DNA of 64,000 nt. Source: Algisphaera agarilytica. GTDB taxonomy: Bacteria; Planctomycetota; Phycisphaerae; Phycisphaerales; Phycisphaeraceae. The stretch is from contig NZ_JACHGY010000001.1 of assembly GCF_014207595.1 (NCBI RefSeq), forward strand, positions 3,814,212-3,878,211, written 5' to 3'. The notes under the pieces were generated by a model. The model was not told the DNA's origin. It searched no databases and worked only from the letters and a program-made list of their open reading frames with translations. Below are positions 1 to 64,000 of this stretch, piece after piece (the stretch's first letter is position 1; every line of letters starts with the position of its first letter). Position numbers and translations under genes: made by a program.

Positions 1-465
1 TTCAGTCTCACGGCGGAGGTGGTCAAGGGCGAGCAGCGTGGCCGACAGCTCGGTATCCCCACCGCGAACCTCGACCCGCAGCAGATCGCTCCGTTCATCG
101 TGCCCGCCGACGGCGTCTACGCCGGGGTCGCCGAGGTCCCGGGCGTTTCGGACGGTAACGAGATTCAGGCCTATGCCGCGGCGATCTCCATCGGAGTGAA
201 GCCGACGTTCGGCCGCAAGGAGCTCACGGTCGAGGCCCACCTGCTGGACACGCCCACGCCGCTCGAAGCCTTCGATCTGTATGGGAAAAAGCTGACGCTG
301 CACGTTGCCCGCTGGGTCCGCGACCAGTACCCTTTCCCGGGAGTGGAGGCGCTGCGTGAGCAGCTACTCCGAGATATCGAGCAGACCCGGCAGTGGCACG
401 CCGCGGGGACGATGATGCCGATCGCCGCCGAATCTTCTTCGTATCCTTTCAAGGTCAAGGCTTGA
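1..465 (+). CDS. ribF: Riboflavin kinase / FAD synthetase, C-terminal part
   Basis: The reading frame is open from the first base, so the 5' end lies outside the window and 154 residues are visible. They match the flavokinase half of the bifunctional enzyme, which phosphorylates riboflavin to FMN before adenylylation to FAD. The signature GRQLGIPTANL is at visible residues 14-24, with the PTAN metal/ATP loop inside it, and a later GVKPTFG segment is typical of the fold. The N-terminal adenylyltransferase half is not in view, so its presence is assumed from the family. The TGA stop overlaps the TTG start of the next gene, which suggests translational coupling. Confidence 0.9.
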   Translation, partial: FSLTAEVVKGEQRGRQLGIPTANLDPQQIAPFIVPADGVYAGVAEVPGVSDGNEIQAYAAAISIGVKPTFGRKELTVEAHLLDTPTPLEAFDLYGKKLTLHVARWVRDQYPFPGVEALREQLLRDIEQTRQWHAAGTMMPIAAESSSYPFKVKA

Positions 466-1553
466 ACTTAGCAACGTACACCCAGCCCACGCTCGAACTT
501 TCCCAGGTCGCCGACCTCTTCCGGCAGACCGAGGGCCCGATCATGGTGCTCACCCACGCCAAGCCCGACGGCGACGCCTTCGGCTCGGTCGTCTCGCTGG
601 TCGCCACCCTCCAAAAACTGGGCAAGACCGCCCGCGGCGTGTTCGTCCCGCCCGTCCCCGAAGCCCTGGGCAAACTCCACGGGGCCGAACTCGCAGACGT
701 CTGGGACGAGGGGTATAGCCTGCCATTCGAGCCCGAGCTGTTCGTCGTCGTCGACACCGGCGCCTGGTCCCAGGTCGGCCCGCTCCGCGGATTCGTCGAG
801 CCGCATCTGGACCGCACCGTCATCCTCGACCACCACCTCTCGGGCGATATCGAGGCCCAGCACCGCCACGTCGTCGGCGACGCCGCGGCGGCCTGCGAGA
901 TCCTCGCCGAGCTGATCGAGCTGCTGATCCCCGCGTGCGTGCCCCCGCAGGGCGGCCCCGCCACCGGAAGGCGTGACACAGACATCGCGGGCTACACCCC
1001 GCTGCCCCAGACCATCCGCGAGGCGCTGTTTGTCGGCATCGCCTCCGACACCGGCTGGTTCCGCTTCTCCAACGTCCGGCCCCAGACCCACGAGCTCGCC
1101 GCCAAGCTCATCCGCCAGGGTGTCGACCACGCCGACCTCTACTCCCGCCTGGAGCAGGGCGAACGGCCCGAAAAACTGGCCCTGCTCACCCGCGCCCTAC
1201 AGAACATGACCTTCCACGCCCACGGCACCGCGGCGGTCATGGTCCTACGCCAGCAGGACTTCATCGACACCGGTGCCCGGCCCGAAGAGACCGAACGCCT
1301 GATCGACACCCCGCAGATGGTGGGGGCGCTCCAGGTGTTTGTGGTCGTCACCGAGGCCCAGACCGCCGACGGCCAGCCCCAGACCCGGATGAGCTTCCGC
1401 TCGAAGCACACCACCGACGACAGCGCGATCAACGTCGCTGACCTCGCCAGCCGGTTCGGCGGCGGCGGGCACGCCCGTGCCGCCGGGGCCAAGGCCGATC
1501 GCACGGTGGATGAGGTGTTGGCCGAGCTTTCGGGCATCCTTGCCGATCTCTAA
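462..1553 (+). CDS. nrnA: DHH-family oligoribonuclease / pAp phosphatase
   Basis: This 363-residue protein belongs to the DHH/DHHA1 phosphoesterases of the NrnA type, which degrade short oligoribonucleotides (nanoRNA) and 3'-phosphoadenosine 5'-phosphate in the cytoplasm. Visible motifs are HAKPDGDAFGS at residues 32-42, VVDTG near 97, the DHH metal motif at 123-125, ASDTGWFRFSN in the middle, and the DHHA1 substrate loop GGGGHARAAG at 333-342. I chose the TTG start because it overlaps the ribF stop as TTGA and gives the usual family length. An ATG-initiated upstream extension would run far into ribF, and the next ATG would remove part of the first fold element. The RecJ exonuclease is less likely because the protein is short. 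Confidence 0.9.
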   Translation: MNLATYTQPTLELSQVADLFRQTEGPIMVLTHAKPDGDAFGSVVSLVATLQKLGKTARGVFVPPVPEALGKLHGAELADVWDEGYSLPFEPELFVVVDTGAWSQVGPLRGFVEPHLDRTVILDHHLSGDIEAQHRHVVGDAAAACEILAELIELLIPACVPPQGGPATGRRDTDIAGYTPLPQTIREALFVGIASDTGWFRFSNVRPQTHELAAKLIRQGVDHADLYSRLEQGERPEKLALLTRALQNMTFHAHGTAAVMVLRQQDFIDTGARPEETERLIDTPQMVGALQVFVVVTEAQTADGQPQTRMSFRSKHTTDDSAINVADLASRFGGGGHARAAGAKADRTVDEVLAELSGILADL

Positions 1554-1739
1554 CCCGACTGGGACCCCTCAACCGCGTTTCCGGGCCGTGATTGCACCCC
1601 CACATCTTGGGGTAATCGCACGCTAATCCGCTGCTCATCCGGGCCTCACACCCCACTCATATCGAGCCTTGGCTGTGGAAAACCTGTCCCGTGGTGTCGC
1701 TACCCTGTCATCCCACCCGAAAACGCCTACCATAAACCA

Positions 1740-1985
1740 AACCACTAGAAAAAAGTGAATCCCGTTAAGCGCTTGAGTTCATGGCGCTTAAGGAAAACGA
1801 CTATAAATAATCACTAGGTTTAGTGAAGAAATCGGTTGAGATCGCAAGATATAGTGGTTATGATGGTCGCCGCTCAGCCAATCTGCTGAGCTTTGGACGC
1901 TAGGGGCGTCCAACGTAAGGCCATCTCAAGGGACGCCAACATACGCCGTATGGACGGTATTTGGTTGGCGTGAGAAGGCCAATGT
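1740..1985. other. Cluster of perfect stems in the gene-free gap before dcd
   Basis: The whole gap from the nrnA stop to dcd (567 bases) holds no convincing gene. Its middle is AT-richer and rich in exact inverted repeats. AACCACTA (1740-1747) pairs with TAGTGGTT (1852-1859) and encloses TTAAGCGC/GCGCTTAA (1765-1791) and TCACTA/TAGTGA (1811-1826). Then follow GCTCAG/CTGAGC (1872-1891), TTGGACGC/GCGTCCAA (1893-1913) and ACGCCAAC/GTTGGCGT (1933-1971), the last with an inner CATAC-GCC-GTATG. Such density suggests a structured RNA or a relic of a mobile element. I recognise no known family. No strong promoter or terminator was identified, and the strand is unknown. Confidence 0.45.
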
Positions 1986-2120
1986 TTAGGTGGATTTGCG
2001 AATCCCGTATTCCGCTTCAACCGGCAGCCGACTGTCGGAAGGAATGTCGCCGCCGAATCTCGAATCGCTCGCACGCCTGCCCGTGCTCACTCAGGGGAAT
2101 CCCAAGGAAGACCGTAACCC

Positions 2121-2693
2121 ATGCCCGTACTTTGTGACAGCCAAATCCGTGAACTGGTCCCGATCGAGCCCTTCGAAGACGCCGTGAAGCGTCCGGGGAA
2201 GATCAGCTACGGCGTCTCGTCCTACGGCTACGACGTCCGCGTCGGCACCCTCTTCAAGATCTTCACCAACGCCCCGACCGACGGCGGCCAGTCCATCGTC
2301 GATCCCAAGCAGTTCGACGACCGCAACTTCGTCACCGTCGACACCCAGGACACCAACCGCGACCACGTCATCATCCCGCCTAACAGCTTCGCCCTCTGCG
2401 AGACCGTCGAAGAGTTCGACATCCCGCGTGACGTGCTGGTGATCTGCGTGGGCAAGAGCACCTACGCCCGCTGCGGCATCATCGTCAACGTGACCCCGCT
2501 CGAGCCCGAATGGCGCGGCAAGGTCACCATCGAGATCAGCAACACCACACCGCTGCCCGCGAAGATCTACGCCAACGAGGGCATCGCCCAGATGATCTTC
2601 CTCAAGGCCGAGCGCGTCTGTGCCCAATCCTACGCCGACAAGTCCGGCAAGTACCAGGACCAGACCGGCCTCGTCCTCCCGAAAGTGGATTGA
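2121..2693 (+). CDS. dcd: dCTP deaminase
   Basis: This 190-residue enzyme deaminates dCTP to dUTP, feeding thymidylate synthesis. Some relatives also hydrolyse dUTP to dUMP. The trimeric dUTPase-like fold is marked by SSYGYDVR (33-40), the nucleotide-binding GKSTYAR (111-117), [10 protein letters not shown] (125-134) with the Glu residues that serve in catalysis, and the C-terminal lid [11 protein letters not shown] (171-181). Length matches the family. An AAGGAA ribosome site lies shortly before the ATG. It lies one small gene block upstream of the ribonucleotide reductase, which fits nucleotide metabolism. Confidence 0.95.
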
Positions 2694-2699
2694 CTCCCA

Positions 2700-2772
2700 T
2701 TAGCCCCCGGCTCTGCCGGGGGACGATGCGTCTGTCTCATTCCAACCGCCCCCGGGCAGAGCCCGGGGCTAA
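2700..2772. repeat. Inverted pair of TTAG-led GC hairpins
   Basis: Two short palindromes face each other just after dcd. The left is TTAG followed by CCCCCGGC-TCT-GCCGGGGG. The right is CCCCGGGC-AGA-GCCCGGGG followed by CTAA. Each folds alone, and the two also pair with each other. Similar TTTAGC-led hairpins occur near 42169 and 46852, so this looks like a dispersed intergenic repeat. It may also act as a transcription terminator or mRNA stabiliser for dcd. Confidence 0.7.
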
Positions 2773-2786
2773 CGGATCAACGAACC

Positions 2787-3065
2787 ATGCCTTTTGAATC
2801 ACTCGAATCCGAACTCGCCGCCCACCTCACCCAGATTTGTGAGGCCCAGATGTCCGGCCAGTTCGACCCCCGCATGGTGTTCCAACCCGGCCAAGGCTTG
2901 TCTGCCAAGTCACGCACCGGCGGCGACGACCACGTGATCTCCGCCGACATCGACCGCAACGACCTCCGCGCCCTGGCCACCCACGACTACATCAGCCTCG
3001 CCACCCCCCGAGCCCACTGGTTCGTGACCGCGACGGCCAAAGCACTGACCGAATACGCCGACTAA
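2787..3065 (+). CDS. Hypothetical protein, 92 residues
   Basis: I do not recognise this small soluble protein. It has an acidic, helical N-terminal part (residues 1-22), no signal peptide and no membrane segment. Later it has a charged stretch with GGDDHVISADIDRND near residues 46-60. Base composition matches the high-GC neighbourhood, unlike the next gene. It follows the inverted repeat downstream of dcd and starts at an ATG without a clear Shine-Dalgarno site, so it may be real but is not secure. Confidence 0.5.
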   Translation: MPFESLESELAAHLTQICEAQMSGQFDPRMVFQPGQGLSAKSRTGGDDHVISADIDRNDLRALATHDYISLATPRAHWFVTATAKALTEYAD

Positions 3066-3092
3066 TTTTTACCGTTCCTTCGGAATTATCCC

Positions 3093-3878
3093 GTGGATAT
3101 AGCATCAACACTCAACAACAAGCGACCATCCGGCTGGCTGACTCAGTTTGCAGTCGGAATCATGTGCTCGCTCTCGATGATGCCTCCCATTTTTTTAGTT
3201 GGCGGAGCGAGTATTTATAACGAAGGATTTCGCATTATTAATTCGGGAACCATAGGCGAACGCCTGATGCTACCCCTTGTGATCCTCATTCTTGGCAACT
3301 TTATCTCGCGAATTGCAAGAGCAGTTTTCTACAAATTAGAGTGGCGCAAGCCTCCGCAAACAAAAATTTCGCGATTCCTAGAGAAGAAGTTTTGGTCTAA
3401 GCTTTTTTACTCCGCACGGACTGACACTTCTGAGTACATAACATTGGAACTTGCCGCAAGGCGTATCTGGCTAAACAAAACTGCAATCGATCCCTCAGAC
3501 TTGTCTTGGTCAGAGCGGGCCGCTATCCGACTTAGCCTTGTTGACGATGGGGCGGCGGATGGGTTGAGCCAAAATGAATTCAACGTTGAATATTCAAGAT
3601 CTCTTGCTGCCGCCTGCTTTCTCTCCTGTTCATTGTGCATTATCGCTGCCAATATTTACGGAACTTGGTTGATATCAATCTTGCTCTTTACGCTTTACGC
3701 CGTGTTTTTAAGGATGCACTTGCGTATGAGCTCAAATGCTGCGGAAGAGTGCGCATTTGACGAACAATCTAAGTTGGCCAAGTTCGTATTTGAAAATAGC
3801 ACGGCACATTCAACTTCACCAGACTCAGCAAAATCACAGGAATTAAGCAGAGAGCATCAGGAAGAAATTTTAACCTGA
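3093..3878 (+). CDS. Hypothetical membrane protein, AT-rich
   Basis: This 261-residue protein starts at a GTG. Hydrophobic segments lie around residues 18-38, 57-75 and 172-205 (a hairpin of two). A charged region in the middle, about residues 80-165, would face one side of the membrane. The C-terminal tail is polar and Ser/Glu-rich. Base composition is clearly poorer in GC than every neighbour and codon use is relaxed, which suggests recent acquisition. I recognise no family. It sits alone between a small orphan gene and nrdJ. Confidence 0.6.
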   Translation: MDIASTLNNKRPSGWLTQFAVGIMCSLSMMPPIFLVGGASIYNEGFRIINSGTIGERLMLPLVILILGNFISRIARAVFYKLEWRKPPQTKISRFLEKKFWSKLFYSARTDTSEYITLELAARRIWLNKTAIDPSDLSWSERAAIRLSLVDDGAADGLSQNEFNVEYSRSLAAACFLSCSLCIIAANIYGTWLISILLFTLYAVFLRMHLRMSSNAAEECAFDEQSKLAKFVFENSTAHSTSPDSAKSQELSREHQEEILT

Positions 3879-3974
3879 CTGGGCTTTTCGACAGACCATA
3901 CCCCGCCGCGGGCAGGGACGACCCACGGCTGACCGATTTATTGACTTTTATTTTTACAGAGGATTAGGGGCTAC

Positions 3975-6900
3975 ATGCAGATCAAACGGAAATTTACCGA
4001 AGCGGGCAAGGACGTCTTCAGCACCGTCGAGTGGACCACACGGTCGACCAAAATCGCCAACATGGACGGCAGCGTCGTGTTCGAAATGAACGACGCCGAG
4101 CTGCCCAAGGCCTGGTCACAACTCGCTTCGGACATCATGGTTTCCAAGTACTTCCGCAAGGCTGGGGTGCCTTCGGACGGCGGACCCAACGGCATCGCGT
4201 CGCCCGACTTTCAGGAAGGCGACAAGGTCACCAACGGCCCCGAGAAGTCGGCCAAGCAAGTCATCCACCGCCTGGCCGGTTGCTGGCGTCACTGGGGTGA
4301 GAGCCACGGCTACTTCGACACCGCCGAGGACGCCCAGGCGTTCTACGACGAACTCTGCCACATGATGCTGCACCAGCAGTGCGCCCCCAACAGCCCCCAG
4401 TGGTTCAACACCGGCCTCAATTGGGCCTACGGCATCAACGGCCCCGCCCAGGGCCACCACTACGTCGATCCCAAGACCGGCAAGGCCAAGAAGTCCGAAG
4501 ACGCCTACACCCACCCCCAACCCCACGCCTGCTTCATCCAGTCGGTTGAAGACGACCTGGTCGGCGAAGCGGGCATCATGGACCTGTGGACCCGTGAAGC
4601 CCGCCTGTTCAAGTACGGCAGCGGCACCGGCACCAACTTCTCCAACATCCGCGGCGAAGACGAGCCCCTGTCGGGCGGCGGCAAGTCGTCGGGCCTGATG
4701 AGCTTCCTCAAGATCGGTGACCGCGCTGCGGGGGCGATCAAGTCCGGCGGCACCACCCGCCGTGCGGCCAAGATGGTCTGCCTCGACCTCGACCACCCCG
4801 ACATCGAAAACTTCGTGTCGTGGAAGGTCCGCGAAGAGATCAAGGTCGCGGCCCTGGTTGAAGGCATGAAGCACCTCGGCGACGAGATGCAATACACCGC
4901 CAAGGAGCTCGGCCTCGTCCTCGACTACGACTTCAATGGCGAGTCGTACCAAACCGTCGCGGGTCAGAACTCCAACAACTCGGTCCGCATCTCCAACGAC
5001 TTCTTCCGCGCCGTGCGTGAGAACGGCGACTGGGGCCTGGTGCGTCGTACGGATGGCGAGCTCGCCAAGACCGTCAACGCCAAAGAGCTATGGGACAAGA
5101 TCGGCTACGCCGCGTGGCGTTGTGCCGACCCGGGCGTGCAGTACGACTCGACCATCAACGAGTGGCACACCTGCCCGGAAGCGGGGCGGATCAACGCGTC
5201 CAACCCCTGCTCGGAATACATGTTCCTGGACAACACCGCGTGCAACCTCGCGTCGCTGAACCTCCTGACGTTCTACAACGCCAAGGAACGCACCTTCGAC
5301 GTCGAGCGGTTCGAGCACGGCGTGGCGCTGTGGACCATCGTGCTGGAGATCAGCGTGCTGATGGCCCAGTTCCCCTCCAAGGAGATCGCCGAGCTGAGCT
5401 ACAAGTTCCGCACGCTGGGTCTGGGCTACGCCAACCTCGGCGCGATGCTGATGCAAGCGGGTATCCCGTACGACAGCGAACGCGGCCGGGCGATCTGCGG
5501 CTGCATCAGCTCGACGCTGACCGGCAAGAGCTACGACACCAGCGCCAAGATGGCCAAGGAGCTCGGGGCGTTCCCGGGCTACAAGAAGAACAAAAAGGCG
5601 GGTGACAACATGCTCCGGGTCATCCGCAACCACCGACGCGCCGCCTACGGCGTCACTTCCTCCAACGCCGAGGCGGCCGCGGTTGGTGGGTACGAAGGCC
5701 TCGAAATCAACCCCGTGCCCATCGACGCCGACAAGCTCACCGACGAAAGCGAAAGCTTCGGCACCCTCGCCAACAGCGACGACCTGATCGCCTCGGCCCG
5801 CAAGTGCTGGGACGACGCGCTCAAGCACGGCGAGAAGCACGGCTACCGCAACGCCCAGGCCACCGTCATCGCGCCCACCGGCACGATCGGCCTGCTCATG
5901 GACTGCGACACCACCGGCGTCGAACCCGACTTCGCCCTGGTCAAGTTCAAGAAGCTCGCGGGCGGCGGCTACTTCAAGATCGCCAACCAGTCCCTGCGTC
6001 CGGCCCTCGAATCGCTCGGCTACGACAAGGACCAGGTCAAGGACGTGCTCACCCACGTCATGGGCACCCTCTCGCTGGACGTCCCCGTCCCCGGCGGCGA
6101 CCAGACCTTCGCGGGTTGGCTCATGGACAAGGGCTTCGAGAGCGACGACCTGGCGAAGATCACCGACGCCCTGCCGACGATCTTCGACATCAGCTTTGCG
6201 TTCAACGCCTGGACGCTCGGCGAAGACTGCATGGACCGCATCGACCGCGTCGAAGAAGCCAAAGACCCGAGCTTCAACCTGCTCAAGTCGCTGGGCTTGT
6301 CGGGCAAGCAGATCACCGAGCTGAACGCCGTGATCTGCGGTACGCAGACCGTCGAAGGCGCCCCGCACCTCAAGGACGAGCACCTGCCCGTCTTCGACTG
6401 TGCCAACAAGTGCGGCCCGACCGGCGAGCGGTTCATCCACGCCCACGGCCACATCCGCATGATGGCCGCGGCTCAGCCCTTCATCAGCGGCGCAATCTCC
6501 AAGACGATCAACCTGCCCAACGAGGCCACCATCGAAGACATCCAGGACTCCTACGAGCTGTCCTGGGAGCTCGGCCTCAAGGCCAACGCCCTGTACCGCG
6601 ACGGATGCAAGCTCAGCCAGCCGCTCAACAACAAGGCGAGCGATGAAGAGGAAGACGACGGCGTCGAAGATGTCGAAGGCATCGAAGCCGCCCTCGAAGA
6701 GGTCGCCGAGGACATCGTCGAGACGGCCGCGGTCGCCGCCGCCGCGGATGCGTTGCAGAGCACCGAGACTGTCCGCACCGTCGAGAAGGTGGTCGAGAAG
6801 ATCGTCGAACGCCCGATGCGTCGCCGTCTGCCCGACACCCGCACCAGCCGGACCCACAAGTTCAACGTCGCGGGCCACGAGGGCTACCTCACCGTCGGCC

Positions 6901-7580
6901 TCTACGACGACGGCCAGCCCGGCGAACTGTTCATCACCATGGCCAAGGAAGGCTCGACCATCGGCGGCCTGATGGACTCGCTCGGCACCGCGATCTCGGT
7001 CGCCCTGCAGTACGGCGTGCCCACCTCGTCGCTGGTCACCAAGTTCAGCCACCAACGCTTCGAGCCCGCGGGCATGACGCACAACCGCGACATCCCGTTC
7101 GCCAAGTCGCTCGTGGACTACATCTTCCGCTGGATGGGTATGGAGTTCGTCCCCGGCTACCGCGAGGCCAACGCCCCGCAACGCCCCAGCGACAAGAAGA
7201 CCGAATCCAAGAAGGAAGAGGCCCCCAAGGCCAAGGTCGCGATGCCGGCCGTCGTCGAGGGCAAAGCCCAGGACGACAAGCCCAAGTCCGACCGCGTGAA
7301 GATCACCGATGTCGAGGCCAAGGCCGACGAAGCCACCGAAACCGGCGACCGTGCCTGGGGCTTCGCGGAAGGCAAAGCCGCCGACAAGACGACCGCCAAG
7401 GCTCCCGCGGTCGAGCAAGCGACCGAAACCGCCACGGCCACCGAGAGCAACACGCTCACCGAAGCCATGAGCTCGATGCAGGCCGACGCCCCGGCGTGCG
7501 ACGTCTGCGGCACCATCACCGTCCGCAACGGCACCTGCTACAAGTGCCTGAACTGCGGTGCCTCGATGGGCTGCTCGTAA
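3975..7580 (+). CDS. nrdJ: Adenosylcobalamin-dependent (class II) ribonucleoside-diphosphate reductase
   Basis: The 1201-residue enzyme reduces ribonucleotides to deoxyribonucleotides with a thiyl radical made from coenzyme B12, so it works with or without oxygen. Visible features are NSPQWFNTG near residue 137, the first redox cysteine in HACF (Cys186), and the catalytic NPCSE (410-414) with the thiyl Cys412 and base Glu414. An acidic linker follows near 893-945, then the conserved LPDTRTSRTHKF segment and the GGLMDSLGT region of vitamin B12-type NrdJ. The C-terminus is a Cys-rich ribbon (CDVCG...CYKCLNCG) that should re-reduce or bind metal. No cobalamin riboswitch box was seen upstream. 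No nrdA/nrdB or nrdD is in the window. Confidence 0.97.
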   Translation: MQIKRKFTEAGKDVFSTVEWTTRSTKIANMDGSVVFEMNDAELPKAWSQLASDIMVSKYFRKAGVPSDGGPNGIASPDFQEGDKVTNGPEKSAKQVIHRLAGCWRHWGESHGYFDTAEDAQAFYDELCHMMLHQQCAPNSPQWFNTGLNWAYGINGPAQGHHYVDPKTGKAKKSEDAYTHPQPHACFIQSVEDDLVGEAGIMDLWTREARLFKYGSGTGTNFSNIRGEDEPLSGGGKSSGLMSFLKIGDRAAGAIKSGGTTRRAAKMVCLDLDHPDIENFVSWKVREEIKVAALVEGMKHLGDEMQYTAKELGLVLDYDFNGESYQTVAGQNSNNSVRISNDFFRAVRENGDWGLVRRTDGELAKTVNAKELWDKIGYAAWRCADPGVQYDSTINEWHTCPEAGRINASNPCSEYMFLDNTACNLASLNLLTFYNAKERTFDVERFEHGVALWTIVLEISVLMAQFPSKEIAELSYKFRTLGLGYANLGAMLMQAGIPYDSERGRAICGCISSTLTGKSYDTSAKMAKELGAFPGYKKNKKAGDNMLRVIRNHRRAAYGVTSSNAEAAAVGGYEGLEINPVPIDADKLTDESESFGTLANSDDLIASARKCWDDALKHGEKHGYRNAQATVIAPTGTIGLLMDCDTTGVEPDFALVKFKKLAGGGYFKIANQSLRPALESLGYDKDQVKDVLTHVMGTLSLDVPVPGGDQTFAGWLMDKGFESDDLAKITDALPTIFDISFAFNAWTLGEDCMDRIDRVEEAKDPSFNLLKSLGLSGKQITELNAVICGTQTVEGAPHLKDEHLPVFDCANKCGPTGERFIHAHGHIRMMAAAQPFISGAISKTINLPNEATIEDIQDSYELSWELGLKANALYRDGCKLSQPLNNKASDEEEDDGVEDVEGIEAALEEVAEDIVETAAVAAAADALQSTETVRTVEKVVEKIVERPMRRRLPDTRTSRTHKFNVAGHEGYLTVGLYDDGQPGELFITMAKEGSTIGGLMDSLGTAISVALQYGVPTSSLVTKFSHQRFEPAGMTHNRDIPFAKSLVDYIFRWMGMEFVPGYREANAPQRPSDKKTESKKEEAPKAKVAMPAVVEGKAQDDKPKSDRVKITDVEAKADEATETGDRAWGFAEGKAADKTTAKAPAVEQATETATATESNTLTEAMSSMQADAPACDVCGTITVRNGTCYKCLNCGASMGCS

Positions 7581-7590
7581 ACCACACACC

Positions 7591-7622
7591 CCGCGTCGCA
7601 CGCTCACCGGCGTGCGACGCGG
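7591..7622 (+). terminator. 13-bp GC hairpin after nrdJ
   Basis: CCGCGTCGCACGC and its exact complement GCGTGCGACGCGG flank a 6-base loop and start ten bases after the nrdJ stop. The stem is perfect and very stable, but only TT follows, so it is a weak intrinsic terminator or a 3'-end stabiliser. Confidence 0.6.
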
Positions 7623-7805
7623 TTGGACTCGCAACAGAGTCCGACAATTGAAGACGCCCCTAACCGAGGGGAAGCGAACGCGGCAGGTTCAACCCAAGGA
7701 CGATTTTTGCAGGATGCCCCACTGAACCACGACTCTCTCTGAGCTCGCACGACGCGACGCCCGGGGCCAAGGCCGGCCCCAAGCCCAACAGCTTCCTTCT
7801 CCCTC
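7623..7805 (+). ncRNA. Possible structured transcript between nrdJ hairpin and terminator
   Basis: No convincing gene is seen between the nrdJ hairpin and the strong terminator about 200 bases further on. The stretch holds small stems, for example GGACTC/GAGTCC (7625-7642) and CCCCT/AGGGG (7657-7671), and a GGGGCC...GGCCCC stem further on. A separate terminator so far from nrdJ hints at an independent small RNA on the plus strand. I could not match it to 6S RNA, tmRNA, SRP RNA or RNase P, so identity and even existence are uncertain. Confidence 0.25.
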
Positions 7806-7842
7806 CCCCCGATCGGACCCACCACCGATCGGGGGCTTTTTT
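7806..7842 (+). terminator. Rho-independent terminator
   Basis: CCCCCGATCGG and CCGATCGGGGG form an 11-bp stem around an 8-base loop, followed by C and six T residues on the plus strand. On the minus strand the hairpin is not followed by T residues, so it terminates rightward transcription, either long nrdJ transcripts or a small RNA. It lies in the convergent gap before the minus-strand operon. Confidence 0.85.
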
Positions 7843-7924
7843 ATCCGCCCCAAGATGCACTATCTCAGCGCACGATAAAGCGCCCTCGGTATCTGACTAA
7901 AGAGCATGGATATCCGCCAGGAGA

Positions 7925-8248
7925 TTACATCACCGAATGGCCGCAATGGATCAACTCGGAGGCCCGATACAGAGCTACCCCGGCGATGAAGAACGTCAGG
8001 AGAAACAGAATGATCGCGGCGAGCAGGACCGCCCAGAGATGGACCAGCGATGGTTCCACCCGAAGCCGAAAGGCGTGACGCACCGCCCAGACCTGGTCAA
8101 GCTTCTCCGCAGTCCAACCCGCGTCCAACGCGTGAATCCGGTGGTCCTGCCAATAACGAACATACACACCAGCCCCAATCCATCCCCAGATCACCGCCAG
8201 GCTTTGGCGCAGGAAACGGCTGGAGGTATGGGCACACTCAAACATCAT
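7925..8248 (-). CDS. Small membrane protein coupled to HIT gene
   Basis: This 107-residue protein has a likely membrane segment at about residues 15-32 and a stronger one at about 71-95, with a basic, aromatic stretch between them. It begins with ATG inside the stop of the HIT gene (ATGA overlap), the main reason to accept it as real. A second ATG follows directly. I recognise no family. It is the last gene of the long pilus/secretion operon and may simply ride on that transcript. Confidence 0.6.
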   Translation of the reverse strand: MMFECAHTSSRFLRQSLAVIWGWIGAGVYVRYWQDHRIHALDAGWTAEKLDQVWAVRHAFRLRVEPSLVHLWAVLLAAIILFLLTFFIAGVALYRASELIHCGHSVM

Positions 8249-8670
8249 GCGCTTCCCAGCGCGGCAACGATCTTCGCTTTTAAATCCGCCGCATCCTCAT
8301 CGCTCAGCTGACCCGCAGGCCAATTGAATTCCAGCCCCGCGTGTGGGCTCTTGGCGGTATACCGCGGAATGAAATGGAAGTGCACATGCATCACGACCTG
8401 CCCCGCGGCGCCACCGTTGTTCTGCAAAACATTGACGCCGTCGCAACCGGTAGCGGCTTTCACCGCCGAGCACAGCCGGGGCATTACACGCCCTAGCGCG
8501 GCACCAACTTCTGCCGGCATCTCGCCAAGCTCCACATAGCAGACCTTAGGAATCAACAGGCAATGCCCACGCGACAGGGGGCCAATATCGAGAAACGCCA
8601 AGACGTGCTCGTCTTCGTAAATGCGATGGCAAGGTATCTCCCCAGCCACGATTTTTTCAAAGATCGACAT
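8245..8670 (-). CDS. HIT-family nucleotide hydrolase/transferase
   Basis: This 141-residue cytoplasmic protein has the histidine-triad signature HVHFH at residues 95-99, inside QVVMHVHFHFIPR. The start, MSIFEKIVAGEIP, is typical of the HINT/Hit-like branch. Members hydrolyse nucleoside phosphoramidates or related nucleotidyl conjugates, and the physiological substrate cannot be read from sequence. Eleven bases separate it from the large GspK-like gene upstream, and its stop overlaps the next start, so it is part of the same operon although its role is probably unrelated. Confidence 0.9.
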   Translation of the reverse strand: MSIFEKIVAGEIPCHRIYEDEHVLAFLDIGPLSRGHCLLIPKVCYVELGEMPAEVGAALGRVMPRLCSAVKAATGCDGVNVLQNNGGAAGQVVMHVHFHFIPRYTAKSPHAGLEFNWPAGQLSDEDAADLKAKIVAALGSA

Positions 8671-8681
8671 GCTCTACAACA

Positions 8682-11600
8682 TCAGGGAAGGGTTTGGAAC
8701 GTGCCCACTTGGCTGGCGATGCCATTTTCTTTACGAACAAACAACCCGATAACCCGACGCTCATCGGTCACGGAGCTGAAGTCGCTCGCATCGTGCTCGC
8801 GTACCCAGATGTAGGCAGCAAAGCAGTCGCTCCGCGTCGTGGCGACCTGAGACAGCCAACGGTACACCAAAATCTCTTCTTCCCGGTCGTCGGCGACTCC
8901 GTCATCAATGGGGACACCGGCAGTATCCAAATAGTATTCGTTGCCAAAGTCAACGCGCACGTCAGTGCCGTCAACCTGCTCACTTGTCACCGTATCACCG
9001 ACGTAATTACCTTGCGTTCCATTAGTGGTGAACACGTCGGCCAGGAGCGGCACCAGCTCGCTTACATAAGCAATTCCTTCGCTTTGCCCTATCGTGGTGC
9101 GGGCGCTGACACTGGAGCGCAGAGCACCTCCTGGATTATCACGAAAATCAACAATCACCGCTGCCACAGCATTGGCCAGTGTTGGATTAGAGAACGGAAG
9201 CGATCGCTCGATTAATTCCTGGCTCGCAGTATTGAGGTTGATCGTGCCGGGCGTGAATGAGTCTTCATAAATCGTAAACTGCTCAAGCATCAGCACCGCA
9301 TGGGGAACGTTAAGAGAGTCCACCGCTGCATTGACTTTGGGTGCCCCTGGGGAGAAGTCCAGATACAGATCATCGGGGTTCGGGGTGCCGCCGTGGTCGG
9401 CTTCCCACAACAAGTTGATCGGCTGAGTCCCCGAGTAGCCTAGCCCGGTGATTTGAGCCAATTCCCCGATGTGGCGCATTCTGTTGTTGTCGTAGTTGGG
9501 GATGATCACCTGGGCCTGCGCGTCATTCATCGCGGTGTAACCGGTTGGCACAGCCTTGGCTTGGCCAAAATCCCAAGAGTTAGGCACAGAGGAGGGGGAT
9601 ACGGGGAATACATCCGGGCGATCCGGCGTGCCGATGGCCAGCATATTGATACCACCCCAAGCCGTAGTGGCACGGGCCTCGAAAAAGCTTTGCTGAGGCG
9701 CAATCGGCATCGACACATCGCTGGTATTCGTTAGCAGAGGAGGAACCGTGGAAATACTCACGGACTGGTAATTAGCGCCAAGCGGGGTGTTAGCTGCGGT
9801 TGAAGCCATCATCCCTAGCTCAAAATCTTCGGGAGCATTCGGCGTGCCTGCGGCTTGATCTGTTGGCCATGCTTGTAGCGCAGCGGCACCGCTCATATCC
9901 ACAACGATTGTTTCGGTCGCGGTTACCGACGCCGTGATATCGCCTGCCATGGCCGTACCTAAAGGATCAACATAAAATACGATTGATTTACCCGGATACA
10001 AGAGTTCTTGCTCATTGATATCGGGCGTCGCCGCATTATTTGTTGTAATTCCATTCGCCGTGTTAAATGCAACCATAGCTGCTGGCGTGACGATGGACAA
10101 CAAATCATCGGTGGACAACAGCGTCAACGAACCGCCGGGCGGTGTTACCGTTAAGTAAACATCATCGAGCGAAATTGGGAATTGGAACGGATTAGCAATC
10201 TCGATCGCGAAGATCGCACCACCAACATTGGACCACTCCGACTCGGTCGCGGTCGAACTCACCAAGTCATAGATACCGCGCCCGTAGGCCTCGGCGATGA
10301 AGGGGAGTGCCTCTAAGCCCGCGCGCCCCCCTGCGCCCCCTGTGACCGTAACAAAGTTGTCCTCATCAACATAGTCGGCGATGTTCGACGTGAACTGGTC
10401 GCTGATCTCAGGAATAGTGAAGCCCAGGGGGACACCGCCCCCCAAAAATAACTCGATACGATCGCTTACCGAGTTTTTAGTGTCCGCGTAATCGGCATCT
10501 GTGGCATCGAAGAGAGGCGTCAGATTAAGCCGGTTATTGGAAAACGGCACAACTCCGCTGGGGGCAAGGTGGCTAGTCCCACTCAGCACCGTCGAGTGGA
10601 CGCGGGCATTGATCTCGAAAAATTCTTGAAGATCGACGGCATCGGAGGCCTTGTCACCGAGGTAGCGTTGATAGTCGGCTGACGTCTCATTGCCACTAAA
10701 GAAATCGCGGAGGCCGGTGCCGTTGGTTTCAAAAGCTTCGTTGGTCGTGGTGTCTTCGTTGACTCCTCCTTGATTGAGGAGTTCATACATGTCGTCTAAC
10801 GTGTATGCGTTGGTGTAATCCGCCACGTAGTTATTCGTAGCAAAGCTACTGGCAGAACCATCCCAGAAAGCTGTGCGATCGTCGCGAAGTGTGGGGACGC
10901 CAGACGTTCCGGTATGCCGTGCGATGATATCGGTGCCGAGTAGGTTGAGATCTGCAGCGTTTGCCGTTCCGGGTACGGCCGCGTTTTCCGCATTACGCGT
11001 TTCGTTGACGAACCGCCCAAGATCGATCTCCGCGGGGGTGTCCCATCTCGGAGCGTGCTCACTGGCAACGGTGGTTGTGGAAGTTTCGTAGTCATACCTG
11101 GCGGTGTTGTCTAGAGGGCTGGTGGCGGTATTGAGATTAATCCGGCCCGACAAATCAATGATGCGCACTGCCATCGTATAGGCCTTGCCTTCGATAACGG
11201 GGATGGTCGCCCACGCCCAACGGCTATCAGGAACACCATCGCCATCCGCATCCACCAAAAGGGATAGGGTGGGATCCGCGAAATCGGCCGGGGCGGGTAG
11301 GGTATGACGCACATTCGTGTTAATAGAAACGTTGCTCATTCCCGGCGTTGCAACACCCGCATGATTAATCGGGCTCTCTGTTGGAGCCGATCCAGCCGCG
11401 AGGCTGGTCAGGTCGCTGTGTCCCGCGGCAGAAAGAAAGACGCCGTTCAGGTCTGTGATATTCTCCCAATACGGCGTACCGCCCAAGTCGCTGGGGCTCG
11501 AAGATGCGAGCCACTTGTTATCAAGGTGCCCGCCAACCGCGGCGACGGAACTCGCTGTGGTTAAAGAAGTGACCTGATAATTGTTGGCACCACCCGTCGC

Positions 11601-11939
11601 GACATTCGTCCACGGGTAATCGAACGGCTCGTCGCCCTGGGTTTGATTGACGATCCCGGTGGACAGCAGGTTGGCGTTATCGTCACGGGCATCATCTGAA
11701 ATGGTGTCTTCAATTTTAACGAGGACCGCAGCGACGACGGTATCGATATCACCCGTGGATTGTCCGGCTTGCCCCCGCTGTACCCGAGCAACTTGTAGAT
11801 AGGACGTGCCCAAGGTGGCCATGAGAACCAGCGCTACCATGACCAACAGCACCACGTTCCCCCGCCGCCGGGCAGGGTTTCGATAAGAAGCGATCAAACG
11901 CAAGTAGATCGTGGAGATAGATGTCGTTTGTTTAAACAT
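8682..11939 (-). CDS. GspK-like minor pseudopilin / PilX-like protein, very large
   Basis: This 1085-residue protein starts with a basic region (RNPARRRGN) and one membrane helix at about residues 28-50, as in PilX and GspK minor pilins but without a canonical GFTLxE site. GspK-type helix-hairpin-helix signatures occur twice: GRINLNTA in the first third and GTINLNTASQELIE near residue 900. The rest is Ser/Thr/Asn/Asp-rich, as expected for an exported tip protein. Classical GspK has about 330 residues, so this is some three times longer. An AAAGGA ribosome site precedes the ATG. It follows the GspJ-like gene, matching the G-H-I-J-K order of secretion operons. Confidence 0.75.
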   Translation of the reverse strand: MFKQTTSISTIYLRLIASYRNPARRRGNVVLLVMVALVLMATLGTSYLQVARVQRGQAGQSTGDIDTVVAAVLVKIEDTISDDARDDNANLLSTGIVNQTQGDEPFDYPWTNVATGGANNYQVTSLTTASSVAAVGGHLDNKWLASSSPSDLGGTPYWENITDLNGVFLSAAGHSDLTSLAAGSAPTESPINHAGVATPGMSNVSINTNVRHTLPAPADFADPTLSLLVDADGDGVPDSRWAWATIPVIEGKAYTMAVRIIDLSGRINLNTATSPLDNTARYDYETSTTTVASEHAPRWDTPAEIDLGRFVNETRNAENAAVPGTANAADLNLLGTDIIARHTGTSGVPTLRDDRTAFWDGSASSFATNNYVADYTNAYTLDDMYELLNQGGVNEDTTTNEAFETNGTGLRDFFSGNETSADYQRYLGDKASDAVDLQEFFEINARVHSTVLSGTSHLAPSGVVPFSNNRLNLTPLFDATDADYADTKNSVSDRIELFLGGGVPLGFTIPEISDQFTSNIADYVDEDNFVTVTGGAGGRAGLEALPFIAEAYGRGIYDLVSSTATESEWSNVGGAIFAIEIANPFQFPISLDDVYLTVTPPGGSLTLLSTDDLLSIVTPAAMVAFNTANGITTNNAATPDINEQELLYPGKSIVFYVDPLGTAMAGDITASVTATETIVVDMSGAAALQAWPTDQAAGTPNAPEDFELGMMASTAANTPLGANYQSVSISTVPPLLTNTSDVSMPIAPQQSFFEARATTAWGGINMLAIGTPDRPDVFPVSPSSVPNSWDFGQAKAVPTGYTAMNDAQAQVIIPNYDNNRMRHIGELAQITGLGYSGTQPINLLWEADHGGTPNPDDLYLDFSPGAPKVNAAVDSLNVPHAVLMLEQFTIYEDSFTPGTINLNTASQELIERSLPFSNPTLANAVAAVIVDFRDNPGGALRSSVSARTTIGQSEGIAYVSELVPLLADVFTTNGTQGNYVGDTVTSEQVDGTDVRVDFGNEYYLDTAGVPIDDGVADDREEEILVYRWLSQVATTRSDCFAAYIWVREHDASDFSSVTDERRVIGLFVRKENGIASQVGTFQTLP

Positions 11940-12022
11940 CGTGTCAGTCCTTTCATGCAGGGCAATCCGCCTGCAGTGTTTAGCCCCGAGGGTTTTGCGG
12001 GGCGGACAAATATGGGTCGTTT

Positions 12023-13528
12023 TTATTGCGGTGTGCGTTCAACGGGGATCATGATTTCAAACCATCGCCCCACGGTAGGTTCGACTTCGCCGTTAGGCTG
12101 TGCGTCGTAGGTCACTGCGGGACTAGTCCGTTGCAGGTCTTCGTTGACATTCGTGTCTTGAGTCGTGGCCAATCGACCACGTCCGTCGTGTAGGCGATAA
12201 CGGATGCGGATGATGTAAGGCCAGGAAGCGGGTTTATCGTGCCGCCAGACAAAGGCTGCGTCCGCGGCTACCGCATTCGCCGCAAGGCCCAACTCGCCTT
12301 CGGGGTCCGTGTCGATAAACGTTGCGTAAGCTTCCGCGGGGTTTGTGAACGCCCCGGCAGCTTGGATGGGGGGGAGGTTGTCCATGCTGTACCAAACGAT
12401 GTCACCCGAACCCGTTGCGGTGCTGTCGTCAGCAATACCGTCTGAGTCATAGTCCAGGTCGGGCGTCCCGTCAGGAAAGCCCGTAATCGTGCCGTCGTTG
12501 TGATAATCCCCAGCAAATTCGATGATGAAATCGCTCACCCCTTGCATGAAGAAGGGGTGCATCTGTGCAATCCGCCAAGAATCATAGGGAACGATGGGCG
12601 CGTCGTTGATCTGCACCCGCTTGTTACGCTCTAAGAACATGCGCTGGAAGGCTGCGGTACGGTAATTCTGATCATTGGTGGTGCCGGAGTCACCCGGCCC
12701 AGAGGTACCAGCCGCGTCAAAGAAGCCCTCCTCGGCACCATCCGCAACAAGCGCGAATTGACTGACGTCAGCCAAAGAAGAATAGTTTTCTTCAGTCACG
12801 CCACTTGTCCCGCTATAACCGGAAACCGCACTATCCGCAGCCACGCCATCGACGTGGATCACGCCCGCAACAGACCCGCCCGCACTGGGGCGATCCGTTA
12901 GGTAAAGCTCCTTGCGTGCGAGCACCCACTGCCAAGGATTACGGTTTAGCCCGGTGAGACTAAAGTCATCTAAAAGTCCCGCAGGAGAGCCATTTTCGTT
13001 GGTACGGTTTCCGTGGCCGTACCAAATCAACGAGTGGCTTGCAACGTAGTTTCCAACACCCGCATAGCTGGTACGTATTGAAGGGGCCAGCGTATCGACA
13101 ACCCCACCATTCCCATTTGTCTTAAGAAACATCAACTGGTCGCTTCTCAGCTGTCCGATCAAGGTCTCCTCGCCGATCCGTTCGGCATTGGTCATCGCGA
13201 CTTGCGGATTCGCGATCGTCCCACCGCGTGTGACACGGTAATTGACAATGGCCAGCATGCCGGGCGTATCGCTTGGATCAAGAGCATTCCCCCCCGGATC
13301 ATCGAGCGGGCCCAGCATATCTTCGCTGTCCACACGCAGCTGCTCGGTCATCGTGCGCTGATTCGCAATTACATCGCCGAGCTGAACACCGCGTGTCACC
13401 GCCTTGGTGGTGCTGTTAAAGATGGTGTTTACTAGGCCGATGATGACCAGGGTCAGGGCAACCGACACCAAAAGCTCCATCAGGGTGAAGCCTGCCCTAG
13501 CAGATTGAGGGGAAGTCACACGATTCAT
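12023..13528 (-). CDS. Prepilin-type protein, GspJ/PilW-like
   Basis: This 501-residue pseudopilin has a short basic leader and the prepilin peptidase site G13|FTLMELL, with Glu18 at the +5 position needed for subunit docking. A hydrophobic helix follows to about residue 35. The exported part is long and acidic, with a DYDSDGIADD stretch that resembles a calcium-binding loop, as found in GspJ and GspK proteins. Its ATG overlaps the stop of the GspI-like gene (ATGA). Assignment to J rests on position and length, not on clear sequence identity. Confidence 0.75.
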   Translation of the reverse strand: MNRVTSPQSARAGFTLMELLVSVALTLVIIGLVNTIFNSTTKAVTRGVQLGDVIANQRTMTEQLRVDSEDMLGPLDDPGGNALDPSDTPGMLAIVNYRVTRGGTIANPQVAMTNAERIGEETLIGQLRSDQLMFLKTNGNGGVVDTLAPSIRTSYAGVGNYVASHSLIWYGHGNRTNENGSPAGLLDDFSLTGLNRNPWQWVLARKELYLTDRPSAGGSVAGVIHVDGVAADSAVSGYSGTSGVTEENYSSLADVSQFALVADGAEEGFFDAAGTSGPGDSGTTNDQNYRTAAFQRMFLERNKRVQINDAPIVPYDSWRIAQMHPFFMQGVSDFIIEFAGDYHNDGTITGFPDGTPDLDYDSDGIADDSTATGSGDIVWYSMDNLPPIQAAGAFTNPAEAYATFIDTDPEGELGLAANAVAADAAFVWRHDKPASWPYIIRIRYRLHDGRGRLATTQDTNVNEDLQRTSPAVTYDAQPNGEVEPTVGRWFEIMIPVERTPQ

Positions 13529-14430
13529 GGTTGATAATCGATCGATGATTGGGGGAAAATCAAGATACGGCGGGCCGGATTGCGATTGGCAGGGTCACCG
13601 TTGACCCGCCCACCGGGATCGGCGATCCACAGGGCATCGGGGGGATTCGGGTTCGCGCTGACAAAGCCAACAATCTGGATGATGTCGTCACCAGCTCCGT
13701 TCTGATCGACTGCATCGATGATATAAGTCGTGCCATTGCTATCGAGGATCGGCACTGCGGGAGCCAATTGGAAAGCGTCGATCGTTCCGTTGGGTACTTC
13801 GAACTGGTCGACGAGCACCGCAGAATTCGAAAAGCCGTTGATATCCACGCGGAGCACCGAGGGGTACAGCGCATCACTCGGCGACGCTGAATTGATGGTT
13901 GTTTCGGCGTGGGAATAGTCCACGTCGTCGCGCCGCTGCATCACGAAGGCATAGAGCTCCCATGTCCGGTTGCCTGATCCGCCGAGGGTGGGGTCTGCGC
14001 TGGCGTCGCGGATCAGAGGAACCCAGAGGCTCGCAGCATCCTGAGAGGCGTATACCGAGGGATAAGTACGGTCGCGGATACTGAATTGCCTGAACAAATC
14101 ATTACCTGCCGCGACCCCGTTGATCAGAGGTTGCACTGAGTTACCAAGAGGCCCGGGCTGATCTGCGGCATCGGTGCTGTACTGCGTGTCGTATACTCCG
14201 CCTTCGATGATCCGAAGCTTGCGAGACGACACCATCGCTTCGGCATTGTTCACGGCCTGATCGAGTTCGAGGTCGTTTACGGTTTGTTTCTGAAGGAAGA
14301 TGGCTGTCGGGAAAATCGAAGCCACCGCAACAGCACCGATGGCAAAGATACCGACAGCAACCAGCACTTCCATCAGCGTGAAGCCGGAAGATCGTCGGGA
14401 CGAGAGGTTGGCGGGGGATAAGCAGAACAT
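13525..14430 (-). CDS. Prepilin-type protein, GspI/PilV-like
   Basis: This 301-residue protein has the leader and cleavage site G16|FTLMEVLVAVGIFAIG with Glu21 at +5, then the amphipathic pilin helix. Leu-Met-Glu-Val-Leu-Val-Ala is typical of the GspI/PilV class. The soluble domain has several Asp-rich turns. It is translationally coupled to the downstream GspJ-like gene and starts eight bases after the GspH-like stop. It should be a minor component of the filament tip, processed at the inner membrane by a prepilin peptidase not seen in this window. Confidence 0.78.
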   Translation of the reverse strand: MFCLSPANLSSRRSSGFTLMEVLVAVGIFAIGAVAVASIFPTAIFLQKQTVNDLELDQAVNNAEAMVSSRKLRIIEGGVYDTQYSTDAADQPGPLGNSVQPLINGVAAGNDLFRQFSIRDRTYPSVYASQDAASLWVPLIRDASADPTLGGSGNRTWELYAFVMQRRDDVDYSHAETTINSASPSDALYPSVLRVDINGFSNSAVLVDQFEVPNGTIDAFQLAPAVPILDSNGTTYIIDAVDQNGAGDDIIQIVGFVSANPNPPDALWIADPGGRVNGDPANRNPARRILIFPQSSIDYQP

Positions 14431-14438
14431 GGTGAGTC

Positions 14439-15338
14439 TTAGTTTCGGATGATGGCGCCGGTGGTGGGGCTGAAGAAGAAGATCTTCGCCAGGGTGTCGT
14501 CGTCTTGGGTCATAAAGGCTTGAATGTCGGCAGCTGAAGCAGAACCCCAGCCCCCGGTATCGACGTCGAAGGTTTGCTTGTCGTAGATCACGATGGCGGT
14601 CACCGTCTCGATCTGCTCGTAGGGTAATTCATAACGCAAGCGATTCTTCGGGTCGGAGATATCGCCGACGGTCGCCACCCCGGGGTTGATGCGGGCGTCC
14701 CAGTCATCGGGGTTGTAGCCGCCAGGGCGGCCGTCACCTGTGGTGTAATCCCCATCGGCGTCTTTGTCGTAATAAACGGCGCGGTCAGAACTAGCCGAGG
14801 CCGTACCTACGATAAGCTTTCCGTTTTCGTCAAAAGCAACCGCGAAAGGCGGAGGAACAAAAACCAAGCCGTTAATGCTTGTGGCGTTTGTGTTGCGGCG
14901 CATACCCGCCACGCCCGTCCCCTTGGGGAGGATGATGTAGTCGCGGCCCTCAATGTCCCTATACCCGTTTTTGGGCGGCGTGAGAAGTTCAAGGGGGTTG
15001 CCCGCACCGTTTACTGCCAACTGGTCGTTGACTACCAATCTACACTCGCCAGACGGCGTGAAGATGATCGCGGTCCCGTCGTAGTTGCCGGTGAGCCCAC
15101 CCGGCAGGACACCAATCGCGAAGTTGTTTTCCGTCGCCGCGAGCGAACGGGCGGCGTCGACCGCAACCGAAACGGTATTGGTTGCCGAGGAAACCCGGCT
15201 GCTCTGCTGCATGGTTTGTAGCACCGGGAAGCTCAGCCCCACCATCAAACCAATGATGGCAATGGCCACGATCAACTCGATGAGCGTGAACCCACGATCA
15301 CAAGTGCGCCGGAGGTTGTAATACTTGTAATTTTTCAT
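14439..15338 (-). CDS. Prepilin-type protein, GspH/FimT-like
   Basis: This 299-residue protein has leader and cleavage site G16|FTLIELIVAIAIIG with Glu21, then a segment reading SSATNTVSVAVDAARSLA. That resembles the GspH/FimT region in which the helix continues into a domain of the form 'aRseAi'. It continues into a beta-rich domain with an IIFTPSGECRL strand, typical of FimT-like minor pilins (a prepilin C-terminal strand with 'f.p.G'). It sits two bases from the GspG-like gene. I place it in the H/FimT class with fair confidence from motif and position. Confidence 0.78.
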   Translation of the reverse strand: MKNYKYYNLRRTCDRGFTLIELIVAIAIIGLMVGLSFPVLQTMQQSSRVSSATNTVSVAVDAARSLAATENNFAIGVLPGGLTGNYDGTAIIFTPSGECRLVVNDQLAVNGAGNPLELLTPPKNGYRDIEGRDYIILPKGTGVAGMRRNTNATSINGLVFVPPPFAVAFDENGKLIVGTASASSDRAVYYDKDADGDYTTGDGRPGGYNPDDWDARINPGVATVGDISDPKNRLRYELPYEQIETVTAIVIYDKQTFDVDTGGWGSASAADIQAFMTQDDDTLAKIFFFSPTTGAIIRN

Positions 15339-15340
15339 GA

Positions 15341-15919
15341 TTACGGCAACTCAAAGCTGTAGATATTGTCCGCGGCCGCGTCGTCCGGATCGGCCAGAAC
15401 GCTGTGGTCACCCCATAGACCGTCGGGGCCTGCCGAAGCAAAGAACGGCTGGGCATAGGGGGGGAACTGAGCATTGGTACCATTGCTTGTGGCTGTAGCT
15501 GAACCGTCAGACAGTTCTCGGTACTCGATCTCTAACCCCCAGGCATCGACGACGGTCCCCGGTGTTCCGCCATCGGTTGGAGAGTAAAAGGCACGATTAA
15601 CCGTCTTTTCAATCATCTCTTGGGTGATCGGTTGAGCTTCAACCTGCTCAACGAACCATTCAATCGAGTTATTGACGCCCGCAGTCGAGGAATTTGATGA
15701 ATCGTCATCTGGGAATTTACCGTTGGTTTGCGCGCGGTACTCAGTTTCAACACCAGCAAGCTGTTGAAGCAAAACACGAATCTTTTCGACTTGCGCCTGC
15801 TCCCGCATCTTGGACATACCAACGGCTCCCAGCGCGAGAAGCAGGGCGATGATCGAAATCACCACGAGGATCTCGATCAGGGAAAAACCGGCGCGGGATG
15901 AGGCTAGCGTGTTTCGCAT
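15341..15919 (-). CDS. Major pseudopilin, GspG-like
   Basis: This 192-residue prepilin is cut at G11|FSLIEILVVISIIALLLALG, with Glu16 at +5. A helix continues through MREQAQVEKIRVLLQQLAGVETEY, the usual pattern of GspG and PilE/PilA-like subunits, followed by a short Asp/Ser-rich head. Of the pseudopilins here it is the shortest and the first, as expected for the main shaft subunit. Pseudopilin GspG commonly has about 140 residues, so it is slightly long. It follows the GspF/PilC gene with a 61-base gap. Confidence 0.8.
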   Translation of the reverse strand: MRNTLASSRAGFSLIEILVVISIIALLLALGAVGMSKMREQAQVEKIRVLLQQLAGVETEYRAQTNGKFPDDDSSNSSTAGVNNSIEWFVEQVEAQPITQEMIEKTVNRAFYSPTDGGTPGTVVDAWGLEIEYRELSDGSATATSNGTNAQFPPYAQPFFASAGPDGLWGDHSVLADPDDAAADNIYSFELP

Positions 15920-15980
15920 TGGGTTCCGTGGAGGCAGGTATAGGGGGAGACAAAGAGTCGCGACTGGCTACGCCGTGGCC

Positions 15981-17303
15981 TTACATCACCGACTGCATCA
16001 GCTTGACCAGCGGGAGGAACAGGGCGATGACGATCGCGCCGACGATACCGCCGAGCACAACGACCATGACCGGCTCGAGCAGCGAGACCAGACCCGCCAC
16101 CGCGACGTCGACTTCTTCGTCGTAGTTGTCGGCGATCTTCAGGAGCATCTTGTCCAGGTCACCGGTCTCTTCGCCAACGTCGATCATGTTGACCACCAGC
16201 GGGTCGCAGACCTTGGCCTTACGCAGAGGCTCGGCGAACGAGTCACCCTGACGCACGCTGTCGTGGACGTCCATGAGGGCGTTGGAGTAGACATTGTTGG
16301 CCGTGGTCTCGGCGGTAATGGTGATCGCGTCGAGGATGGGAACACCGGCGTTGACCAGCGTGCCGAGGGTACGGGTGAACTTGGCGATGGTGGCTTTGCG
16401 GACCAGGCCGCCGAGGATCGGGGTCATCAGCGTGAGGCGGTCGAACACGGCCTTGCCGCCGGAAGTCTTCCGGAGCATCTTGACCGCGAAGAAGATGAAG
16501 AACGGGGCGAGCAGTACCCAGAGGATGCCAGGGATCATCTGATCCTGGTTGTAGGTACCGTCTTTGGCTCCGAGGAAGCCGAGCATGCTGCCGCCCAACC
16601 ACTTGGACATGTCGATGAGTATGATCGTGAGCTTGGGCATATCGGTGTCGAAGTCGTCAAAGATCTCGATAAACTTCGGCACGATCAGGATCATGATGCC
16701 CAAGACGATGATCATCGCGACGCTGATCACCGCGGCGGGGTAGATCATCGCGGAGATGATGCGCCGCTTGAGGCGGGCCGCTTTTTCGAGGAACTCGGCC
16801 AGACGCTGCAGGATGAGGTCAAGCACACCGCCGACCTCACCGGCCGCGATCATCTTGGTGTAGAGGTTGTTGAAGGCTTTGGGGTGTTTGGCGAAAGCAT
16901 CGGAGAGCGAGGCACCGGAGGAGACGTCTTCGTGGACCAGGCCGAGCGTGTCCTTCATGAGGCCGGGCTTCTGCTGTTGTTCGAGGATCGAGAGCGAACG
17001 GAGGATGGGCAGGCCCGCGTCTTGGAGCGTAGAGAGCTGACGGGTGAAGAGCGTCAGGTGCTTCTGGCTGACACCACCGATGTTGATGGTGATCTGGCCG
17101 CCTTTTTTCTTGGCCCCACCACCAGCCGCGGCACCACCGGCCGAACCGCCGCCGCCTTTCTTGACCTTCTGTTCCCGGATCGAGGTGGGGAAGAAGCCCT
17201 GGCTCTTGATCCGTGCCAACGCCTCGTCGCTGTTGGCGGCGTTGATCGTGCCTTTCTGTGGCTTACCCGAGTCGTTGAGTGCTTCAAACTGGAATGTCGG
17301 CAT
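15981..17303 (-). CDS. Type II secretion / type IV pilus inner-membrane platform protein (GspF/PilC)
   Basis: The 440-residue polytopic protein anchors the assembly ATPase and pulls subunits from the membrane. It begins MPTFQFEALNDSGKPQKG, the usual N-terminal beta unit. A Gly/Ala/Lys-rich linker follows at about residues 48-70, and two T2SF repeats come after that. Membrane helices lie near IYPAAVISVAMIIVLGIMIL, in the middle (ILWVLLAPFFIFFAVKML), and at the C-terminus (SLLEPVMVVVLGGIVGAIVI), where EPVMVV is the family signature. I chose the ATG preceded by AGGAG, rather than an upstream extension that would be Pro/Arg-rich and unlike the family. Confidence 0.92.
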   Translation of the reverse strand: MPTFQFEALNDSGKPQKGTINAANSDEALARIKSQGFFPTSIREQKVKKGGGGSAGGAAAGGGAKKKGGQITINIGGVSQKHLTLFTRQLSTLQDAGLPILRSLSILEQQQKPGLMKDTLGLVHEDVSSGASLSDAFAKHPKAFNNLYTKMIAAGEVGGVLDLILQRLAEFLEKAARLKRRIISAMIYPAAVISVAMIIVLGIMILIVPKFIEIFDDFDTDMPKLTIILIDMSKWLGGSMLGFLGAKDGTYNQDQMIPGILWVLLAPFFIFFAVKMLRKTSGGKAVFDRLTLMTPILGGLVRKATIAKFTRTLGTLVNAGVPILDAITITAETTANNVYSNALMDVHDSVRQGDSFAEPLRKAKVCDPLVVNMIDVGEETGDLDKMLLKIADNYDEEVDVAVAGLVSLLEPVMVVVLGGIVGAIVIALFLPLVKLMQSVM

Positions 17304-17406
17304 GGTGGGTACTCCTGCGGGGGGCGCGGCCCAAGCGGGCGGCGGAGTGGCGGTGGGGTTCCGCGGTGTTCGTGGCCGGGCCGAGCGGGGCACCGGCGTG
17401 AATGGA

Positions 17407-19149
17407 TCAGTCTTCGATCATGGTTTCTTTGACGACTTCGTCGATGGTGGTCAGCCCGTCGTAGAGGGCCATGAGGCCGCCCTGACGGAGCGTGCGCATC
17501 CCGCGTTTGCGGGCTTCGGCACGGAGCAGCTGGGTCGAGGCTTGTTTCATGACCAGGTCCCGGATCTCGTCATCAAACATCATGATTTCGAACAAGCCCA
17601 TCCGGCCCTTGTAACCCGACTGGTTGCAGTAGTCGCAGCCCACCCCGCGGAACAGCTGCCGACCTTCGAGGTCTTCGGGCGTGAGGTTGAGCATGAACAG
17701 CTCGTCTTCACTCGGCGTGTAGGCTTCCTTACAACGCGGGCAAATCTTGCGGACCAGACGCTGGGCCAGGATGCCCTCGATGGTCGCGGTGATCAGGAAC
17801 GATTCAAGACCCAGGTCCAGGAGACGGGCGATCGAGGAGGGGGCATCGTTGGTGTGGAGCGTGGTGAACACCAAGTGGCCCGTGAGCGAGGCCTGCACGC
17901 CGATGCGAGCGGTTTCGAGGTCACGCGTTTCGCCGACTAGGATCACATCCGGGTCTTGACGGAGGAAGCTCCGCAGAGCCGCGGCGAACGTTAAACCCAC
18001 TTCGGTGTTGACCTGGACCTGACACAGCCCGTCGATGTCGTATTCGACCGGGTCCTCAGCGGTGAGGATTTTTTCGGTGGGCTCGTTGAGTTCGGCAAGG
18101 GCGGAGTAGAGCGTCGTGGTCTTGCCCGAGCCGGTGGGGCCGGTGACGATCACGATGCCGTTGGGCTTGTGGATGAGCTGGCGGAAGGTCTCCAGGTCGT
18201 CGGGCCGCATACCGATCTTCTCGAGGTCGAGGTTCACGTTGCCGCGGTCCAGGACCCGCATCACGACCGATTCGCCGAACATGGTCGGCAGCACCGCGAC
18301 ACGGAGGTCGACAGGCTTGCCGCCCACGACCAATTCGATCCGGCCGTCCTGAGGGAGACGGCGCTCGGCGATGTCCAGGTTCGACATGACCTTCACACGC
18401 GAGACGATCGGGCCGGCCAGGTGGCGCGGCGGCGGGATCATCTCGTAGAGCACGCCGTCGATGCGGTACCGCATCTTGAACTCGTCCTCGAACGGCTCGA
18501 AGTGGATGTCCGACGCCTTGTCTTTGATCGCCTGGAGCAGGACGAGGTTCAGGAGGCGGACGACGCGGTTGTCGTTGGCCATCGCCATCTCGTCTTCGAG
18601 GTCGATCGACGCGTCGCCCTCCTGGAAGTCCGCCATCGACTCGTCTTCGGCGAGGTCGGCCACCAGCGAGGCAAGCGACTCGTCGTCTTCGCCGTAGAAC
18701 CGGTCGATCGCGTGGTCGATCTGCCCCGCGGGGGCAACGACCGCATCCACGGTGAACCCCATGAGCAGGCGGAGGTCGTCGAGAGCCCGGAAGTTGTCGG
18801 CCGACTTCAGGGCGACCGTCAGCTTGTTGGTCGAGGCGTCGTGAGCGATCGGGATGATGTGGTAGGCGTTGGCCATCTCCGCGGGGACCATGCGGACCAC
18901 TTCCTCTTTCAGATCGAGGTCCTCGAGGTCGATCGTCCGCATCCCCGCTTGGGCGGCCAGCGCGATGTTGATGTCGTCGTGGGTGCAGTAGCCGAGCTCC
19001 ACCAGAAGCTGGCCCACAGGCACCCGCTTGGACTTCTGCAGCTCGAGAGCTTCCTGAGCCTGATCACGGGTGATCTTGCCCATTTTGGTGAGCACACGCC
19101 CAAGTCGGCGTCCACTGAGTTCAGAATTTGCGGCAGCTTTTTTGGCCAT
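17407..19149 (-). CDS. GspE/PilB-type assembly ATPase (first copy by position)
   Basis: This 580-residue hexameric ATPase powers filament extension. An N-terminal MshEN/GSPII_E domain (about 15-150) precedes an acidic linker. The ATPase core has Walker A GPTGSGKTTT at 337-346, the Asp box at ILTAEDPVEYD (361-371), Walker B near DPDVILVGETRD (399-410) and the His box LVFTTLHTND (426-435). A zinc site of four cysteines lies at 470, 473, 505 and 508, as in GspE and PilB. It lies between pilT and gspF. A second paralogue upstream makes the split of roles between the two uncertain. Confidence 0.92.
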   Translation of the reverse strand: MAKKAAANSELSGRRLGRVLTKMGKITRDQAQEALELQKSKRVPVGQLLVELGYCTHDDINIALAAQAGMRTIDLEDLDLKEEVVRMVPAEMANAYHIIPIAHDASTNKLTVALKSADNFRALDDLRLLMGFTVDAVVAPAGQIDHAIDRFYGEDDESLASLVADLAEDESMADFQEGDASIDLEDEMAMANDNRVVRLLNLVLLQAIKDKASDIHFEPFEDEFKMRYRIDGVLYEMIPPPRHLAGPIVSRVKVMSNLDIAERRLPQDGRIELVVGGKPVDLRVAVLPTMFGESVVMRVLDRGNVNLDLEKIGMRPDDLETFRQLIHKPNGIVIVTGPTGSGKTTTLYSALAELNEPTEKILTAEDPVEYDIDGLCQVQVNTEVGLTFAAALRSFLRQDPDVILVGETRDLETARIGVQASLTGHLVFTTLHTNDAPSSIARLLDLGLESFLITATIEGILAQRLVRKICPRCKEAYTPSEDELFMLNLTPEDLEGRQLFRGVGCDYCNQSGYKGRMGLFEIMMFDDEIRDLVMKQASTQLLRAEARKRGMRTLRQGGLMALYDGLTTIDEVVKETMIED

Positions 19150-19513
19150 CGTGTTTTTCCCAAGATCGGGGTTAAGGATACAAACCAGCGGCCGATCGAA
19201 GCGTTTTTATCCAGGTGTCCATCGCAAGGCTATTCTTTGAAATTGCTTGATGTCAGAGACAATCGCGGGAATTTCGCGGAAAGGCATAGGGTCAAGGGTG
19301 CGAGGGAACGATTGGGAAGGATTCTGGCGGGTTTCTGCTTCGAAAGAGGCTTGGTTTAGGTAGATCCTCAATACTTATCGTATCGAAGGGACCAGAACAA
19401 ACAAGGAATTTTGACGCTCCATAGTGATTGGACACATGGATTTCGATTTGGATCGGAGTTGATTTATGTGAATTGTGAGGGCGAAATCGGCCCGTTTGAT
19501 GGCGGCCCACCCA

Positions 19514-19531
19514 GCCCCTTGAGCAAGGGGC
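19514..19531 (-). terminator. Hairpin in the pilT-gspE gap
   Basis: GCCCCTTG and CAAGGGGC form a perfect 8-bp stem with a 2-base loop 16 bases after the pilT stop, read on the minus strand. No T-run follows, so termination would be weak. The remaining bases of the 397-base gap, up to the GspE start, hold no gene I can support. The gap is long enough for a separate promoter for the gspE-to-gspK genes, but I identify none. Confidence 0.4.
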
Positions 19532-19546
19532 CCAGCGATCTCTCGA

Positions 19547-20674
19547 TCACGCGGCATCGTCATCCAGCTCGGGCCGACCGATCGTGCCACCGGCACGGTG
19601 GACTTTTTCGATCAGCTGATCGGAGTTGGAGCCCCGGTCGATCATGTCGCCCGCCGCGATCTTGCCCGCGGCGTAGAGCTCCCAGAGGAAGTCGTCGAGC
19701 AGCTTCATGCCGAACTTCTTGCCGGTCTGGATGGCCGACGGGATCTTGAAGGACTGGGCCTCCCGGATGAGGTTGGCGATGGCGGGGGTGACGACCATGA
19801 ACTCGTAGGCGGCGCACATGCCCTTGGTGTCGACCCGCTTGAGCAGCTGTTGGGAGAGCACCGCGATCAGGGCGACCGAGAGCTGGGCCCGGACCTGCTG
19901 CTGCTGGTTGGTGGGGAAGGCGTCGATCAGGCGGTTGATCGTGCCCGCGGCGGAGTTGGTGTGGAGGGTGCCGAACACCAAGTGGCCGGTCTCGGCCGCA
20001 GTGATGGCGGCCTCGATGGTTTCGAGGTCCCGCATCTCGCCGACGAGGATCACGTCAGGGTCTTGACGCAGGGCCCGACGCAGGGCCTCGGAGAAGCTGG
20101 GCACGTCGGTGCCGACTTCCCGCTGGTTGACGATGGACTTCTTGTGGGGCTGGTAGTACTCGATGGGGTCTTCGACCGTGATGATGTGGCGGTCGAGGTT
20201 GATGTTGATGTAGTCGATCATCGACGCCAGGGTGGTCGTCTTACCCGAGCCGGTCGGGCCGGTGACCAGGAACAGGCCCCGCGGGCGGCGGATGAGGTCT
20301 TTGACGATGGGTGGCAGGCCGATCTTGTCGATGTCCAGCAGCTTGTTGGGGATCCGCCGCAGCACCATGGCGACGCTGCCTTTTTGCCGGAAGATCGACA
20401 CACGGAAACGGGCGGACTTCTCGGGGTCGTCCTGCGGGCCGTAGGCGAAGCCGAAGTCGGAGCCGCCTTCTTCCTGCAGCTCGTTCTGCGCCCGCTCGGG
20501 GCTGATCGACTTCATCAGCGAGGTGGTGTCTTCCGAATCGAGCGACTTGGTCTTGAGCTCGACCAGGCGGCCCGACATCCGGACGGTGGGGGGCTTGCCC
20601 ACGGTCAGGTGTAAGTCGCTGGCTTCCTGCTTGATCACGGTGTCAAGCAGACGGTCGATTTGCATGGCGGACAT
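19547..20674 (-). CDS. pilT: Pilus retraction ATPase PilT
   Basis: This 375-residue ATPase depolymerises type IV pili. It has the PAS-like N-terminal domain (SDLHLTVGKPP near 19-30) and Walker A GPTGSGKTTT at 139-148. These are followed by HIITVEDPIEY, the Walker B region DPDVILVGEMRD and HLVFGTLHTNSA. The PilT-specific C-terminal signature appears as AIANLIRE, close to the canonical AIRNLIRE needed for retraction. The zinc cysteines of GspE are absent, and length is typical. An AAAGGT site precedes the chosen ATG. A pilT gene in this block argues that it makes a retractable pilus, not only a secretion pseudopilus. Confidence 0.95.
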   Translation of the reverse strand: MSAMQIDRLLDTVIKQEASDLHLTVGKPPTVRMSGRLVELKTKSLDSEDTTSLMKSISPERAQNELQEEGGSDFGFAYGPQDDPEKSARFRVSIFRQKGSVAMVLRRIPNKLLDIDKIGLPPIVKDLIRRPRGLFLVTGPTGSGKTTTLASMIDYININLDRHIITVEDPIEYYQPHKKSIVNQREVGTDVPSFSEALRRALRQDPDVILVGEMRDLETIEAAITAAETGHLVFGTLHTNSAAGTINRLIDAFPTNQQQQVRAQLSVALIAVLSQQLLKRVDTKGMCAAYEFMVVTPAIANLIREAQSFKIPSAIQTGKKFGMKLLDDFLWELYAAGKIAAGDMIDRGSNSDQLIEKVHRAGGTIGRPELDDDAA

Positions 20675-20807
20675 AGCGTTACCTTTATTTGGCGATTTAG
20701 TAATTTTGTGATTGGGTGATTGAATAAACCAGGAAGCGAAACAGCGGTTCGAAGCGTGTTGGCTGTGAAATCACCCAATCGCCCGATCGCGAAATCGCCC
20801 AATGCGC

Positions 20808-22571
20808 CTACGCGGCCAAGTCGTCGTCTTCGAGCTCAACGGTGCCTTCGACCTGAGCGATACGTGCGATTTCTTCGAGGGTCGTCTGGCCGTCGAGGAC
20901 TTTCAGCTTGCCGTCGCCCAGCAGCGTCCGCATCCCGGAGGCGACCGCCGCCGCACGGAGCTTGCTGACCTGAGCCCGGTTAAACGCCAACTCGCGGAGC
21001 TCGGCGTTCATGAACATCAACTCGTACACCCCACGACGACCGCGGTAGCCGGTGTTGCCGCAGCGGGCACAGCCCTGGGGCTTGTAGATGGTCTGGCCTT
21101 CGAGGTCGCTGTCGGTCATGCCGCACAACGCCATCATCTTGCGGTCGGGTTCGGAGTCAGGCACCTTGCAGTGATCGCAGAGGATCCGCACCAGACGCTG
21201 GCCGAGCACCGCCTGGATGGAACTGGCCACGAGGAAGGGCTTGAGGCCCATGTCGATCAGACGGGTGATCGCCGAGGGGGCGTCGTTGGTGTGCAGGGTG
21301 CTGAAGACCATGTGGCCGGTCAGCGCCGCCTGGACCGCGACCTCGCCGACCTCCATGTCCCGGATCTCACCGACGAGGATGATGTTGGGAGCCTGACGCA
21401 ACATCGCCCGCAGGATCAGCTTGAAGTCCAGCGGCGGGTCCATATTCATGTTGACCTGGCACTGGTTGATCCCCTTGAAGTTGTATTCGATGGGGTCTTC
21501 CGCCGTGATGATCTTGCGGTCGGGGCGGTTGAGCTCGTTCAGCGCCGAGTACAGCGTGGTCGTCTTACCCGAACCGGTCGGCCCGGTCACGAGGAAGATG
21601 CCGTTGGGCCGGTGGATGACTTTCTGGAAGCCTTCGAGGGTGTCGGCCCGCATGCCGAGCTTTTCGAGGCCGAGCATCGCCGCGTCGGGACGCAGAATAC
21701 GCATGACGATCGATTCGCCGTGGTACGTCGGGCAGGACGAGAAACGGAAGTCGACGATCTTGCCGTCGACCCGCATCTTGATCCGGCCGTCCTGCGGAAT
21801 CCGTTTCTCTTCGACGCGGACGCCAGCCATAATCTTCAGACGAGCCACCACCGAACCCTGCGTGCGCTTGGGGATCACGTCCCGCTCGTGGCAGACACCG
21901 TCGATGCGGTAGCGGAGCCGAACGCGGTCGGCGAAGGGTTCGATATGGATATCCGACGCCCGGCCGTTCACCGCCTCGGCGATGATCTGGTTCACCAGCT
22001 TGATGATCGGCCCCTGGTTGGGGTCGTCGCTGTTGTCCTCGATGTCGATGGATTGGTCCATCGAGCTGTCGAGCGACATGTCCATCGAGGTGTCGACGGA
22101 CATGTCCATGGTCAGCTTGTCGATCGAGTCTTTCACGTCCGACATGACGCTGTCGATGTACTCGCTGATCTTGCCCTTGGCCGACAAGGCCAGCTCGACC
22201 TTCCCGCCGAGGCGGAACTGCAGGTCGTCGATCAGGTTGATGTCCATCGGGTCGTGGACCAGCACCTTGAGCGTGTTGCCGTCTTTGCCCAGGGGCAGGA
22301 CCAGGTACTTCTTGACCATGTCCTGGGGGATCAGCTCAAGGTTGTCCCGGTCGATGACGTTGGGTTGGTCCAGGTCGACAAACTCCAGGCCGAACTGGGA
22401 GGCCAGGGCCTTGGCGACGTCGTTCTCGGTGATGTAACCCAGGGCCACCAGCGATTCGCCGATCCGCTTGCGAGAACCCTTGGAGATTTTCAGGGCTTCT
22501 TCGAGCTGCTGGTCATCGACCAACCGCCACTGTTTTAGTATCTGCCCGAGCTGTAACCTTTTGCGCGCCAT
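20808..22571 (-). CDS. GspE/PilB-type assembly ATPase (second paralogue)
   Basis: This 587-residue protein has the same architecture as the downstream ATPase. An MshEN domain spans about 1-140, Walker A GPTGSGKTTT is at 330-339, and TAEDPIEYNF, LVGEIRD and VFSTLHTND follow. Zinc cysteines sit in CDHC and CARC. The linker at about 155-178 is unusual: a run of Met-Asp-Ser/Asp units (for example TSMDMSLDSSMDQS) not seen in the other copy. I chose the ATG preceded by AAGAGGTG. An upstream extension would be outside the family. It is probably the first gene of the operon and divergent from the PDZ gene. Confidence 0.92.
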   Translation of the reverse strand: MARKRLQLGQILKQWRLVDDQQLEEALKISKGSRKRIGESLVALGYITENDVAKALASQFGLEFVDLDQPNVIDRDNLELIPQDMVKKYLVLPLGKDGNTLKVLVHDPMDINLIDDLQFRLGGKVELALSAKGKISEYIDSVMSDVKDSIDKLTMDMSVDTSMDMSLDSSMDQSIDIEDNSDDPNQGPIIKLVNQIIAEAVNGRASDIHIEPFADRVRLRYRIDGVCHERDVIPKRTQGSVVARLKIMAGVRVEEKRIPQDGRIKMRVDGKIVDFRFSSCPTYHGESIVMRILRPDAAMLGLEKLGMRADTLEGFQKVIHRPNGIFLVTGPTGSGKTTTLYSALNELNRPDRKIITAEDPIEYNFKGINQCQVNMNMDPPLDFKLILRAMLRQAPNIILVGEIRDMEVGEVAVQAALTGHMVFSTLHTNDAPSAITRLIDMGLKPFLVASSIQAVLGQRLVRILCDHCKVPDSEPDRKMMALCGMTDSDLEGQTIYKPQGCARCGNTGYRGRRGVYELMFMNAELRELAFNRAQVSKLRAAAVASGMRTLLGDGKLKVLDGQTTLEEIARIAQVEGTVELEDDDLAA

Positions 22572-22779
22572 CGGCACCTCTTGATGGGATAAACAGAATA
22601 CCGATCCGAACAGACCGTCTCCCGCGGGGCGGGACTTAAAATTATGTGCCCCCGGCAGACGAACCGCAAGTAACACCTTCGCGGCGAACCCAAAAATCAC
22701 GCGATGCGTATGCATCGATGACCGTGGCACGACACGCCACAACACCGACTCAATCCACCCCGGCATGAAAGGAACCGAC

Positions 22780-23772
22780 ATGAAATCTCGTTTTGCTGTA
22801 CCCACACTGATCATTTCCGCCGGCCTCGCCGGACTCCACACGGCCGCGTTGGCCGAAGACGTTCCAGCCATCGAGCCCGAGGCTCAACCCCAAGCCGACC
22901 CGGCCGCGGCCGATAACGCTCCGGGATTCCTCGGCGTGGCGGTCGCCGAAACATTGGCCCCGCCCAACGCGGCCCCCGAAACGCCCGAGACGGTGCTCGT
23001 CGTCAGCCACGTCCTGCCCGGTTCACCCGCCGACGCTGCGGGCCTCCGCAGCGGAGATTTGCTGCTGAAATTCGACGGCCAGGTCATGTTGCACCCCACC
23101 CAACTCACCCGGCTCGTCCCCACCTACCCGGCCGGGCAGGAAGTCGAGCTCACGCTTCTGCGCGACGGTGAACAACTTAGTCAGCCCGCCACCCTCGCCG
23201 AACGCCCCGCCGAGCTCGGCGATCGACCGGCGGTTGCGCCCCGAATCGAGCAACCCCCGTTTGCCGAGTGGGAAGCGCTCCCGTTCGAACTCCAGCCCAA
23301 CAACCTGCAACACGACCTGCAGGAGATGCAGCAACGCATGGACCGGCAGTTTGAGCAGATTTGGCAGATATTCCGCGAAGGACTCGGCGAAGGCTGGCCC
23401 GGCGACGACCTCTGGGATAACGGCGATCCCATCAAGCTCGACTTCGATCTCGACCTGAACAACCTGCCGGGCAACTTCGGCCAGAGCGTGACCGTCCTCC
23501 AGGACATGGCCCACAAACTCACCATCACCCAAAACCAGGACGGCCGACACCTCAAAGCCACCGACCTCGAGGGCAACACCCTCTTTGAGGGGCCGATCGA
23601 CACCACCGAGCAACTCAACGCGGTGCCCGAAGATATCCGCACCAAAATCCCCGAGCCCGGCGACAACGCGATGCCCGAGCTCCGCCGGATCGTCCCCGAG
23701 AACTGGCCCCCGTTCCGCCAAGAGCGTCCGGATAACGTCGAGCAGCCGGCACCTCAAGGCCGTGCGGTCTGA
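22780..23772 (+). CDS. Secreted PDZ-domain protein
   Basis: This 330-residue protein has a Sec signal peptide (about residues 1-25, ending AALA-ED) and a PDZ domain at about 48-135. The domain begins GFLGVAVAE and contains the loop LPGSPADAAGLRSGDLLLKFDG, written here only to its core PGSPADAAGL. The second half is Gln/Glu/Asp-rich and probably helical, with no protease triad in view, so it is not a complete DegP/HtrA. The second ATG is chosen because AAAGGA lies eight bases before it. It may act as a periplasmic adaptor or chaperone. Its divergent position beside the pilus ATPase gene gives no strong clue to function. Confidence 0.8.
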   Translation: MKSRFAVPTLIISAGLAGLHTAALAEDVPAIEPEAQPQADPAAADNAPGFLGVAVAETLAPPNAAPETPETVLVVSHVLPGSPADAAGLRSGDLLLKFDGQVMLHPTQLTRLVPTYPAGQEVELTLLRDGEQLSQPATLAERPAELGDRPAVAPRIEQPPFAEWEALPFELQPNNLQHDLQEMQQRMDRQFEQIWQIFREGLGEGWPGDDLWDNGDPIKLDFDLDLNNLPGNFGQSVTVLQDMAHKLTITQNQDGRHLKATDLEGNTLFEGPIDTTEQLNAVPEDIRTKIPEPGDNAMPELRRIVPENWPPFRQERPDNVEQPAPQGRAV

Positions 23773-23809
23773 ATCGGGTCCGGCGAATGCCTGAGATTTT
23801 GAGTTTTTT

Positions 23810-23845
23810 CGGCAGACCTCCGCGTGTCATCACGGAGGTCTGCCG
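23810..23845 (+). terminator. Hairpin after the PDZ gene
   Basis: CGGCAGACCTCCG pairs with CGGAGGTCTGCCG across a 10-base loop. A run of T lies before rather than after the hairpin, so it is not a textbook intrinsic terminator. It separates the PDZ gene from the PilZ gene. Confidence 0.5.
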
Positions 23846-23878
23846 ATATTCAATAGATATCCACCACCCGGGGCCGTT

Positions 23879-24310
23879 ATGCAGCCACCACGCCAAAACA
23901 CTCCACTCACGCCACCGATCACGGACGCCGAGATCGACGCGGTCCTGCGTGAACTCGACAAGGTCCAGGTCAGCCCCGACTTGATCGCGCAACGCGAACA
24001 CCCCCGGATGCCTTACCGCGAGCCGGTCGCGGTGGTGTGCGAAGCGGGCGATTGGCCCGGCGACGTGGTTCGTTTCACCGCGGTCTGCCACGACCTGTCG
24101 GACGGCGGCCTGGGCATCCTTTCGCCGGTCTTCATCAGCCCCGGAACCCTGGCGGTTATCACCCTGGTCACCGCCAACGGCCATGAGTTGCCCGTCACCG
24201 CCACCCTCGCCTACTGCACCAAGGTGCGTGAACACGTGTACAAGTGCGGCGCGAAGTTCGACATCCCGATCGACAGCGTCGCGTTCAGCTCGATGCGACG
24301 CGCAGGCTGA
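23879..24310 (+). CDS. PilZ-domain protein, probable c-di-GMP receptor
   Basis: This 143-residue cytoplasmic protein has a helical N-terminal 35 residues followed by a PilZ beta barrel. The two c-di-GMP contact motifs are present: RxxxR as R39-EHP-R43 and [D/N]xSxxG as D72-LSDG-G77. A conserved distal Cys-Gly-Ala-Lys-Phe segment closes the barrel. Binding of the second messenger is therefore plausible from sequence. Placement near the pilus operon suggests, but does not prove, a link to surface behaviour. A GGDEF protein capable of making the ligand is encoded near 35 kb. Confidence 0.88.
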   Translation: MQPPRQNTPLTPPITDAEIDAVLRELDKVQVSPDLIAQREHPRMPYREPVAVVCEAGDWPGDVVRFTAVCHDLSDGGLGILSPVFISPGTLAVITLVTANGHELPVTATLAYCTKVREHVYKCGAKFDIPIDSVAFSSMRRAG

Positions 24311-24318
24311 AAATAATC

Positions 24319-24594
24319 CTAATCGAGTTGCCGGTGATATTCCTCGACTAGTCGAGCGGCAATTTTGTGATTGCGTTCAGGACGCTCATCTAATCCCATA
24401 GCCTTTGACTCGATCATGGCGAGGTATTGAGTGAGCTTGTACTGATCCGCTGCACTTTCTAGTAATTGGATCAACTGAGGGATGTAGTTGTCGTATTCAT
24501 CGCTCGCAACCGAATATTGGTTGACGCCTATGGGATCCCATTCATTCCAAAGAATGTCATGGATTGCGTGCCACAACGAGTCTCGACTACCCAT
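24319..24594 (-). CDS. Small DUF1871-like protein
   Basis: This 91-residue acidic, helical protein contains ILWNEWDPIGVN and a DEYDNYIPQLIQLLES segment. It resembles a small uncharacterised family with a conserved WDP(I/F)G and DEYD core, which I associate with DUF1871 from memory. Function is unknown. It is AT-richer than its neighbours and stands alone on the minus strand between the PilZ gene and glyA. Such proteins are sometimes found beside toxin immunity genes, but no toxin is visible here. Confidence 0.65.
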   Translation of the reverse strand: MGSRDSLWHAIHDILWNEWDPIGVNQYSVASDEYDNYIPQLIQLLESAADQYKLTQYLAMIESKAMGLDERPERNHKIAARLVEEYHRQLD

Positions 24595-24632
24595 CGCATC
24601 AGGTCTGTAGTAGGAATAAGCGGGGCGCTAAT

Positions 24633-25925
24633 TCAGTGCGGCATCGGATAACGTTTGCACAGCTCGACCACGTCCGCGCGGACGGCGTCGAGGGTGGCTT
24701 CGTCGCCCTTGCTGGTGAGCACGCGGTCGATCAGGTCGGCGACCTCGGGCATCACGTCCTCCTTCAGGCCACGCGTCGTGAGGGCGGGGGTGCCCAGGCG
24801 AATGCCGCTGGTCTTGAACGGAGAACGCGTCTCGTTGGGCACGGTGTTCATGTTCGAGATGATGCCGGCCGTTTCGAGCCAGACTGCCGCTTCCTTGCCG
24901 GTGAGTTCGGGGTCGGTGGGGCGGAGGTCGATGAGGACCAGGTGGTTGTCGGTGCCGCCCGAAGCCAGGGCATAGCCCTTGTCCATGAGCGACTTGGCGA
25001 GGACCGCGGCGTTGTCGACGACCTGCTTGGCGTAGACCTTGAACTCGGGCTGCAGGTCTTCGCCGAAGGCGACGGCCTTGGCGGCGATGACGTGCATGAG
25101 CGGTCCGCCCTGCGTGCCGGGGAAGATGCCGGAGTTGAACTTCTTGGCCAGGTCCTCGTCGTTGGTGAGGATCAGGCCGCCGCGCGGGCCGCGGAGGGTC
25201 TTGTGGGTGGTCGTGGTGACGACGTGGCAGTGCGGGAACGGGCTGGGGTGGGCGCCGCCGGCGACGAGGCCGGCGATGTGGGCGATGTCGGCCCAGAGGA
25301 TGCAGCCGTGGCGATCCGCGATCTCGCGGAACTTGGCGAAGTCGATCGTGCGGGGATAGGCGGAGTAGCCGCACATCAGCACCTTGGGCTTGTGCTCGGC
25401 ACAGACCGCCTCGACGGTGTCGAAGTCGATGTAGCCGTACTCGTCGGAATTCTCGTCCAGGATCAGGTCGTAGGTCACGGGGTTGAGCCACTTGCCGGAG
25501 ATGTTGACCGGGCTGCCGTGGGTCAGGTGGCCGCCCTTGGACAGGTCGATCGCGGCGAAGGTGTCGCCGGGCTCCAGGAGGGCGAGTTGGACGGCGAGGT
25601 TGGCGTTGGCGCCCGAGTGGGGCTGAACGTTGGCGAAGTCGCAGCCGAACAGCTCCTTGGCCCGCTCGATGGCGAGGGTTTCGACGTCGTCGTAGAACTT
25701 GCAGCCCGAGTAGTAGCGCTTGCCGGGGTAGCCCTCGGCGTATTTGTTGGTCAGGCAGGACCCCTGGGCCTCCATCACCGCGGACGAGGCGTGGTTCTCG
25801 CTGGCGATCATCTCCAGGGTGTATTCCTGGCGCTCTTTCTCAGCGGCAATGATTTTGGCCACGGCCGGGTCGGCAGAGGCGAGGGCGGAGGGGGCGTCGT
25901 TCAGCAGGGCGGCGTCGGTGGTCAT
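24633..25925 (-). CDS. glyA: Serine hydroxymethyltransferase
   Basis: This 430-residue PLP enzyme interconverts serine and glycine and loads one-carbon units on tetrahydrofolate. Conserved features are MIASENHAS near residues 39-47, [14 protein letters not shown] (62-75), HSGANANLA (103-111), the PLP lysine Lys242 in [14 protein letters not shown], and GTPALTTRG in the C-terminal part. The ATG is preferred over an upstream TTG that would add ten residues. It is monocistronic, with the start facing the convergent end of the propeller gene. Confidence 0.97.
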
Positions 25926-26026
25926 CGGTCGTCCGGGGGTAAGGGGGGCGGTCAATCAAGCGAATCGTATCGGGCTCGATGGGGCGGAGCAAAAACCCCG
26001 CTCCGCCGTCGCCCGGAATCGGCGTG

Positions 26027-29000
26027 CTAGGGCGTGGGAGCGGGTTGGGTGGGCTCGTCGGTTTCGGCGGGCTTCGTGCCGGGGATCAACGCGATCTCGC
26101 CGCGCCCCGCCACCAGCAGGTGGTCCCGGAGCAGCTCAACGGTGGTCAGCGCCCCGGCGTTGCCCAGGTTGGTCAGCATGGTCTGGGCGATCAGCCTTCC
26201 ATTGGACCGGTCGAACGCCGAGAGCCGCATGCCCGGCGGGCCTTCGGGGCCACGATATTGCTCGAACGCGAAGACGTGCCGCTCGCCAACCCGGTGCGAG
26301 ACCAGTTGCTTGGGCAAACTGGCCAGGCTGTCCTGCCAGCGGACGTTCAGGTCGGCATCCAAAGCAAACAACGCCTCGGGCGACAGGCTGTAGAGCATCT
26401 GGTCCCGGCCGAGCGTCACGCCACCGGTGGTGGTGCGATTCAACAGGTTAGGCGTCTGACGCTGGACCACCCCGAGTTCCAGATCAATCGACAGGAGCCT
26501 GATCCGGTCGTTGATGAAGACGCGGTCTCCGGCGGGCATGAGCGTGGGGGTGCCGTTGAACGGCGGCATGTCCAACCGCCAACGCAGCCCGCCGTCCCGC
26601 CGGTCGTAGCGCATCATCTGGTTGCGTGAGAACAGCACCGCGTCGCCGTCCTCCGAAAACATCAGGTCAGACGAGGGCTCCTGGTTTTCGATCGGCGGGA
26701 ACCGCATCCGTCCCGTCGCCAGATCGATCAACAGGAAACGCCCCGACTGCGCCTCGGTGCCCGGGGAAACCGTGCCCAGCACCGCCAGCACATCGTCCCG
26801 GACCCGGGCGAGCGAAACCACATCGATCGGCAACGCCGACTGCCACAGCACCAGCCCGCTCGACCGGTCCAAACCAAACGCCCGGCCCCGCGCATCGATC
26901 ACGGTCACCACCGCTTCCCCGGCCAACACATGCGGCGGTGTCTGGCCCAGGTTTCCGGGGTTACCCAAGCGTTCACGCGGATTCTGATTCGCGTTGATCG
27001 GCCCAAAGTCGGCCTGAATCACCGACAGCAAACCGCCCGCGTTGGCCTGCCGCGACTTGGCCAGCCCGCCCTCGCCGAGGTCTTCCAGCAGCGGCATGAC
27101 TTGGATCGGGTTCCACAAGTTTTCGCCGTTGGACGCACTCAACGCCACGAGCTGCTGGGCCTGGGGTTGCCAGAGCACCAGGTTGTCCACGCCTTGATCA
27201 ATCAGCCGCCACGACTTGGTGTACTGCGGGGTCTCCCAACGGTGTTGATGGGTCTCGGTGTCGTAAAACGTCAGCTGTGACGCGGGGCCGAACAGCGAGC
27301 GATCGTTGCCGCTGATGTAGAGCACGCCCTGCGAGCGGTCGGGCGGGTTCTCGGGATCGGCCGGGGGAAACAGCTCACCCTTGAACCGCAGGGTCTCGCC
27401 GAACGGCGGGGTCAACGAGGCACGCGGCGAACGGATCTGGGGCAGGTCACGCACCTGGGCCAGCCAGCCCTGCGCGTCAACAGGAAGGCCCGCCTGCATC
27501 GGCATCAGCGCCGGGTGGTCACGCTGAACCTGCTCCAGCCACAGCACCGCCGACTCGGGCTTGCCCGTGGCCAGGTAGTACTCGGTGAGGGCACCCGCGG
27601 CACGGCTACGCAGGTCGTCGTTGTCGGCCAGCTGAAACGCACGGCGGTACTGCGTGATCGCCCCAAGGTGACGATCGGTTTGCGCTTGGCGTTGGGCCGC
27701 CGCGAAGACGGCTTCTGCGGAAACGCGGGCCAACGGGTAACGCCGGGCCAGGTCCAGCAGGGCCTGCACGTCCGCGTTGGGACTCGCGAGCAGGTTGCTC
27801 AACTCGCGTTCGGCCTGTTGATCGAATCGTGCGTAGAAGTCCGTGTTCCCGCTTTCCCCCAACCGAAGCAAGCGCAGCCGCGCCGCGATGTCGCCCCGGC
27901 GGGTCGTCTGCCCACGGACCAAAGACTCGGCCGCCTGCTGCGGGTCGAGCAGGATCGCCTGATAGAAATCCACGGCCTCGTCGAGCCGTTCGAGTTTCAC
28001 CAGGTAATCGCCCCGAGCCAGGTTGTACGCCAATAGTTCCGAAGGGGTCTCGGTGGTAATCGCCAGACGATCGAATAGACGCTCGGCGACCGTGGCGTCG
28101 ATGGCCGGCTCACGCTCGGTCAGGTTCAACAACTCGCTGAAGACCTTTTGGCGGTCGGCCTGCCAGGCCTGCGGGTCTTTCTCCCGTCGGTCGATGTCGA
28201 ACGACAACGCCTGGAGCGTACGATCGACGCCCTCGTTGATCGCTTCGGTCTGATCCGCGTTGATCGCCAGCATGGCCATGTTCAACCCGGGCTCGGGCGA
28301 GGTGGGTTGGTCTTCGGAACGCTGACGCAGGGTGTCGTAAGCGACCGACCACTCCAGGAAACCCGCCAGACGCCGGCCGGAGGTGACCACCCAGACATCG
28401 TCCGTCGCGAGTACGCCCCCGGTCCAAGGCAGCTCGATACGCTCGGTCTGTTGACCGGTTTCCAGGTCGATGAACTGCAGCCCCGTGGTCTCACGCGCCA
28501 CCATGGCCACGCCCTGCCACAGCGAAACACGCGGGGTGATGCCCTCGACGTTGCGCGGCGTGATCGGCGTGGTCCACCGCGGCTCCAGCGTTTGGCCGTC
28601 CAGCCGAGCCAGCTGCGGGCCGATGACCAGCACGTCGCCGTCACTCAGCGGCGCGAACTCGTAAGCATTGGCCAACGGCGACTGGGAGTTGAATTCTTCG
28701 AGGATCTCGCCGGTGTCGGGGGCCAGGAGCATCCCCCGGGCCGAGTTGATCCGCATCGGCATGATCAGCCCCGCCTCACTACGGACCGGACGCGACGCCT
28801 CGGAGAAGGGGATCGAGATGATTTGCTGCCCGCGGGCGTTGGCCTGCTGCTCCAGCAGCACCCGAACCCAGCGGATACTGCCCGATCGCGCATCGACCGA
28901 GGCCGCCGCGCCGAGGTTGTCGCACAGGTAGATGATGTCGTTGTCGATCGACATCGAGGACATCGGCGGGAGCGCGTTGCGGCTGTTGGGCCCGGAGGTG

Positions 29001-30334
29001 CTGGCCAGGTGTCGGCGCCACCGCAAATCCCCGGTCACCGCATCCACTGCAAACAGATACGAGTCCTGGAAGCTCGACGCCTGGCTCCGCCGGGCCATAA
29101 CGATGACCTGATCGCCGCACGACACCGGCGTGCCGTGAAACGCGGCACGCTCGAGGGTGGGGTCCAGCTCGCCGGGGGTCACCGACCAGCGGAGCTCGCC
29201 GGTGTTGCGATCGAGGCTGACCAGTTCGGTCGGATCGATCACCTGACGCCGGTGCCGCCCCTGCCAGGGCACCGCAAAGCCGAGGATGGCGTAGACATTC
29301 TCGCCGTGGACCAACGCCTCGCGTCGATCCTGCACAACACGGCCGGCACCGAACCCGGAGTTGAACGTGTTGTTGGGTCGCGCCTCTTCGTCGCCGTAGA
29401 GATGCGACCAGCGGAGACGGCCCGACACCCGGTCGATCGCATAGACCCGCTGGTTGTCGTTGATCAGGATCAGCGTCCCCGCCGCGACCGGCCGAAGCTC
29501 CACCGACTCGCCCGCGGCGTTCTGCGCTACGCGCGGTTGCGCCACGACCTTGTTGCCCAGCGATGATTCGATCCCGACCTGCCACAACGGACGCTGCATC
29601 GGTACGGAGGGCACCCGCGCGGGCTCATCGGCCGCCGCGTCGCCCTGCGGCAGATTCGACAGCGTGCGCGTCAACGAGGCCACCGCCGTGGCATCGCCAG
29701 ATTCAGCCAATGCGGCGAGCGCCGCGTCACGGGCGGCCGAGTCCTGCTGCAACGCCGCGGACCAGGCCAGCAGTTCGAAGTACCGAGCATCCGCCGCCGA
29801 TCGGTCGGGGTGGGTCTCGGCGAGCAGCAGCATCGCCGCGGCCCCGTCGCCATCGCCGCGCTCCAGCTGTAATCCCGTCAGCAGGAAAGCCGCTTCCAGC
29901 CCCGCCGGGGTGAGCGGGTAGCTTTCGAGCAACGCCATGACCCGGGCTTCGCGCTGGTCGCTTTCGCCCGCAAGTGCGTCCTGCAAGGCACGCTCCGCCA
30001 CGGCAGAGAAACGCCGCCGGTAAGCGCTGAGCAACGCCTCGTCCCCGGCCAAACGCTGCCGGACCCAGCGGTGGGCATCGGTGTACCCGGTCTCGTCGAT
30101 GGGCATCAGCTTGCCGGGGTATTCGTCGACGATGTCCTGGAGTTTCTGGGCCGCTTCCCCCAAACGCCCCTGGGCCTGGAGGTCCGCCGCTTCGTCCGCC
30201 AATTGCAGGGCGGCGGGCGAGTCTTCGAGGTAAACCGCCGCTAGAGCCGGCTGGGGCAAGCCCACGAGAATGAGCCCAGCGAGCAGCCCGGCCAACCCCT
30301 GCGATCTCAGCCACCAGCACTTCGTTGACGCCAT
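26027..30334 (-). CDS. Large secreted PQQ-like beta-propeller protein with TPR region
   Basis: This 1435-residue protein has a signal peptide (about 1-31, ending PALAA). A helical, TPR-like N-terminal region follows (about 35-250), then a first propeller with BamB/PQQ-type repeats such as AIDRVSGRLRWSHLYG and SLDRNTGELRWSV. A second helical section lies around 690-960 (ARGDYLVKLERLDEAVDFYQ and similar), and then a second propeller with repeats like GLDRSSGLVLWQS. It lacks the catalytic features of a quinoprotein dehydrogenase, so it is probably a binding or scaffold protein outside the cytoplasm. I chose the ATG that gives a clean signal peptide. It is divergent from asd. Confidence 0.8.
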   Translation of the reverse strand: MASTKCWWLRSQGLAGLLAGLILVGLPQPALAAVYLEDSPAALQLADEAADLQAQGRLGEAAQKLQDIVDEYPGKLMPIDETGYTDAHRWVRQRLAGDEALLSAYRRRFSAVAERALQDALAGESDQREARVMALLESYPLTPAGLEAAFLLTGLQLERGDGDGAAAMLLLAETHPDRSAADARYFELLAWSAALQQDSAARDAALAALAESGDATAVASLTRTLSNLPQGDAAADEPARVPSVPMQRPLWQVGIESSLGNKVVAQPRVAQNAAGESVELRPVAAGTLILINDNQRVYAIDRVSGRLRWSHLYGDEEARPNNTFNSGFGAGRVVQDRREALVHGENVYAILGFAVPWQGRHRRQVIDPTELVSLDRNTGELRWSVTPGELDPTLERAAFHGTPVSCGDQVIVMARRSQASSFQDSYLFAVDAVTGDLRWRRHLASTSGPNSRNALPPMSSMSIDNDIIYLCDNLGAAASVDARSGSIRWVRVLLEQQANARGQQIISIPFSEASRPVRSEAGLIMPMRINSARGMLLAPDTGEILEEFNSQSPLANAYEFAPLSDGDVLVIGPQLARLDGQTLEPRWTTPITPRNVEGITPRVSLWQGVAMVARETTGLQFIDLETGQQTERIELPWTGGVLATDDVWVVTSGRRLAGFLEWSVAYDTLRQRSEDQPTSPEPGLNMAMLAINADQTEAINEGVDRTLQALSFDIDRREKDPQAWQADRQKVFSELLNLTEREPAIDATVAERLFDRLAITTETPSELLAYNLARGDYLVKLERLDEAVDFYQAILLDPQQAAESLVRGQTTRRGDIAARLRLLRLGESGNTDFYARFDQQAERELSNLLASPNADVQALLDLARRYPLARVSAEAVFAAAQRQAQTDRHLGAITQYRRAFQLADNDDLRSRAAGALTEYYLATGKPESAVLWLEQVQRDHPALMPMQAGLPVDAQGWLAQVRDLPQIRSPRASLTPPFGETLRFKGELFPPADPENPPDRSQGVLYISGNDRSLFGPASQLTFYDTETHQHRWETPQYTKSWRLIDQGVDNLVLWQPQAQQLVALSASNGENLWNPIQVMPLLEDLGEGGLAKSRQANAGGLLSVIQADFGPINANQNPRERLGNPGNLGQTPPHVLAGEAVVTVIDARGRAFGLDRSSGLVLWQSALPIDVVSLARVRDDVLAVLGTVSPGTEAQSGRFLLIDLATGRMRFPPIENQEPSSDLMFSEDGDAVLFSRNQMMRYDRRDGGLRWRLDMPPFNGTPTLMPAGDRVFINDRIRLLSIDLELGVVQRQTPNLLNRTTTGGVTLGRDQMLYSLSPEALFALDADLNVRWQDSLASLPKQLVSHRVGERHVFAFEQYRGPEGPPGMRLSAFDRSNGRLIAQTMLTNLGNAGALTTVELLRDHLLVAGRGEIALIPGTKPAETDEPTQPAPTP

Positions 30335-30435
30335 ACCCGATTGTAGCCGAGCTCGGGGGAAACAGGAGCCACGTTTGCTATGATGTGCGATTCTCATCAA
30401 CCGCGGCCGAAGCCGCCCCGATTTTGGAATCGACC

Positions 30436-31527
30436 ATGCCCGCCTCTTCCCCCGCATCGTCCGTCTCGTCGTCTTCCCGTCAGTCCGCGCCCCACGTCGC
30501 CATCGTCGGCGCTACCGGGGCCGTCGGCGAAGAGTTCCTCCGCGTCCTCAAGCAGCGCAACTTCCCCATCGGCAAGCTCACCCTGCTCGCCAGCGCCCGT
30601 AGCGCGGGCAAGACCCTCAAATTCGGCGACGACGAGATCACCTGCGAAGAGCTCACCGAAGACAGCTTCAAGGGCGTCGACCTGGCCCTCTTCTCGGCGG
30701 GCGGCTCGATCAGCAAGAAGCTCGGCCCCGCCGCGGTCGACGCGGGTGCGGTCGTCGTGGACAACTCCTCGGCCTTCCGCATGACCCAGGGCGTGCCCCT
30801 GGTCGTGCCCGAAGTGAACCCCGGCGCGATCGCCGAGGCCAACATCGGCCTGGGCAGCGACAACGTCGCGGGCATCATCGCCAACCCCAACTGCTCGACC
30901 ATCATCATGCTCGTCGCGATCAACCCGCTGCACCAGGCCGTGCCCGTGAAACGCATGATCGTCAGCACCTACCAGGCCGCCAGCGGCGCGGGTGCCGCGG
31001 CGATGCGCGAACTCGAACAACAGACCCGCGAAGCCCTCGAAGGCGAAGTCACCACCAAGGACATCTTCCCCTTCCAGTACGCCTTCAACCTCTTCAGCCA
31101 CAACTCCCCGATGCAGCCCAACGGCTACAACCAGGAAGAGTTGAAGATGGTCCACGAGACCCACAAAATCCTCGGCCAGGTCGAAGACGCCGACAAGATG
31201 GCGGTCAGCGCGACCTGCATCCGCGTGCCGGTCATGCGGGCCCACGCCGAGAGCATCAACCTGACCTTCGACGGCACGATGACCGAAGACCAGGCCCGCG
31301 ACCTCATCGCCGCGGCCCCCGGCGTCTCGCTCATCGACGACCGCGACAACAACCGCTTCCCCACCCCGCTGGATGCTCAGCACCAGGACGACTGCTACGT
31401 CGGCCGCATCCGCCGCGACCTCTCGCAACCCGAAGGCGTGGGCCTGGACCTGTTCGTCTGCGGCGACCAGGTCCGCAAGGGCGCCGCCCTCAACGCGGTC
31501 CAGATCGCGGAACTGCTGGTGAAATAG
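30436..31527 (+). CDS. asd: Aspartate-semialdehyde dehydrogenase
   Basis: This 363-residue NADP enzyme makes aspartate semialdehyde for lysine/diaminopimelate, threonine and methionine synthesis. The nucleotide loop GATGAVG is at 25-31, VDNSSAFRM lies near 110, the catalytic Cys153 is in ANPNCST, and an active-site QAASGAGAAAM segment follows. The first 18 residues are Ser-rich and precede the conserved fold. Starting there places a GGAA site eight bases upstream and leaves about 100 bases for the divergent promoters. An upstream start would overlap the propeller gene's start. Confidence 0.96.
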   Translation: MPASSPASSVSSSSRQSAPHVAIVGATGAVGEEFLRVLKQRNFPIGKLTLLASARSAGKTLKFGDDEITCEELTEDSFKGVDLALFSAGGSISKKLGPAAVDAGAVVVDNSSAFRMTQGVPLVVPEVNPGAIAEANIGLGSDNVAGIIANPNCSTIIMLVAINPLHQAVPVKRMIVSTYQAASGAGAAAMRELEQQTREALEGEVTTKDIFPFQYAFNLFSHNSPMQPNGYNQEELKMVHETHKILGQVEDADKMAVSATCIRVPVMRAHAESINLTFDGTMTEDQARDLIAAAPGVSLIDDRDNNRFPTPLDAQHQDDCYVGRIRRDLSQPEGVGLDLFVCGDQVRKGAALNAVQIAELLVK

Positions 31528-31584
31528 CGATCCGACCCGGCAACATCCCCACGGCTGCAACATGGTCAGCCGTATGATGGGGCC

Positions 31585-32883
31585 ATGAAGAAGCGCTACA
31601 AATTCGTGCTGATCCCGTTGGCCGTGCTGACGCTGCTGCTTGTGGCCAGCGCGTTGGTTGTTGATTGGCACGGCAAGCGGACGCTGGAGCGGAGCGTCGA
31701 CGCGGTCGTGGCGGACGGCGGCTTCCGGGACTTCTCGGGATTTGCCCGGCCTGAGCTCGCGGACGACCAAAACGCCGCCACAGCGTGGCTCAAAGCCGCG
31801 GCTTTGGCTTGGGGTGAAACGGGTCACAACCGGAACGGTGAACTCACTGCCGAGCAAGAGGCGTTGAGTAAACCGCAATACGCCGATCTCGAATTGCTCG
31901 CCGCAGCGATCGACGCCCGGCAACAAGCCGTCGATAAAGCCTGGGAGGCGGCAGATCGTTCAGCGGTGCATTGGCCGATCGACTACAACGACCCCATATC
32001 TTGGATCGACAACGAATACATCGGCCAGACCCGCCTGGTTGGCCGTTTTCTGTCTGCCGACGCACGCGTCGCGCTTAGTCGGGGGGATTACGTTAGGGCC
32101 GAGCAAAGCCTTCTGGCGATCCTCGCGCTGTCGGACGATGTGTCTGTTCCACCGGCCCTGATCAACAGCATGGTCTCGATTTCGCTCGACGCTTTGGCGA
32201 TGAATGTGATCGAAGACAACGACGCCAACCTGAGCCGAGACCTCCCTACCCTGCGTGAGGCCCTCAGCACCAGGCCTTATCGATCATTGATCGCGGATGC
32301 ACTTAGAGGCGAAATACCCTTCGGCCTGGCTTACATGCATTCCAACGACACGGAAATCGCTTATCTAGGCCGCTGGCCCGTTCGGCTGTGGACCCAATAC
32401 GACATGGCGAACTACGTTGAGGTTTTGCATCAGTTCGGAGCACTAACCGAACAGCCGTATGCAGAAGCCCAGAGTTCTTTGGCGGCGCTAGACGAGCCCC
32501 GCGGCTTTCCGTATGTGCTCTCGGGCATCATGCTTCCTGCAGGCAAGGCCGCAGCCCAGACCGCAAATCATGTTGAGCTCCAGCGCGACCTCTTACTGCT
32601 ATCCGATCAGATCCGGCAGACACCGGTGTCGCAGCGGATCGATCGGTGGGGCGGTGAACGCGAACTCCCTGTCGATCTTTTAACCGGCCATCCGGTGCGT
32701 GTGTGGCTAGCCGAGGACAGGGGGATTGTTGTTTGGAGCACTGCGGCGGAAGCGTCTGACTACGGCCCGAGGCGTTTCTCGCTGGTCTGCCAAACCAAAA
32801 CCGATTCCTTACCACCCGAACTCGAAGCGTACCAGCAAGAATGGAAAGATTATTCTCCACGCGCACAACGAAAAGTAGACTGA
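31585..32883 (+). CDS. Membrane-anchored hypothetical protein, paralogue A
   Basis: This 432-residue protein has a short basic N-terminus and one membrane helix at about residues 7-27, with the rest predicted outside the cytoplasm and mainly helical. Shared landmarks with the next gene are an N-terminal GFRDFSGFARPELADDQNAA region, the block LQRDLLLLSDQI near residue 333, LLTGHPVRVWLAE...GIVVWS near 365-385, and SLPPELEAYQ near the end. I recognise no named family. Two paralogues in tandem suggest local duplication. They follow asd but are unlikely to share its role. Confidence 0.75.
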   Translation: MKKRYKFVLIPLAVLTLLLVASALVVDWHGKRTLERSVDAVVADGGFRDFSGFARPELADDQNAATAWLKAAALAWGETGHNRNGELTAEQEALSKPQYADLELLAAAIDARQQAVDKAWEAADRSAVHWPIDYNDPISWIDNEYIGQTRLVGRFLSADARVALSRGDYVRAEQSLLAILALSDDVSVPPALINSMVSISLDALAMNVIEDNDANLSRDLPTLREALSTRPYRSLIADALRGEIPFGLAYMHSNDTEIAYLGRWPVRLWTQYDMANYVEVLHQFGALTEQPYAEAQSSLAALDEPRGFPYVLSGIMLPAGKAAAQTANHVELQRDLLLLSDQIRQTPVSQRIDRWGGERELPVDLLTGHPVRVWLAEDRGIVVWSTAAEASDYGPRRFSLVCQTKTDSLPPELEAYQQEWKDYSPRAQRKVD

Positions 32884-32942
32884 TCGCACTGCGCCAACCG
32901 TGAGTCGAACGCCACAACATCCGTGATCCTGCAGGAGCACAC

Positions 32943-34301
32943 ATGAAGACACGATACAAGCTGGCGATCGCGGCTTTTATGGTGACGATTGGGTTTATCG
33001 CCGCGTGCGCCTGGCTGATCGATTTCAGCGGCCGCAAGCAGTTCAACGAGGCCTACGCCCAGATCGAGGCCTTGGGCGGGGTCGTGGATTTCTCGACTTA
33101 CGGCGAGCCGCGGGTTCCGAATGAAGAAAACGCGGCGTTGCTGTGGGTCGAGGCGGCCGAGCTATTGGAAAAGATCGACGAAGCCTCGCCGGTCGCGACG
33201 GCGGAGAATTCGGAATCGACGGAGGAAGTCGATCCTTACGGTTTCGGGGGATACGGAGACAACTACGGCGACTGGGGAGACACCCAGCCCGAGGTTCTCG
33301 CTATCGAAGACCCCTTCACGGCAGACCCGGAAGTGCTCGCCGCCGCGATTGCGGCGAGGCAAAAAGTATTGGACATCGCGTTGCAGGCCTCAACATTGAC
33401 AAAGTGCCAGTGGGAACTTGACTACGACGCCAAGAATATGATTCTTGTTTTGCTGCCTCACCTGGGGCAATGCCGTGCTGTCGCGAGGCTGCTGATCGCG
33501 GATGCATATTTCGCCGCTAAATCAGACGATTGGAAGCGTGCCGACGAAAACCTGACCGTGGCTTTGCGCCTAGCGGAGCATGCCGGCGAGCCGCCTTTTT
33601 TGATCAATGTTTTGGTTCGACAGTCAATCGATTTATTGGTTATCCAAGCGATCAAGGCCATCGGCTTGCCGCAAGCGTCGCAACTCGAATCAACGCTATC
33701 TATCCTGGAAACCCGCCAATACCGCGAGCAGATCAGCCGAGGCATTCTCGGGGAGTCACCGCTTTACGCCCACAGTGTGTTTACCGGGCCGGAGATGGAA
33801 GACTTCTCGAGTGGTATGCCCGAGGAGCGGTGGACGCGGCTGTGGCGGAACCAAGACCGGGCCTTTCTTCTCAGGGGCCTTGTCCAGGCTTCACAGCTGG
33901 CCAAACAACCCTATTACGAGGTGGCCGGCAAGTTTGAAAGCCTTGAAGACGTGGAGATACCGATGGTCTTCACGATCGCAAATCATTTCATGTATTCGTT
34001 TTCGTCACCGGTGAGAAATGCCGCAACCGTCGAGGAGCAACGCGACCTGCTCTTCTGGGCCCTACGAATCCACAGCAGCGCAGATCACTCAAGTATTGAA
34101 TCCGAGCCACCGATCGGCGTACTCACCGGAAAACCCATGAAGCGATGGCACCCCGAAGAGGGCGGTTTCGTCGTTTGGAGTGTATCTGCCGAGTCGCCAG
34201 AAGAAAGCGTGTCCCGTGAGAATCTGGTCTTACGGGTCAACACCTCCGAGCTCCCGCCGGAGCTGGAGCCGTATGCGGATGATTTGAACTCAGAAGAGTA
34301 A
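32943..34301 (+). CDS. Membrane-anchored hypothetical protein, paralogue B
   Basis: This 452-residue protein has an N-terminal membrane helix (about 8-27) ending in LIDFSGRKQFNEAYA, which mirrors the first paralogue. Homologous landmarks are EEQRDLLFWALRIH, GVLTGKPMKRWHPEEGGFVVWS and ELPPELEPYADD. It differs by a Glu/Tyr/Gly-rich insert near residues 88-120 (YGFGGYGDNYGDWGD). Function is unknown. An exported role is likely from the anchor. It ends three bases before the convergent HDOD-GGDEF gene. Confidence 0.75.
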   Translation: MKTRYKLAIAAFMVTIGFIAACAWLIDFSGRKQFNEAYAQIEALGGVVDFSTYGEPRVPNEENAALLWVEAAELLEKIDEASPVATAENSESTEEVDPYGFGGYGDNYGDWGDTQPEVLAIEDPFTADPEVLAAAIAARQKVLDIALQASTLTKCQWELDYDAKNMILVLLPHLGQCRAVARLLIADAYFAAKSDDWKRADENLTVALRLAEHAGEPPFLINVLVRQSIDLLVIQAIKAIGLPQASQLESTLSILETRQYREQISRGILGESPLYAHSVFTGPEMEDFSSGMPEERWTRLWRNQDRAFLLRGLVQASQLAKQPYYEVAGKFESLEDVEIPMVFTIANHFMYSFSSPVRNAATVEEQRDLLFWALRIHSSADHSSIESEPPIGVLTGKPMKRWHPEEGGFVVWSVSAESPEESVSRENLVLRVNTSELPPELEPYADDLNSEE

Positions 34302-34304
34302 GCC

Positions 34305-35822
34305 CTACGCCGCGGCTTTCTTGCGGGGCGTGAAGACGCGGACGCAGTTGCGGCCGCCTTCCTTCGCGGCGTAGACGCCCATGTCGCTGGCCTTGATCAT
34401 GACCTCGGCGCTGTTGAAGGTTTCGCCTTCGTGACAGGCGACGCCGATGGAGCAGGTCACGCCCAGCACGGTGCCGTCGTCTTTGGTGATCTTGCAATCC
34501 GCTTCGACGGTTGCGCGGATGTGCTCGGCGAACTTGGCGCCTTCCAGGCGCGAGGTGCTCGGGCAGATGATCGAGTATTCCTCGCCGCCGTAGCGGAAGA
34601 CACGGCCCTGGTCGCCGGTGGCGGCCTCGAGGACCTGGGCGAACTTGACCAGCACCTCGTCGCCGACGGCGTGGCCGTGCGTGTCGTTGAAGACCTTGAA
34701 CTTGTCGATGTCCATGAACAGGATGGTCAGCGGGGCGTCGCCGGTCGTGGCCTGGAACTGCTCTTCGACGTATTCGTCGAACGCCCGGCGGTTGGCGCTG
34801 CCGGTGAGCTGGTCGGTGTAGGCCTTGTCTTCGAGCTTCTGGTTCTGTTCCTGCAGGTTCGCGGCTTGCTCCTGGAGCTGGCTCGATTCCTGGTGGGCCT
34901 GCATGGTGAGGTTGAGCAGGGCCTCGTTGGCCGAGGCGAGGATGTCGTCGGCGTTGCCCAGCCCGCCGGTGGGCAGGTCGAACAGGCGTTGCATCTCTTT
35001 GGTGAGCTTGTGGATGTCCTTGAGCAGCGTCTCGCATTCCTCGGCGGGGATATTGCACCACTCCTGGGCCTTGGCTCGGTAGTTTTCGAGCGCGGCCCCC
35101 GACTCTTCCTCGGGCAGCACGAACACATCCGCCACCAGGTTGCCCAGCGCCACGCACTGCACCACCGGGCGGGTGTCGATTTCCGAAGCGTCGGGGTCGT
35201 GGTGGAAACGGATCGCGCTGGAAAGCAGCTTGGGCAGGCTCCACGACTCGGCGAGCTTGGCGCCGACCTCGGGGTGGGGCAGGTCGAGTTGCTCGCGTTC
35301 CAGATCTTGCAGTTTGGCGTGCGACGTGCCGGCCTTGGCGATGAGGATGTTGTACTCGTTGCCCAGGGTCTGGTTCATGGTCAGCATGCCCAGGTCCTGG
35401 AGCAGGCCGCCGAGGAAGGCTTCTTCTTGCTGAACCACTCCGGCCTTCTGAGCCAGGGCTTTTGAGGCGGTCGCGGTGAAGAGCGAACGCTTCCAGAATT
35501 CCATGTGATCGAAGCCGTCGCCGCCCTGGTCGGCCAGGTTGTTCACGAGGCTGAAACCCAGGGCGAGCGTCTTGACGCTGTTGAGCCCGAGCACAACCAA
35601 CGCGTGGCTGATCGTGGAGATCGAGTACGCCTGGCCGTAGAAGCTGGAGTTAACGGTTTTGAGGATTTTGCTGGACAGCGCCGGGTCCATCTTGATGGTG
35701 TCGGCGATCTGCTTGATGTCCACGTTCTTCTGCTGGACCAGGTCGATCACCTCCAGGGCGATCGTGGGCAGGCTGGGAAGACGGGGGGACTGAAGGACGC
35801 GTTCGAGAAGCTGCTCGTTCAT
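34305..35822 (-). CDS. HDOD-domain diguanylate cyclase (GGEEY)
   Basis: This 505-residue signalling protein has an HDOD domain at about 1-260 (LPSLPTIALEVIDLVQQ, then the helical core), a Gln/Glu-rich coiled coil at about 300-335, and a GGDEF domain at about 335-500. The GGDEF domain has TDQLTGSANRRAFDE, the metal-binding FMDIDKFKVFND (369-380) and an active-site loop reading GGEEY at 412-416. Tyr replaces the usual Phe, so cyclase activity is likely but not certain. No RxxD inhibitory site precedes the loop. It should produce c-di-GMP in response to an unknown input. The PilZ protein encoded near 24 kb is a candidate receptor. Confidence 0.9.
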   Translation of the reverse strand: MNEQLLERVLQSPRLPSLPTIALEVIDLVQQKNVDIKQIADTIKMDPALSSKILKTVNSSFYGQAYSISTISHALVVLGLNSVKTLALGFSLVNNLADQGGDGFDHMEFWKRSLFTATASKALAQKAGVVQQEEAFLGGLLQDLGMLTMNQTLGNEYNILIAKAGTSHAKLQDLEREQLDLPHPEVGAKLAESWSLPKLLSSAIRFHHDPDASEIDTRPVVQCVALGNLVADVFVLPEEESGAALENYRAKAQEWCNIPAEECETLLKDIHKLTKEMQRLFDLPTGGLGNADDILASANEALLNLTMQAHQESSQLQEQAANLQEQNQKLEDKAYTDQLTGSANRRAFDEYVEEQFQATTGDAPLTILFMDIDKFKVFNDTHGHAVGDEVLVKFAQVLEAATGDQGRVFRYGGEEYSIICPSTSRLEGAKFAEHIRATVEADCKITKDDGTVLGVTCSIGVACHEGETFNSAEVMIKASDMGVYAAKEGGRNCVRVFTPRKKAAA

Positions 35823-36017
35823 GCCTGATGCTTACATTCCCCCCGGGGACCGACCCCATGTATACCGCGGCGAAACTCCTCCGCATGCGGCGATAGCGAG
35901 TAGCTAAACCCCTTTGAAAGGCCCAGCCGGTGCTATGCTTTATTGATTTCGGGCATCCCCGCCGATGACTTGAACGTTTTCCGAAGTCTCACGCCCTGCT
36001 AATGATCTTCAGCACCA

Positions 36018-36048
36018 CGAAAAAACCCGCCATTATCGGCGGGCTTTT
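36018..36048 (-). terminator. Terminator of clpC
   Basis: Read on the minus strand, CCCGCC and GGCGGG form a stem with a six-base loop, followed by six T residues, about 45 bases after the clpC stop. On the plus strand it is also followed by T residues, so it could act in both directions. The rest of the 273-base gap between clpC and the HDOD gene holds no gene I can see. Confidence 0.85.
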
Positions 36049-36095
36049 TCCAGTTTGTGATTCGTTGACCGATTACGGCCGGGGGAAGCCGCGGC

Positions 36096-38675
<2,580 letters not shown>

Positions 38676-38924
38676 AGGTTCTCGCTATCTGAGGGGACTA
38701 CGGGTAGAGCGTCTGCAATAACCATTGTAGCGCCGGTTACCCGTCGGGGGCCGCAGGTCTTCGTTTGGATTCTAACGTTTCGCTGCGATGCAAGACTGAG
38801 ACAGCAACCACGATGCCAACCGAACGCCTGCGTACGGGCCGATCATCCGGCCTGTAACGGAGCTATCGGCCGAAAATTCGGGTCAGCGTAAAACCAATCG
38901 ATGCCTATCGGGCATAAACCCGGA

Positions 38925-39467
38925 TTATTCCTGCGGAATCGGCAGTTCGGCGACAGGTGAATCCGGTTCGCCGCCGTTTTCAGGCTCTGCAAACGGGGAG
39001 TAACGCTCGAGATACACCACCAGCGCGGCGACGTCTTCGGCGGGCAGGTGGCGGTAGGACGACATCTGCTGCGGATAGCCCACGACGATCTGGTCCTGTG
39101 AACGCAGGATCGAGCGGACGACGTAGGCCCGGTCGCGGTCGATCTTGGTGCCGTCGCGGAGGATGGCCTGGGTGGTGTAGAGGTTGGCCAGGCGGGGGGC
39201 TCCGGTCGGGATGCCCTCGACGACGTGGCATTGCTGGCAGTTGTTCTTGAGAAACAGACGCCGGCCAAGGTCGCCCATGGCATGCAACTCTTCGTCGCTG
39301 CGCGGCTGTTCCAACACCGTCAACACATCCGCCTCGGTCGCGAAGTCCGGCGAGCCGCAGCTCGGCAGCATCGCCACCAAGCCCAGCACCGGCACGAGTG
39401 CGATACCTCCGACCAACGGCCGGAGTCGGCGGCGGCGTGGGGGTTGATGTCGTGGTTCGGTGGACAT
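38925..39467 (-). CDS. Membrane-bound c-type cytochrome
   Basis: This 180-residue protein has an Arg-rich start, a hydrophobic signal or anchor at about 17-35, and a possible lipid attachment Cys37 in LPSCGS (proline at -2 is atypical for a lipobox). One heme c site, CQQCH, lies at 77-81. A distal YPQQMSSYRHL segment offers the axial Met. The domain resembles the cytochrome part of cbb3 subunit II. It lies upstream of clpC on the same strand. Its electron partner is unknown; the cbb3 and Nuo proteins of this window are candidates by inference only. Confidence 0.8.
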   Translation of the reverse strand: MSTEPRHQPPRRRRLRPLVGGIALVPVLGLVAMLPSCGSPDFATEADVLTVLEQPRSDEELHAMGDLGRRLFLKNNCQQCHVVEGIPTGAPRLANLYTTQAILRDGTKIDRDRAYVVRSILRSQDQIVVGYPQQMSSYRHLPAEDVAALVVYLERYSPFAEPENGGEPDSPVAELPIPQE

Positions 39468-39659
39468 GCCCGCAGTGTAGAACCCCCGGCGCATGGATTC
39501 CAAAACACCACCCGACGTTAGCCACGGGGCCTGACCCCGCGTTGCGGCAGACCGCGGCCCACGCCCCCGCCCGCTTTGTCCCCGCTTCTAGGTCCTGCTA
39601 AGTTGTACGGTCACGACTCAACCCACCAACCACCCGCTATCGCATCAGGAGATTCGCAC

Positions 39660-40463
39660 ATGGGACTCATGGACGGCAAAAAAGGCATCATCTTCGGCAT
39701 CGCCAACGAGCGGTCCTACGCCTACTTCATCGCCAAGCAGCTCGTCGAGCAGGGTGCCCAGCTCGGCTTCACCTACCTGCCCATCGGCAAGATGGAACAC
39801 CGCGTCGCCAAGGCCGCCAAGAGCCTGGGCATCGACGACCCCTGGCTGGTCCCCTGCGACGCCAACAGCAACGAATCGCTCGACGCGGTCTTCGCCAAGT
39901 GGCAGCAGGACGAAGCGACGCTCGACTTTGTCGTCCACTCCATCGCCTTCGCCGACAAGGACTACCTCAAGCCCGACATGTTCCACAAGACCCCGCGCGA
40001 GGTGTACCTCGGCGCGATCGACACCTCGGCCTACTCGCTCATCGCGATGTCCGAGCGGGCCATGCCGCTGATGACCAACGGCGGGGCGATCATCAACATG
40101 TCCTACTACGGCGGCGAAAAGGTCACGCCCGGCTACAACGTCATGGGCATCGCCAAGGCCTGCCTCGAACACACCACCCGCTACCTCGCCTACGAGCTCG
40201 GCCACCCCGACCGCAACATCCGCGTGAACTGCATCTCGGCCGGCCCGTTCAAGACCCTCGCGGGCTCGGGCGTCGGCGGCATGGACCAGATGATCGCCTA
40301 CCAGGAACACACCAGCTCTATGAAGCGGGCCAACACCGGTGAAGAAGTCGGCGACACCGCGGTCTACCTGCTCAGCGACCTGTCCACCGGCGTCACCGGT
40401 GAAACGATCCACGTCGACTGCGGCTTCAGCATCGTCGGCGTCCCCGAAGGCCACGGGGCGTAA
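39660..40463 (+). CDS. fabI: Enoyl-[acyl-carrier-protein] reductase [NADH]
   Basis: This 267-residue SDR enzyme catalyses the last step of fatty-acid elongation. The cofactor loop reads IIFGIANERSYAYFIAKQL (10-28, with the FabI-type GIANERS). The catalytic pair is Tyr159 and Lys166 in YNVMGIAK, preceded by INMSYYGG (145-152). AGPFKTLAGSG follows near the substrate loop, and the C-terminus matches FabI (GETIHVDCGFSIVG). A CAGGAG site sits eight bases before the ATG, which fixes the start. A longer frame upstream lacks the site. Confidence 0.96.
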   Translation: MGLMDGKKGIIFGIANERSYAYFIAKQLVEQGAQLGFTYLPIGKMEHRVAKAAKSLGIDDPWLVPCDANSNESLDAVFAKWQQDEATLDFVVHSIAFADKDYLKPDMFHKTPREVYLGAIDTSAYSLIAMSERAMPLMTNGGAIINMSYYGGEKVTPGYNVMGIAKACLEHTTRYLAYELGHPDRNIRVNCISAGPFKTLAGSGVGGMDQMIAYQEHTSSMKRANTGEEVGDTAVYLLSDLSTGVTGETIHVDCGFSIVGVPEGHGA

Positions 40464-40471
40464 GCCGCTCT

Positions 40472-40495
40472 TGGGTTACTTGTTTTGCTAACCCA
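40472..40495 (+). terminator. Hairpin after fabI
   Basis: TGGGTTA and TAACCCA pair around a ten-base loop, starting about nine bases after the fabI stop. No T-run follows. It is a possible weak terminator or mRNA end protector. Confidence 0.45.
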
Positions 40496-40521
40496 TCCGT
40501 AACAATAACCTCAACCCGCCT

Positions 40522-40550
40522 CCTTATCTGGACGATCAAGACAGATAAGG
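40522..40550 (+). promoter_or_regulatory. Inverted repeat covering the ribosome site of the next gene
   Basis: CCTTATCTG and its exact complement CAGATAAGG flank an 11-base spacer. The right arm ends in AAGG of the AAGGAG Shine-Dalgarno site (40547-40552), which lies ten bases before the GTG start of the following membrane protein gene. A hairpin in the mRNA would hide the site, so translation could be thermally or ligand controlled. Alternatively the arms are a dimeric repressor operator. Confidence 0.55.
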
Positions 40551-40562
40551 AGCAGCGTTGTT

Positions 40563-41480
40563 GTGGGTCAAGTACATCGCATCCAGGTGAGACGGTTTGC
40601 GCAAATCGCCGGCGTTTCGGCGTTGGTGGCCGCGTGTTTTGTTGGGCTGGCAGGCGTATTAGCCTGGGCTTACGAACGCAGCGGTGCGGGGATTCCGCTG
40701 GGCGCTCTGACGCGAGATATCGCATCGGTCGCCCGGGTCCATCCGCTGACCGGGGCGATGTCGCAAGCGGGGCTCGCGTTGTGGGCCGCCGCGGCAGCCG
40801 TCTGCGGGTACAGCGCATTGCGTCACTTCCGGGCGGGCAGCCACGGCTGGATCATCCGGTTCCACCTCGTGGCGGGGGCTGTCACCGTGGCGCTGCTGGT
40901 GGATGACGCCTTCATGGTGCACGAACACTACGCCCCCAAGCTGTTGGGCATCAACGAGATCTGGGTCCTGGGGTTGCTGAGCGGGGCGGTGTTTACGTTC
41001 CTGCTCACCTACCGGCGATTCATCCTGGCCAACCGGGCGCTTCCCCTGCTGGTCATGACCTGCATGTTCTTCGGCATCATGCTCACCACCGACATCTACC
41101 AGGGGCGGATGGGCGACGCGAACTTCCGACACCTGCTGGAAGACGGCATGAAGTTCATGGGCATCGCGGGCTGGCTGTCGTGGCTGACTTGCTGCGGCCT
41201 GATCCTGGACCGCGAGATGCCGCAGAGCTCGTTGGCTCGTGACATGGTGGACAACCTGGCCATGGCGGTCACCATCAACGAGCAGCTCCAACAGGCCGTC
41301 GCCGACATCCCAGAGCCCGAGTTATCGGCTGTCGAGGCCGAATCTCGTAGCCAAGCGGGCGTGTCCTCCGATAGACCATTGTTTGATCACCCGGAGATGC
41401 CCCATGTCTACCCCCGGCTCAACCGCAACGCTCTCGAAGAAAGAACGCAAAGCGCTCCGCAAGCAGATGATGGAGCGTAA
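40563..41480 (+). CDS. Hypothetical multi-pass membrane protein
   Basis: This 305-residue protein starts at a GTG next to a good AAGGAG site. Membrane segments are predicted near residues 12-36, 60-82, 96-115, 130-148, 160-178 and 195-215. A charged, mostly soluble tail follows to the end. A conserved-looking HEHYAPKLLGINE loop and a HLLEDGMKF stretch carry His, Asp and Glu residues that could bind a metal or serve catalysis, but I recognise no family. Its start is covered by an inverted repeat. Its end overlaps the next gene by 77 bases, so one of the two starts may be wrong. Confidence 0.65.
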   Translation: MGQVHRIQVRRFAQIAGVSALVAACFVGLAGVLAWAYERSGAGIPLGALTRDIASVARVHPLTGAMSQAGLALWAAAAAVCGYSALRHFRAGSHGWIIRFHLVAGAVTVALLVDDAFMVHEHYAPKLLGINEIWVLGLLSGAVFTFLLTYRRFILANRALPLLVMTCMFFGIMLTTDIYQGRMGDANFRHLLEDGMKFMGIAGWLSWLTCCGLILDREMPQSSLARDMVDNLAMAVTINEQLQQAVADIPEPELSAVEAESRSQAGVSSDRPLFDHPEMPHVYPRLNRNALEERTQSAPQADDGA

Positions 41481-42090
41481 GCAGGAGCTCATGGCCAAGC
41501 ACGGCCGCAGCGACTCCCGCACGGGTTCCTCACGGCCGTTCTCCGATATCAAGCCCAAGCTCCCGGCCGACCCGCCAAAGCCGAAACTCCCGACATGGAC
41601 GCCGCCCGAGCCCAAGCGCTCGCTCACCGCCACGACGCCCAAGCCCGAATCCAAGAAGGGCCCTTCGTCGTATCGCCGCAGCCTTCGGCCGCGCGTCCGC
41701 GACACCGTGTACCAACCCAAGCCGCGTCCGATCCCTGCCGTGGTCGACCTCGACGACGCCGGGCCGGGCCCGCTGACGCGTTTTGCGGCGGCCGTGGAAA
41801 ACACCAGCCGCCGTGCCGTGCGGATGTGGCAGGAACGCCCCTGGAAAGACACCGGCGACCAGACCCGCGGCGAAACCCACCGCACATTGAGCCTCATGAT
41901 CAAGCCGCTGCGCACGCTCGGCCTCGTCGCCGTGGCGGGTGCGATCGTGCTCGGCCGTGAGTCGCGCAGCATGGGTGCCTCAGAGACCGGCAGCTTCGTC
42001 GTGCTGGGCATGGGCCTGGGTTTGGCGATCGGCCTGCTCGCCCTGGCCGAGATCGCCAGCGCGCTGCGCACGATTGTGCGTCGCATCTGA
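41404..42090 (+). CDS. Hypothetical protein with basic N-terminus and two membrane helices
   Basis: This 228-residue protein has a Lys/Arg-rich coil at about 10-35 (KKERKALRKQMMERKQELMA), then a Pro/Lys-rich low-complexity stretch to about 110. The C-terminus holds a pair of hydrophobic helices at about 170-185 and 195-218. It starts at an ATG with a GGAG-like site inside the end of the previous gene. Function unknown. A start at a later in-frame ATG would avoid most of the overlap. Confidence 0.6.
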   Translation: MSTPGSTATLSKKERKALRKQMMERKQELMAKHGRSDSRTGSSRPFSDIKPKLPADPPKPKLPTWTPPEPKRSLTATTPKPESKKGPSSYRRSLRPRVRDTVYQPKPRPIPAVVDLDDAGPGPLTRFAAAVENTSRRAVRMWQERPWKDTGDQTRGETHRTLSLMIKPLRTLGLVAVAGAIVLGRESRSMGASETGSFVVLGMGLGLAIGLLALAEIASALRTIVRRI

Positions 42091-42168
42091 CCCCAGCTTC
42101 CAATCGCTTCGATCCTCCAGGCCCTCGCATAACCTCCGGGTGGTGCGGGGGCTGTTTTTATCCCCGTG

Positions 42169-42240
42169 TTTAGCGGGCGACGCGAAGCGTCCCGCGTATT
42201 CGTGCGCCGACAAACGGGACGCTTCGCTTCGCCCGCTAAA
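42169..42240. repeat. Inverted pair, TTTAGC-led palindromic repeat
   Basis: TTTAGCGGGCGA followed by a variant GC stem pairs with the mirror copy CGGGACGC...GCCCGCTAAA. The element has 72 bases and two near-complementary arms. Its right arm contains the stop codon of queG, so the gene ends inside the repeat. It probably folds into a bidirectional terminator. It belongs with the TTAG-led hairpins near 2700 and 46852. Confidence 0.7.
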
Positions 42241-43477
42241 CGGGTTGAATGCGATCCCACACCTGCCGTGCGGTCGTCGCGACGAGCTCGCTTTCATCGT
42301 CCAGGCAGCCTTGCACCGCATCGCGCAACCCCGCATCGTCGCGCTGGGCCAACACGTTGCCAATCGCGATCAGCGCGTTGCGCCGGATCATGTCGAGCTT
42401 GATGCGTTTGAGGGCCGACCCTTGGAACACACGGGTACGGTCGTCTGCGGCCCACGACAACACCTCAACCAAATCCAGACCGTCGGCAAACCCGCGCGGC
42501 CCCGGGTCGTATCGCTCGTGCACCGGCAGGGGGTTGCGCTGCCCGACCGTGTTGTACGGGCAAACCTCCTGGCAGATGTCACACCCCGCGATCCATTCGC
42601 CGATTCCTTCGAGGAACTCACCGGGCACCGGCTCGCGGTGCTCGATCGTGAGATAGCTCACGCACCGCGACGCATCGATCGAATAGCCCTCGGCCGCGAT
42701 CGCATCCGTCGGGCAGGCGTCGATACACCGCGTGCAATTCGCGCAGTGATCCGTCGCGGGCACCGTCACGCCCATGCCCGGCAACTCGGGATGGCCCAGC
42801 TCTTCGGAACTCGGCAGTTCGAGCGTGGTCACGACCAGGCCCAGCAGCGTGTACGAGCCATGACGGGGGTGGATGAGCATGGTGTTCTTGCCCTGCCACC
42901 CGAGGCCCGCCCGCGCCGCGATCTCGCGTTCCAACGCCGGGGCGGTGTCGACCGCCGTGCGAAACGCCGCTTCGGGGAACCGCTCGGCCAGCGTATCCGC
43001 CAGCTTGTGCAGCCGTTTCTTGAGCACCTTGTGATAGTCGTCGCCCCAGGCGTAGCGTGCGATCTTGCCCCGCGGCAAATCACTCCCCTCCCTTGAGGGA
43101 GGGGCCGGGGGAGGGTGGGGGTGCTGAGCATCCGCATACTCCCCACCGCCCATGCCGTGGTCCGCGTCAGGTTCACTCACCCTCACCCCAGCCCTCTCCC
43201 TGAAGGGAGAGGGGGCCGAACCCTCCGGGGCTTCCGGGGGCTGCGACGCATAAGCATCGCACACCGCCACCACGCTTGCCGCCCCCGGCAACAGCTTCTC
43301 CAGATCGACGCGGATGTCCAGGTGGTTCTCGATCCACCCCATCGTGCCGTGCTTGCCCTGGGCGACCCAGTCGCGAACCGCGTCCGCCTGCTCGCTGGGC
43401 CCGGCCGGGGCGATGCCCGCCAGCGCAAAGCCCAGGTCCCGGGCCGATTCCAGAATGGCCATCGCCGTGTCCCGCAT
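42236..43477 (-). CDS. queG: Epoxyqueuosine reductase with in-frame insert
   Basis: This 413-residue cobalamin-dependent enzyme makes queuosine in tRNA from epoxyqueuosine. The N-terminal domain has GTMGWIENHLDIRVDLEKLLPGA (residues 45-67). GKIARYAWGDDYHKVLKKRL follows at about 137-156. Two 4Fe-4S cluster motifs appear as CANCTRCIDACP and CDICQEVCP. A HEAT-like repeat ends the protein. Between residues about 79 and 136 lies a Pro/Arg/Glu-rich insert with no family counterpart. It is encoded by an inverted pair of palindromic repeats and remains in frame. The enzyme is otherwise complete. The start is the ATG that fits the family. Confidence 0.92.
   Translation of the reverse strand: MRDTAMAILESARDLGFALAGIAPAGPSEQADAVRDWVAQGKHGTMGWIENHLDIRVDLEKLLPGAASVVAVCDAYASQPPEAPEGSAPSPFRERAGVRVSEPDADHGMGGGEYADAQHPHPPPAPPSREGSDLPRGKIARYAWGDDYHKVLKKRLHKLADTLAERFPEAAFRTAVDTAPALEREIAARAGLGWQGKNTMLIHPRHGSYTLLGLVVTTLELPSSEELGHPELPGMGVTVPATDHCANCTRCIDACPTDAIAAEGYSIDASRCVSYLTIEHREPVPGEFLEGIGEWIAGCDICQEVCPYNTVGQRNPLPVHERYDPGPRGFADGLDLVEVLSWAADDRTRVFQGSALKRIKLDMIRRNALIAIGNVLAQRDDAGLRDAVQGCLDDESELVATTARQVWDRIQPV
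43083..43213. repeat. Inverted pair of CCCTCCCTT palindromes inside queG
   Basis: CCCCTCCCT-TG-AGGGAGGGG (43085-43104) is followed by a GGGGGAGGGTG tail. It faces CCCTCTCCC-TGAA-GGGAGAGGG (43192-43213), which is preceded by CACCCTCACCCCAG. The same kind of pair occurs between the PhoX and ccoS genes. The pair and its spacer of about 90 bases lie in frame within queG and keep the gene open. Confidence 0.8.
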
Positions 43478-43576
43478 CGCGTTAAGTTTATCTCTCCAAC
43501 GCAGTTGGCGGGGCTGGGGGTGTCGCCTTACAATCGGCATACGCCCGCATTCCCCCGCGACGGACGATCAGCCACC

Positions 43577-44890
43577 ATGCCCTACGACCTCAAGCCCATC
43601 GACCTCGACGTCGAAACCACGCCCTACCTCGACGACCCGCTCCGCCCCGGCGGACTCGGACGCGACGAAGTACCCGGCGGCGACAACCGCTGGACCCTCA
43701 ACTTCGGGCCCCAGCACCCCGCGACCCACACCACCCTCCGCATGGTCATGGAGCTCGACGGCGAACGCGTCGCCCGCATCACCCCGCACATCGGCTACCT
43801 CCACTCCGGCTTCGAGAAGCTCGGCGAGGCCCTCGACTACAACCAGTACGTCACCATCGTCAGCCGGATGGACTACGTCAGCCCAATCAACAACGACATC
43901 AGCTGGCACCACGCGGTCGAAAAACTCTTCGACATCGACATCACGCCCCGCTGCAAAGCGGTCCGCACGATCATGGCTGAGCTCGGCCGGATCCAGAACC
44001 ACCTGCTGGGCGTCGGCGCCGCGGCCCTCGACCTCGGGGCCTTCACCGGCTTCCTCTACGGCTTCAACGAACGCGAAGCCATCATGGACGTGGTCGACTA
44101 CATCTCCGGCCAACGCTTCCACCCCGACTACACCCGCGTCGGCGGCGCAATGGCCGACCTGCCCGATGAAGAAGTCTTCAAGACGATGGTCAAGTCGATC
44201 ATCCGCGAGAAGCTCCCCCCAGCCATCGACGACCTCGCGGGCATGCTCAACAAGAACCGCATCTTCCGCGACCGCACCGAAGGCATCGGCGTCATCACCA
44301 AGGAAGAAGCGATCAACTGGTCCTGCTCCGGCCCCGTCGCCCGCGCCTCGGGCGTGATGCGCGACGTGCGGAAAGACAACCCCTACCTCTGCTACGCCGA
44401 CAACTGGGACGGCCAGGGCGCCCCCGGCGTGAAGTTCAAGGTCCCCGTCGCCACCACCGGCGACGTGCTGGGCCGGTACCTCATCCGCCTCGAAGAGATC
44501 CGCCAGTCGATGCACATCATCGAGCAGCTCATCGACCACATCCCCGGCGGCCCGATGAACACCTGGGCCGATGGCAAGATGATCAAACCGCCAAAGGCCG
44601 AGGTCTACGGCAGCATCGAAGGCCTCATCGAACACTTCCAGCTCGTGATGACCAACCGCAAGTGGAAGGCCCCGATCAACGAGGTCTACGCCGCCACCGA
44701 AACCGCCAACGGCGAGCACGGCTTCTACATCGTCAGCGACGGCGGCCCGCACCCCTGGCGCGTCAAACACCGCGCCTGCAGCTTCATCCACTTCTCGCTC
44801 ATGGCGAAGATGCTGGAAGGGCACCTGTTGTCGGATGCGGTTGCGGTGCTCGGTAGCCTGAATATCATTGCGGCGGAGTTGGACCGATGA
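43577..44890 (+). CDS. nuoD: NADH-quinone oxidoreductase subunit D
   Basis: This 437-residue subunit is the 49-kDa-type part of complex I that forms the quinone site. The core begins with NFGPQHPATHTTLR near residue 40 and continues IGYLHSGFEKL and MDYVSPINNDI. The HLLGVGAAALDLGA stretch follows the RIQNH motif. The C-terminal SFIHFSLMAKMLEGH and IIAAELDR end is typical. The first 35 residues are a loose, acidic leader. The start is ATG at the family position, and it is divergent from queG. Its stop overlaps the next start as ATGA, so translation is coupled to a small membrane protein. Confidence 0.97.
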   Translation: MPYDLKPIDLDVETTPYLDDPLRPGGLGRDEVPGGDNRWTLNFGPQHPATHTTLRMVMELDGERVARITPHIGYLHSGFEKLGEALDYNQYVTIVSRMDYVSPINNDISWHHAVEKLFDIDITPRCKAVRTIMAELGRIQNHLLGVGAAALDLGAFTGFLYGFNEREAIMDVVDYISGQRFHPDYTRVGGAMADLPDEEVFKTMVKSIIREKLPPAIDDLAGMLNKNRIFRDRTEGIGVITKEEAINWSCSGPVARASGVMRDVRKDNPYLCYADNWDGQGAPGVKFKVPVATTGDVLGRYLIRLEEIRQSMHIIEQLIDHIPGGPMNTWADGKMIKPPKAEVYGSIEGLIEHFQLVMTNRKWKAPINEVYAATETANGEHGFYIVSDGGPHPWRVKHRACSFIHFSLMAKMLEGHLLSDAVAVLGSLNIIAAELDR

Positions 44891-45102
44891 GTGATACAGT
44901 TTTCAAAACTCGGTGGAACTATGTCGTGTTTCCAGCCCTTTTGGCTGTCATGTGGGCGGTAGCGCCATTTCGAGGATTGAGTAAGGAGTATCCGTTCATT
45001 GATCTGGCGATAATGGTGGTGGTCACGTTCTCATTGGCCTGCATCTATATGCTCGAACCTAAATCAAATAAGAAGGCTACCGAAACAGTCACGGAAGAGT
45101 AA
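44887..45102 (+). CDS. 71-residue membrane protein between nuoD and nuoE
   Basis: This small protein has two hydrophobic segments, roughly residues 12-27 and 38-56, and a charged Lys/Glu tail. It starts by ATGA overlap with nuoD, with nuoE four bases further on. That placement strongly supports a real gene. Base composition is lower in GC than the nuo genes around it. It is not a known Nuo subunit by sequence. It may be a lineage-specific accessory or a recent insertion. Confidence 0.7.
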   Translation: MSDTVFKTRWNYVVFPALLAVMWAVAPFRGLSKEYPFIDLAIMVVVTFSLACIYMLEPKSNKKATETVTEE

Positions 45103-45106
45103 GTTT

Positions 45107-45628
45107 ATGGCTTGGATCACCAAACCCTCCGGCACGATGCAGATCGATCGCCGCGACACCCCGTATCTCACCGACGAGATCAAGGACGCGTTCGAGAAGC
45201 GGTACGCCCACCGCTACCCCAACCGTCAGGCGATGGCGCTTCCGATCCTCCACGAGATCCAGCACCACTACAACTGGCTCCCGTACCAGGCCCTCGAAGA
45301 GGCCGCCGAGTTCCTCGGCCTCGAAGCGTCCAAGCTCCTCGACACCGCCACCTTCTACGAAGAGTTTTTCCTCCAACCCCGCGGCAAGCACACCATCTGG
45401 GTCTGCCAATCGGTCAGCTGCGAGGTCATGAACGAGGCTAAAATTACCGAAACCGTCAGCGAAAAGCTCGGCATCCAGCCCGGCGAAACCACCGATGACG
45501 ACAAGTTCACCTTCATGAAAGTCGAATGCATCGGCGCCTGCGGCGGCGCCCCCTGCATGCTCGTGGACGAAACCCTCCACGAAAACCTCACCCCCAACAA
45601 CGTCGGCGACGTCCTCGACAAGCTCTAA
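45107..45628 (+). CDS. nuoE: NADH-quinone oxidoreductase subunit E
   Basis: This 173-residue protein of the NADH-binding arm carries a 2Fe-2S cluster. Its four cysteines are at 100, 105, 141 and 145 in the C-x4-C and C-x3-C spacing of the family (VCQSVSC and CIGACGGAPC). PILHEIQHHYNWLP and the thioredoxin-like fold precede them. Length fits the family. It belongs to a broken-up nuo cluster (D, E, F with three small genes between) and acts with NuoF and NuoG. NuoG is not in the window. Confidence 0.97.
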   Translation: MAWITKPSGTMQIDRRDTPYLTDEIKDAFEKRYAHRYPNRQAMALPILHEIQHHYNWLPYQALEEAAEFLGLEASKLLDTATFYEEFFLQPRGKHTIWVCQSVSCEVMNEAKITETVSEKLGIQPGETTDDDKFTFMKVECIGACGGAPCMLVDETLHENLTPNNVGDVLDKL

Positions 45629-45684
45629 CCCCGAAAGCCCGCGGCTGCGAAGCTGCCGCGCGGCTCAACCCACAACGGCAGCCC

Positions 45685-45879
45685 ATGTCCTGGTTCCAAA
45701 AAGCCTGTCGCAACCTCGGCCTCACCGTCCACAACGTGGTCAAGCCTGTGCAAGACCACCAGAAAACCACCGTCCGCAAAACCGTCGAAGAGAAACAACT
45801 CGACACGACCACCACGCTCCGTCGAACCACGATCGAAGAGATCGAGATCACCCCGCGTAAAGACGACTCGACAAATTGA
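45685..45879 (+). CDS. Small hypothetical protein after nuoE
   Basis: This 64-residue protein has an N-terminal amphipathic stretch and a Thr-rich repetitive middle (EKQLDTTTTLRRTTIEEIEI), with no membrane segment. The ATG has no strong ribosome site. It lies within the nuo block and reads in the same direction. I recognise no family, and it may be a lineage-specific gene. Confidence 0.5.
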   Translation: MSWFQKACRNLGLTVHNVVKPVQDHQKTTVRKTVEEKQLDTTTTLRRTTIEEIEITPRKDDSTN

Positions 45880-45931
45880 TCCACCACCCGCGGCGACTGG
45901 CCGGTCCGCCGCTTACACGGGAGCCCGTGTC

Positions 45932-46822
45932 ATGATGTTCCGCCCCAACCCCGCCGTCCGCTGGTGCCTGCTGTCGCTCGCGCTGTGCCTGCTGTTCGCC
46001 GCCCCCACAGAGCGCCGCGGCTCCGCCGCGCACGCCGCCGAACCACCCGCCACCTCCACAACCCCTGCCGCCACGGAATCCCCCGCCAAGCCGCCCGCCG
46101 TCACCGGCCTGCCCAAAGACCTCAACGACCTCACCCGCGAAGAGCTCATCGCGCTGGTCAAAGACCTCACCCTCCAGAACCAGGTCATGGCCGTGTCCCT
46201 CGCCGAGCAGCGCCAGGCCCTCGAAGACGCCGCCCCCGACCTCCAGGCCCGCATCGACTGGCAGGCCCGCACCATCGAACGCCTCCGCGGTAAGCTCGCC
46301 AAAGCCGAGGCCCAACTCGAGCAGGCCAAGACCGACGCCGCCACCCAGACGCCCACGCCCGGCCAAACCCCCGCCGACCCTAAAAACCCCGACGCCGCGC
46401 CCGAAAGCTCCGCCGCTTGGGAGTACCGCTTCGCCTACGAGTTCGGCCTCATCCGCACCTCCGGCAGCGGCAAGACCATCCTCCGCGACGAAAACGGCAA
46501 ACGCCAACGCCACGAGTTCGACTACTCCGAGTACCGCCGCGACGCCATCTGGGCCAACGTCTTCCTCCGCAACGACTCCGAAACCCCCATGCGCTTCTCC
46601 GGCATCATCGAACTCCAGGGCGACAAACCCTTCGGCAACAAGCAGCCCCGCGAACGCCTAGGCAACAAAGCCTTCCGCACCCCGCTGCTCCAGCCCGGCG
46701 AGGTCTTCCAGCTCAGCGAAGACGAAATCTTCACCGAACGCCCCTGGAAGGTCGACATCATCGAAATCACCGAGGTCAACGCCTACGAAGAACCCGCCGA
46801 GCCTGCCCCCGACGCCGGATAA
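45932..46822 (+). CDS. Secreted coiled-coil hypothetical protein
   Basis: This 296-residue protein has a signal peptide (about 1-35). A Pro/Ala/Thr-rich spacer follows to about 62, then a helical coiled coil (about 65-135) with Leu/Gln/Ala heptads (RIDWQARTIERLRGKLAKAE). A second Pro-rich linker leads to a compact C-terminal domain (about 160-290) with WEYRFAYEFGLIRTSGSGK. I recognise no family. It lies between nuoE and nuoF on the same strand, but its content suggests an envelope role, not a respiratory subunit. Confidence 0.65.
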   Translation: MMFRPNPAVRWCLLSLALCLLFAAPTERRGSAAHAAEPPATSTTPAATESPAKPPAVTGLPKDLNDLTREELIALVKDLTLQNQVMAVSLAEQRQALEDAAPDLQARIDWQARTIERLRGKLAKAEAQLEQAKTDAATQTPTPGQTPADPKNPDAAPESSAAWEYRFAYEFGLIRTSGSGKTILRDENGKRQRHEFDYSEYRRDAIWANVFLRNDSETPMRFSGIIELQGDKPFGNKQPRERLGNKAFRTPLLQPGEVFQLSEDEIFTERPWKVDIIEITEVNAYEEPAEPAPDAG

Positions 46823-46851
46823 AGCTAGAATCAGTCCAACCTTGAAACTCG

Positions 46852-46876
46852 TTTAGCCGGCGATCGCAGATCGCCG
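46852..46876 (+). repeat. TTTAGC-led hairpin before nuoF
   Basis: TTTAGC leads into CGGCGATC-GCA-GATCGCCG, a perfect 8-bp stem with a 3-base loop, about 25 bases before the nuoF start. It matches the pattern of TTAG-led hairpins near 2700 and 42169, but here as a single copy. It could act as a terminator for the upstream gene or influence nuoF translation. Confidence 0.6.
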
Positions 46877-46900
46877 CTCCAACCCCAGCGAACCCCGCCC

Positions 46901-48265
46901 ATGCCCCTCGACCAACCGCTCCTGTTCAAACGCATCCCCACCCCGCCCTGGGGCGACTTCGCCGACCGCAAGTACATCGGCTACGACGACTACGTCAAGC
47001 AAGACGGCTACGCCGCGCTCGACCAAGCCCTCGAACAAGAGCCCAAAGACATCATCGAAACCGTCAAAGCCGCCGAGCTCCGCGGCCGCGGCGGGGCGGG
47101 CTTCCCCGCCGGCATGAAGTGGTCTTTCCTGCCCCCGCTCGACGACGGCCCCCGCTACCTCTGCATCAACGCCGACGAGTCCGAGCCTGCGACCTTCAAA
47201 GACCAGATCCTCATCCAGTACGACCCGCACAGCGTCATCGAAGGCATCGCCCTCTGCATGCTCGCCTGCCAGCTCGACACCGCCTACTTCTACATCCGCG
47301 GCGAGTACCACCACCACCGCGACGCCTTCGAAAAAGCCATCCAGGAAGCCTACGACAACAACGTCTTCGGCCCCAACTCCCGCATGGGCAAGATCAACGG
47401 CCGCGAGCCCCGCCTCTTCCTCCACCGCGGCGCGGGCGCCTACATCTGCGGCGAAGAGACCGGCCTGATCGAGTCTCTCGAAGGCAAACGCGGCTGGCCC
47501 CGCATCAAGCCGCCGTTCCCCGCCGTCGCCGGCGCTTTCGCCCGGCCGACGATCATCAACAACGTCGAGACCCTTGCCAACGTCCCCTACATCGTCCTCA
47601 ACGGGGCCGACTGGTGGAAGTCCCACGGCAAGGGCCGTCCTGAAGGCGCCCCGCCTCAGGTCCCCGCCTCCTTCGGCACCAAGCTCATCGGCATCTCCGG
47701 CAGCGTCAACCGCCCCGGCGTCTACGAAGACCACCTCGGCGTCAAACTCACCGACGTCATCGAACAATACGGCCAGGGCGCTATCAGTGGCCGACCCACC
47801 AAAGCCTACTTCCACGGCGGCATCTCCATGGGCGTCGTCTCCCAGGAAGAAGCCGAGCAGGGCGTCGAGCTCGACTTCGACATCGGCAAGAAATGGGCCA
47901 ACCTCGGCCTGGGCACCGCCTGCATCACCGTCATCCCCGAAGACGTCTCCATGGTCGCCATGGCCCGCAACTGCGCCCACTTCTACAGCCACGAATCCTG
48001 CGGTCAGTGCACCCACTGCCGCGAGGGCAGCAAGTGGCTCTACAAACTCCTGTCCCGCATCGAAGCCGGCGACGGCGAGATGAAAGACCTCGACCTCCTC
48101 CTCGAACTCGCCGCCAGCATGGGCTCCATGCCCGGCAACAATATTTGTGGCCTCAGCGACGGCGCCAACTGGGCCATCCGCACCATCGTCAACAAGTTCT
48201 GGAGTGAGTTCGAAGCGAAGGTCAGCAAGTCACGGCAGGTGAGTTTGGCTGTGGTCGGAACTTGA
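46901..48265 (+). CDS. nuoF: NADH-quinone oxidoreductase subunit F
   Basis: This 454-residue subunit binds NADH, FMN and a 4Fe-4S cluster at the tip of complex I. RGRGGAGFPAGMKW (residues 63-76) is the NADH/FMN loop. NADESEPATFKDQ and GAGAYICGEETGLIESLEG are present. Cluster cysteines are Cys367, Cys370 and Cys373 (SCGQCTHCREG) and Cys416. Length is standard. It closes the visible nuo group and is followed three bases later by a secreted protein gene of different composition. Confidence 0.97.
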   Translation: MPLDQPLLFKRIPTPPWGDFADRKYIGYDDYVKQDGYAALDQALEQEPKDIIETVKAAELRGRGGAGFPAGMKWSFLPPLDDGPRYLCINADESEPATFKDQILIQYDPHSVIEGIALCMLACQLDTAYFYIRGEYHHHRDAFEKAIQEAYDNNVFGPNSRMGKINGREPRLFLHRGAGAYICGEETGLIESLEGKRGWPRIKPPFPAVAGAFARPTIINNVETLANVPYIVLNGADWWKSHGKGRPEGAPPQVPASFGTKLIGISGSVNRPGVYEDHLGVKLTDVIEQYGQGAISGRPTKAYFHGGISMGVVSQEEAEQGVELDFDIGKKWANLGLGTACITVIPEDVSMVAMARNCAHFYSHESCGQCTHCREGSKWLYKLLSRIEAGDGEMKDLDLLLELAASMGSMPGNNICGLSDGANWAIRTIVNKFWSEFEAKVSKSRQVSLAVVGT

Positions 48266-48268
48266 TCG

Positions 48269-49384
48269 ATGAACTACCAGCCACTAATTGTGGCATCACT
48301 TTGCGCCAAAAGTATCAAACTAACCGCGGGGACCACATTGGAAACACATCAGCCTCGTCTGCTGTCATCTAAATTTTATCTGATACTTCTGTTCCTGTTC
48401 ATTTGCGGAACAGGCACACCGACTTGCTTTGCCCAACTATCTGACAAAGAAGACCCGGAGTACAAGCGATTAATTAAAGCGATAGAGCCACTTAAATACC
48501 AAGGAAACTTCCAGGCCTATCACTTCGAGATCACAGAAATCCTCCAGCAACACCCTCACGTTCCGAGCCTATGGAGTGAAGCTGCTTTCAATTTGATCTA
48601 CAACATTCCTAGCACCAAGCAAAGCTATGCGGAACGCTGGAAAAACGTAAAAGACGGCTTACAGTTGATTGGGCAAGATGCCGTCACAAAAAACCCTGAG
48701 TCTGCAGAACTAAGAACAGAAATGGCTTGGTTCTATCTGCATCTATTTAGACATAGATTCGATGAGATCCACAATTACTATACAGTGAGACATCTCGAAG
48801 AATGGAGCGCAACTCTCGCGAAAAATGAGCTCGAGATTGCGCTAGTATCAAATAACATTTCAATTGAGCTAGTCGGAAACCTAGAAAACCACCTCGGCAC
48901 TTTAGATTGGCGACACCCATCAACTCACGGCATTTACTGGGCAACCGAAGCATTCTTGCTTTCAAACGGCCTAGAGGTCATTGATGGCAACGAAACTGAA
49001 TGGCTGATCGACAGGATGGTGTTTTTCCATCTTCGCAATCTTCTCTATGAAGGTACCATGTCGATATCCGAGATCGAGAAGCAAGAAACAATCTCCGTCA
49101 ATCCAAACCCTCAATACTTAGAGATCGCAGAAAAAGCACACCTGGCAATCTTCGATGCTGGCTTGATGTCGTCACCAACTGTGGAACTCGAAGATTTTTA
49201 CATTTCAGGGATTTACATTAACGCGCGTTTCGGGAACATAAATGACGCCGAGACATTTCGGAAGCACGCTCTACAGACAATGTTAGAAAAAGGAGTTTCC
49301 CCTGAGGTCACCTTACTGGACGGCAGCACCAATCAAATAGTTGAGTATGTTGATTCCTCGGTATCGGCAAGTAACCCTGAGTGA
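48269..49384 (+). CDS. Secreted hypothetical protein, AT-rich
   Basis: This 371-residue protein has a rather long N-terminal region with a hydrophobic segment at about 37-52 (signal or anchor), then a helical exported body. The sequence GTLDWRHPSTHGIYWATEAF near residues 210-229 is distinctive and I have seen similar 'DWR.P..H.iYWA' proteins without known role. Base composition is clearly lower in GC than nuoF, with only three bases between the genes, which suggests insertion next to nuoF. Function unknown. Confidence 0.65.
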   Translation: MNYQPLIVASLCAKSIKLTAGTTLETHQPRLLSSKFYLILLFLFICGTGTPTCFAQLSDKEDPEYKRLIKAIEPLKYQGNFQAYHFEITEILQQHPHVPSLWSEAAFNLIYNIPSTKQSYAERWKNVKDGLQLIGQDAVTKNPESAELRTEMAWFYLHLFRHRFDEIHNYYTVRHLEEWSATLAKNELEIALVSNNISIELVGNLENHLGTLDWRHPSTHGIYWATEAFLLSNGLEVIDGNETEWLIDRMVFFHLRNLLYEGTMSISEIEKQETISVNPNPQYLEIAEKAHLAIFDAGLMSSPTVELEDFYISGIYINARFGNINDAETFRKHALQTMLEKGVSPEVTLLDGSTNQIVEYVDSSVSASNPE

Positions 49385-49445
49385 CAGAGTAAGTGAAGAG
49401 GGCAGATAAGGGGAGGTGTGGACTTGATTTGGCTGTATTCTCCTC

Positions 49446-49853
49446 TCAGATATGCGCACGCGTTTTGAGGAATTCGAAATACTTAGGGTCCTGACCCTCA
49501 ATTACTGCCTCAGCATCGCCCATGTAAGCTCGCATCAGTTCGTCTGCAGCAAGATCCAAATCATTCATTTCAAATCGACATTGCCCTAATCGCATATGGA
49601 TGTAGGGGTTACCGAATCCTGTGGCTGAAAACAAAGCTTTATGAAATGCCACGTGAGCCTCTTCATGCCGATTCATAAAAAGAAGAGCATCGCCTATGGC
49701 GGTGTACAGCCAAACGGATGCGGCATAGTCATGCTTTGGTTCAGGTACCAACGATAAAGCTTCTTGGTAAGCAATTAATGCGCCGAGAAGATCTTGGCTG
49801 TCGAGAAGTCTGTCTCCTGCCTGACATAGATCAGTGATCTTTGGGTCTAGCAT
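49446..49853 (-). CDS. TPR-containing protein
   Basis: This 135-residue helical protein has three or so tetratricopeptide-like units: LDSQDLLGALIAYQEALSLV, AIGDALLFMNRHEEAHVAFHKAL, and RLGQCRFEMNDLDLAADELMRAYM. The end (GQDPKYFEFLK) is conserved in a family of small TPR proteins seen in several bacterial groups. The start is the second ATG, with an AGGAA site close before it. Function is unknown; it probably binds protein partners. It stands alone on the minus strand next to the repeat array. Confidence 0.6.
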   Translation of the reverse strand: MLDPKITDLCQAGDRLLDSQDLLGALIAYQEALSLVPEPKHDYAASVWLYTAIGDALLFMNRHEEAHVAFHKALFSATGFGNPYIHMRLGQCRFEMNDLDLAADELMRAYMGDAEAVIEGQDPKYFEFLKTRAHI

Positions 49854-49983
49854 CGACTTCCTGGGTCCGGACAAGAGCTTGGCTTTATTATCGGCTGAGA
49901 CGCTTGGCAAAGTCTAACGTTATTGAAGGGCAAAGGTGGGGACAGGGACAGAAAAAGGGAGGCGTACATTATTCCCAGGGGCG

Positions 49984-50256
49984 GCAAGTATCCTTTCAGA
50001 CAGCAAGAGAGTTCTTTACGGCTCTGAGAGACTTCTTTCCGCACCTTGAAGAGTTCATTCCGACGCGCAAAGCATACTTTCCAGACCGAAAAGTATGCTT
50101 TGCGCTCCTGAAAGCATGCGCCAAGGCCCGCAAAGGATCCTTTTAGGTGCGCAATGAGTTCTTCAAGCCTTAAAAAGGATCCTTTTCAGAGCGTAAAGAA
50201 GTCTTTGAGCCGCAACAGGTGTGCTTCAAGCACCGAAAAGACTTCTTTATGGAGCA
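49984..50256. repeat. Phased 21-bp repeat array, 13 units
   Basis: Thirteen units start every 21 bases without a single slip (49984, 50005, 50026 and so on to 50236). Each has a 13-base core and an 8-base variable linker. Core position 5 is G and position 10 is C in all 13 units; position 8 is T in 12. The consensus is AAAG-N-N-T-N-C-TTT, and many cores are palindromes (AAAGGATCCTTT twice). Some pairs are exact reverse complements: AAAGCATACTTT with AAAGTATGCTTT, and AAAGAAGTCTTT with AAAGACTTCTTT. Translation gives a Lys-x-x-Phe heptad with stops, so no single protein is encoded. I do not recognise a named family. No gene accompanies it in the 500-base gap. Confidence 0.9.
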
Positions 50257-50354
50257 TTTTCCCTGCACTATCCCATTTATTCAGACGCCAGCAGATTCCG
50301 GGGCATCACGTTGTTCTGGCCCGGCCACCCATGCCTAGCGACGTGTTCCGCACC

Positions 50355-50702
50355 TCAATTCACTGGCGCGCATGTGGAGTCCTCGGTATCAGCCGGGGGC
50401 TCTGAGGAGCGTAAGCGGTGAGAAGCCGACTTCGAGTGAAGATAGACGGCGCGGCCACCTATCGGCAACAGCAAACAGTTGAAAAGGAATGCCCAGAGGA
50501 CCGAACCCAATACCCATATGCCGTCGTAATCAGGCCAGACTCCCGATGCCAGGGCAATAAACCCGATCGCCCAAAAACCAGGAATGGCAAGAAGTTGTGC
50601 TCCGAGGAGGCCAAGCAAGCCGTATTTACGGGCCAATCTCCACGTTGCTAGCGTCAGCAGTAAAAGGATGAGGCACTGAAAGATGTTACCCACGTGTTCC
50701 AC
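50355..50702 (-). CDS. Small membrane protein
   Basis: This 115-residue protein starts at a GTG and has three hydrophobic segments, at about residues 7-22, 28-52 and 62-82, followed by a basic, Ser-rich tail. It reads away from the region beyond it. No family is recognised. Base composition is moderate. It lies next to the 21-bp array, with the TPR gene on the other side. Confidence 0.55.
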   Translation of the reverse strand: MEHVGNIFQCLILLLLTLATWRLARKYGLLGLLGAQLLAIPGFWAIGFIALASGVWPDYDGIWVLGSVLWAFLFNCLLLPIGGRAVYLHSKSASHRLRSSEPPADTEDSTCAPVN

Positions 50703-51265
50703 TAAGCACCTAACGTCAAAAGCTCAATTGCTGGCCGCCCGCGGGATGGGACGTTCCCCGGTAAACACATTTTACACGCACCCGTCAGCGGCGGGTTGGT
50801 GCGCACGAGGAATCACACGCGGGTGATGTATTCCAGAATATTTTTGGCGATCTATCCCACGATTCGGCTTCGCCTTGCGCGTTTCGGGGTTGAAAAAGCG
50901 CGCACAAACGCGGCGTGGTACCCCCTAATGACAGGCAGATATCGGCACCCGGTGGCGGGGCGGTGGTGACAGGCAAGGACCATCGTCTCGGGCACGCCGG
51001 GAGGGCCGGGCTCGCGCTCTTAAAGCGTGGGGGTTTCGGCGTTCGTCGGTGAGTCACCTTGCCGACAACAGACACGATGGACTGTGGCGTAATCGCGTTG
51101 CCACCCCCAACACGCGGGTCGAGGACGACGGCAGGTTTCGAGATCGGCAGGCGTGTGGGCCGTTGCACGCGTCGGCCGTGGGCCGAGCGTTCGCTCTTTG
51201 GCAATTTGGGGGCTTGGGTGTTGGGGGCTTGGGGGCTTGGACTGCCCGCGGGGAGATTTCTGTCG

Positions 51266-51410
51266 GTCAGGCATGCTTGCCTGACGTGGAGTTTCTGTGG
51301 CTCGGGTTTCAGGCAGGCATGCCTGACCTACAGGGCTTGGGGTTGATGTTCGTAGGTCAGACGCAGGGCGTCGTGGTGATGCGTGGGGGGCGTCAGGTCG
51401 AAGACCTGAC
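51266..51410. repeat. Three GTCAGG palindromes in gene-free stretch
   Basis: The stretch 50703-51649 contains no gene I can support. It holds palindromes: GTCAGGCA-TGCT-TGCCTGAC (51266-51285), TCAGGC...GCCTGA (51309-51326, inverse orientation) and GTCAGGTC-GAA-GACCTGAC (51392-51410). Each is tailed by CCTACAG or a similar sequence. The same family flanks the transporter gene on its other side. They look like dispersed REP-type elements. Confidence 0.7.
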
Positions 51411-51445
51411 CTACAGGCCGCGTTGTAATGCAAAGCTGGCTGGCC

Positions 51446-51515
51446 GGAACGGTGTTCCAAAATTTGCCCAAATTAGTCAACGAAGAGAAAGCTCTAGGCT
51501 TGGAACGATGTTCCA
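51446..51515 (+). promoter_or_regulatory. Two GGAACG-type palindromes upstream of the transporter
   Basis: GGAACGGTGTTCC (51446-51458) and TGGAACGATGTTCCA (51501-51515) are near-identical palindromes with centres 56 bases apart. Their right flanks are also alike (A-rich, then TTTG or TTTCGCC). They lie about 135-205 bases before the transporter start. The pattern fits a pair of operators for a dimeric regulator, for example of LacI type. No regulator gene is next to them, so this is inference. Confidence 0.5.
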
Positions 51516-51649
51516 GCAATTTCGCCATAAAACCCGTAAAAATGCGGAATTTTTCGCACGCAAAGGTTTCGCCGACGGGCCGTCTCGCTAAGATGCGTGT
51601 CCGATCGTTTCAGTTTTGTTCATCTCTTTGTTTCATCCAGGAGCTTGCG

Positions 51650-53128
51650 TTGACCGAATCATCCGAACCGGCGGTGGCCCACGAGAAGGTGGCCTTGTCA
51701 CAGAAGATCGCGTTTGGGGTGGGGATGCTGGGGAACCAGATGTTCCCGGCGGCGCTGGGCATCTTTATGGTGGTGCTGGTGCAGGGCTTGGGCATGAGCC
51801 CGGTGTTGTGGGGCATCCTGTTTTTCCTGCCCCGGCTGTCGGACGCGCTGACCGACCCGGTGATGGGGTTTGTGTCGGACAACACCAAGTCGCGCTGGGG
51901 GCGGCGTCGGCCTTACGTTTTGATCGGGGCGCTGGTGGCGGGGATCGCTTACATCCTGATGTGGCAGATCGACCCGGCGAACAGCGAGACGTACAACTTC
52001 ACGTACTTTTTGATCTTTGCGTTTGTCTTTTATCTGGGGCTGACCATCTTCGCGACGCCGTACGTGGCGATGGGCTACGAGATGAGCGACAACTTCCACG
52101 AGCGGACCCGCCTGATGGCGGTGGCGCAGTGGATCGGGCAGTGGGCGTGGGTGATCGTGCCGTGGTTCTGGGTGATCCTGTACGACCCGGCGATCTATCC
52201 GAGCGAGGACGATCCGAGCGTGGCGGACCCGGTGGCGGGGGCGCGGAACCTGGCGATCTGGGTGGGCGTGGGTTGTATGTTGATGGCGATGGTGCCGGCG
52301 GTGTTCTGCAAGACCCAGCCGGTCGACCCGAGCAAGCAGGAAGACCTGTCGCTGGCGAACCTGGGCAAGAACCTGGCGAGCCTGCTGCGGGGCGTGGTGG
52401 CGACGTTCAAGTGCAAGCCGTTCGTGCGGATCTGCATCGCGACGTTCTTCGTGTTCAACGCGTTCAACACGGTCGCGGGCTTTTCGTTCTTCATCATCGT
52501 GCATTACATGTTCAACGGCGTGACCGGGCCGGAGGGCTCGGACACCTGGCCGACGTGGTTCGGCACGGTGAGCGCACTGACGACCTGCTTCCTCGCGATC
52601 CCGGTGGTGACGTTCCTCTCGGAAAAGCTCGGCAAGAAGAACGCCTTTGTGATTTCGCAGGCGGTCTCGATCCTCGGGTACCTGAGCTTCTGGTGGTGCT
52701 TCAACCCGAATAACCCGTGGCTGCTGTTCCTGCCGCTGCCGCTGTTCTCGTTCGGCATCGGCAGCCTGTTCACGATCATGATGTCGATGACGGCTGACGT
52801 CTGCGACCTCGACGAACTGAACACCGGCTCGCGGCGGGAGGGGGCGTTCGGCGCGGTGTATTGGTGGATGGTCAAGTTCGGCTTCGCCATCGCGGGCCTG
52901 GGCGGCGGGCTGATCATGGCGTGGGTCGGCTTCGACGAGTCGGCGGCCACCCAGACCCCCGAAGCGATGCGCGGGATGCGGCTGGCCTACATCATCCTGC
53001 CGTCGCTGGGCACGCTGATCGCGATTATCGCGATGCTGGGCTACGACCTAACCGAAGAGCGAAGCCACGAGATCCGCGAGGAGATCGCCAAGCGGAAGAA
53101 CGCCGAGGGCGAGACGGCCACGGCGTAA
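51650..53128 (+). CDS. MFS transporter of the GPH (glycoside-pentoside-hexuronide) type
   Basis: This 492-residue cation symporter of the MelB/XynP branch probably takes up a sugar or sugar derivative. Twelve membrane helices are expected. Conserved features include FFLPRLSDALTDPVMGFVSDNTKSRWGRRRPYVL (from about residue 54, with the GPH Asp residues in helix 2 and the RWGRRRP loop). YVAMGYEMSDNFHERTRL and a second-half DELNTGSRREGAFGAVYWW follow. The TTG start is preferred because CAGGAG lies seven bases before it, and a longer upstream frame reads through the repeats. Substrate cannot be told. It is flanked by palindromic repeats on both sides. Confidence 0.9.
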   Translation: MTESSEPAVAHEKVALSQKIAFGVGMLGNQMFPAALGIFMVVLVQGLGMSPVLWGILFFLPRLSDALTDPVMGFVSDNTKSRWGRRRPYVLIGALVAGIAYILMWQIDPANSETYNFTYFLIFAFVFYLGLTIFATPYVAMGYEMSDNFHERTRLMAVAQWIGQWAWVIVPWFWVILYDPAIYPSEDDPSVADPVAGARNLAIWVGVGCMLMAMVPAVFCKTQPVDPSKQEDLSLANLGKNLASLLRGVVATFKCKPFVRICIATFFVFNAFNTVAGFSFFIIVHYMFNGVTGPEGSDTWPTWFGTVSALTTCFLAIPVVTFLSEKLGKKNAFVISQAVSILGYLSFWWCFNPNNPWLLFLPLPLFSFGIGSLFTIMMSMTADVCDLDELNTGSRREGAFGAVYWWMVKFGFAIAGLGGGLIMAWVGFDESAATQTPEAMRGMRLAYIILPSLGTLIAIIAMLGYDLTEERSHEIREEIAKRKNAEGETATA

Positions 53129-53153
53129 CCTCGGAAGCGGCGTGAGGTGTGGG

Positions 53154-53234
53154 CCAGGTCTTCGACCTGACGCGGACACCTAGACACTGCGCAATGCGAC
53201 GCACAGATATACGGCGTCAGGTCGAAGACCTGAC
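53154..53234. repeat. Inverted pair of CAGGTC palindromes after the transporter
   Basis: CCAGGTC-TTC-GACCTGA (53154-53171) and GTCAGGTC-GAA-GACCTGAC (53216-53234) lie between the transporter and the SulP gene and belong to the same family as 51266-51410. They are head-to-tail inverted copies separated by about 45 bases. A BIME-like unit or terminator is possible. Confidence 0.7.
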
Positions 53235-53312
53235 CTACGGGGGCTGCCGTGATTATCGCGGACCGGCACAGGCGTCTGCCGAGCACGGGAAACATGGCTA
53301 CCATGCGTGCGC

Positions 53313-55001
53313 ATGACGAGTGTTTGGCGAAAAATCGTGGACCCCGACAAACGCTTCAGCGAATTCAATTGGGTCGGTGATCTGTTCGGCGGCGTGACCA
53401 CCGCGGTGATCTCGTTGCCGTTGGCCCTGGCGTTCGGCGTGGCGTCGGGAGCGGGGCCGCAGGCGGGGCTGTACGGCGCGGTATTCGTGGGCCTGTTCGC
53501 GGCGCTCTTTGGCGGAACACGGACGCTGATCTCCGAGCCGACGGGCCCGATGACCGTGGTGATGACGGCGGTGATCACGACGCTGATCGCGGCGGACCCG
53601 GAGAACGGGCTGGCGATGGCGTTTGCCGTGGTCGTGGTGGCGGGATTGACGCAGATCGGCTTCGGGATCTTTCGGCTGGGACGATACATCACACTCATGC
53701 CCTACAGCGTGATCTCGGGCTTCATGTCGGGCATCGGGGTGCTGCTCATCCTCATGCAGTTAGGACCATTGACCGGGCAGGCTTCGCCGGGCGGCGGGGC
53801 GGTGGGCGTGGTGACCGCTCTGCCGGAGATGGCGGCGGGGATTCGCTGGCCCGAGGCGTCGCTGGCGATCCTGGCGCTGGTGGTGTTGTTTGCGATGCCC
53901 AAGGCGTGGCGGAAGTTTTGCCCGCCGCACCTCTTGGCGCTGGTGATCGGCAGCGTGGCGAGCCTGACGTTTTTCGCCTCGGCCGACCTGAACCGGATCG
54001 GCGAGATCCCGATGGGTCTGCCCGACTTCCAGATCCCCGTTTTCTCTCAGGAGCAGCTGAGGATCATCCTGATCGAGGGCATGATCCTGGGCCTGCTGGG
54101 CTGCATCGATTCGCTACTCACCGCGATGATCGCCGACAGCCTGACCCGCAAGCACCACGACTCGAACCGCGAACTCATCGGTCAGGGCGTCGGCAACCTG
54201 TTCAGCGGGCTCTTCGGCGGGCTGCCCGGTGCGGGCGCAACGATGGGGACGGTGGTCAATATCCAAGTGGGCGCACGCTCCCCGGCGGCGGGCGTGGTCC
54301 GGGCGTTGCTGCTGCTGATGGTGGTGCTGGTGCTGGCGCCGCTGCTCGAGTCTGTGCCGATGGCGGTTCTGGCTGCGATCGCGTTCAAGGTCGGCTTTGA
54401 CATCCTCGACTGGAGCTTCCTCAAGCGGGTGCACCACGTGTCACGCTCCGCCACGCTGATCATGTACGGCGTGATGGGGCTCACCGTTTTCGTCGACCTG
54501 GTCATCGCGGTGGGGCTAGGCGTGTTTATCGCAAACGTCCTGACAATTGATCGGCTGTCGAAGCTGCAATCGGCCGACATCCGCACGATCACGACCAGCG
54601 ACGCGGAACTGCCGCTGAGCCCGGAAGAGCGCGAGCTGTTTGAACGCGGCAAGGGCCAGATCATCCTGCTGTACCTCAGCGGCCCGATGATCTTCGGCGT
54701 CGCCAAAGCCATCGCCCGACAACACGACGCCATCGAAAGCAAGCAGGGCAAGGCGTTGATCATCGACCTGCACGACGTGCCGATCCTCTCGACGACGATC
54801 GCGCTGGCGCTGGAGAACGTGGTGCTTGAGGCGCGCAAGGCGGAGCTGCCGGTCTACATCGGCGGCGCCTCGGGCAAGACGCGCATCCGACTTGAAAGCA
54901 TCGACAAGACCGGCACGGGCGAACTCGCCTTCCGCGACAACCGACTCGAAGCACTGGAAGCGGCGCTGACCCACGTGGAAGACATCCCGCAAGCCGATTA
55001 A
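53313..55001 (+). CDS. SulP-family anion transporter with STAS domain
   Basis: This 562-residue membrane protein resembles bacterial bicarbonate or sulfate transporters. It has the GVTTAVISLPLALAFGVASG helix near 27-46, the LISEPTGPMTVVM motif near 72-84, and about eleven further helices. A cytoplasmic STAS domain follows from about 440 to the end (IILLYLSGPMIFGVAKA and LIIDLHDVPILSTT). Substrate is uncertain between bicarbonate and sulfate; SulP proteins of the BicA type look similar. The start ATG is chosen two codons into the longer frame. Confidence 0.9.
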   Translation: MTSVWRKIVDPDKRFSEFNWVGDLFGGVTTAVISLPLALAFGVASGAGPQAGLYGAVFVGLFAALFGGTRTLISEPTGPMTVVMTAVITTLIAADPENGLAMAFAVVVVAGLTQIGFGIFRLGRYITLMPYSVISGFMSGIGVLLILMQLGPLTGQASPGGGAVGVVTALPEMAAGIRWPEASLAILALVVLFAMPKAWRKFCPPHLLALVIGSVASLTFFASADLNRIGEIPMGLPDFQIPVFSQEQLRIILIEGMILGLLGCIDSLLTAMIADSLTRKHHDSNRELIGQGVGNLFSGLFGGLPGAGATMGTVVNIQVGARSPAAGVVRALLLLMVVLVLAPLLESVPMAVLAAIAFKVGFDILDWSFLKRVHHVSRSATLIMYGVMGLTVFVDLVIAVGLGVFIANVLTIDRLSKLQSADIRTITTSDAELPLSPEERELFERGKGQIILLYLSGPMIFGVAKAIARQHDAIESKQGKALIIDLHDVPILSTTIALALENVVLEARKAELPVYIGGASGKTRIRLESIDKTGTGELAFRDNRLEALEAALTHVEDIPQAD

Positions 55002-55246
55002 CCCGCATGACTTCGAATCAATTTCTTTTGCAAAATCGTGTCGCTTCTTCGCTCGAATGAGTGAGTTATGTGAATGCGTGGAACAAAGTCGGCTAAATCG
55101 CTTACCTGGTTCAATTGAGTGCGGCAGCGATAATAATCGTGATCAGTAGAAAAAGCAGCCTTCATGCCGCAGCGGGAGTGCGTTAGGGGGGTGTGAATTT
55201 CTTGAGGTGGGCGGGACAAGCGGCCGGGGGCAACTAAAATAGGTCT

Positions 55247-56716
55247 ATGCAAGAACCAGAAGTATCTCGTCGCCAATTCATGCAGGCCGCCGCGGCGGTG
55301 TCTGCCGGGTTTGTGGGTTTGAGCCGGGTGGGGCAGGCCGCGGCCGGGGAGGCGGCGGGGCAGGCGTTTGGGTACGGGCCGTTGGTGCCCGACCCGCAGG
55401 GGGTGATCGATCTGCCCGAGGGGTTTTCGTATCGCGTAATCGCCCGCCTCGGCCAGGAGATGGACGACGGGCTCTTTGTCCCCGGCAAGCCCGACGGCTC
55501 GGCGGCGTTCGCGGTGCCCGGCGGCAAGCCCGAGGAAACCATCCTCATCGTCAACCACGAGGTCGACCCGCGTCGCTACCGCATGGGCCCGTTCGGCTGG
55601 TCGCTCGAGAAGATGACGCAGATCGACAAGACCAAGGTGTACGACTACGGCAAGGGGCGCAACCCCGGGCTCGGCGGGACCAGCACCCACGTCTACAACA
55701 CCAAGACCGGCAACGTGTCGGTGCGGTACATGTCGCTGATCGGCACCGAGCGCAACTGCGCGGGCGGGCCAACGCCCTGGGGCTCTTGGATCAGCTGCGA
55801 GGAAACGGTCACGCGGGCCGGCGGCGTGATCGAGAAGGACCACGGTTACAACTTCGAGGTGCCCGCGTCGGTGAACGTCGGCGCGGTGGACCCGGTGCCG
55901 CTGACCGACATGGGCCGGATGAACCACGAGGCGGTTGCGGTCGATCCGGCGACGGGCATCGTCTACCAGACCGAAGACCGGCAAGACGGTTGCATCTACC
56001 GCTTCATCCCCAACACGCCCGGCAAGCTGCAAGACGGCGGTCGGCTGCAGGCGCTGATGGTGCGTGACCAGCCGAGCCTGGACACCCGCAACTGGCTCGA
56101 GGCGATCAGCGAGGAGGAAGCCAAGGGTTACACGTCGTCGGCGTCGTTCACCGCGATGGACGCCGCGGCGGGGAGCTCGGTGCGTATCCCGCTACTCGAG
56201 CCGATGGAGGTGACCTGGATCGATGTCGAAGACGTGACCTCGCCGGGCGACGACCTCCGCCACCAGGTGTTCGCGAATGGCGGGGCACGGTTTGCCCGCG
56301 GCGAGGGCATGTGGTGGGGCCGGCAGAGCGTGTTCTTCGCCTGCACCACCGGCGGGGTGAACCGCAAGGGCCAGGTCTGGCGTTACGTGCCCAGCCGGGT
56401 CGAGGGCCAGCCCGAGGAAGAACGCTTCCCCGGCAAGCTGGAGCTGTTCCTCGAGCCGAACGACCACGAGCTGGTGGAGAACTGTGACAACGTGACCGTC
56501 GCGCCGTGGGGCGACCTGGTGCTGAGCGAAGACGCGAAGACGAAGAACGACCTGGTCGGCGTGACGCCCCACGGCGAGGTGTACAAGCTCGCGCGGAACT
56601 TGCTGAGCCACAGCGAATTTGCCGGCAGCTGTTTCAGCCCGGACGGCACGACGCTGTTTACCAATGTGCAGGCGGACGGGATCACGTTGGCGATCACCGG
56701 GCCGTGGCGGACGTGA
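55247..56716 (+). CDS. PhoX-like Tat-exported phosphatase / DUF839 protein
   Basis: This 489-residue protein is exported folded, as shown by the Tat signal SRRQFMQ (residues 7-13) and the Ala-rich helix after it. The body has blocks of the PhoX/DUF839 family. ETILIVNHEVDPRRY lies near 103-117, GGPTPWGSWISCEETVTR near 173-190, NHEAVAVDPATG near 225-236, and DNVTVAPWGDLVLSED near 412-427. PhoX enzymes are calcium/iron phosphatases, so a phosphomonoesterase is likely but not proven. The gene is preceded by a 245-base gap with no visible regulatory motif. Confidence 0.85.
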   Translation: MQEPEVSRRQFMQAAAAVSAGFVGLSRVGQAAAGEAAGQAFGYGPLVPDPQGVIDLPEGFSYRVIARLGQEMDDGLFVPGKPDGSAAFAVPGGKPEETILIVNHEVDPRRYRMGPFGWSLEKMTQIDKTKVYDYGKGRNPGLGGTSTHVYNTKTGNVSVRYMSLIGTERNCAGGPTPWGSWISCEETVTRAGGVIEKDHGYNFEVPASVNVGAVDPVPLTDMGRMNHEAVAVDPATGIVYQTEDRQDGCIYRFIPNTPGKLQDGGRLQALMVRDQPSLDTRNWLEAISEEEAKGYTSSASFTAMDAAAGSSVRIPLLEPMEVTWIDVEDVTSPGDDLRHQVFANGGARFARGEGMWWGRQSVFFACTTGGVNRKGQVWRYVPSRVEGQPEEERFPGKLELFLEPNDHELVENCDNVTVAPWGDLVLSEDAKTKNDLVGVTPHGEVYKLARNLLSHSEFAGSCFSPDGTTLFTNVQADGITLAITGPWRT

Positions 56717-56787
56717 ATTTGAGGGGTGAGGATTGAGGGATGAGGGGTGAGCCTAGGCAGAGCGACTTGCCCGTGGCGTTCTTTCTT

Positions 56788-56902
56788 CTCCCCTCCCTTG
56801 AGGGAGGGGCCGGGGGAGGGTGCCGAGGTGTGTGTGTGTGTGCACCGCGGTTTGGGGCGAGGTTTCACACCCTCCCCTAACCCCTCCCTCAAGGGAGGGG
56901 GA
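56788..56902. repeat. Inverted pair of CCCTCCCTT palindromes with a TG tract
   Basis: CTCCCCTCCCTTGAGGGAGG with tail CCGGGGGAGGGTG (from 56788) faces CACCCTCCCCTAACCCCTCC followed by CTCAAGGGAGGGG (to 56902). Between them is a tract of alternating TG (about 56829-56842). It is the same family as the pair inside queG, here in an intergenic gap. It may act as a bidirectional terminator between the convergent PhoX and ccoS genes. Confidence 0.8.
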
Positions 56903-56936
56903 TTAAACCCGACGCTACGGGCGCCATAGGAATGCG

Positions 56937-57080
56937 CTAGTCTTCGTCGTCGAAGAGCATCCGCTTCGGCGGCGTGTCGAGGTCGTCGAGTTGGCCCTTC
57001 TTGACCGACCAGATGAACCCCCACAACGCGGCGGCGGCGAGGACGATGGCCAGCGGGATCATCAGGTAGATCACGGACAT
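56937..57080 (-). CDS. ccoS: cbb3-type oxidase assembly protein CcoS
   Basis: This 47-residue protein has one membrane helix (about 4-24) and the family pattern of a small hydrophobic start, [18 protein letters not shown], and an acidic end. CcoS is needed for copper and heme loading of the cbb3 oxidase. It starts ten bases inside the end of ccoI. An AAAGGAT site lies shortly before its ATG. It is the last gene of the locus. Confidence 0.9.
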
Positions 57081-59602
57081 GACGGCGATCCTTTCCATCG
57101 ACTCAGGCGTGACACGGCCAGGCTGAGCACGGTCAGCGAGCTGATCGGCATCAGGATCGCCGCGATCCAAGGCGTGAGCAAGCCCGCTGCGGCGAGGGCC
57201 ACGGCCGTGGCGTTGTAGCCCAGCGACACCCAGAGGTTCTGCCGGATGAGGCGGACGGTGTATTTGCTCAGGGCGACGAGTTCGACGACGGGCCGTAGTC
57301 CGGGGCGGGCGGTGTACGCATCGGCGACGGCCATCGCGGCCTCGGCTCCGCCTTGCACGGCCAGCCCCACGTCGGCGGCGGCGAGTGCGGCGGCGTCGTT
57401 CACTCCGTCCCCCACCATGAGCACGGTCTGGCCAGGTTCGCGGTAACGCTCGACGAGCTGCGTTTTGTCTTCGGGGGCGAGTTCGGCGTGGACGTGTTGT
57501 TCGTGGGTGTGCAAATGATCCGCGACGCGGCGGACGGCGGGCGTGAGGTCGCCCGAGAGGATGGCCGAGGACCAGCCTTGCTCGGCGAGGTCGTGCGTCG
57601 CGGCGGGGCTGTCGTCACGCAACGTGTCTTCCAAGGCAACGAATGCCGCGATGTGGTCATTCACGGCGACCCACACCAGTGACGCGCCGTGTTGTTGATA
57701 CGGGGCGGCGCGGCCGATCCAGTGTTGGTCGATGGTGAGGTTGTGGGCGGCGAGGAAGCGGGCGTTGCCGAGGCGCAGTGTGGAGCCTTCGCGTTCGGCG
57801 ATCAGGCCGCCACGCGGGTCTTCGACGATGTGGGTGAAAGGGACGAGGTCGTCGACAGATTCAGCGGCGTAGGCTTCGCGCAGTGCCCGGCCGACGGGGT
57901 GGCGGGCGTCGCGTTCGGCGTTGCCGACGTCGGCTTGCAGTGCTGCGTCATCGTCGCCCACCCAGGCGACGACGCGGAGTTCACCGCGGGTGAGGGTGCC
58001 GGTTTTGTCGAGGGCGAGGACGCCTGGGCGGTCGGGTAGGACCTTGGCGAGTTTCTCGAACACCGCGACGTCTTTGACGAGGATGTCCCGCCGTGCCGCG
58101 ACGCCGATGCCCAGTGCGAGCGTCAACGGTGTCGCCAGGCCCAGCGCACACGGGCACGCCACGATCAGCAGTGCCACCGCGTGGTTGATCGCGGGTTCGA
58201 GGCCGACGGCCGCCCACCACCCGCTGAAGACGGCGGCGGCGAGCACGATGACACACACGGTAAATACCCCCGCGATGCGGTCGGCGAGGCGCACGATCGT
58301 GGGCTTGGCCGCCACACCCGCCGCGGCGTCTTCCATCAGCCGGGCCAGGCGTGTCTCGGTTCCCACGGCTTGCACGTCGATCTCGATCGCAGCGCCGACG
58401 TTCTGCGAGCCCGCGAAGACCTCGTCGCCAATACCGATGGAAGTCGGGCGTGACTCGCCGGTGAGCGAGGCGGTGTCGATGGAGGATTGCCCCGCCACGA
58501 TGACGCCGTCCACGGGCAGGCGTTCGTTGCTGGGCACACGCACCCGGTCGCCGGGCGTGATCGCTTCGAGGGGCAGCTCGACCCACTCGCCGCCGCGCCA
58601 CACCGCGCAGCCCACGGGCGTGAGTGACTGCATGAGCGTCACCGCGTCGGTTGTTCGGCGTTGCTGCCGCATCTGCAGATAACGCCCCACGAGCAGGAGA
58701 AAAACCAGCACGCACAGCGAGTCGAAGTACACCTCGCCCCGGCCGAGGACGACGTTGAACATCCCCGCGATCCCGCCGACGCCCAGGGCCAGCGCGATGG
58801 GCAGGTCCAGCGTGACGTGTCGCGTGCGCAGCCCCGCCCACGCGCCTCGGAAAAACAATGCCCCGGGCCAGCACAACGAAATCGCCCCGAGCCCGAGGCT
58901 GACCCAGCGTAAGAAGGTCTGGAACTCGTCGGCCATGCCGTCGATCAGCCCCATGTACAACGCCACCGCCAACAGCATCGTGTTGCCGGCGCACACCCCC
59001 GCGACGCCAACGCGGATGAGCATCTTGCGCTCGCCCTCGAGACGCGCGGTCCGGGCATCGGCTTCGCCCGCGGGGTGGGGCGGGTAGCCCAGGCGGTGGA
59101 TCGCCAGCGCGACTTGTGACAAGGCGACTTGCGTGGGGTCCCAGGTGATGCGTGCGACGGTTTGGCGGAGACTCAGGCGGGCTTCGATCACCCCGGGGCA
59201 GACGCGGGGCAGGCGTTCGATGAGCCAGACGCAGGCAGCGCAGTACACGCCCGACAGACGCAGGTCGATCTGCATGAGCCCATCGGTCAGCGGCTGTGCG
59301 TGGGTGTCGAGAAACGCGGGGTCGTCGAACGTGGTGTAGCGATTGGACGCGGGCTCGGCCAGAGGCCCCTGACGGTCGGCGGGCAGTGCATCGCGCAGTT
59401 CGTAATAGCGCCCGAGGTCGCAGCCGTGGATCATCCGATACACGCTGGCGCAGCCCGAACAGCAGAACTGCTGCTCCGCGCCCGCGACCTGGAGGCCGTC
59501 GGGCACCGGCAGGCCGCAGTGGTCGCAAGCGACTTCCTGGGCGAGCTCGGTGGCCGACGTGGAGAGAGACGAAGGGGTTGGCGGGGACGCGAGGGTGCTC
59601 AC
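57071..59602 (-). CDS. ccoI: Copper-exporting P-type ATPase of the cbb3 locus
   Basis: This 843-residue P1B ATPase (FixI/CcoI) delivers copper to the oxidase. The N-terminus has a Cys-rich unit (CDHC at 26-29 and CCSGC at 47-51), then an HMA domain with CAAC at 121-124. The metal path is CPC at 483-485 in [11 protein letters not shown]. The phosphorylation site is Asp532 in [16 protein letters not shown] and [18 protein letters not shown] follow the expected order. The GTG start is selected because it overlaps the stop of the upstream gene as GTGA. Confidence 0.95.
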
Positions 59603-60438
59603 GGCTGCGCCTCCCGGGTGGAGCTGCCGTGGCATCGCAATTCATTGGGTTCGATGAGCAATCCGGTTTGCGGGTCGAGCGTGATGGAAGATGTCTCGCC
59701 TTCGCTTTGCGAAGCCAAAGCGCTGGCGGTCTGCCCGTGGGCGGCCCAGGCCTGGCTGGTGAGGTCGGGGATGTCGAACTGCGATCGGCTGAACACCGCG
59801 AGGCCGCCGAACACGATCAACGCGACACAGGTCAACTCGGGTAGTCGTTTGCCGAAGCGCCCCGCCAACGCTTGAACGCCCACGCCGCACGACACGAGCG
59901 CGGGCAGAGTGCCGCTCCAGAACACGACCATGACGAGTCCGCCGAGCAGCGGGCTGGCGGTGCCGCCCGCGGTGGCGGCGAAGGCGTAGAGCCAGCCGCA
60001 GGGCAGCAGGGTGGTGAGCATGCCGATGGCCGCGGCGCGTTGGGTCGAGGGCATCTGGATGGCCAGGCTCTGCAGCCGATGCACGCGTCCCGACCACGCG
60101 GGGGGCAGATGGAAGCGTTGGATCGACACGCCGCGTTGCCGGAGCAGGCCGACGACGCCGAAGACGATCACGGTGATGCCCGCGAGGGGCAGGGCGATCT
60201 GGTTGATGCCCGCGAGGGTGCCGCCGAGGTCGAGCAGCGACCCCGCCGTGCCCGCCGCGACGCCGAGGGCGGTGTACGACACGAGACGTCCACCGTGATA
60301 CGCCACGGACACCCGCCACCGCCCCGACTCGGGGACGTCGGTGAAGGCGAGCGCAAGAAAAGCCCCGCACATGCCCACGCAGTGCAGGGAGCCCAGCACA
60401 CTGGCCAGGAAGACCGCGATGACCAGCGTGGTGATCAC
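59599..60438 (-). CDS. SafE/UreH-like membrane protein of the cbb3 locus
   Basis: This 279-residue protein has six or so membrane helices and the SLHCVGMCG motif (residues 17-25) of the UreH/TauE-like CcoH-neighbour family. Its two cysteines (20 and 24) could bind metal. Genes of this kind are common between fixH and ccoI in cbb3 loci and are thought to help with copper handling. The C-terminal 60 residues are soluble and poorly conserved. It overlaps fixH upstream (ATGA) and ccoI downstream (GTGA). Confidence 0.88.
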   Translation of the reverse strand: MITTLVIAVFLASVLGSLHCVGMCGAFLALAFTDVPESGRWRVSVAYHGGRLVSYTALGVAAGTAGSLLDLGGTLAGINQIALPLAGITVIVFGVVGLLRQRGVSIQRFHLPPAWSGRVHRLQSLAIQMPSTQRAAAIGMLTTLLPCGWLYAFAATAGGTASPLLGGLVMVVFWSGTLPALVSCGVGVQALAGRFGKRLPELTCVALIVFGGLAVFSRSQFDIPDLTSQAWAAHGQTASALASQSEGETSSITLDPQTGLLIEPNELRCHGSSTREAQP

Positions 60439-60980
60439 GCACCGTCCTCCGTGAAGAGGGCGACTCCACCGCGGGCCTGGATTTCATGCTTCTGGATGAA
60501 GCGTTGGCCGTCGTGTTCAACCACGAGGTCGGCCACGTACCAGCCCGGGGCGGGGCAATCTGCCGCCGTTTGGTATGCACCGGCTCGATCCGCGTTGGGC
60601 AGGAATTCGGTCTCGATCACGCGGCCGTCGGCGAGGCGCGTGAGGCGGAGGTTGATCGTGGCGCCATCCATCGGCAAGTCAGACGCGTCGGACAGCGTGG
60701 CGGTGATCAGGCGTTGGCCCTGCTCATCGACCAACGAGCCGGGCGTGAGCCTCACTTCCCAACCCAGTTCGGCGCTGGCGGCGAGCTCGGCCTTGTGCTG
60801 ATCGAAGTCCACGGCCTTGGTGTAGTAGTCCGACACCACACCCCGGCCCGAGCCGCCCACCGCGAAGGTGACTGCGGTGATGATCAGCGTTGCGTGGCCC
60901 GCGAGAAGGCCGACCACGATCAGCGGCCAGCGGACACGGCCCTTGATGGATGCAGCGTTGGAAGGGGTGGTCTCATTCAT
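60435..60980 (-). CDS. fixH: FixH/CcoH-family protein
   Basis: This 181-residue protein has a single N-terminal membrane helix at about 20-40 and a periplasmic domain with VVSDYYTKAVDFDQHKA, the usual FixH landmark. CcoH/FixH proteins are needed for stable assembly of cbb3 oxidase. It overlaps ccoG upstream by eight bases and the SafE-like gene downstream by ATGA, which indicates one transcript. The C-terminal half is not clearly conserved. Confidence 0.9.
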   Translation of the reverse strand: MNETTPSNAASIKGRVRWPLIVVGLLAGHATLIITAVTFAVGGSGRGVVSDYYTKAVDFDQHKAELAASAELGWEVRLTPGSLVDEQGQRLITATLSDASDLPMDGATINLRLTRLADGRVIETEFLPNADRAGAYQTAADCPAPGWYVADLVVEHDGQRFIQKHEIQARGGVALFTEDGA

Positions 60981-62433
60981 CGTTGTTCTCGTGGGTTGGT
61001 GGGCGGGTGGATGTGCCTGGTTTGGCGGTCGGGCCCTGCAGCGTCAGCTTGTGGTCGAAGGCGGTGTCTTGGTCGTCGGTGATCTGCAGGGTGGCTTGGA
61101 GTCGGCCGCCGCGGAACGATTCGAAGGGCAGCACCACGCGGATCGGTTGGGTGAGGGTGTCCCCGGGCTCGAGGGTGAGGGTGTCCTGGCCGGTGATGAC
61201 CTGGGCCTCGGCGAGTGCGGGCATGGCGAAGCGGTAGTCGCGCGTTTCGTCGGTGCGGTTGGTGATCTTCACCCGCAGCGTGTTGTCGACCAGCCCCTCG
61301 GGCGTCACGGAGAACGGCCGGCCGAGCGTGCGCAGCACCTCGATATCCGACGTGGGCTTGTTCAACAGGAACACCAACAGCCCGGTCAGTAGCAGGCAGA
61401 TGGCGATCGGGTACAGCACGACGCGCAGGCGCAGGATGCGCGTGGGTTTGCGGTCGATGGCGTCCTGCGAGCCGTAGCGGATCAGGCCCAGCGGGCGATC
61501 GAAGCGGGCCATCACGTCGTTGCAGGCGTCGATGCACTGGGCGCAGTTAATGCATTCGAGTTGCAGACCGTCGCGGATGTCGATGCCGGTGGGGCAGACG
61601 TCGACGCACTGGTTGCAGTCGACGCAGTCGCCGACGACGGGGAGCGCGACGTCCTGGCCGCGTTTGGCTTTGCGCGGCTTGCCGCGGGGCTCGCCGCGCT
61701 GCGGGTCGTAGCTGATGATCAGCGACTGGCGGTCGAGCATGACGCTCTGGAACCGGCCGTAGGGGCAGCCGATGATGCAGAGCTGTTCGCGCCAATACGC
61801 GAAGTCGAACATCATGAACGCGGTGATGCCCACAAACAGGAAGAACGGCCCAGGGTGTTCCCACGGGGCGCTGGTCCAGATCCACTGCGTGAGTTTGTCA
61901 GTGCCGATGAAGTAGGCCAGGAACGTGTTGGTCAGGTGCGCGCAGATCACCAGGAAGATCACGTACTTGAGCACGGTGCGCCACGGCGCGATGGACTTTC
62001 GCGGTTTGCCGCCGACGCCCTTACGGCCGTGCAGCAGGCGCTCGATGGGGCGGAAGACGAATTCCATGTACACCGTCTGCGGGCAGCCCCACCCGCACCA
62101 CACCCGGCCGAGCACCGCGGTGAGGAAGAAGATCGTCAGGAAGATGATGAGGATCGCGAGCGCGAGCGGCAGCGTGTCGGTGGGCAGGAACGTGGTGCCG
62201 AGGATCAGGAACTTGCGGTTGGGGATGTCGAGCAGGATCAGCGGCTGGCCGTTCCACCGAAGCCAGGGGACGATGGTGAAGAAAGCGATCAGGCCGTAGG
62301 CCATGAGGCGTCGGCGTTGCCAGTGCTTGCCCTTGGATAGACGCGGGTGGAGCCACCTGCGTTTGCCGTCGGCCTCCAGCGTGGAGAGGACCCGCTCTTC
62401 GGGGTTCAGCAGGTTTTCGTTGGAGGTGGCCAT
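60973..62433 (-). CDS. ccoG: cbb3 oxidase accessory protein CcoG (FixG)
   Basis: This 486-residue membrane iron-sulfur protein reduces copper for oxidase assembly. Several helices, including FLTAVLGRVWCGWGCPQTVY, are followed by a ferredoxin-like section with two 4Fe-4S sets (DCNQCVDVCPTGID and CINCAQCIDACNDVM). A further helix and an immunoglobulin-like periplasmic domain end the protein. Length matches the family. It is the second assembly gene after the structural ccoO-Q-P part. Confidence 0.95.
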   Translation of the reverse strand: MATSNENLLNPEERVLSTLEADGKRRWLHPRLSKGKHWQRRRLMAYGLIAFFTIVPWLRWNGQPLILLDIPNRKFLILGTTFLPTDTLPLALAILIIFLTIFFLTAVLGRVWCGWGCPQTVYMEFVFRPIERLLHGRKGVGGKPRKSIAPWRTVLKYVIFLVICAHLTNTFLAYFIGTDKLTQWIWTSAPWEHPGPFFLFVGITAFMMFDFAYWREQLCIIGCPYGRFQSVMLDRQSLIISYDPQRGEPRGKPRKAKRGQDVALPVVGDCVDCNQCVDVCPTGIDIRDGLQLECINCAQCIDACNDVMARFDRPLGLIRYGSQDAIDRKPTRILRLRVVLYPIAICLLLTGLLVFLLNKPTSDIEVLRTLGRPFSVTPEGLVDNTLRVKITNRTDETRDYRFAMPALAEAQVITGQDTLTLEPGDTLTQPIRVVLPFESFRGGRLQATLQITDDQDTAFDHKLTLQGPTAKPGTSTRPPTHENNDE

Positions 62434-62503
62434 GGGTTTGTCACGCTAGGGTTTAGAGGAGGGGGATGGCCTTGCCATTCGCCGCGACGTCGCTGCGTCT
62501 TAG

Positions 62504-62538
62504 CACCCTCCCCCTGCCCCTCCCTCTAGGAAGGAGAG
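62504..62538. repeat. Imperfect copy of CCCTCCCTT repeat
   Basis: CACCCTCCCCCTGCCCCTCC and the following CTCTAGGAAGGAG lie in the gap between ccoG and ccoP. They look like a diverged single member of the palindrome family found inside queG and near 56.8 kb. The stem is less perfect. Confidence 0.45.
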
Positions 62539-62555
62539 CAGTACCCGGAATCACA

Positions 62556-63179
62556 TCACTGTTCGCTGAAGAACGGCGGGATGACTTCGCCCTCGGGGAC
62601 GCGGGGGCTGGGCAGGTTCTGGCCGCGGAGCGAGGCGACGTAAGCGCTGACCAGCACGATCTCGTTGGGCTGGAGCTTGTTTTCCCAGGCGGGCATCGCG
62701 CCGTTGTTCGCGCCCTTGTTGATCACGTTGATGATGCCCAAGGCGTCTTTGATGTTGAGGTAGTGGTCGTCGGTGAGGTTGGGCCCGGAGACACCCGCGC
62801 CGTTGCCGCCGTGGCAGGCGGCGCAGTTGGCGACGTAGATGGATTGCCCGGCTCCGAGCCACTTGGCGTCGTCGGGGGTGGGGTTGTGCGCGAAGCGTGC
62901 GAGGGTCGCTTCGTCGGGCGAGAGCTCGCCGAGCGTGGCAAACTGCTCCATGAGCGCTGCGGTCTGGGCGGCCTCGTAGGACTCTTCGTAGCCGAAGAGG
63001 GTCGGGACGCCCGCAGCTACGATCAGGTAGAGCGGGGCGAAGAAGATGGAGGCCACGAAGAGCCAGGTCCACCACCCCGGGGTGGGGTTGTCGTATTCCT
63101 GGATGCCGTCGTAGTTGTGGCCGGTTAAGGGATCGTCGGGGATGTGGCCGGCTTCGGATTCGGGTTTGGTTTCGGGCAT
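62556..63179 (-). CDS. ccoP: cbb3 oxidase subunit III (CcoP), monoheme form
   Basis: This 207-residue protein has an N-terminal membrane helix at about 37-57 and one cytochrome c domain with CAACH at 119-123. DGIQEYDNPTPGWWTWLF near 24-41 is the conserved CcoP opening. Classical CcoP has about 290 residues and two CXXCH hemes; only one is present here, so a shorter electron path is expected. An axial Met is in the NNGAMPAWE region. It is downstream of ccoQ and upstream of ccoG. Confidence 0.92.
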   Translation of the reverse strand: MPETKPESEAGHIPDDPLTGHNYDGIQEYDNPTPGWWTWLFVASIFFAPLYLIVAAGVPTLFGYEESYEAAQTAALMEQFATLGELSPDEATLARFAHNPTPDDAKWLGAGQSIYVANCAACHGGNGAGVSGPNLTDDHYLNIKDALGIINVINKGANNGAMPAWENKLQPNEIVLVSAYVASLRGQNLPSPRVPEGEVIPPFFSEQ

Positions 63180-63221
63180 GGTCGGTTACCTGGTGTGGGT
63201 CGCACGGGGCGAGTCGTTGGG

Positions 63222-63431
63222 TCAGTCTTGGGGTTTGGGTTGGGAACGGTCGTCGACGATGTCGTCGGGGTCATCGTGCAGGGGCATCGACGCCCAGCGG
63301 TCCACGGTCTTCTTCTTGCGGGTCAGCACCCACACGGTCACGAGGAGAAACACGGCGACGAAGATGACCAGCGCGATGCTGGAAAAGGCGTCGGCCGAGG
63401 TCGACTCGAAGATCTCTTTGAACTTTCCCAT
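63222..63431 (-). CDS. ccoQ: cbb3 oxidase subunit IV-like protein (CcoQ)
   Basis: This 69-residue protein has a single hydrophobic segment at about residues 17-36 and a charged tail with KKKTVDRWASMPL. Its ATG shares one base with the ccoO stop (TAATG). Position between ccoO and ccoP supports CcoQ, which stabilises the complex. Sequence identity alone would be weak for such a short protein. Confidence 0.8.
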   Translation of the reverse strand: MGKFKEIFESTSADAFSSIALVIFVAVFLLVTVWVLTRKKKTVDRWASMPLHDDPDDIVDDRSQPKPQD

Positions 63432-64000
63432 TAGTTGGCCTCCGAGAGCTGTTCGGCGGGTTCAGCCGAAACGGTTTCTTCTTCGGTCGCGGGGGCTTCT
63501 TCCTCGGCCGGGGCGGGGGCGGGCTTGGTCAGGTCGGTGCCGAGCCGCTGCAGGTAGGCGACCAGGGCGATGGCCTGACGGTCAGAAAGGTCGATCGGTT
63601 CGCCTTCGCCTTTGTTGGAGACGTAGGGGCCGACGTTCTGATCGAGGAAGATCTCGTGCATCTCCTGGGCCTGCTTCTTGGCGTCTTCGATGGCCGAGGC
63701 GATCTGCTCGTCGGTGTAGGGCACGCCGACGGCGCGGTTGGCCTTCATCCGCAAGGGGATGGACTTGAAGTCGATCTTCTTTTTCATCAGCCACGGGTAG
63801 GCGGGCATGATCGAGCCGGGCACCATGCGTGGGTTGTCGAGGTGGGCGATGTGCCAGGAGTGGGTCCGGATGCCGCCCTCACGGGCCAGGTCGGGGCCGA
63901 TGCGTCGGCTGCCCCACTGGAAGGGGTGGTCGTAGACGGATTCGCCGGGCTTGGAGTAGTCGCCGTAGCGTTTGGTCTCGCTGAGGATCGGGCGGATCAT
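63431..64000 (-). CDS. ccoO: cbb3 oxidase subunit II (CcoO), C-terminal part
   Basis: The gene runs off the right end of the window, so only its last 189 residues are visible. They are the typical end of CcoO, with [19 protein letters not shown] and GPDLAREGG, then [16 protein letters not shown]. The heme-binding CXXCH lies upstream of the window. The C-terminal tail is Pro/Ala/Glu-rich. CcoN, the catalytic subunit, should lie just beyond the window edge on the same strand. Confidence 0.93.

Follow-up and report, generated by a model that had tools for sequence, protein, structure and literature searches.

A noncoding 21-bp tandem array with a palindromic core and exact spacing in Algisphaera agarilytica

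Plasmid iterons and ParR-type centromere repeats are direct repeats of about 20-22 bp whose copies follow each other at a distance of roughly two turns of the helix. Cyanobacterial heptamer STRR repeats and BIME/REP elements are intergenic noncoding repeats, and REP elements are palindromic. For members of the Planctomycetota in lakes, deletions of slippage type at intergenic tandem repeats are reported (PMC9426551). In yeast, template switching results in spacer inversion and arm homogenisation, and the spacer inversions are found exclusively on arms >9 bp (PMC8604942). Template switching can also generate stems and compensatory changes (PMC8794818). Descriptions of the 21-bp class of bacterial tandem repeat analysed here were not found in the open-licence literature.

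The window, which is the whole 64,000-nucleotide stretch of A. agarilytica DNA that was analysed, contains an array of this class. It is located in a lower-GC stretch between nuoF and an MFS transporter gene, together with three ORFs showing either no Pfam match or TPR only. The features are as follows.

48269..50700, no strand assigned: lower-GC stretch, 45-57% against 62% for the window, from the GC profile and the ORF/Pfam survey
49446..49910, minus strand: ORF of a TPR-repeat protein, up to 154 aa, identified by Pfam; the array is upstream of the ORF start
49984..50256, no strand assigned: tandem array, 13 units, each exactly 21 bp long, plus-strand consensus NAAAGNNTNCTTTNMGSMSCN, recognised by exact period and column conservation
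50065-50080 / 50090-50105 (50065..50105), no strand assigned: perfect 16-nt inverted repeat with a loop of 9, read directly; units 5 and 6 plus the outer linker ends
50194-50206 / 50237-50249 (50194..50249), no strand assigned: perfect 13-nt inverted repeat of units 11 and 13, from sequence comparison
50355..50702, minus strand: ORF of 115 aa without Pfam match, neighbour of the array

The array resembles iterons and ParR-type centromeres in its repeat length of about 20-22 bp and its two-turn spacing. Unlike them, it is chromosomal, stands beside nuo genes and carries a dyad of its own in each unit, and no cognate rep or par gene was seen among the five flanking ORFs, for which Pfam gave TPR, MFS, sulfate permease or none. 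STRR and BIME/REP repeats are likewise intergenic and noncoding, but their unit length and sequence differ, and a 7-bp sub-period is almost absent from the array. The lake Planctomycetota repeats are similar in being noncoding, intergenic and tandem, and polymerase slippage is invoked there as well (PMC9426551); the passages on them state neither a unit length nor a palindromic core or phase. The template-switching systems have homogenised arms, inverted spacers and compensatory changes like those of the array loops; they are single inverted repeats or RNA stems, whereas the present array is tandem with fixed spacing (PMC8604942, PMC8794818).

The units are arranged head-to-tail from 49984 in 21-base steps throughout. 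Column information is 0.92 bits at period 21 and 0.07-0.23 at every other period between 15 and 27. The 13 units score 19.3 against 3.8 in 2000 shuffles (sd 0.7, maximum 6.1). Elsewhere in the window no score exceeds 13.0, a value that belongs to a site at 22.1 kb for which Tandem Repeats Finder (TRF) gives a 24-bp repeat. Mean pairwise unit identity is 0.54, with 0.66 in the core and 0.38 in the linker; because the units average only 54% identity, TRF missed the array at default settings and found it at relaxed settings. Conservation is unevenly distributed over the columns. G5 and C10 occur in 13/13 units, as the sequence-only reading of this DNA had stated, and T8 and T12 in 12/13. Two other statements of that reading had to be revised: the core is AAAG-N4-CTTT and not AAAG-N5-CTTT, and the linkers do not vary freely, as G16 and C20 are each kept in 11/13 units and A or C at position 15 in 12/13. 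For each of five rates, none out of 300 simulations with a uniform rate reached the observed variance of column entropy. Like a noncoding minisatellite, the array is made of head-to-tail copies of one unit which is not coding.

The core positions 6 and 9, for which covariation had been claimed, are complementary in 9/13 units against a shuffle mean of 3.9 (p=0.003). Both reverse-complement unit pairs named along with them were recovered. The pair at 50068 and 50089 is part of the perfect 16-nt inverted repeat, whose arm (50065-50080) is the longest in the array and is equalled in 1% of column shuffles, while the pair at 50194 and 50236 extends over 13 nt. Mutually reverse-complementary spacer forms, the mark by which template switching is recognised, were in excess inside single arrays of the kind described below: 24/198 loop partners were found against 3.4 expected from same-position changes (about 7x), and 20/192 against 2.6 when the window array was left out. 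Since the loop flips and inverted units match what template switching yields, the 6/9 covariation does not demonstrate selection for RNA or protein. Covariation together with reverse-complement units is a signature that template switching can produce without selection for RNA, a warning for the reading of covariation within repeat arrays as RNA function. The loop-flip excess could equally stem from selection for dyad symmetry, and the single-core arms of the window array are 4-5 bp, against the >9 bp of the yeast spacer inversions.

Intermixed core orientations were also observed elsewhere. At loci L174 and L175 the reverse-complementary cores AAGAAGTCTT and AAGACTTCTT occur together in each array on a shared linker background, and at L175 they mostly alternate, which creates a superperiod of 42 bp. 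In Geomonas edaphica, two arrays on separate contigs, L091 (7352-7636) and L122 (5292-5555), have mutually reverse-complementary units; no other array was found in a further 103 kb scanned from this species.

The explanation towards which we lean, with confidence a little above even, is that a noncoding minisatellite of 21-bp units with palindromic cores was formed by slippage and template switching and is probably held in register. Replication slippage would multiply a unit of 21 bp, the length of two helical turns. Through the core arms AAAG/CTTT the nascent strand would be able to fold back, and arm-to-arm template switching would then homogenise the arms, flip the 4-nt loops and duplicate entire units the other way round, as for units 5/6 and 11/13. 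The linkers would diverge later, the unit spacing and the G/C/T anchor positions being retained. The retention points to a DNA-register constraint which would keep all cores on one helix face, most simply through a putative DNA-binding or architectural protein.

Similar arrays were searched in GTDB genomes with a pattern that requires AAG-N4-CTT three times at 21-bp intervals and in which the spacing of 21 is therefore preset. At least 119 stretches matched; among the 119 listed, 93 are within real 21-bp arrays, 70 of them in arrays of eight units or more. According to the record titles, the array-bearing genomes belong to Bacteroidota, Spirochaetota, Verrucomicrobiota, Chloroflexota, Pseudomonadota, Desulfobacterota, Cyanobacteria and other phyla. 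When gaps of 2-30 were permitted in 30 genomes preselected for 21-bp arrays, nearly all among the matches listed were spaced 21. In the Bacteroidota MAG G078, scanning of 397 kb for periods 8-70 revealed period 21 in 63 arrays and period 42 in 14, and all remaining periods together accounted for 5. The TRF counts (59 at 21 and 14 at 42, of 78) are in agreement. These arrays (loci L180-L199) are mostly intergenic (70/77), most have their own unit, and they occur about once per 5 kb, a density that may be somewhat overstated because most of the sampled contigs carry pattern matches. A second MAG, G098, has 9 arrays in 59 kb, 6 at 21 and 2 at 42. Twenty other Bacteroidota genomes, sampled over 325 kb in all, gave a single 21-bp array, and strict AAAG-core triplets were present in 2/296 Bacteroidota genomes, G078 being one of the two; the array density is therefore lineage-specific. 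At L164, three neighbouring arrays (1564-1803, 1869-2157 and 2505-2814) have three different units, all of period 21. Viral contigs were tried as a control and set aside as uninformative for noncoding arrays: real arrays at periods 18, 21 and 24 outnumber those at 20 and 22 there, a pattern expected if coding repeats prevail in these contigs.

The spacing, which had been described as 21 bases without exception, was found in 12/12 steps of the window array against 90 substitutions from consensus, counted over the 13 units. In the palindromic comparable arrays 654/663 steps are 21 bp against 2314 substitutions from consensus, and in the G078 arrays 501/503 against 1756. Unit spacing that drifts freely in relatives, named beforehand as an outcome contrary to the earlier reading, was thus not seen in the comparable arrays, which are analogues found by pattern and not homologues. 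The statistic depends on the aligner: under relaxed TRF, indels amount to 5% in the window array and to 1.0-1.3% in the comparable 21-bp arrays. Mismatches in the latter are at 17-19%, against about 1% for indels, and the exact ratio of indels to substitutions is therefore method-dependent. As the spacing is held at 21 while the linkers diverge, some DNA-level constraint is likely. Selection for a DNA- or RNA-level function had been proposed earlier, and of this proposal one part stands, since core and spacing conservation exceeds uniform neutral drift, while RNA or hairpin function is unsupported. Neither slippage nor coding accounts for a 21-bp spacing fixed in noncoding DNA despite linker divergence, a pattern seen at single loci in several phyla and very densely in at least one genome. 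This raises the question by what process or protein a length of two helical turns would be measured. A 10.5-bp bending signal as a general feature was absent in G078, where a slight 7-bp component appeared instead.

Predicted protein dimers bound to each dyad core, two turns apart and on one face, would turn the array into an operator, a centromere-like site or a nucleoid site, and we regard this as possible but doubtful. Exact 21-bp steps between diverged linkers, invariant G5/C10, the core dyad symmetry with its 6/9 complementarity and the location in front of the TPR ORF are consistent with such binding. However, across 40-odd loci no common neighbour gene was found apart from array-overlapping ORFs and a few isolated pairs, palindromy is weak in G078 (9/63 of the 21-bp arrays at p<=0.05), and the array was undetected in 391 other genomes of the phylum. 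A further proposal, also unlikely in our judgement, is that exactly 21-bp-phased noncoding arrays represent an undescribed functional class, for which an architectural or binding protein of wide occurrence would maintain the register; genomes such as G078 would then have about one such array per 5 kb, mostly with a unit of its own.

A noncoding RNA of serial hairpins transcribed from one strand appears improbable. Both strands are more stable than dinucleotide shuffles (z -5.8 each), as such an RNA would be, but against column-shuffled arrays the fold energy is at z -1.6 and 5/60 of these are equally low. Column-shuffled arrays fold about as well, so the palindromic columns suffice to explain the fold energy, and the fold stability beyond columns that marks a structured RNA was not found. 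The hairpin folding taken earlier as a sign of function loses its weight accordingly. An RNA would also not need the exact linker length. Rfam gave nothing at gathering score; its microRNA models matched the 50065-50105 hairpin and 50121-50199 weakly (E 0.09-0.7, far below gathering), and promoter-like and terminator-like sites showed no excess over shuffles.

All six frames contain stops, 1-4 per frame over the 13 units, in line with the earlier judgement that stops make a coding role unlikely. Open frames in 65 comparable arrays are about as frequent as in reversed controls (169 vs 160), and triplet periodicity of variability is absent (21/20/21 of 62); an intact heptad protein in homologues, the other outcome named against the earlier reading, found no counterpart as coding signal in these pattern-found analogues. 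In the wider set, 8/64 arrays sit within long ORFs and are probably coding. Pfam gave no significant match for the array readings, and the protein reading of both strands was rejected on the stops, the lack of a Pfam match and the lack of a triplet pattern. With the minus-strand reading (X at stop), tblastn gave one weak Arthrobacter plasmid match, judged to be chance, and none in phages; the array itself had no blastn match among plasmids or phages. The window array shows neither the open frame nor the codon-position pattern of a heptad-protein gene, and coding is ruled out for it as far as computation can. A decayed heptad-repeat gene would suit the seven-codon period, the heptad-like minus-strand readings (e.g. 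KxxFxxL) and the absence of indels, but it is very improbable given these stops and missing coding signals, and it leaves the palindrome unexplained.

Pattern and profile searches of the whole genome found no second array, and an unbiased scan of a 400-kb genome sample found no array. A four-unit profile gave nothing convincing in 50 other family genomes, where the best E was 0.05; across 391 other members of the phylum, searched with the stricter filters used for large sets, it produced no match at E 1e-4. The family, genus and phylum searches revealed no homologous array among related species. Two genomes of the genus carry nuoF too, with 81% identity; within about 1.5 kb of its flank no array was found, and tblastn detected neither the three neighbouring ORFs nor the transporter near it. 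The array has no detected relatives in genus, family and phylum and stands in a stretch of lower GC, and it was therefore probably gained or formed within this lineage; acquired DNA may have carried it. The window also contains a repeat of about 8 bp, TTGGGGGC, in 4.5 copies at 51206-51240, upstream of the MFS gene.
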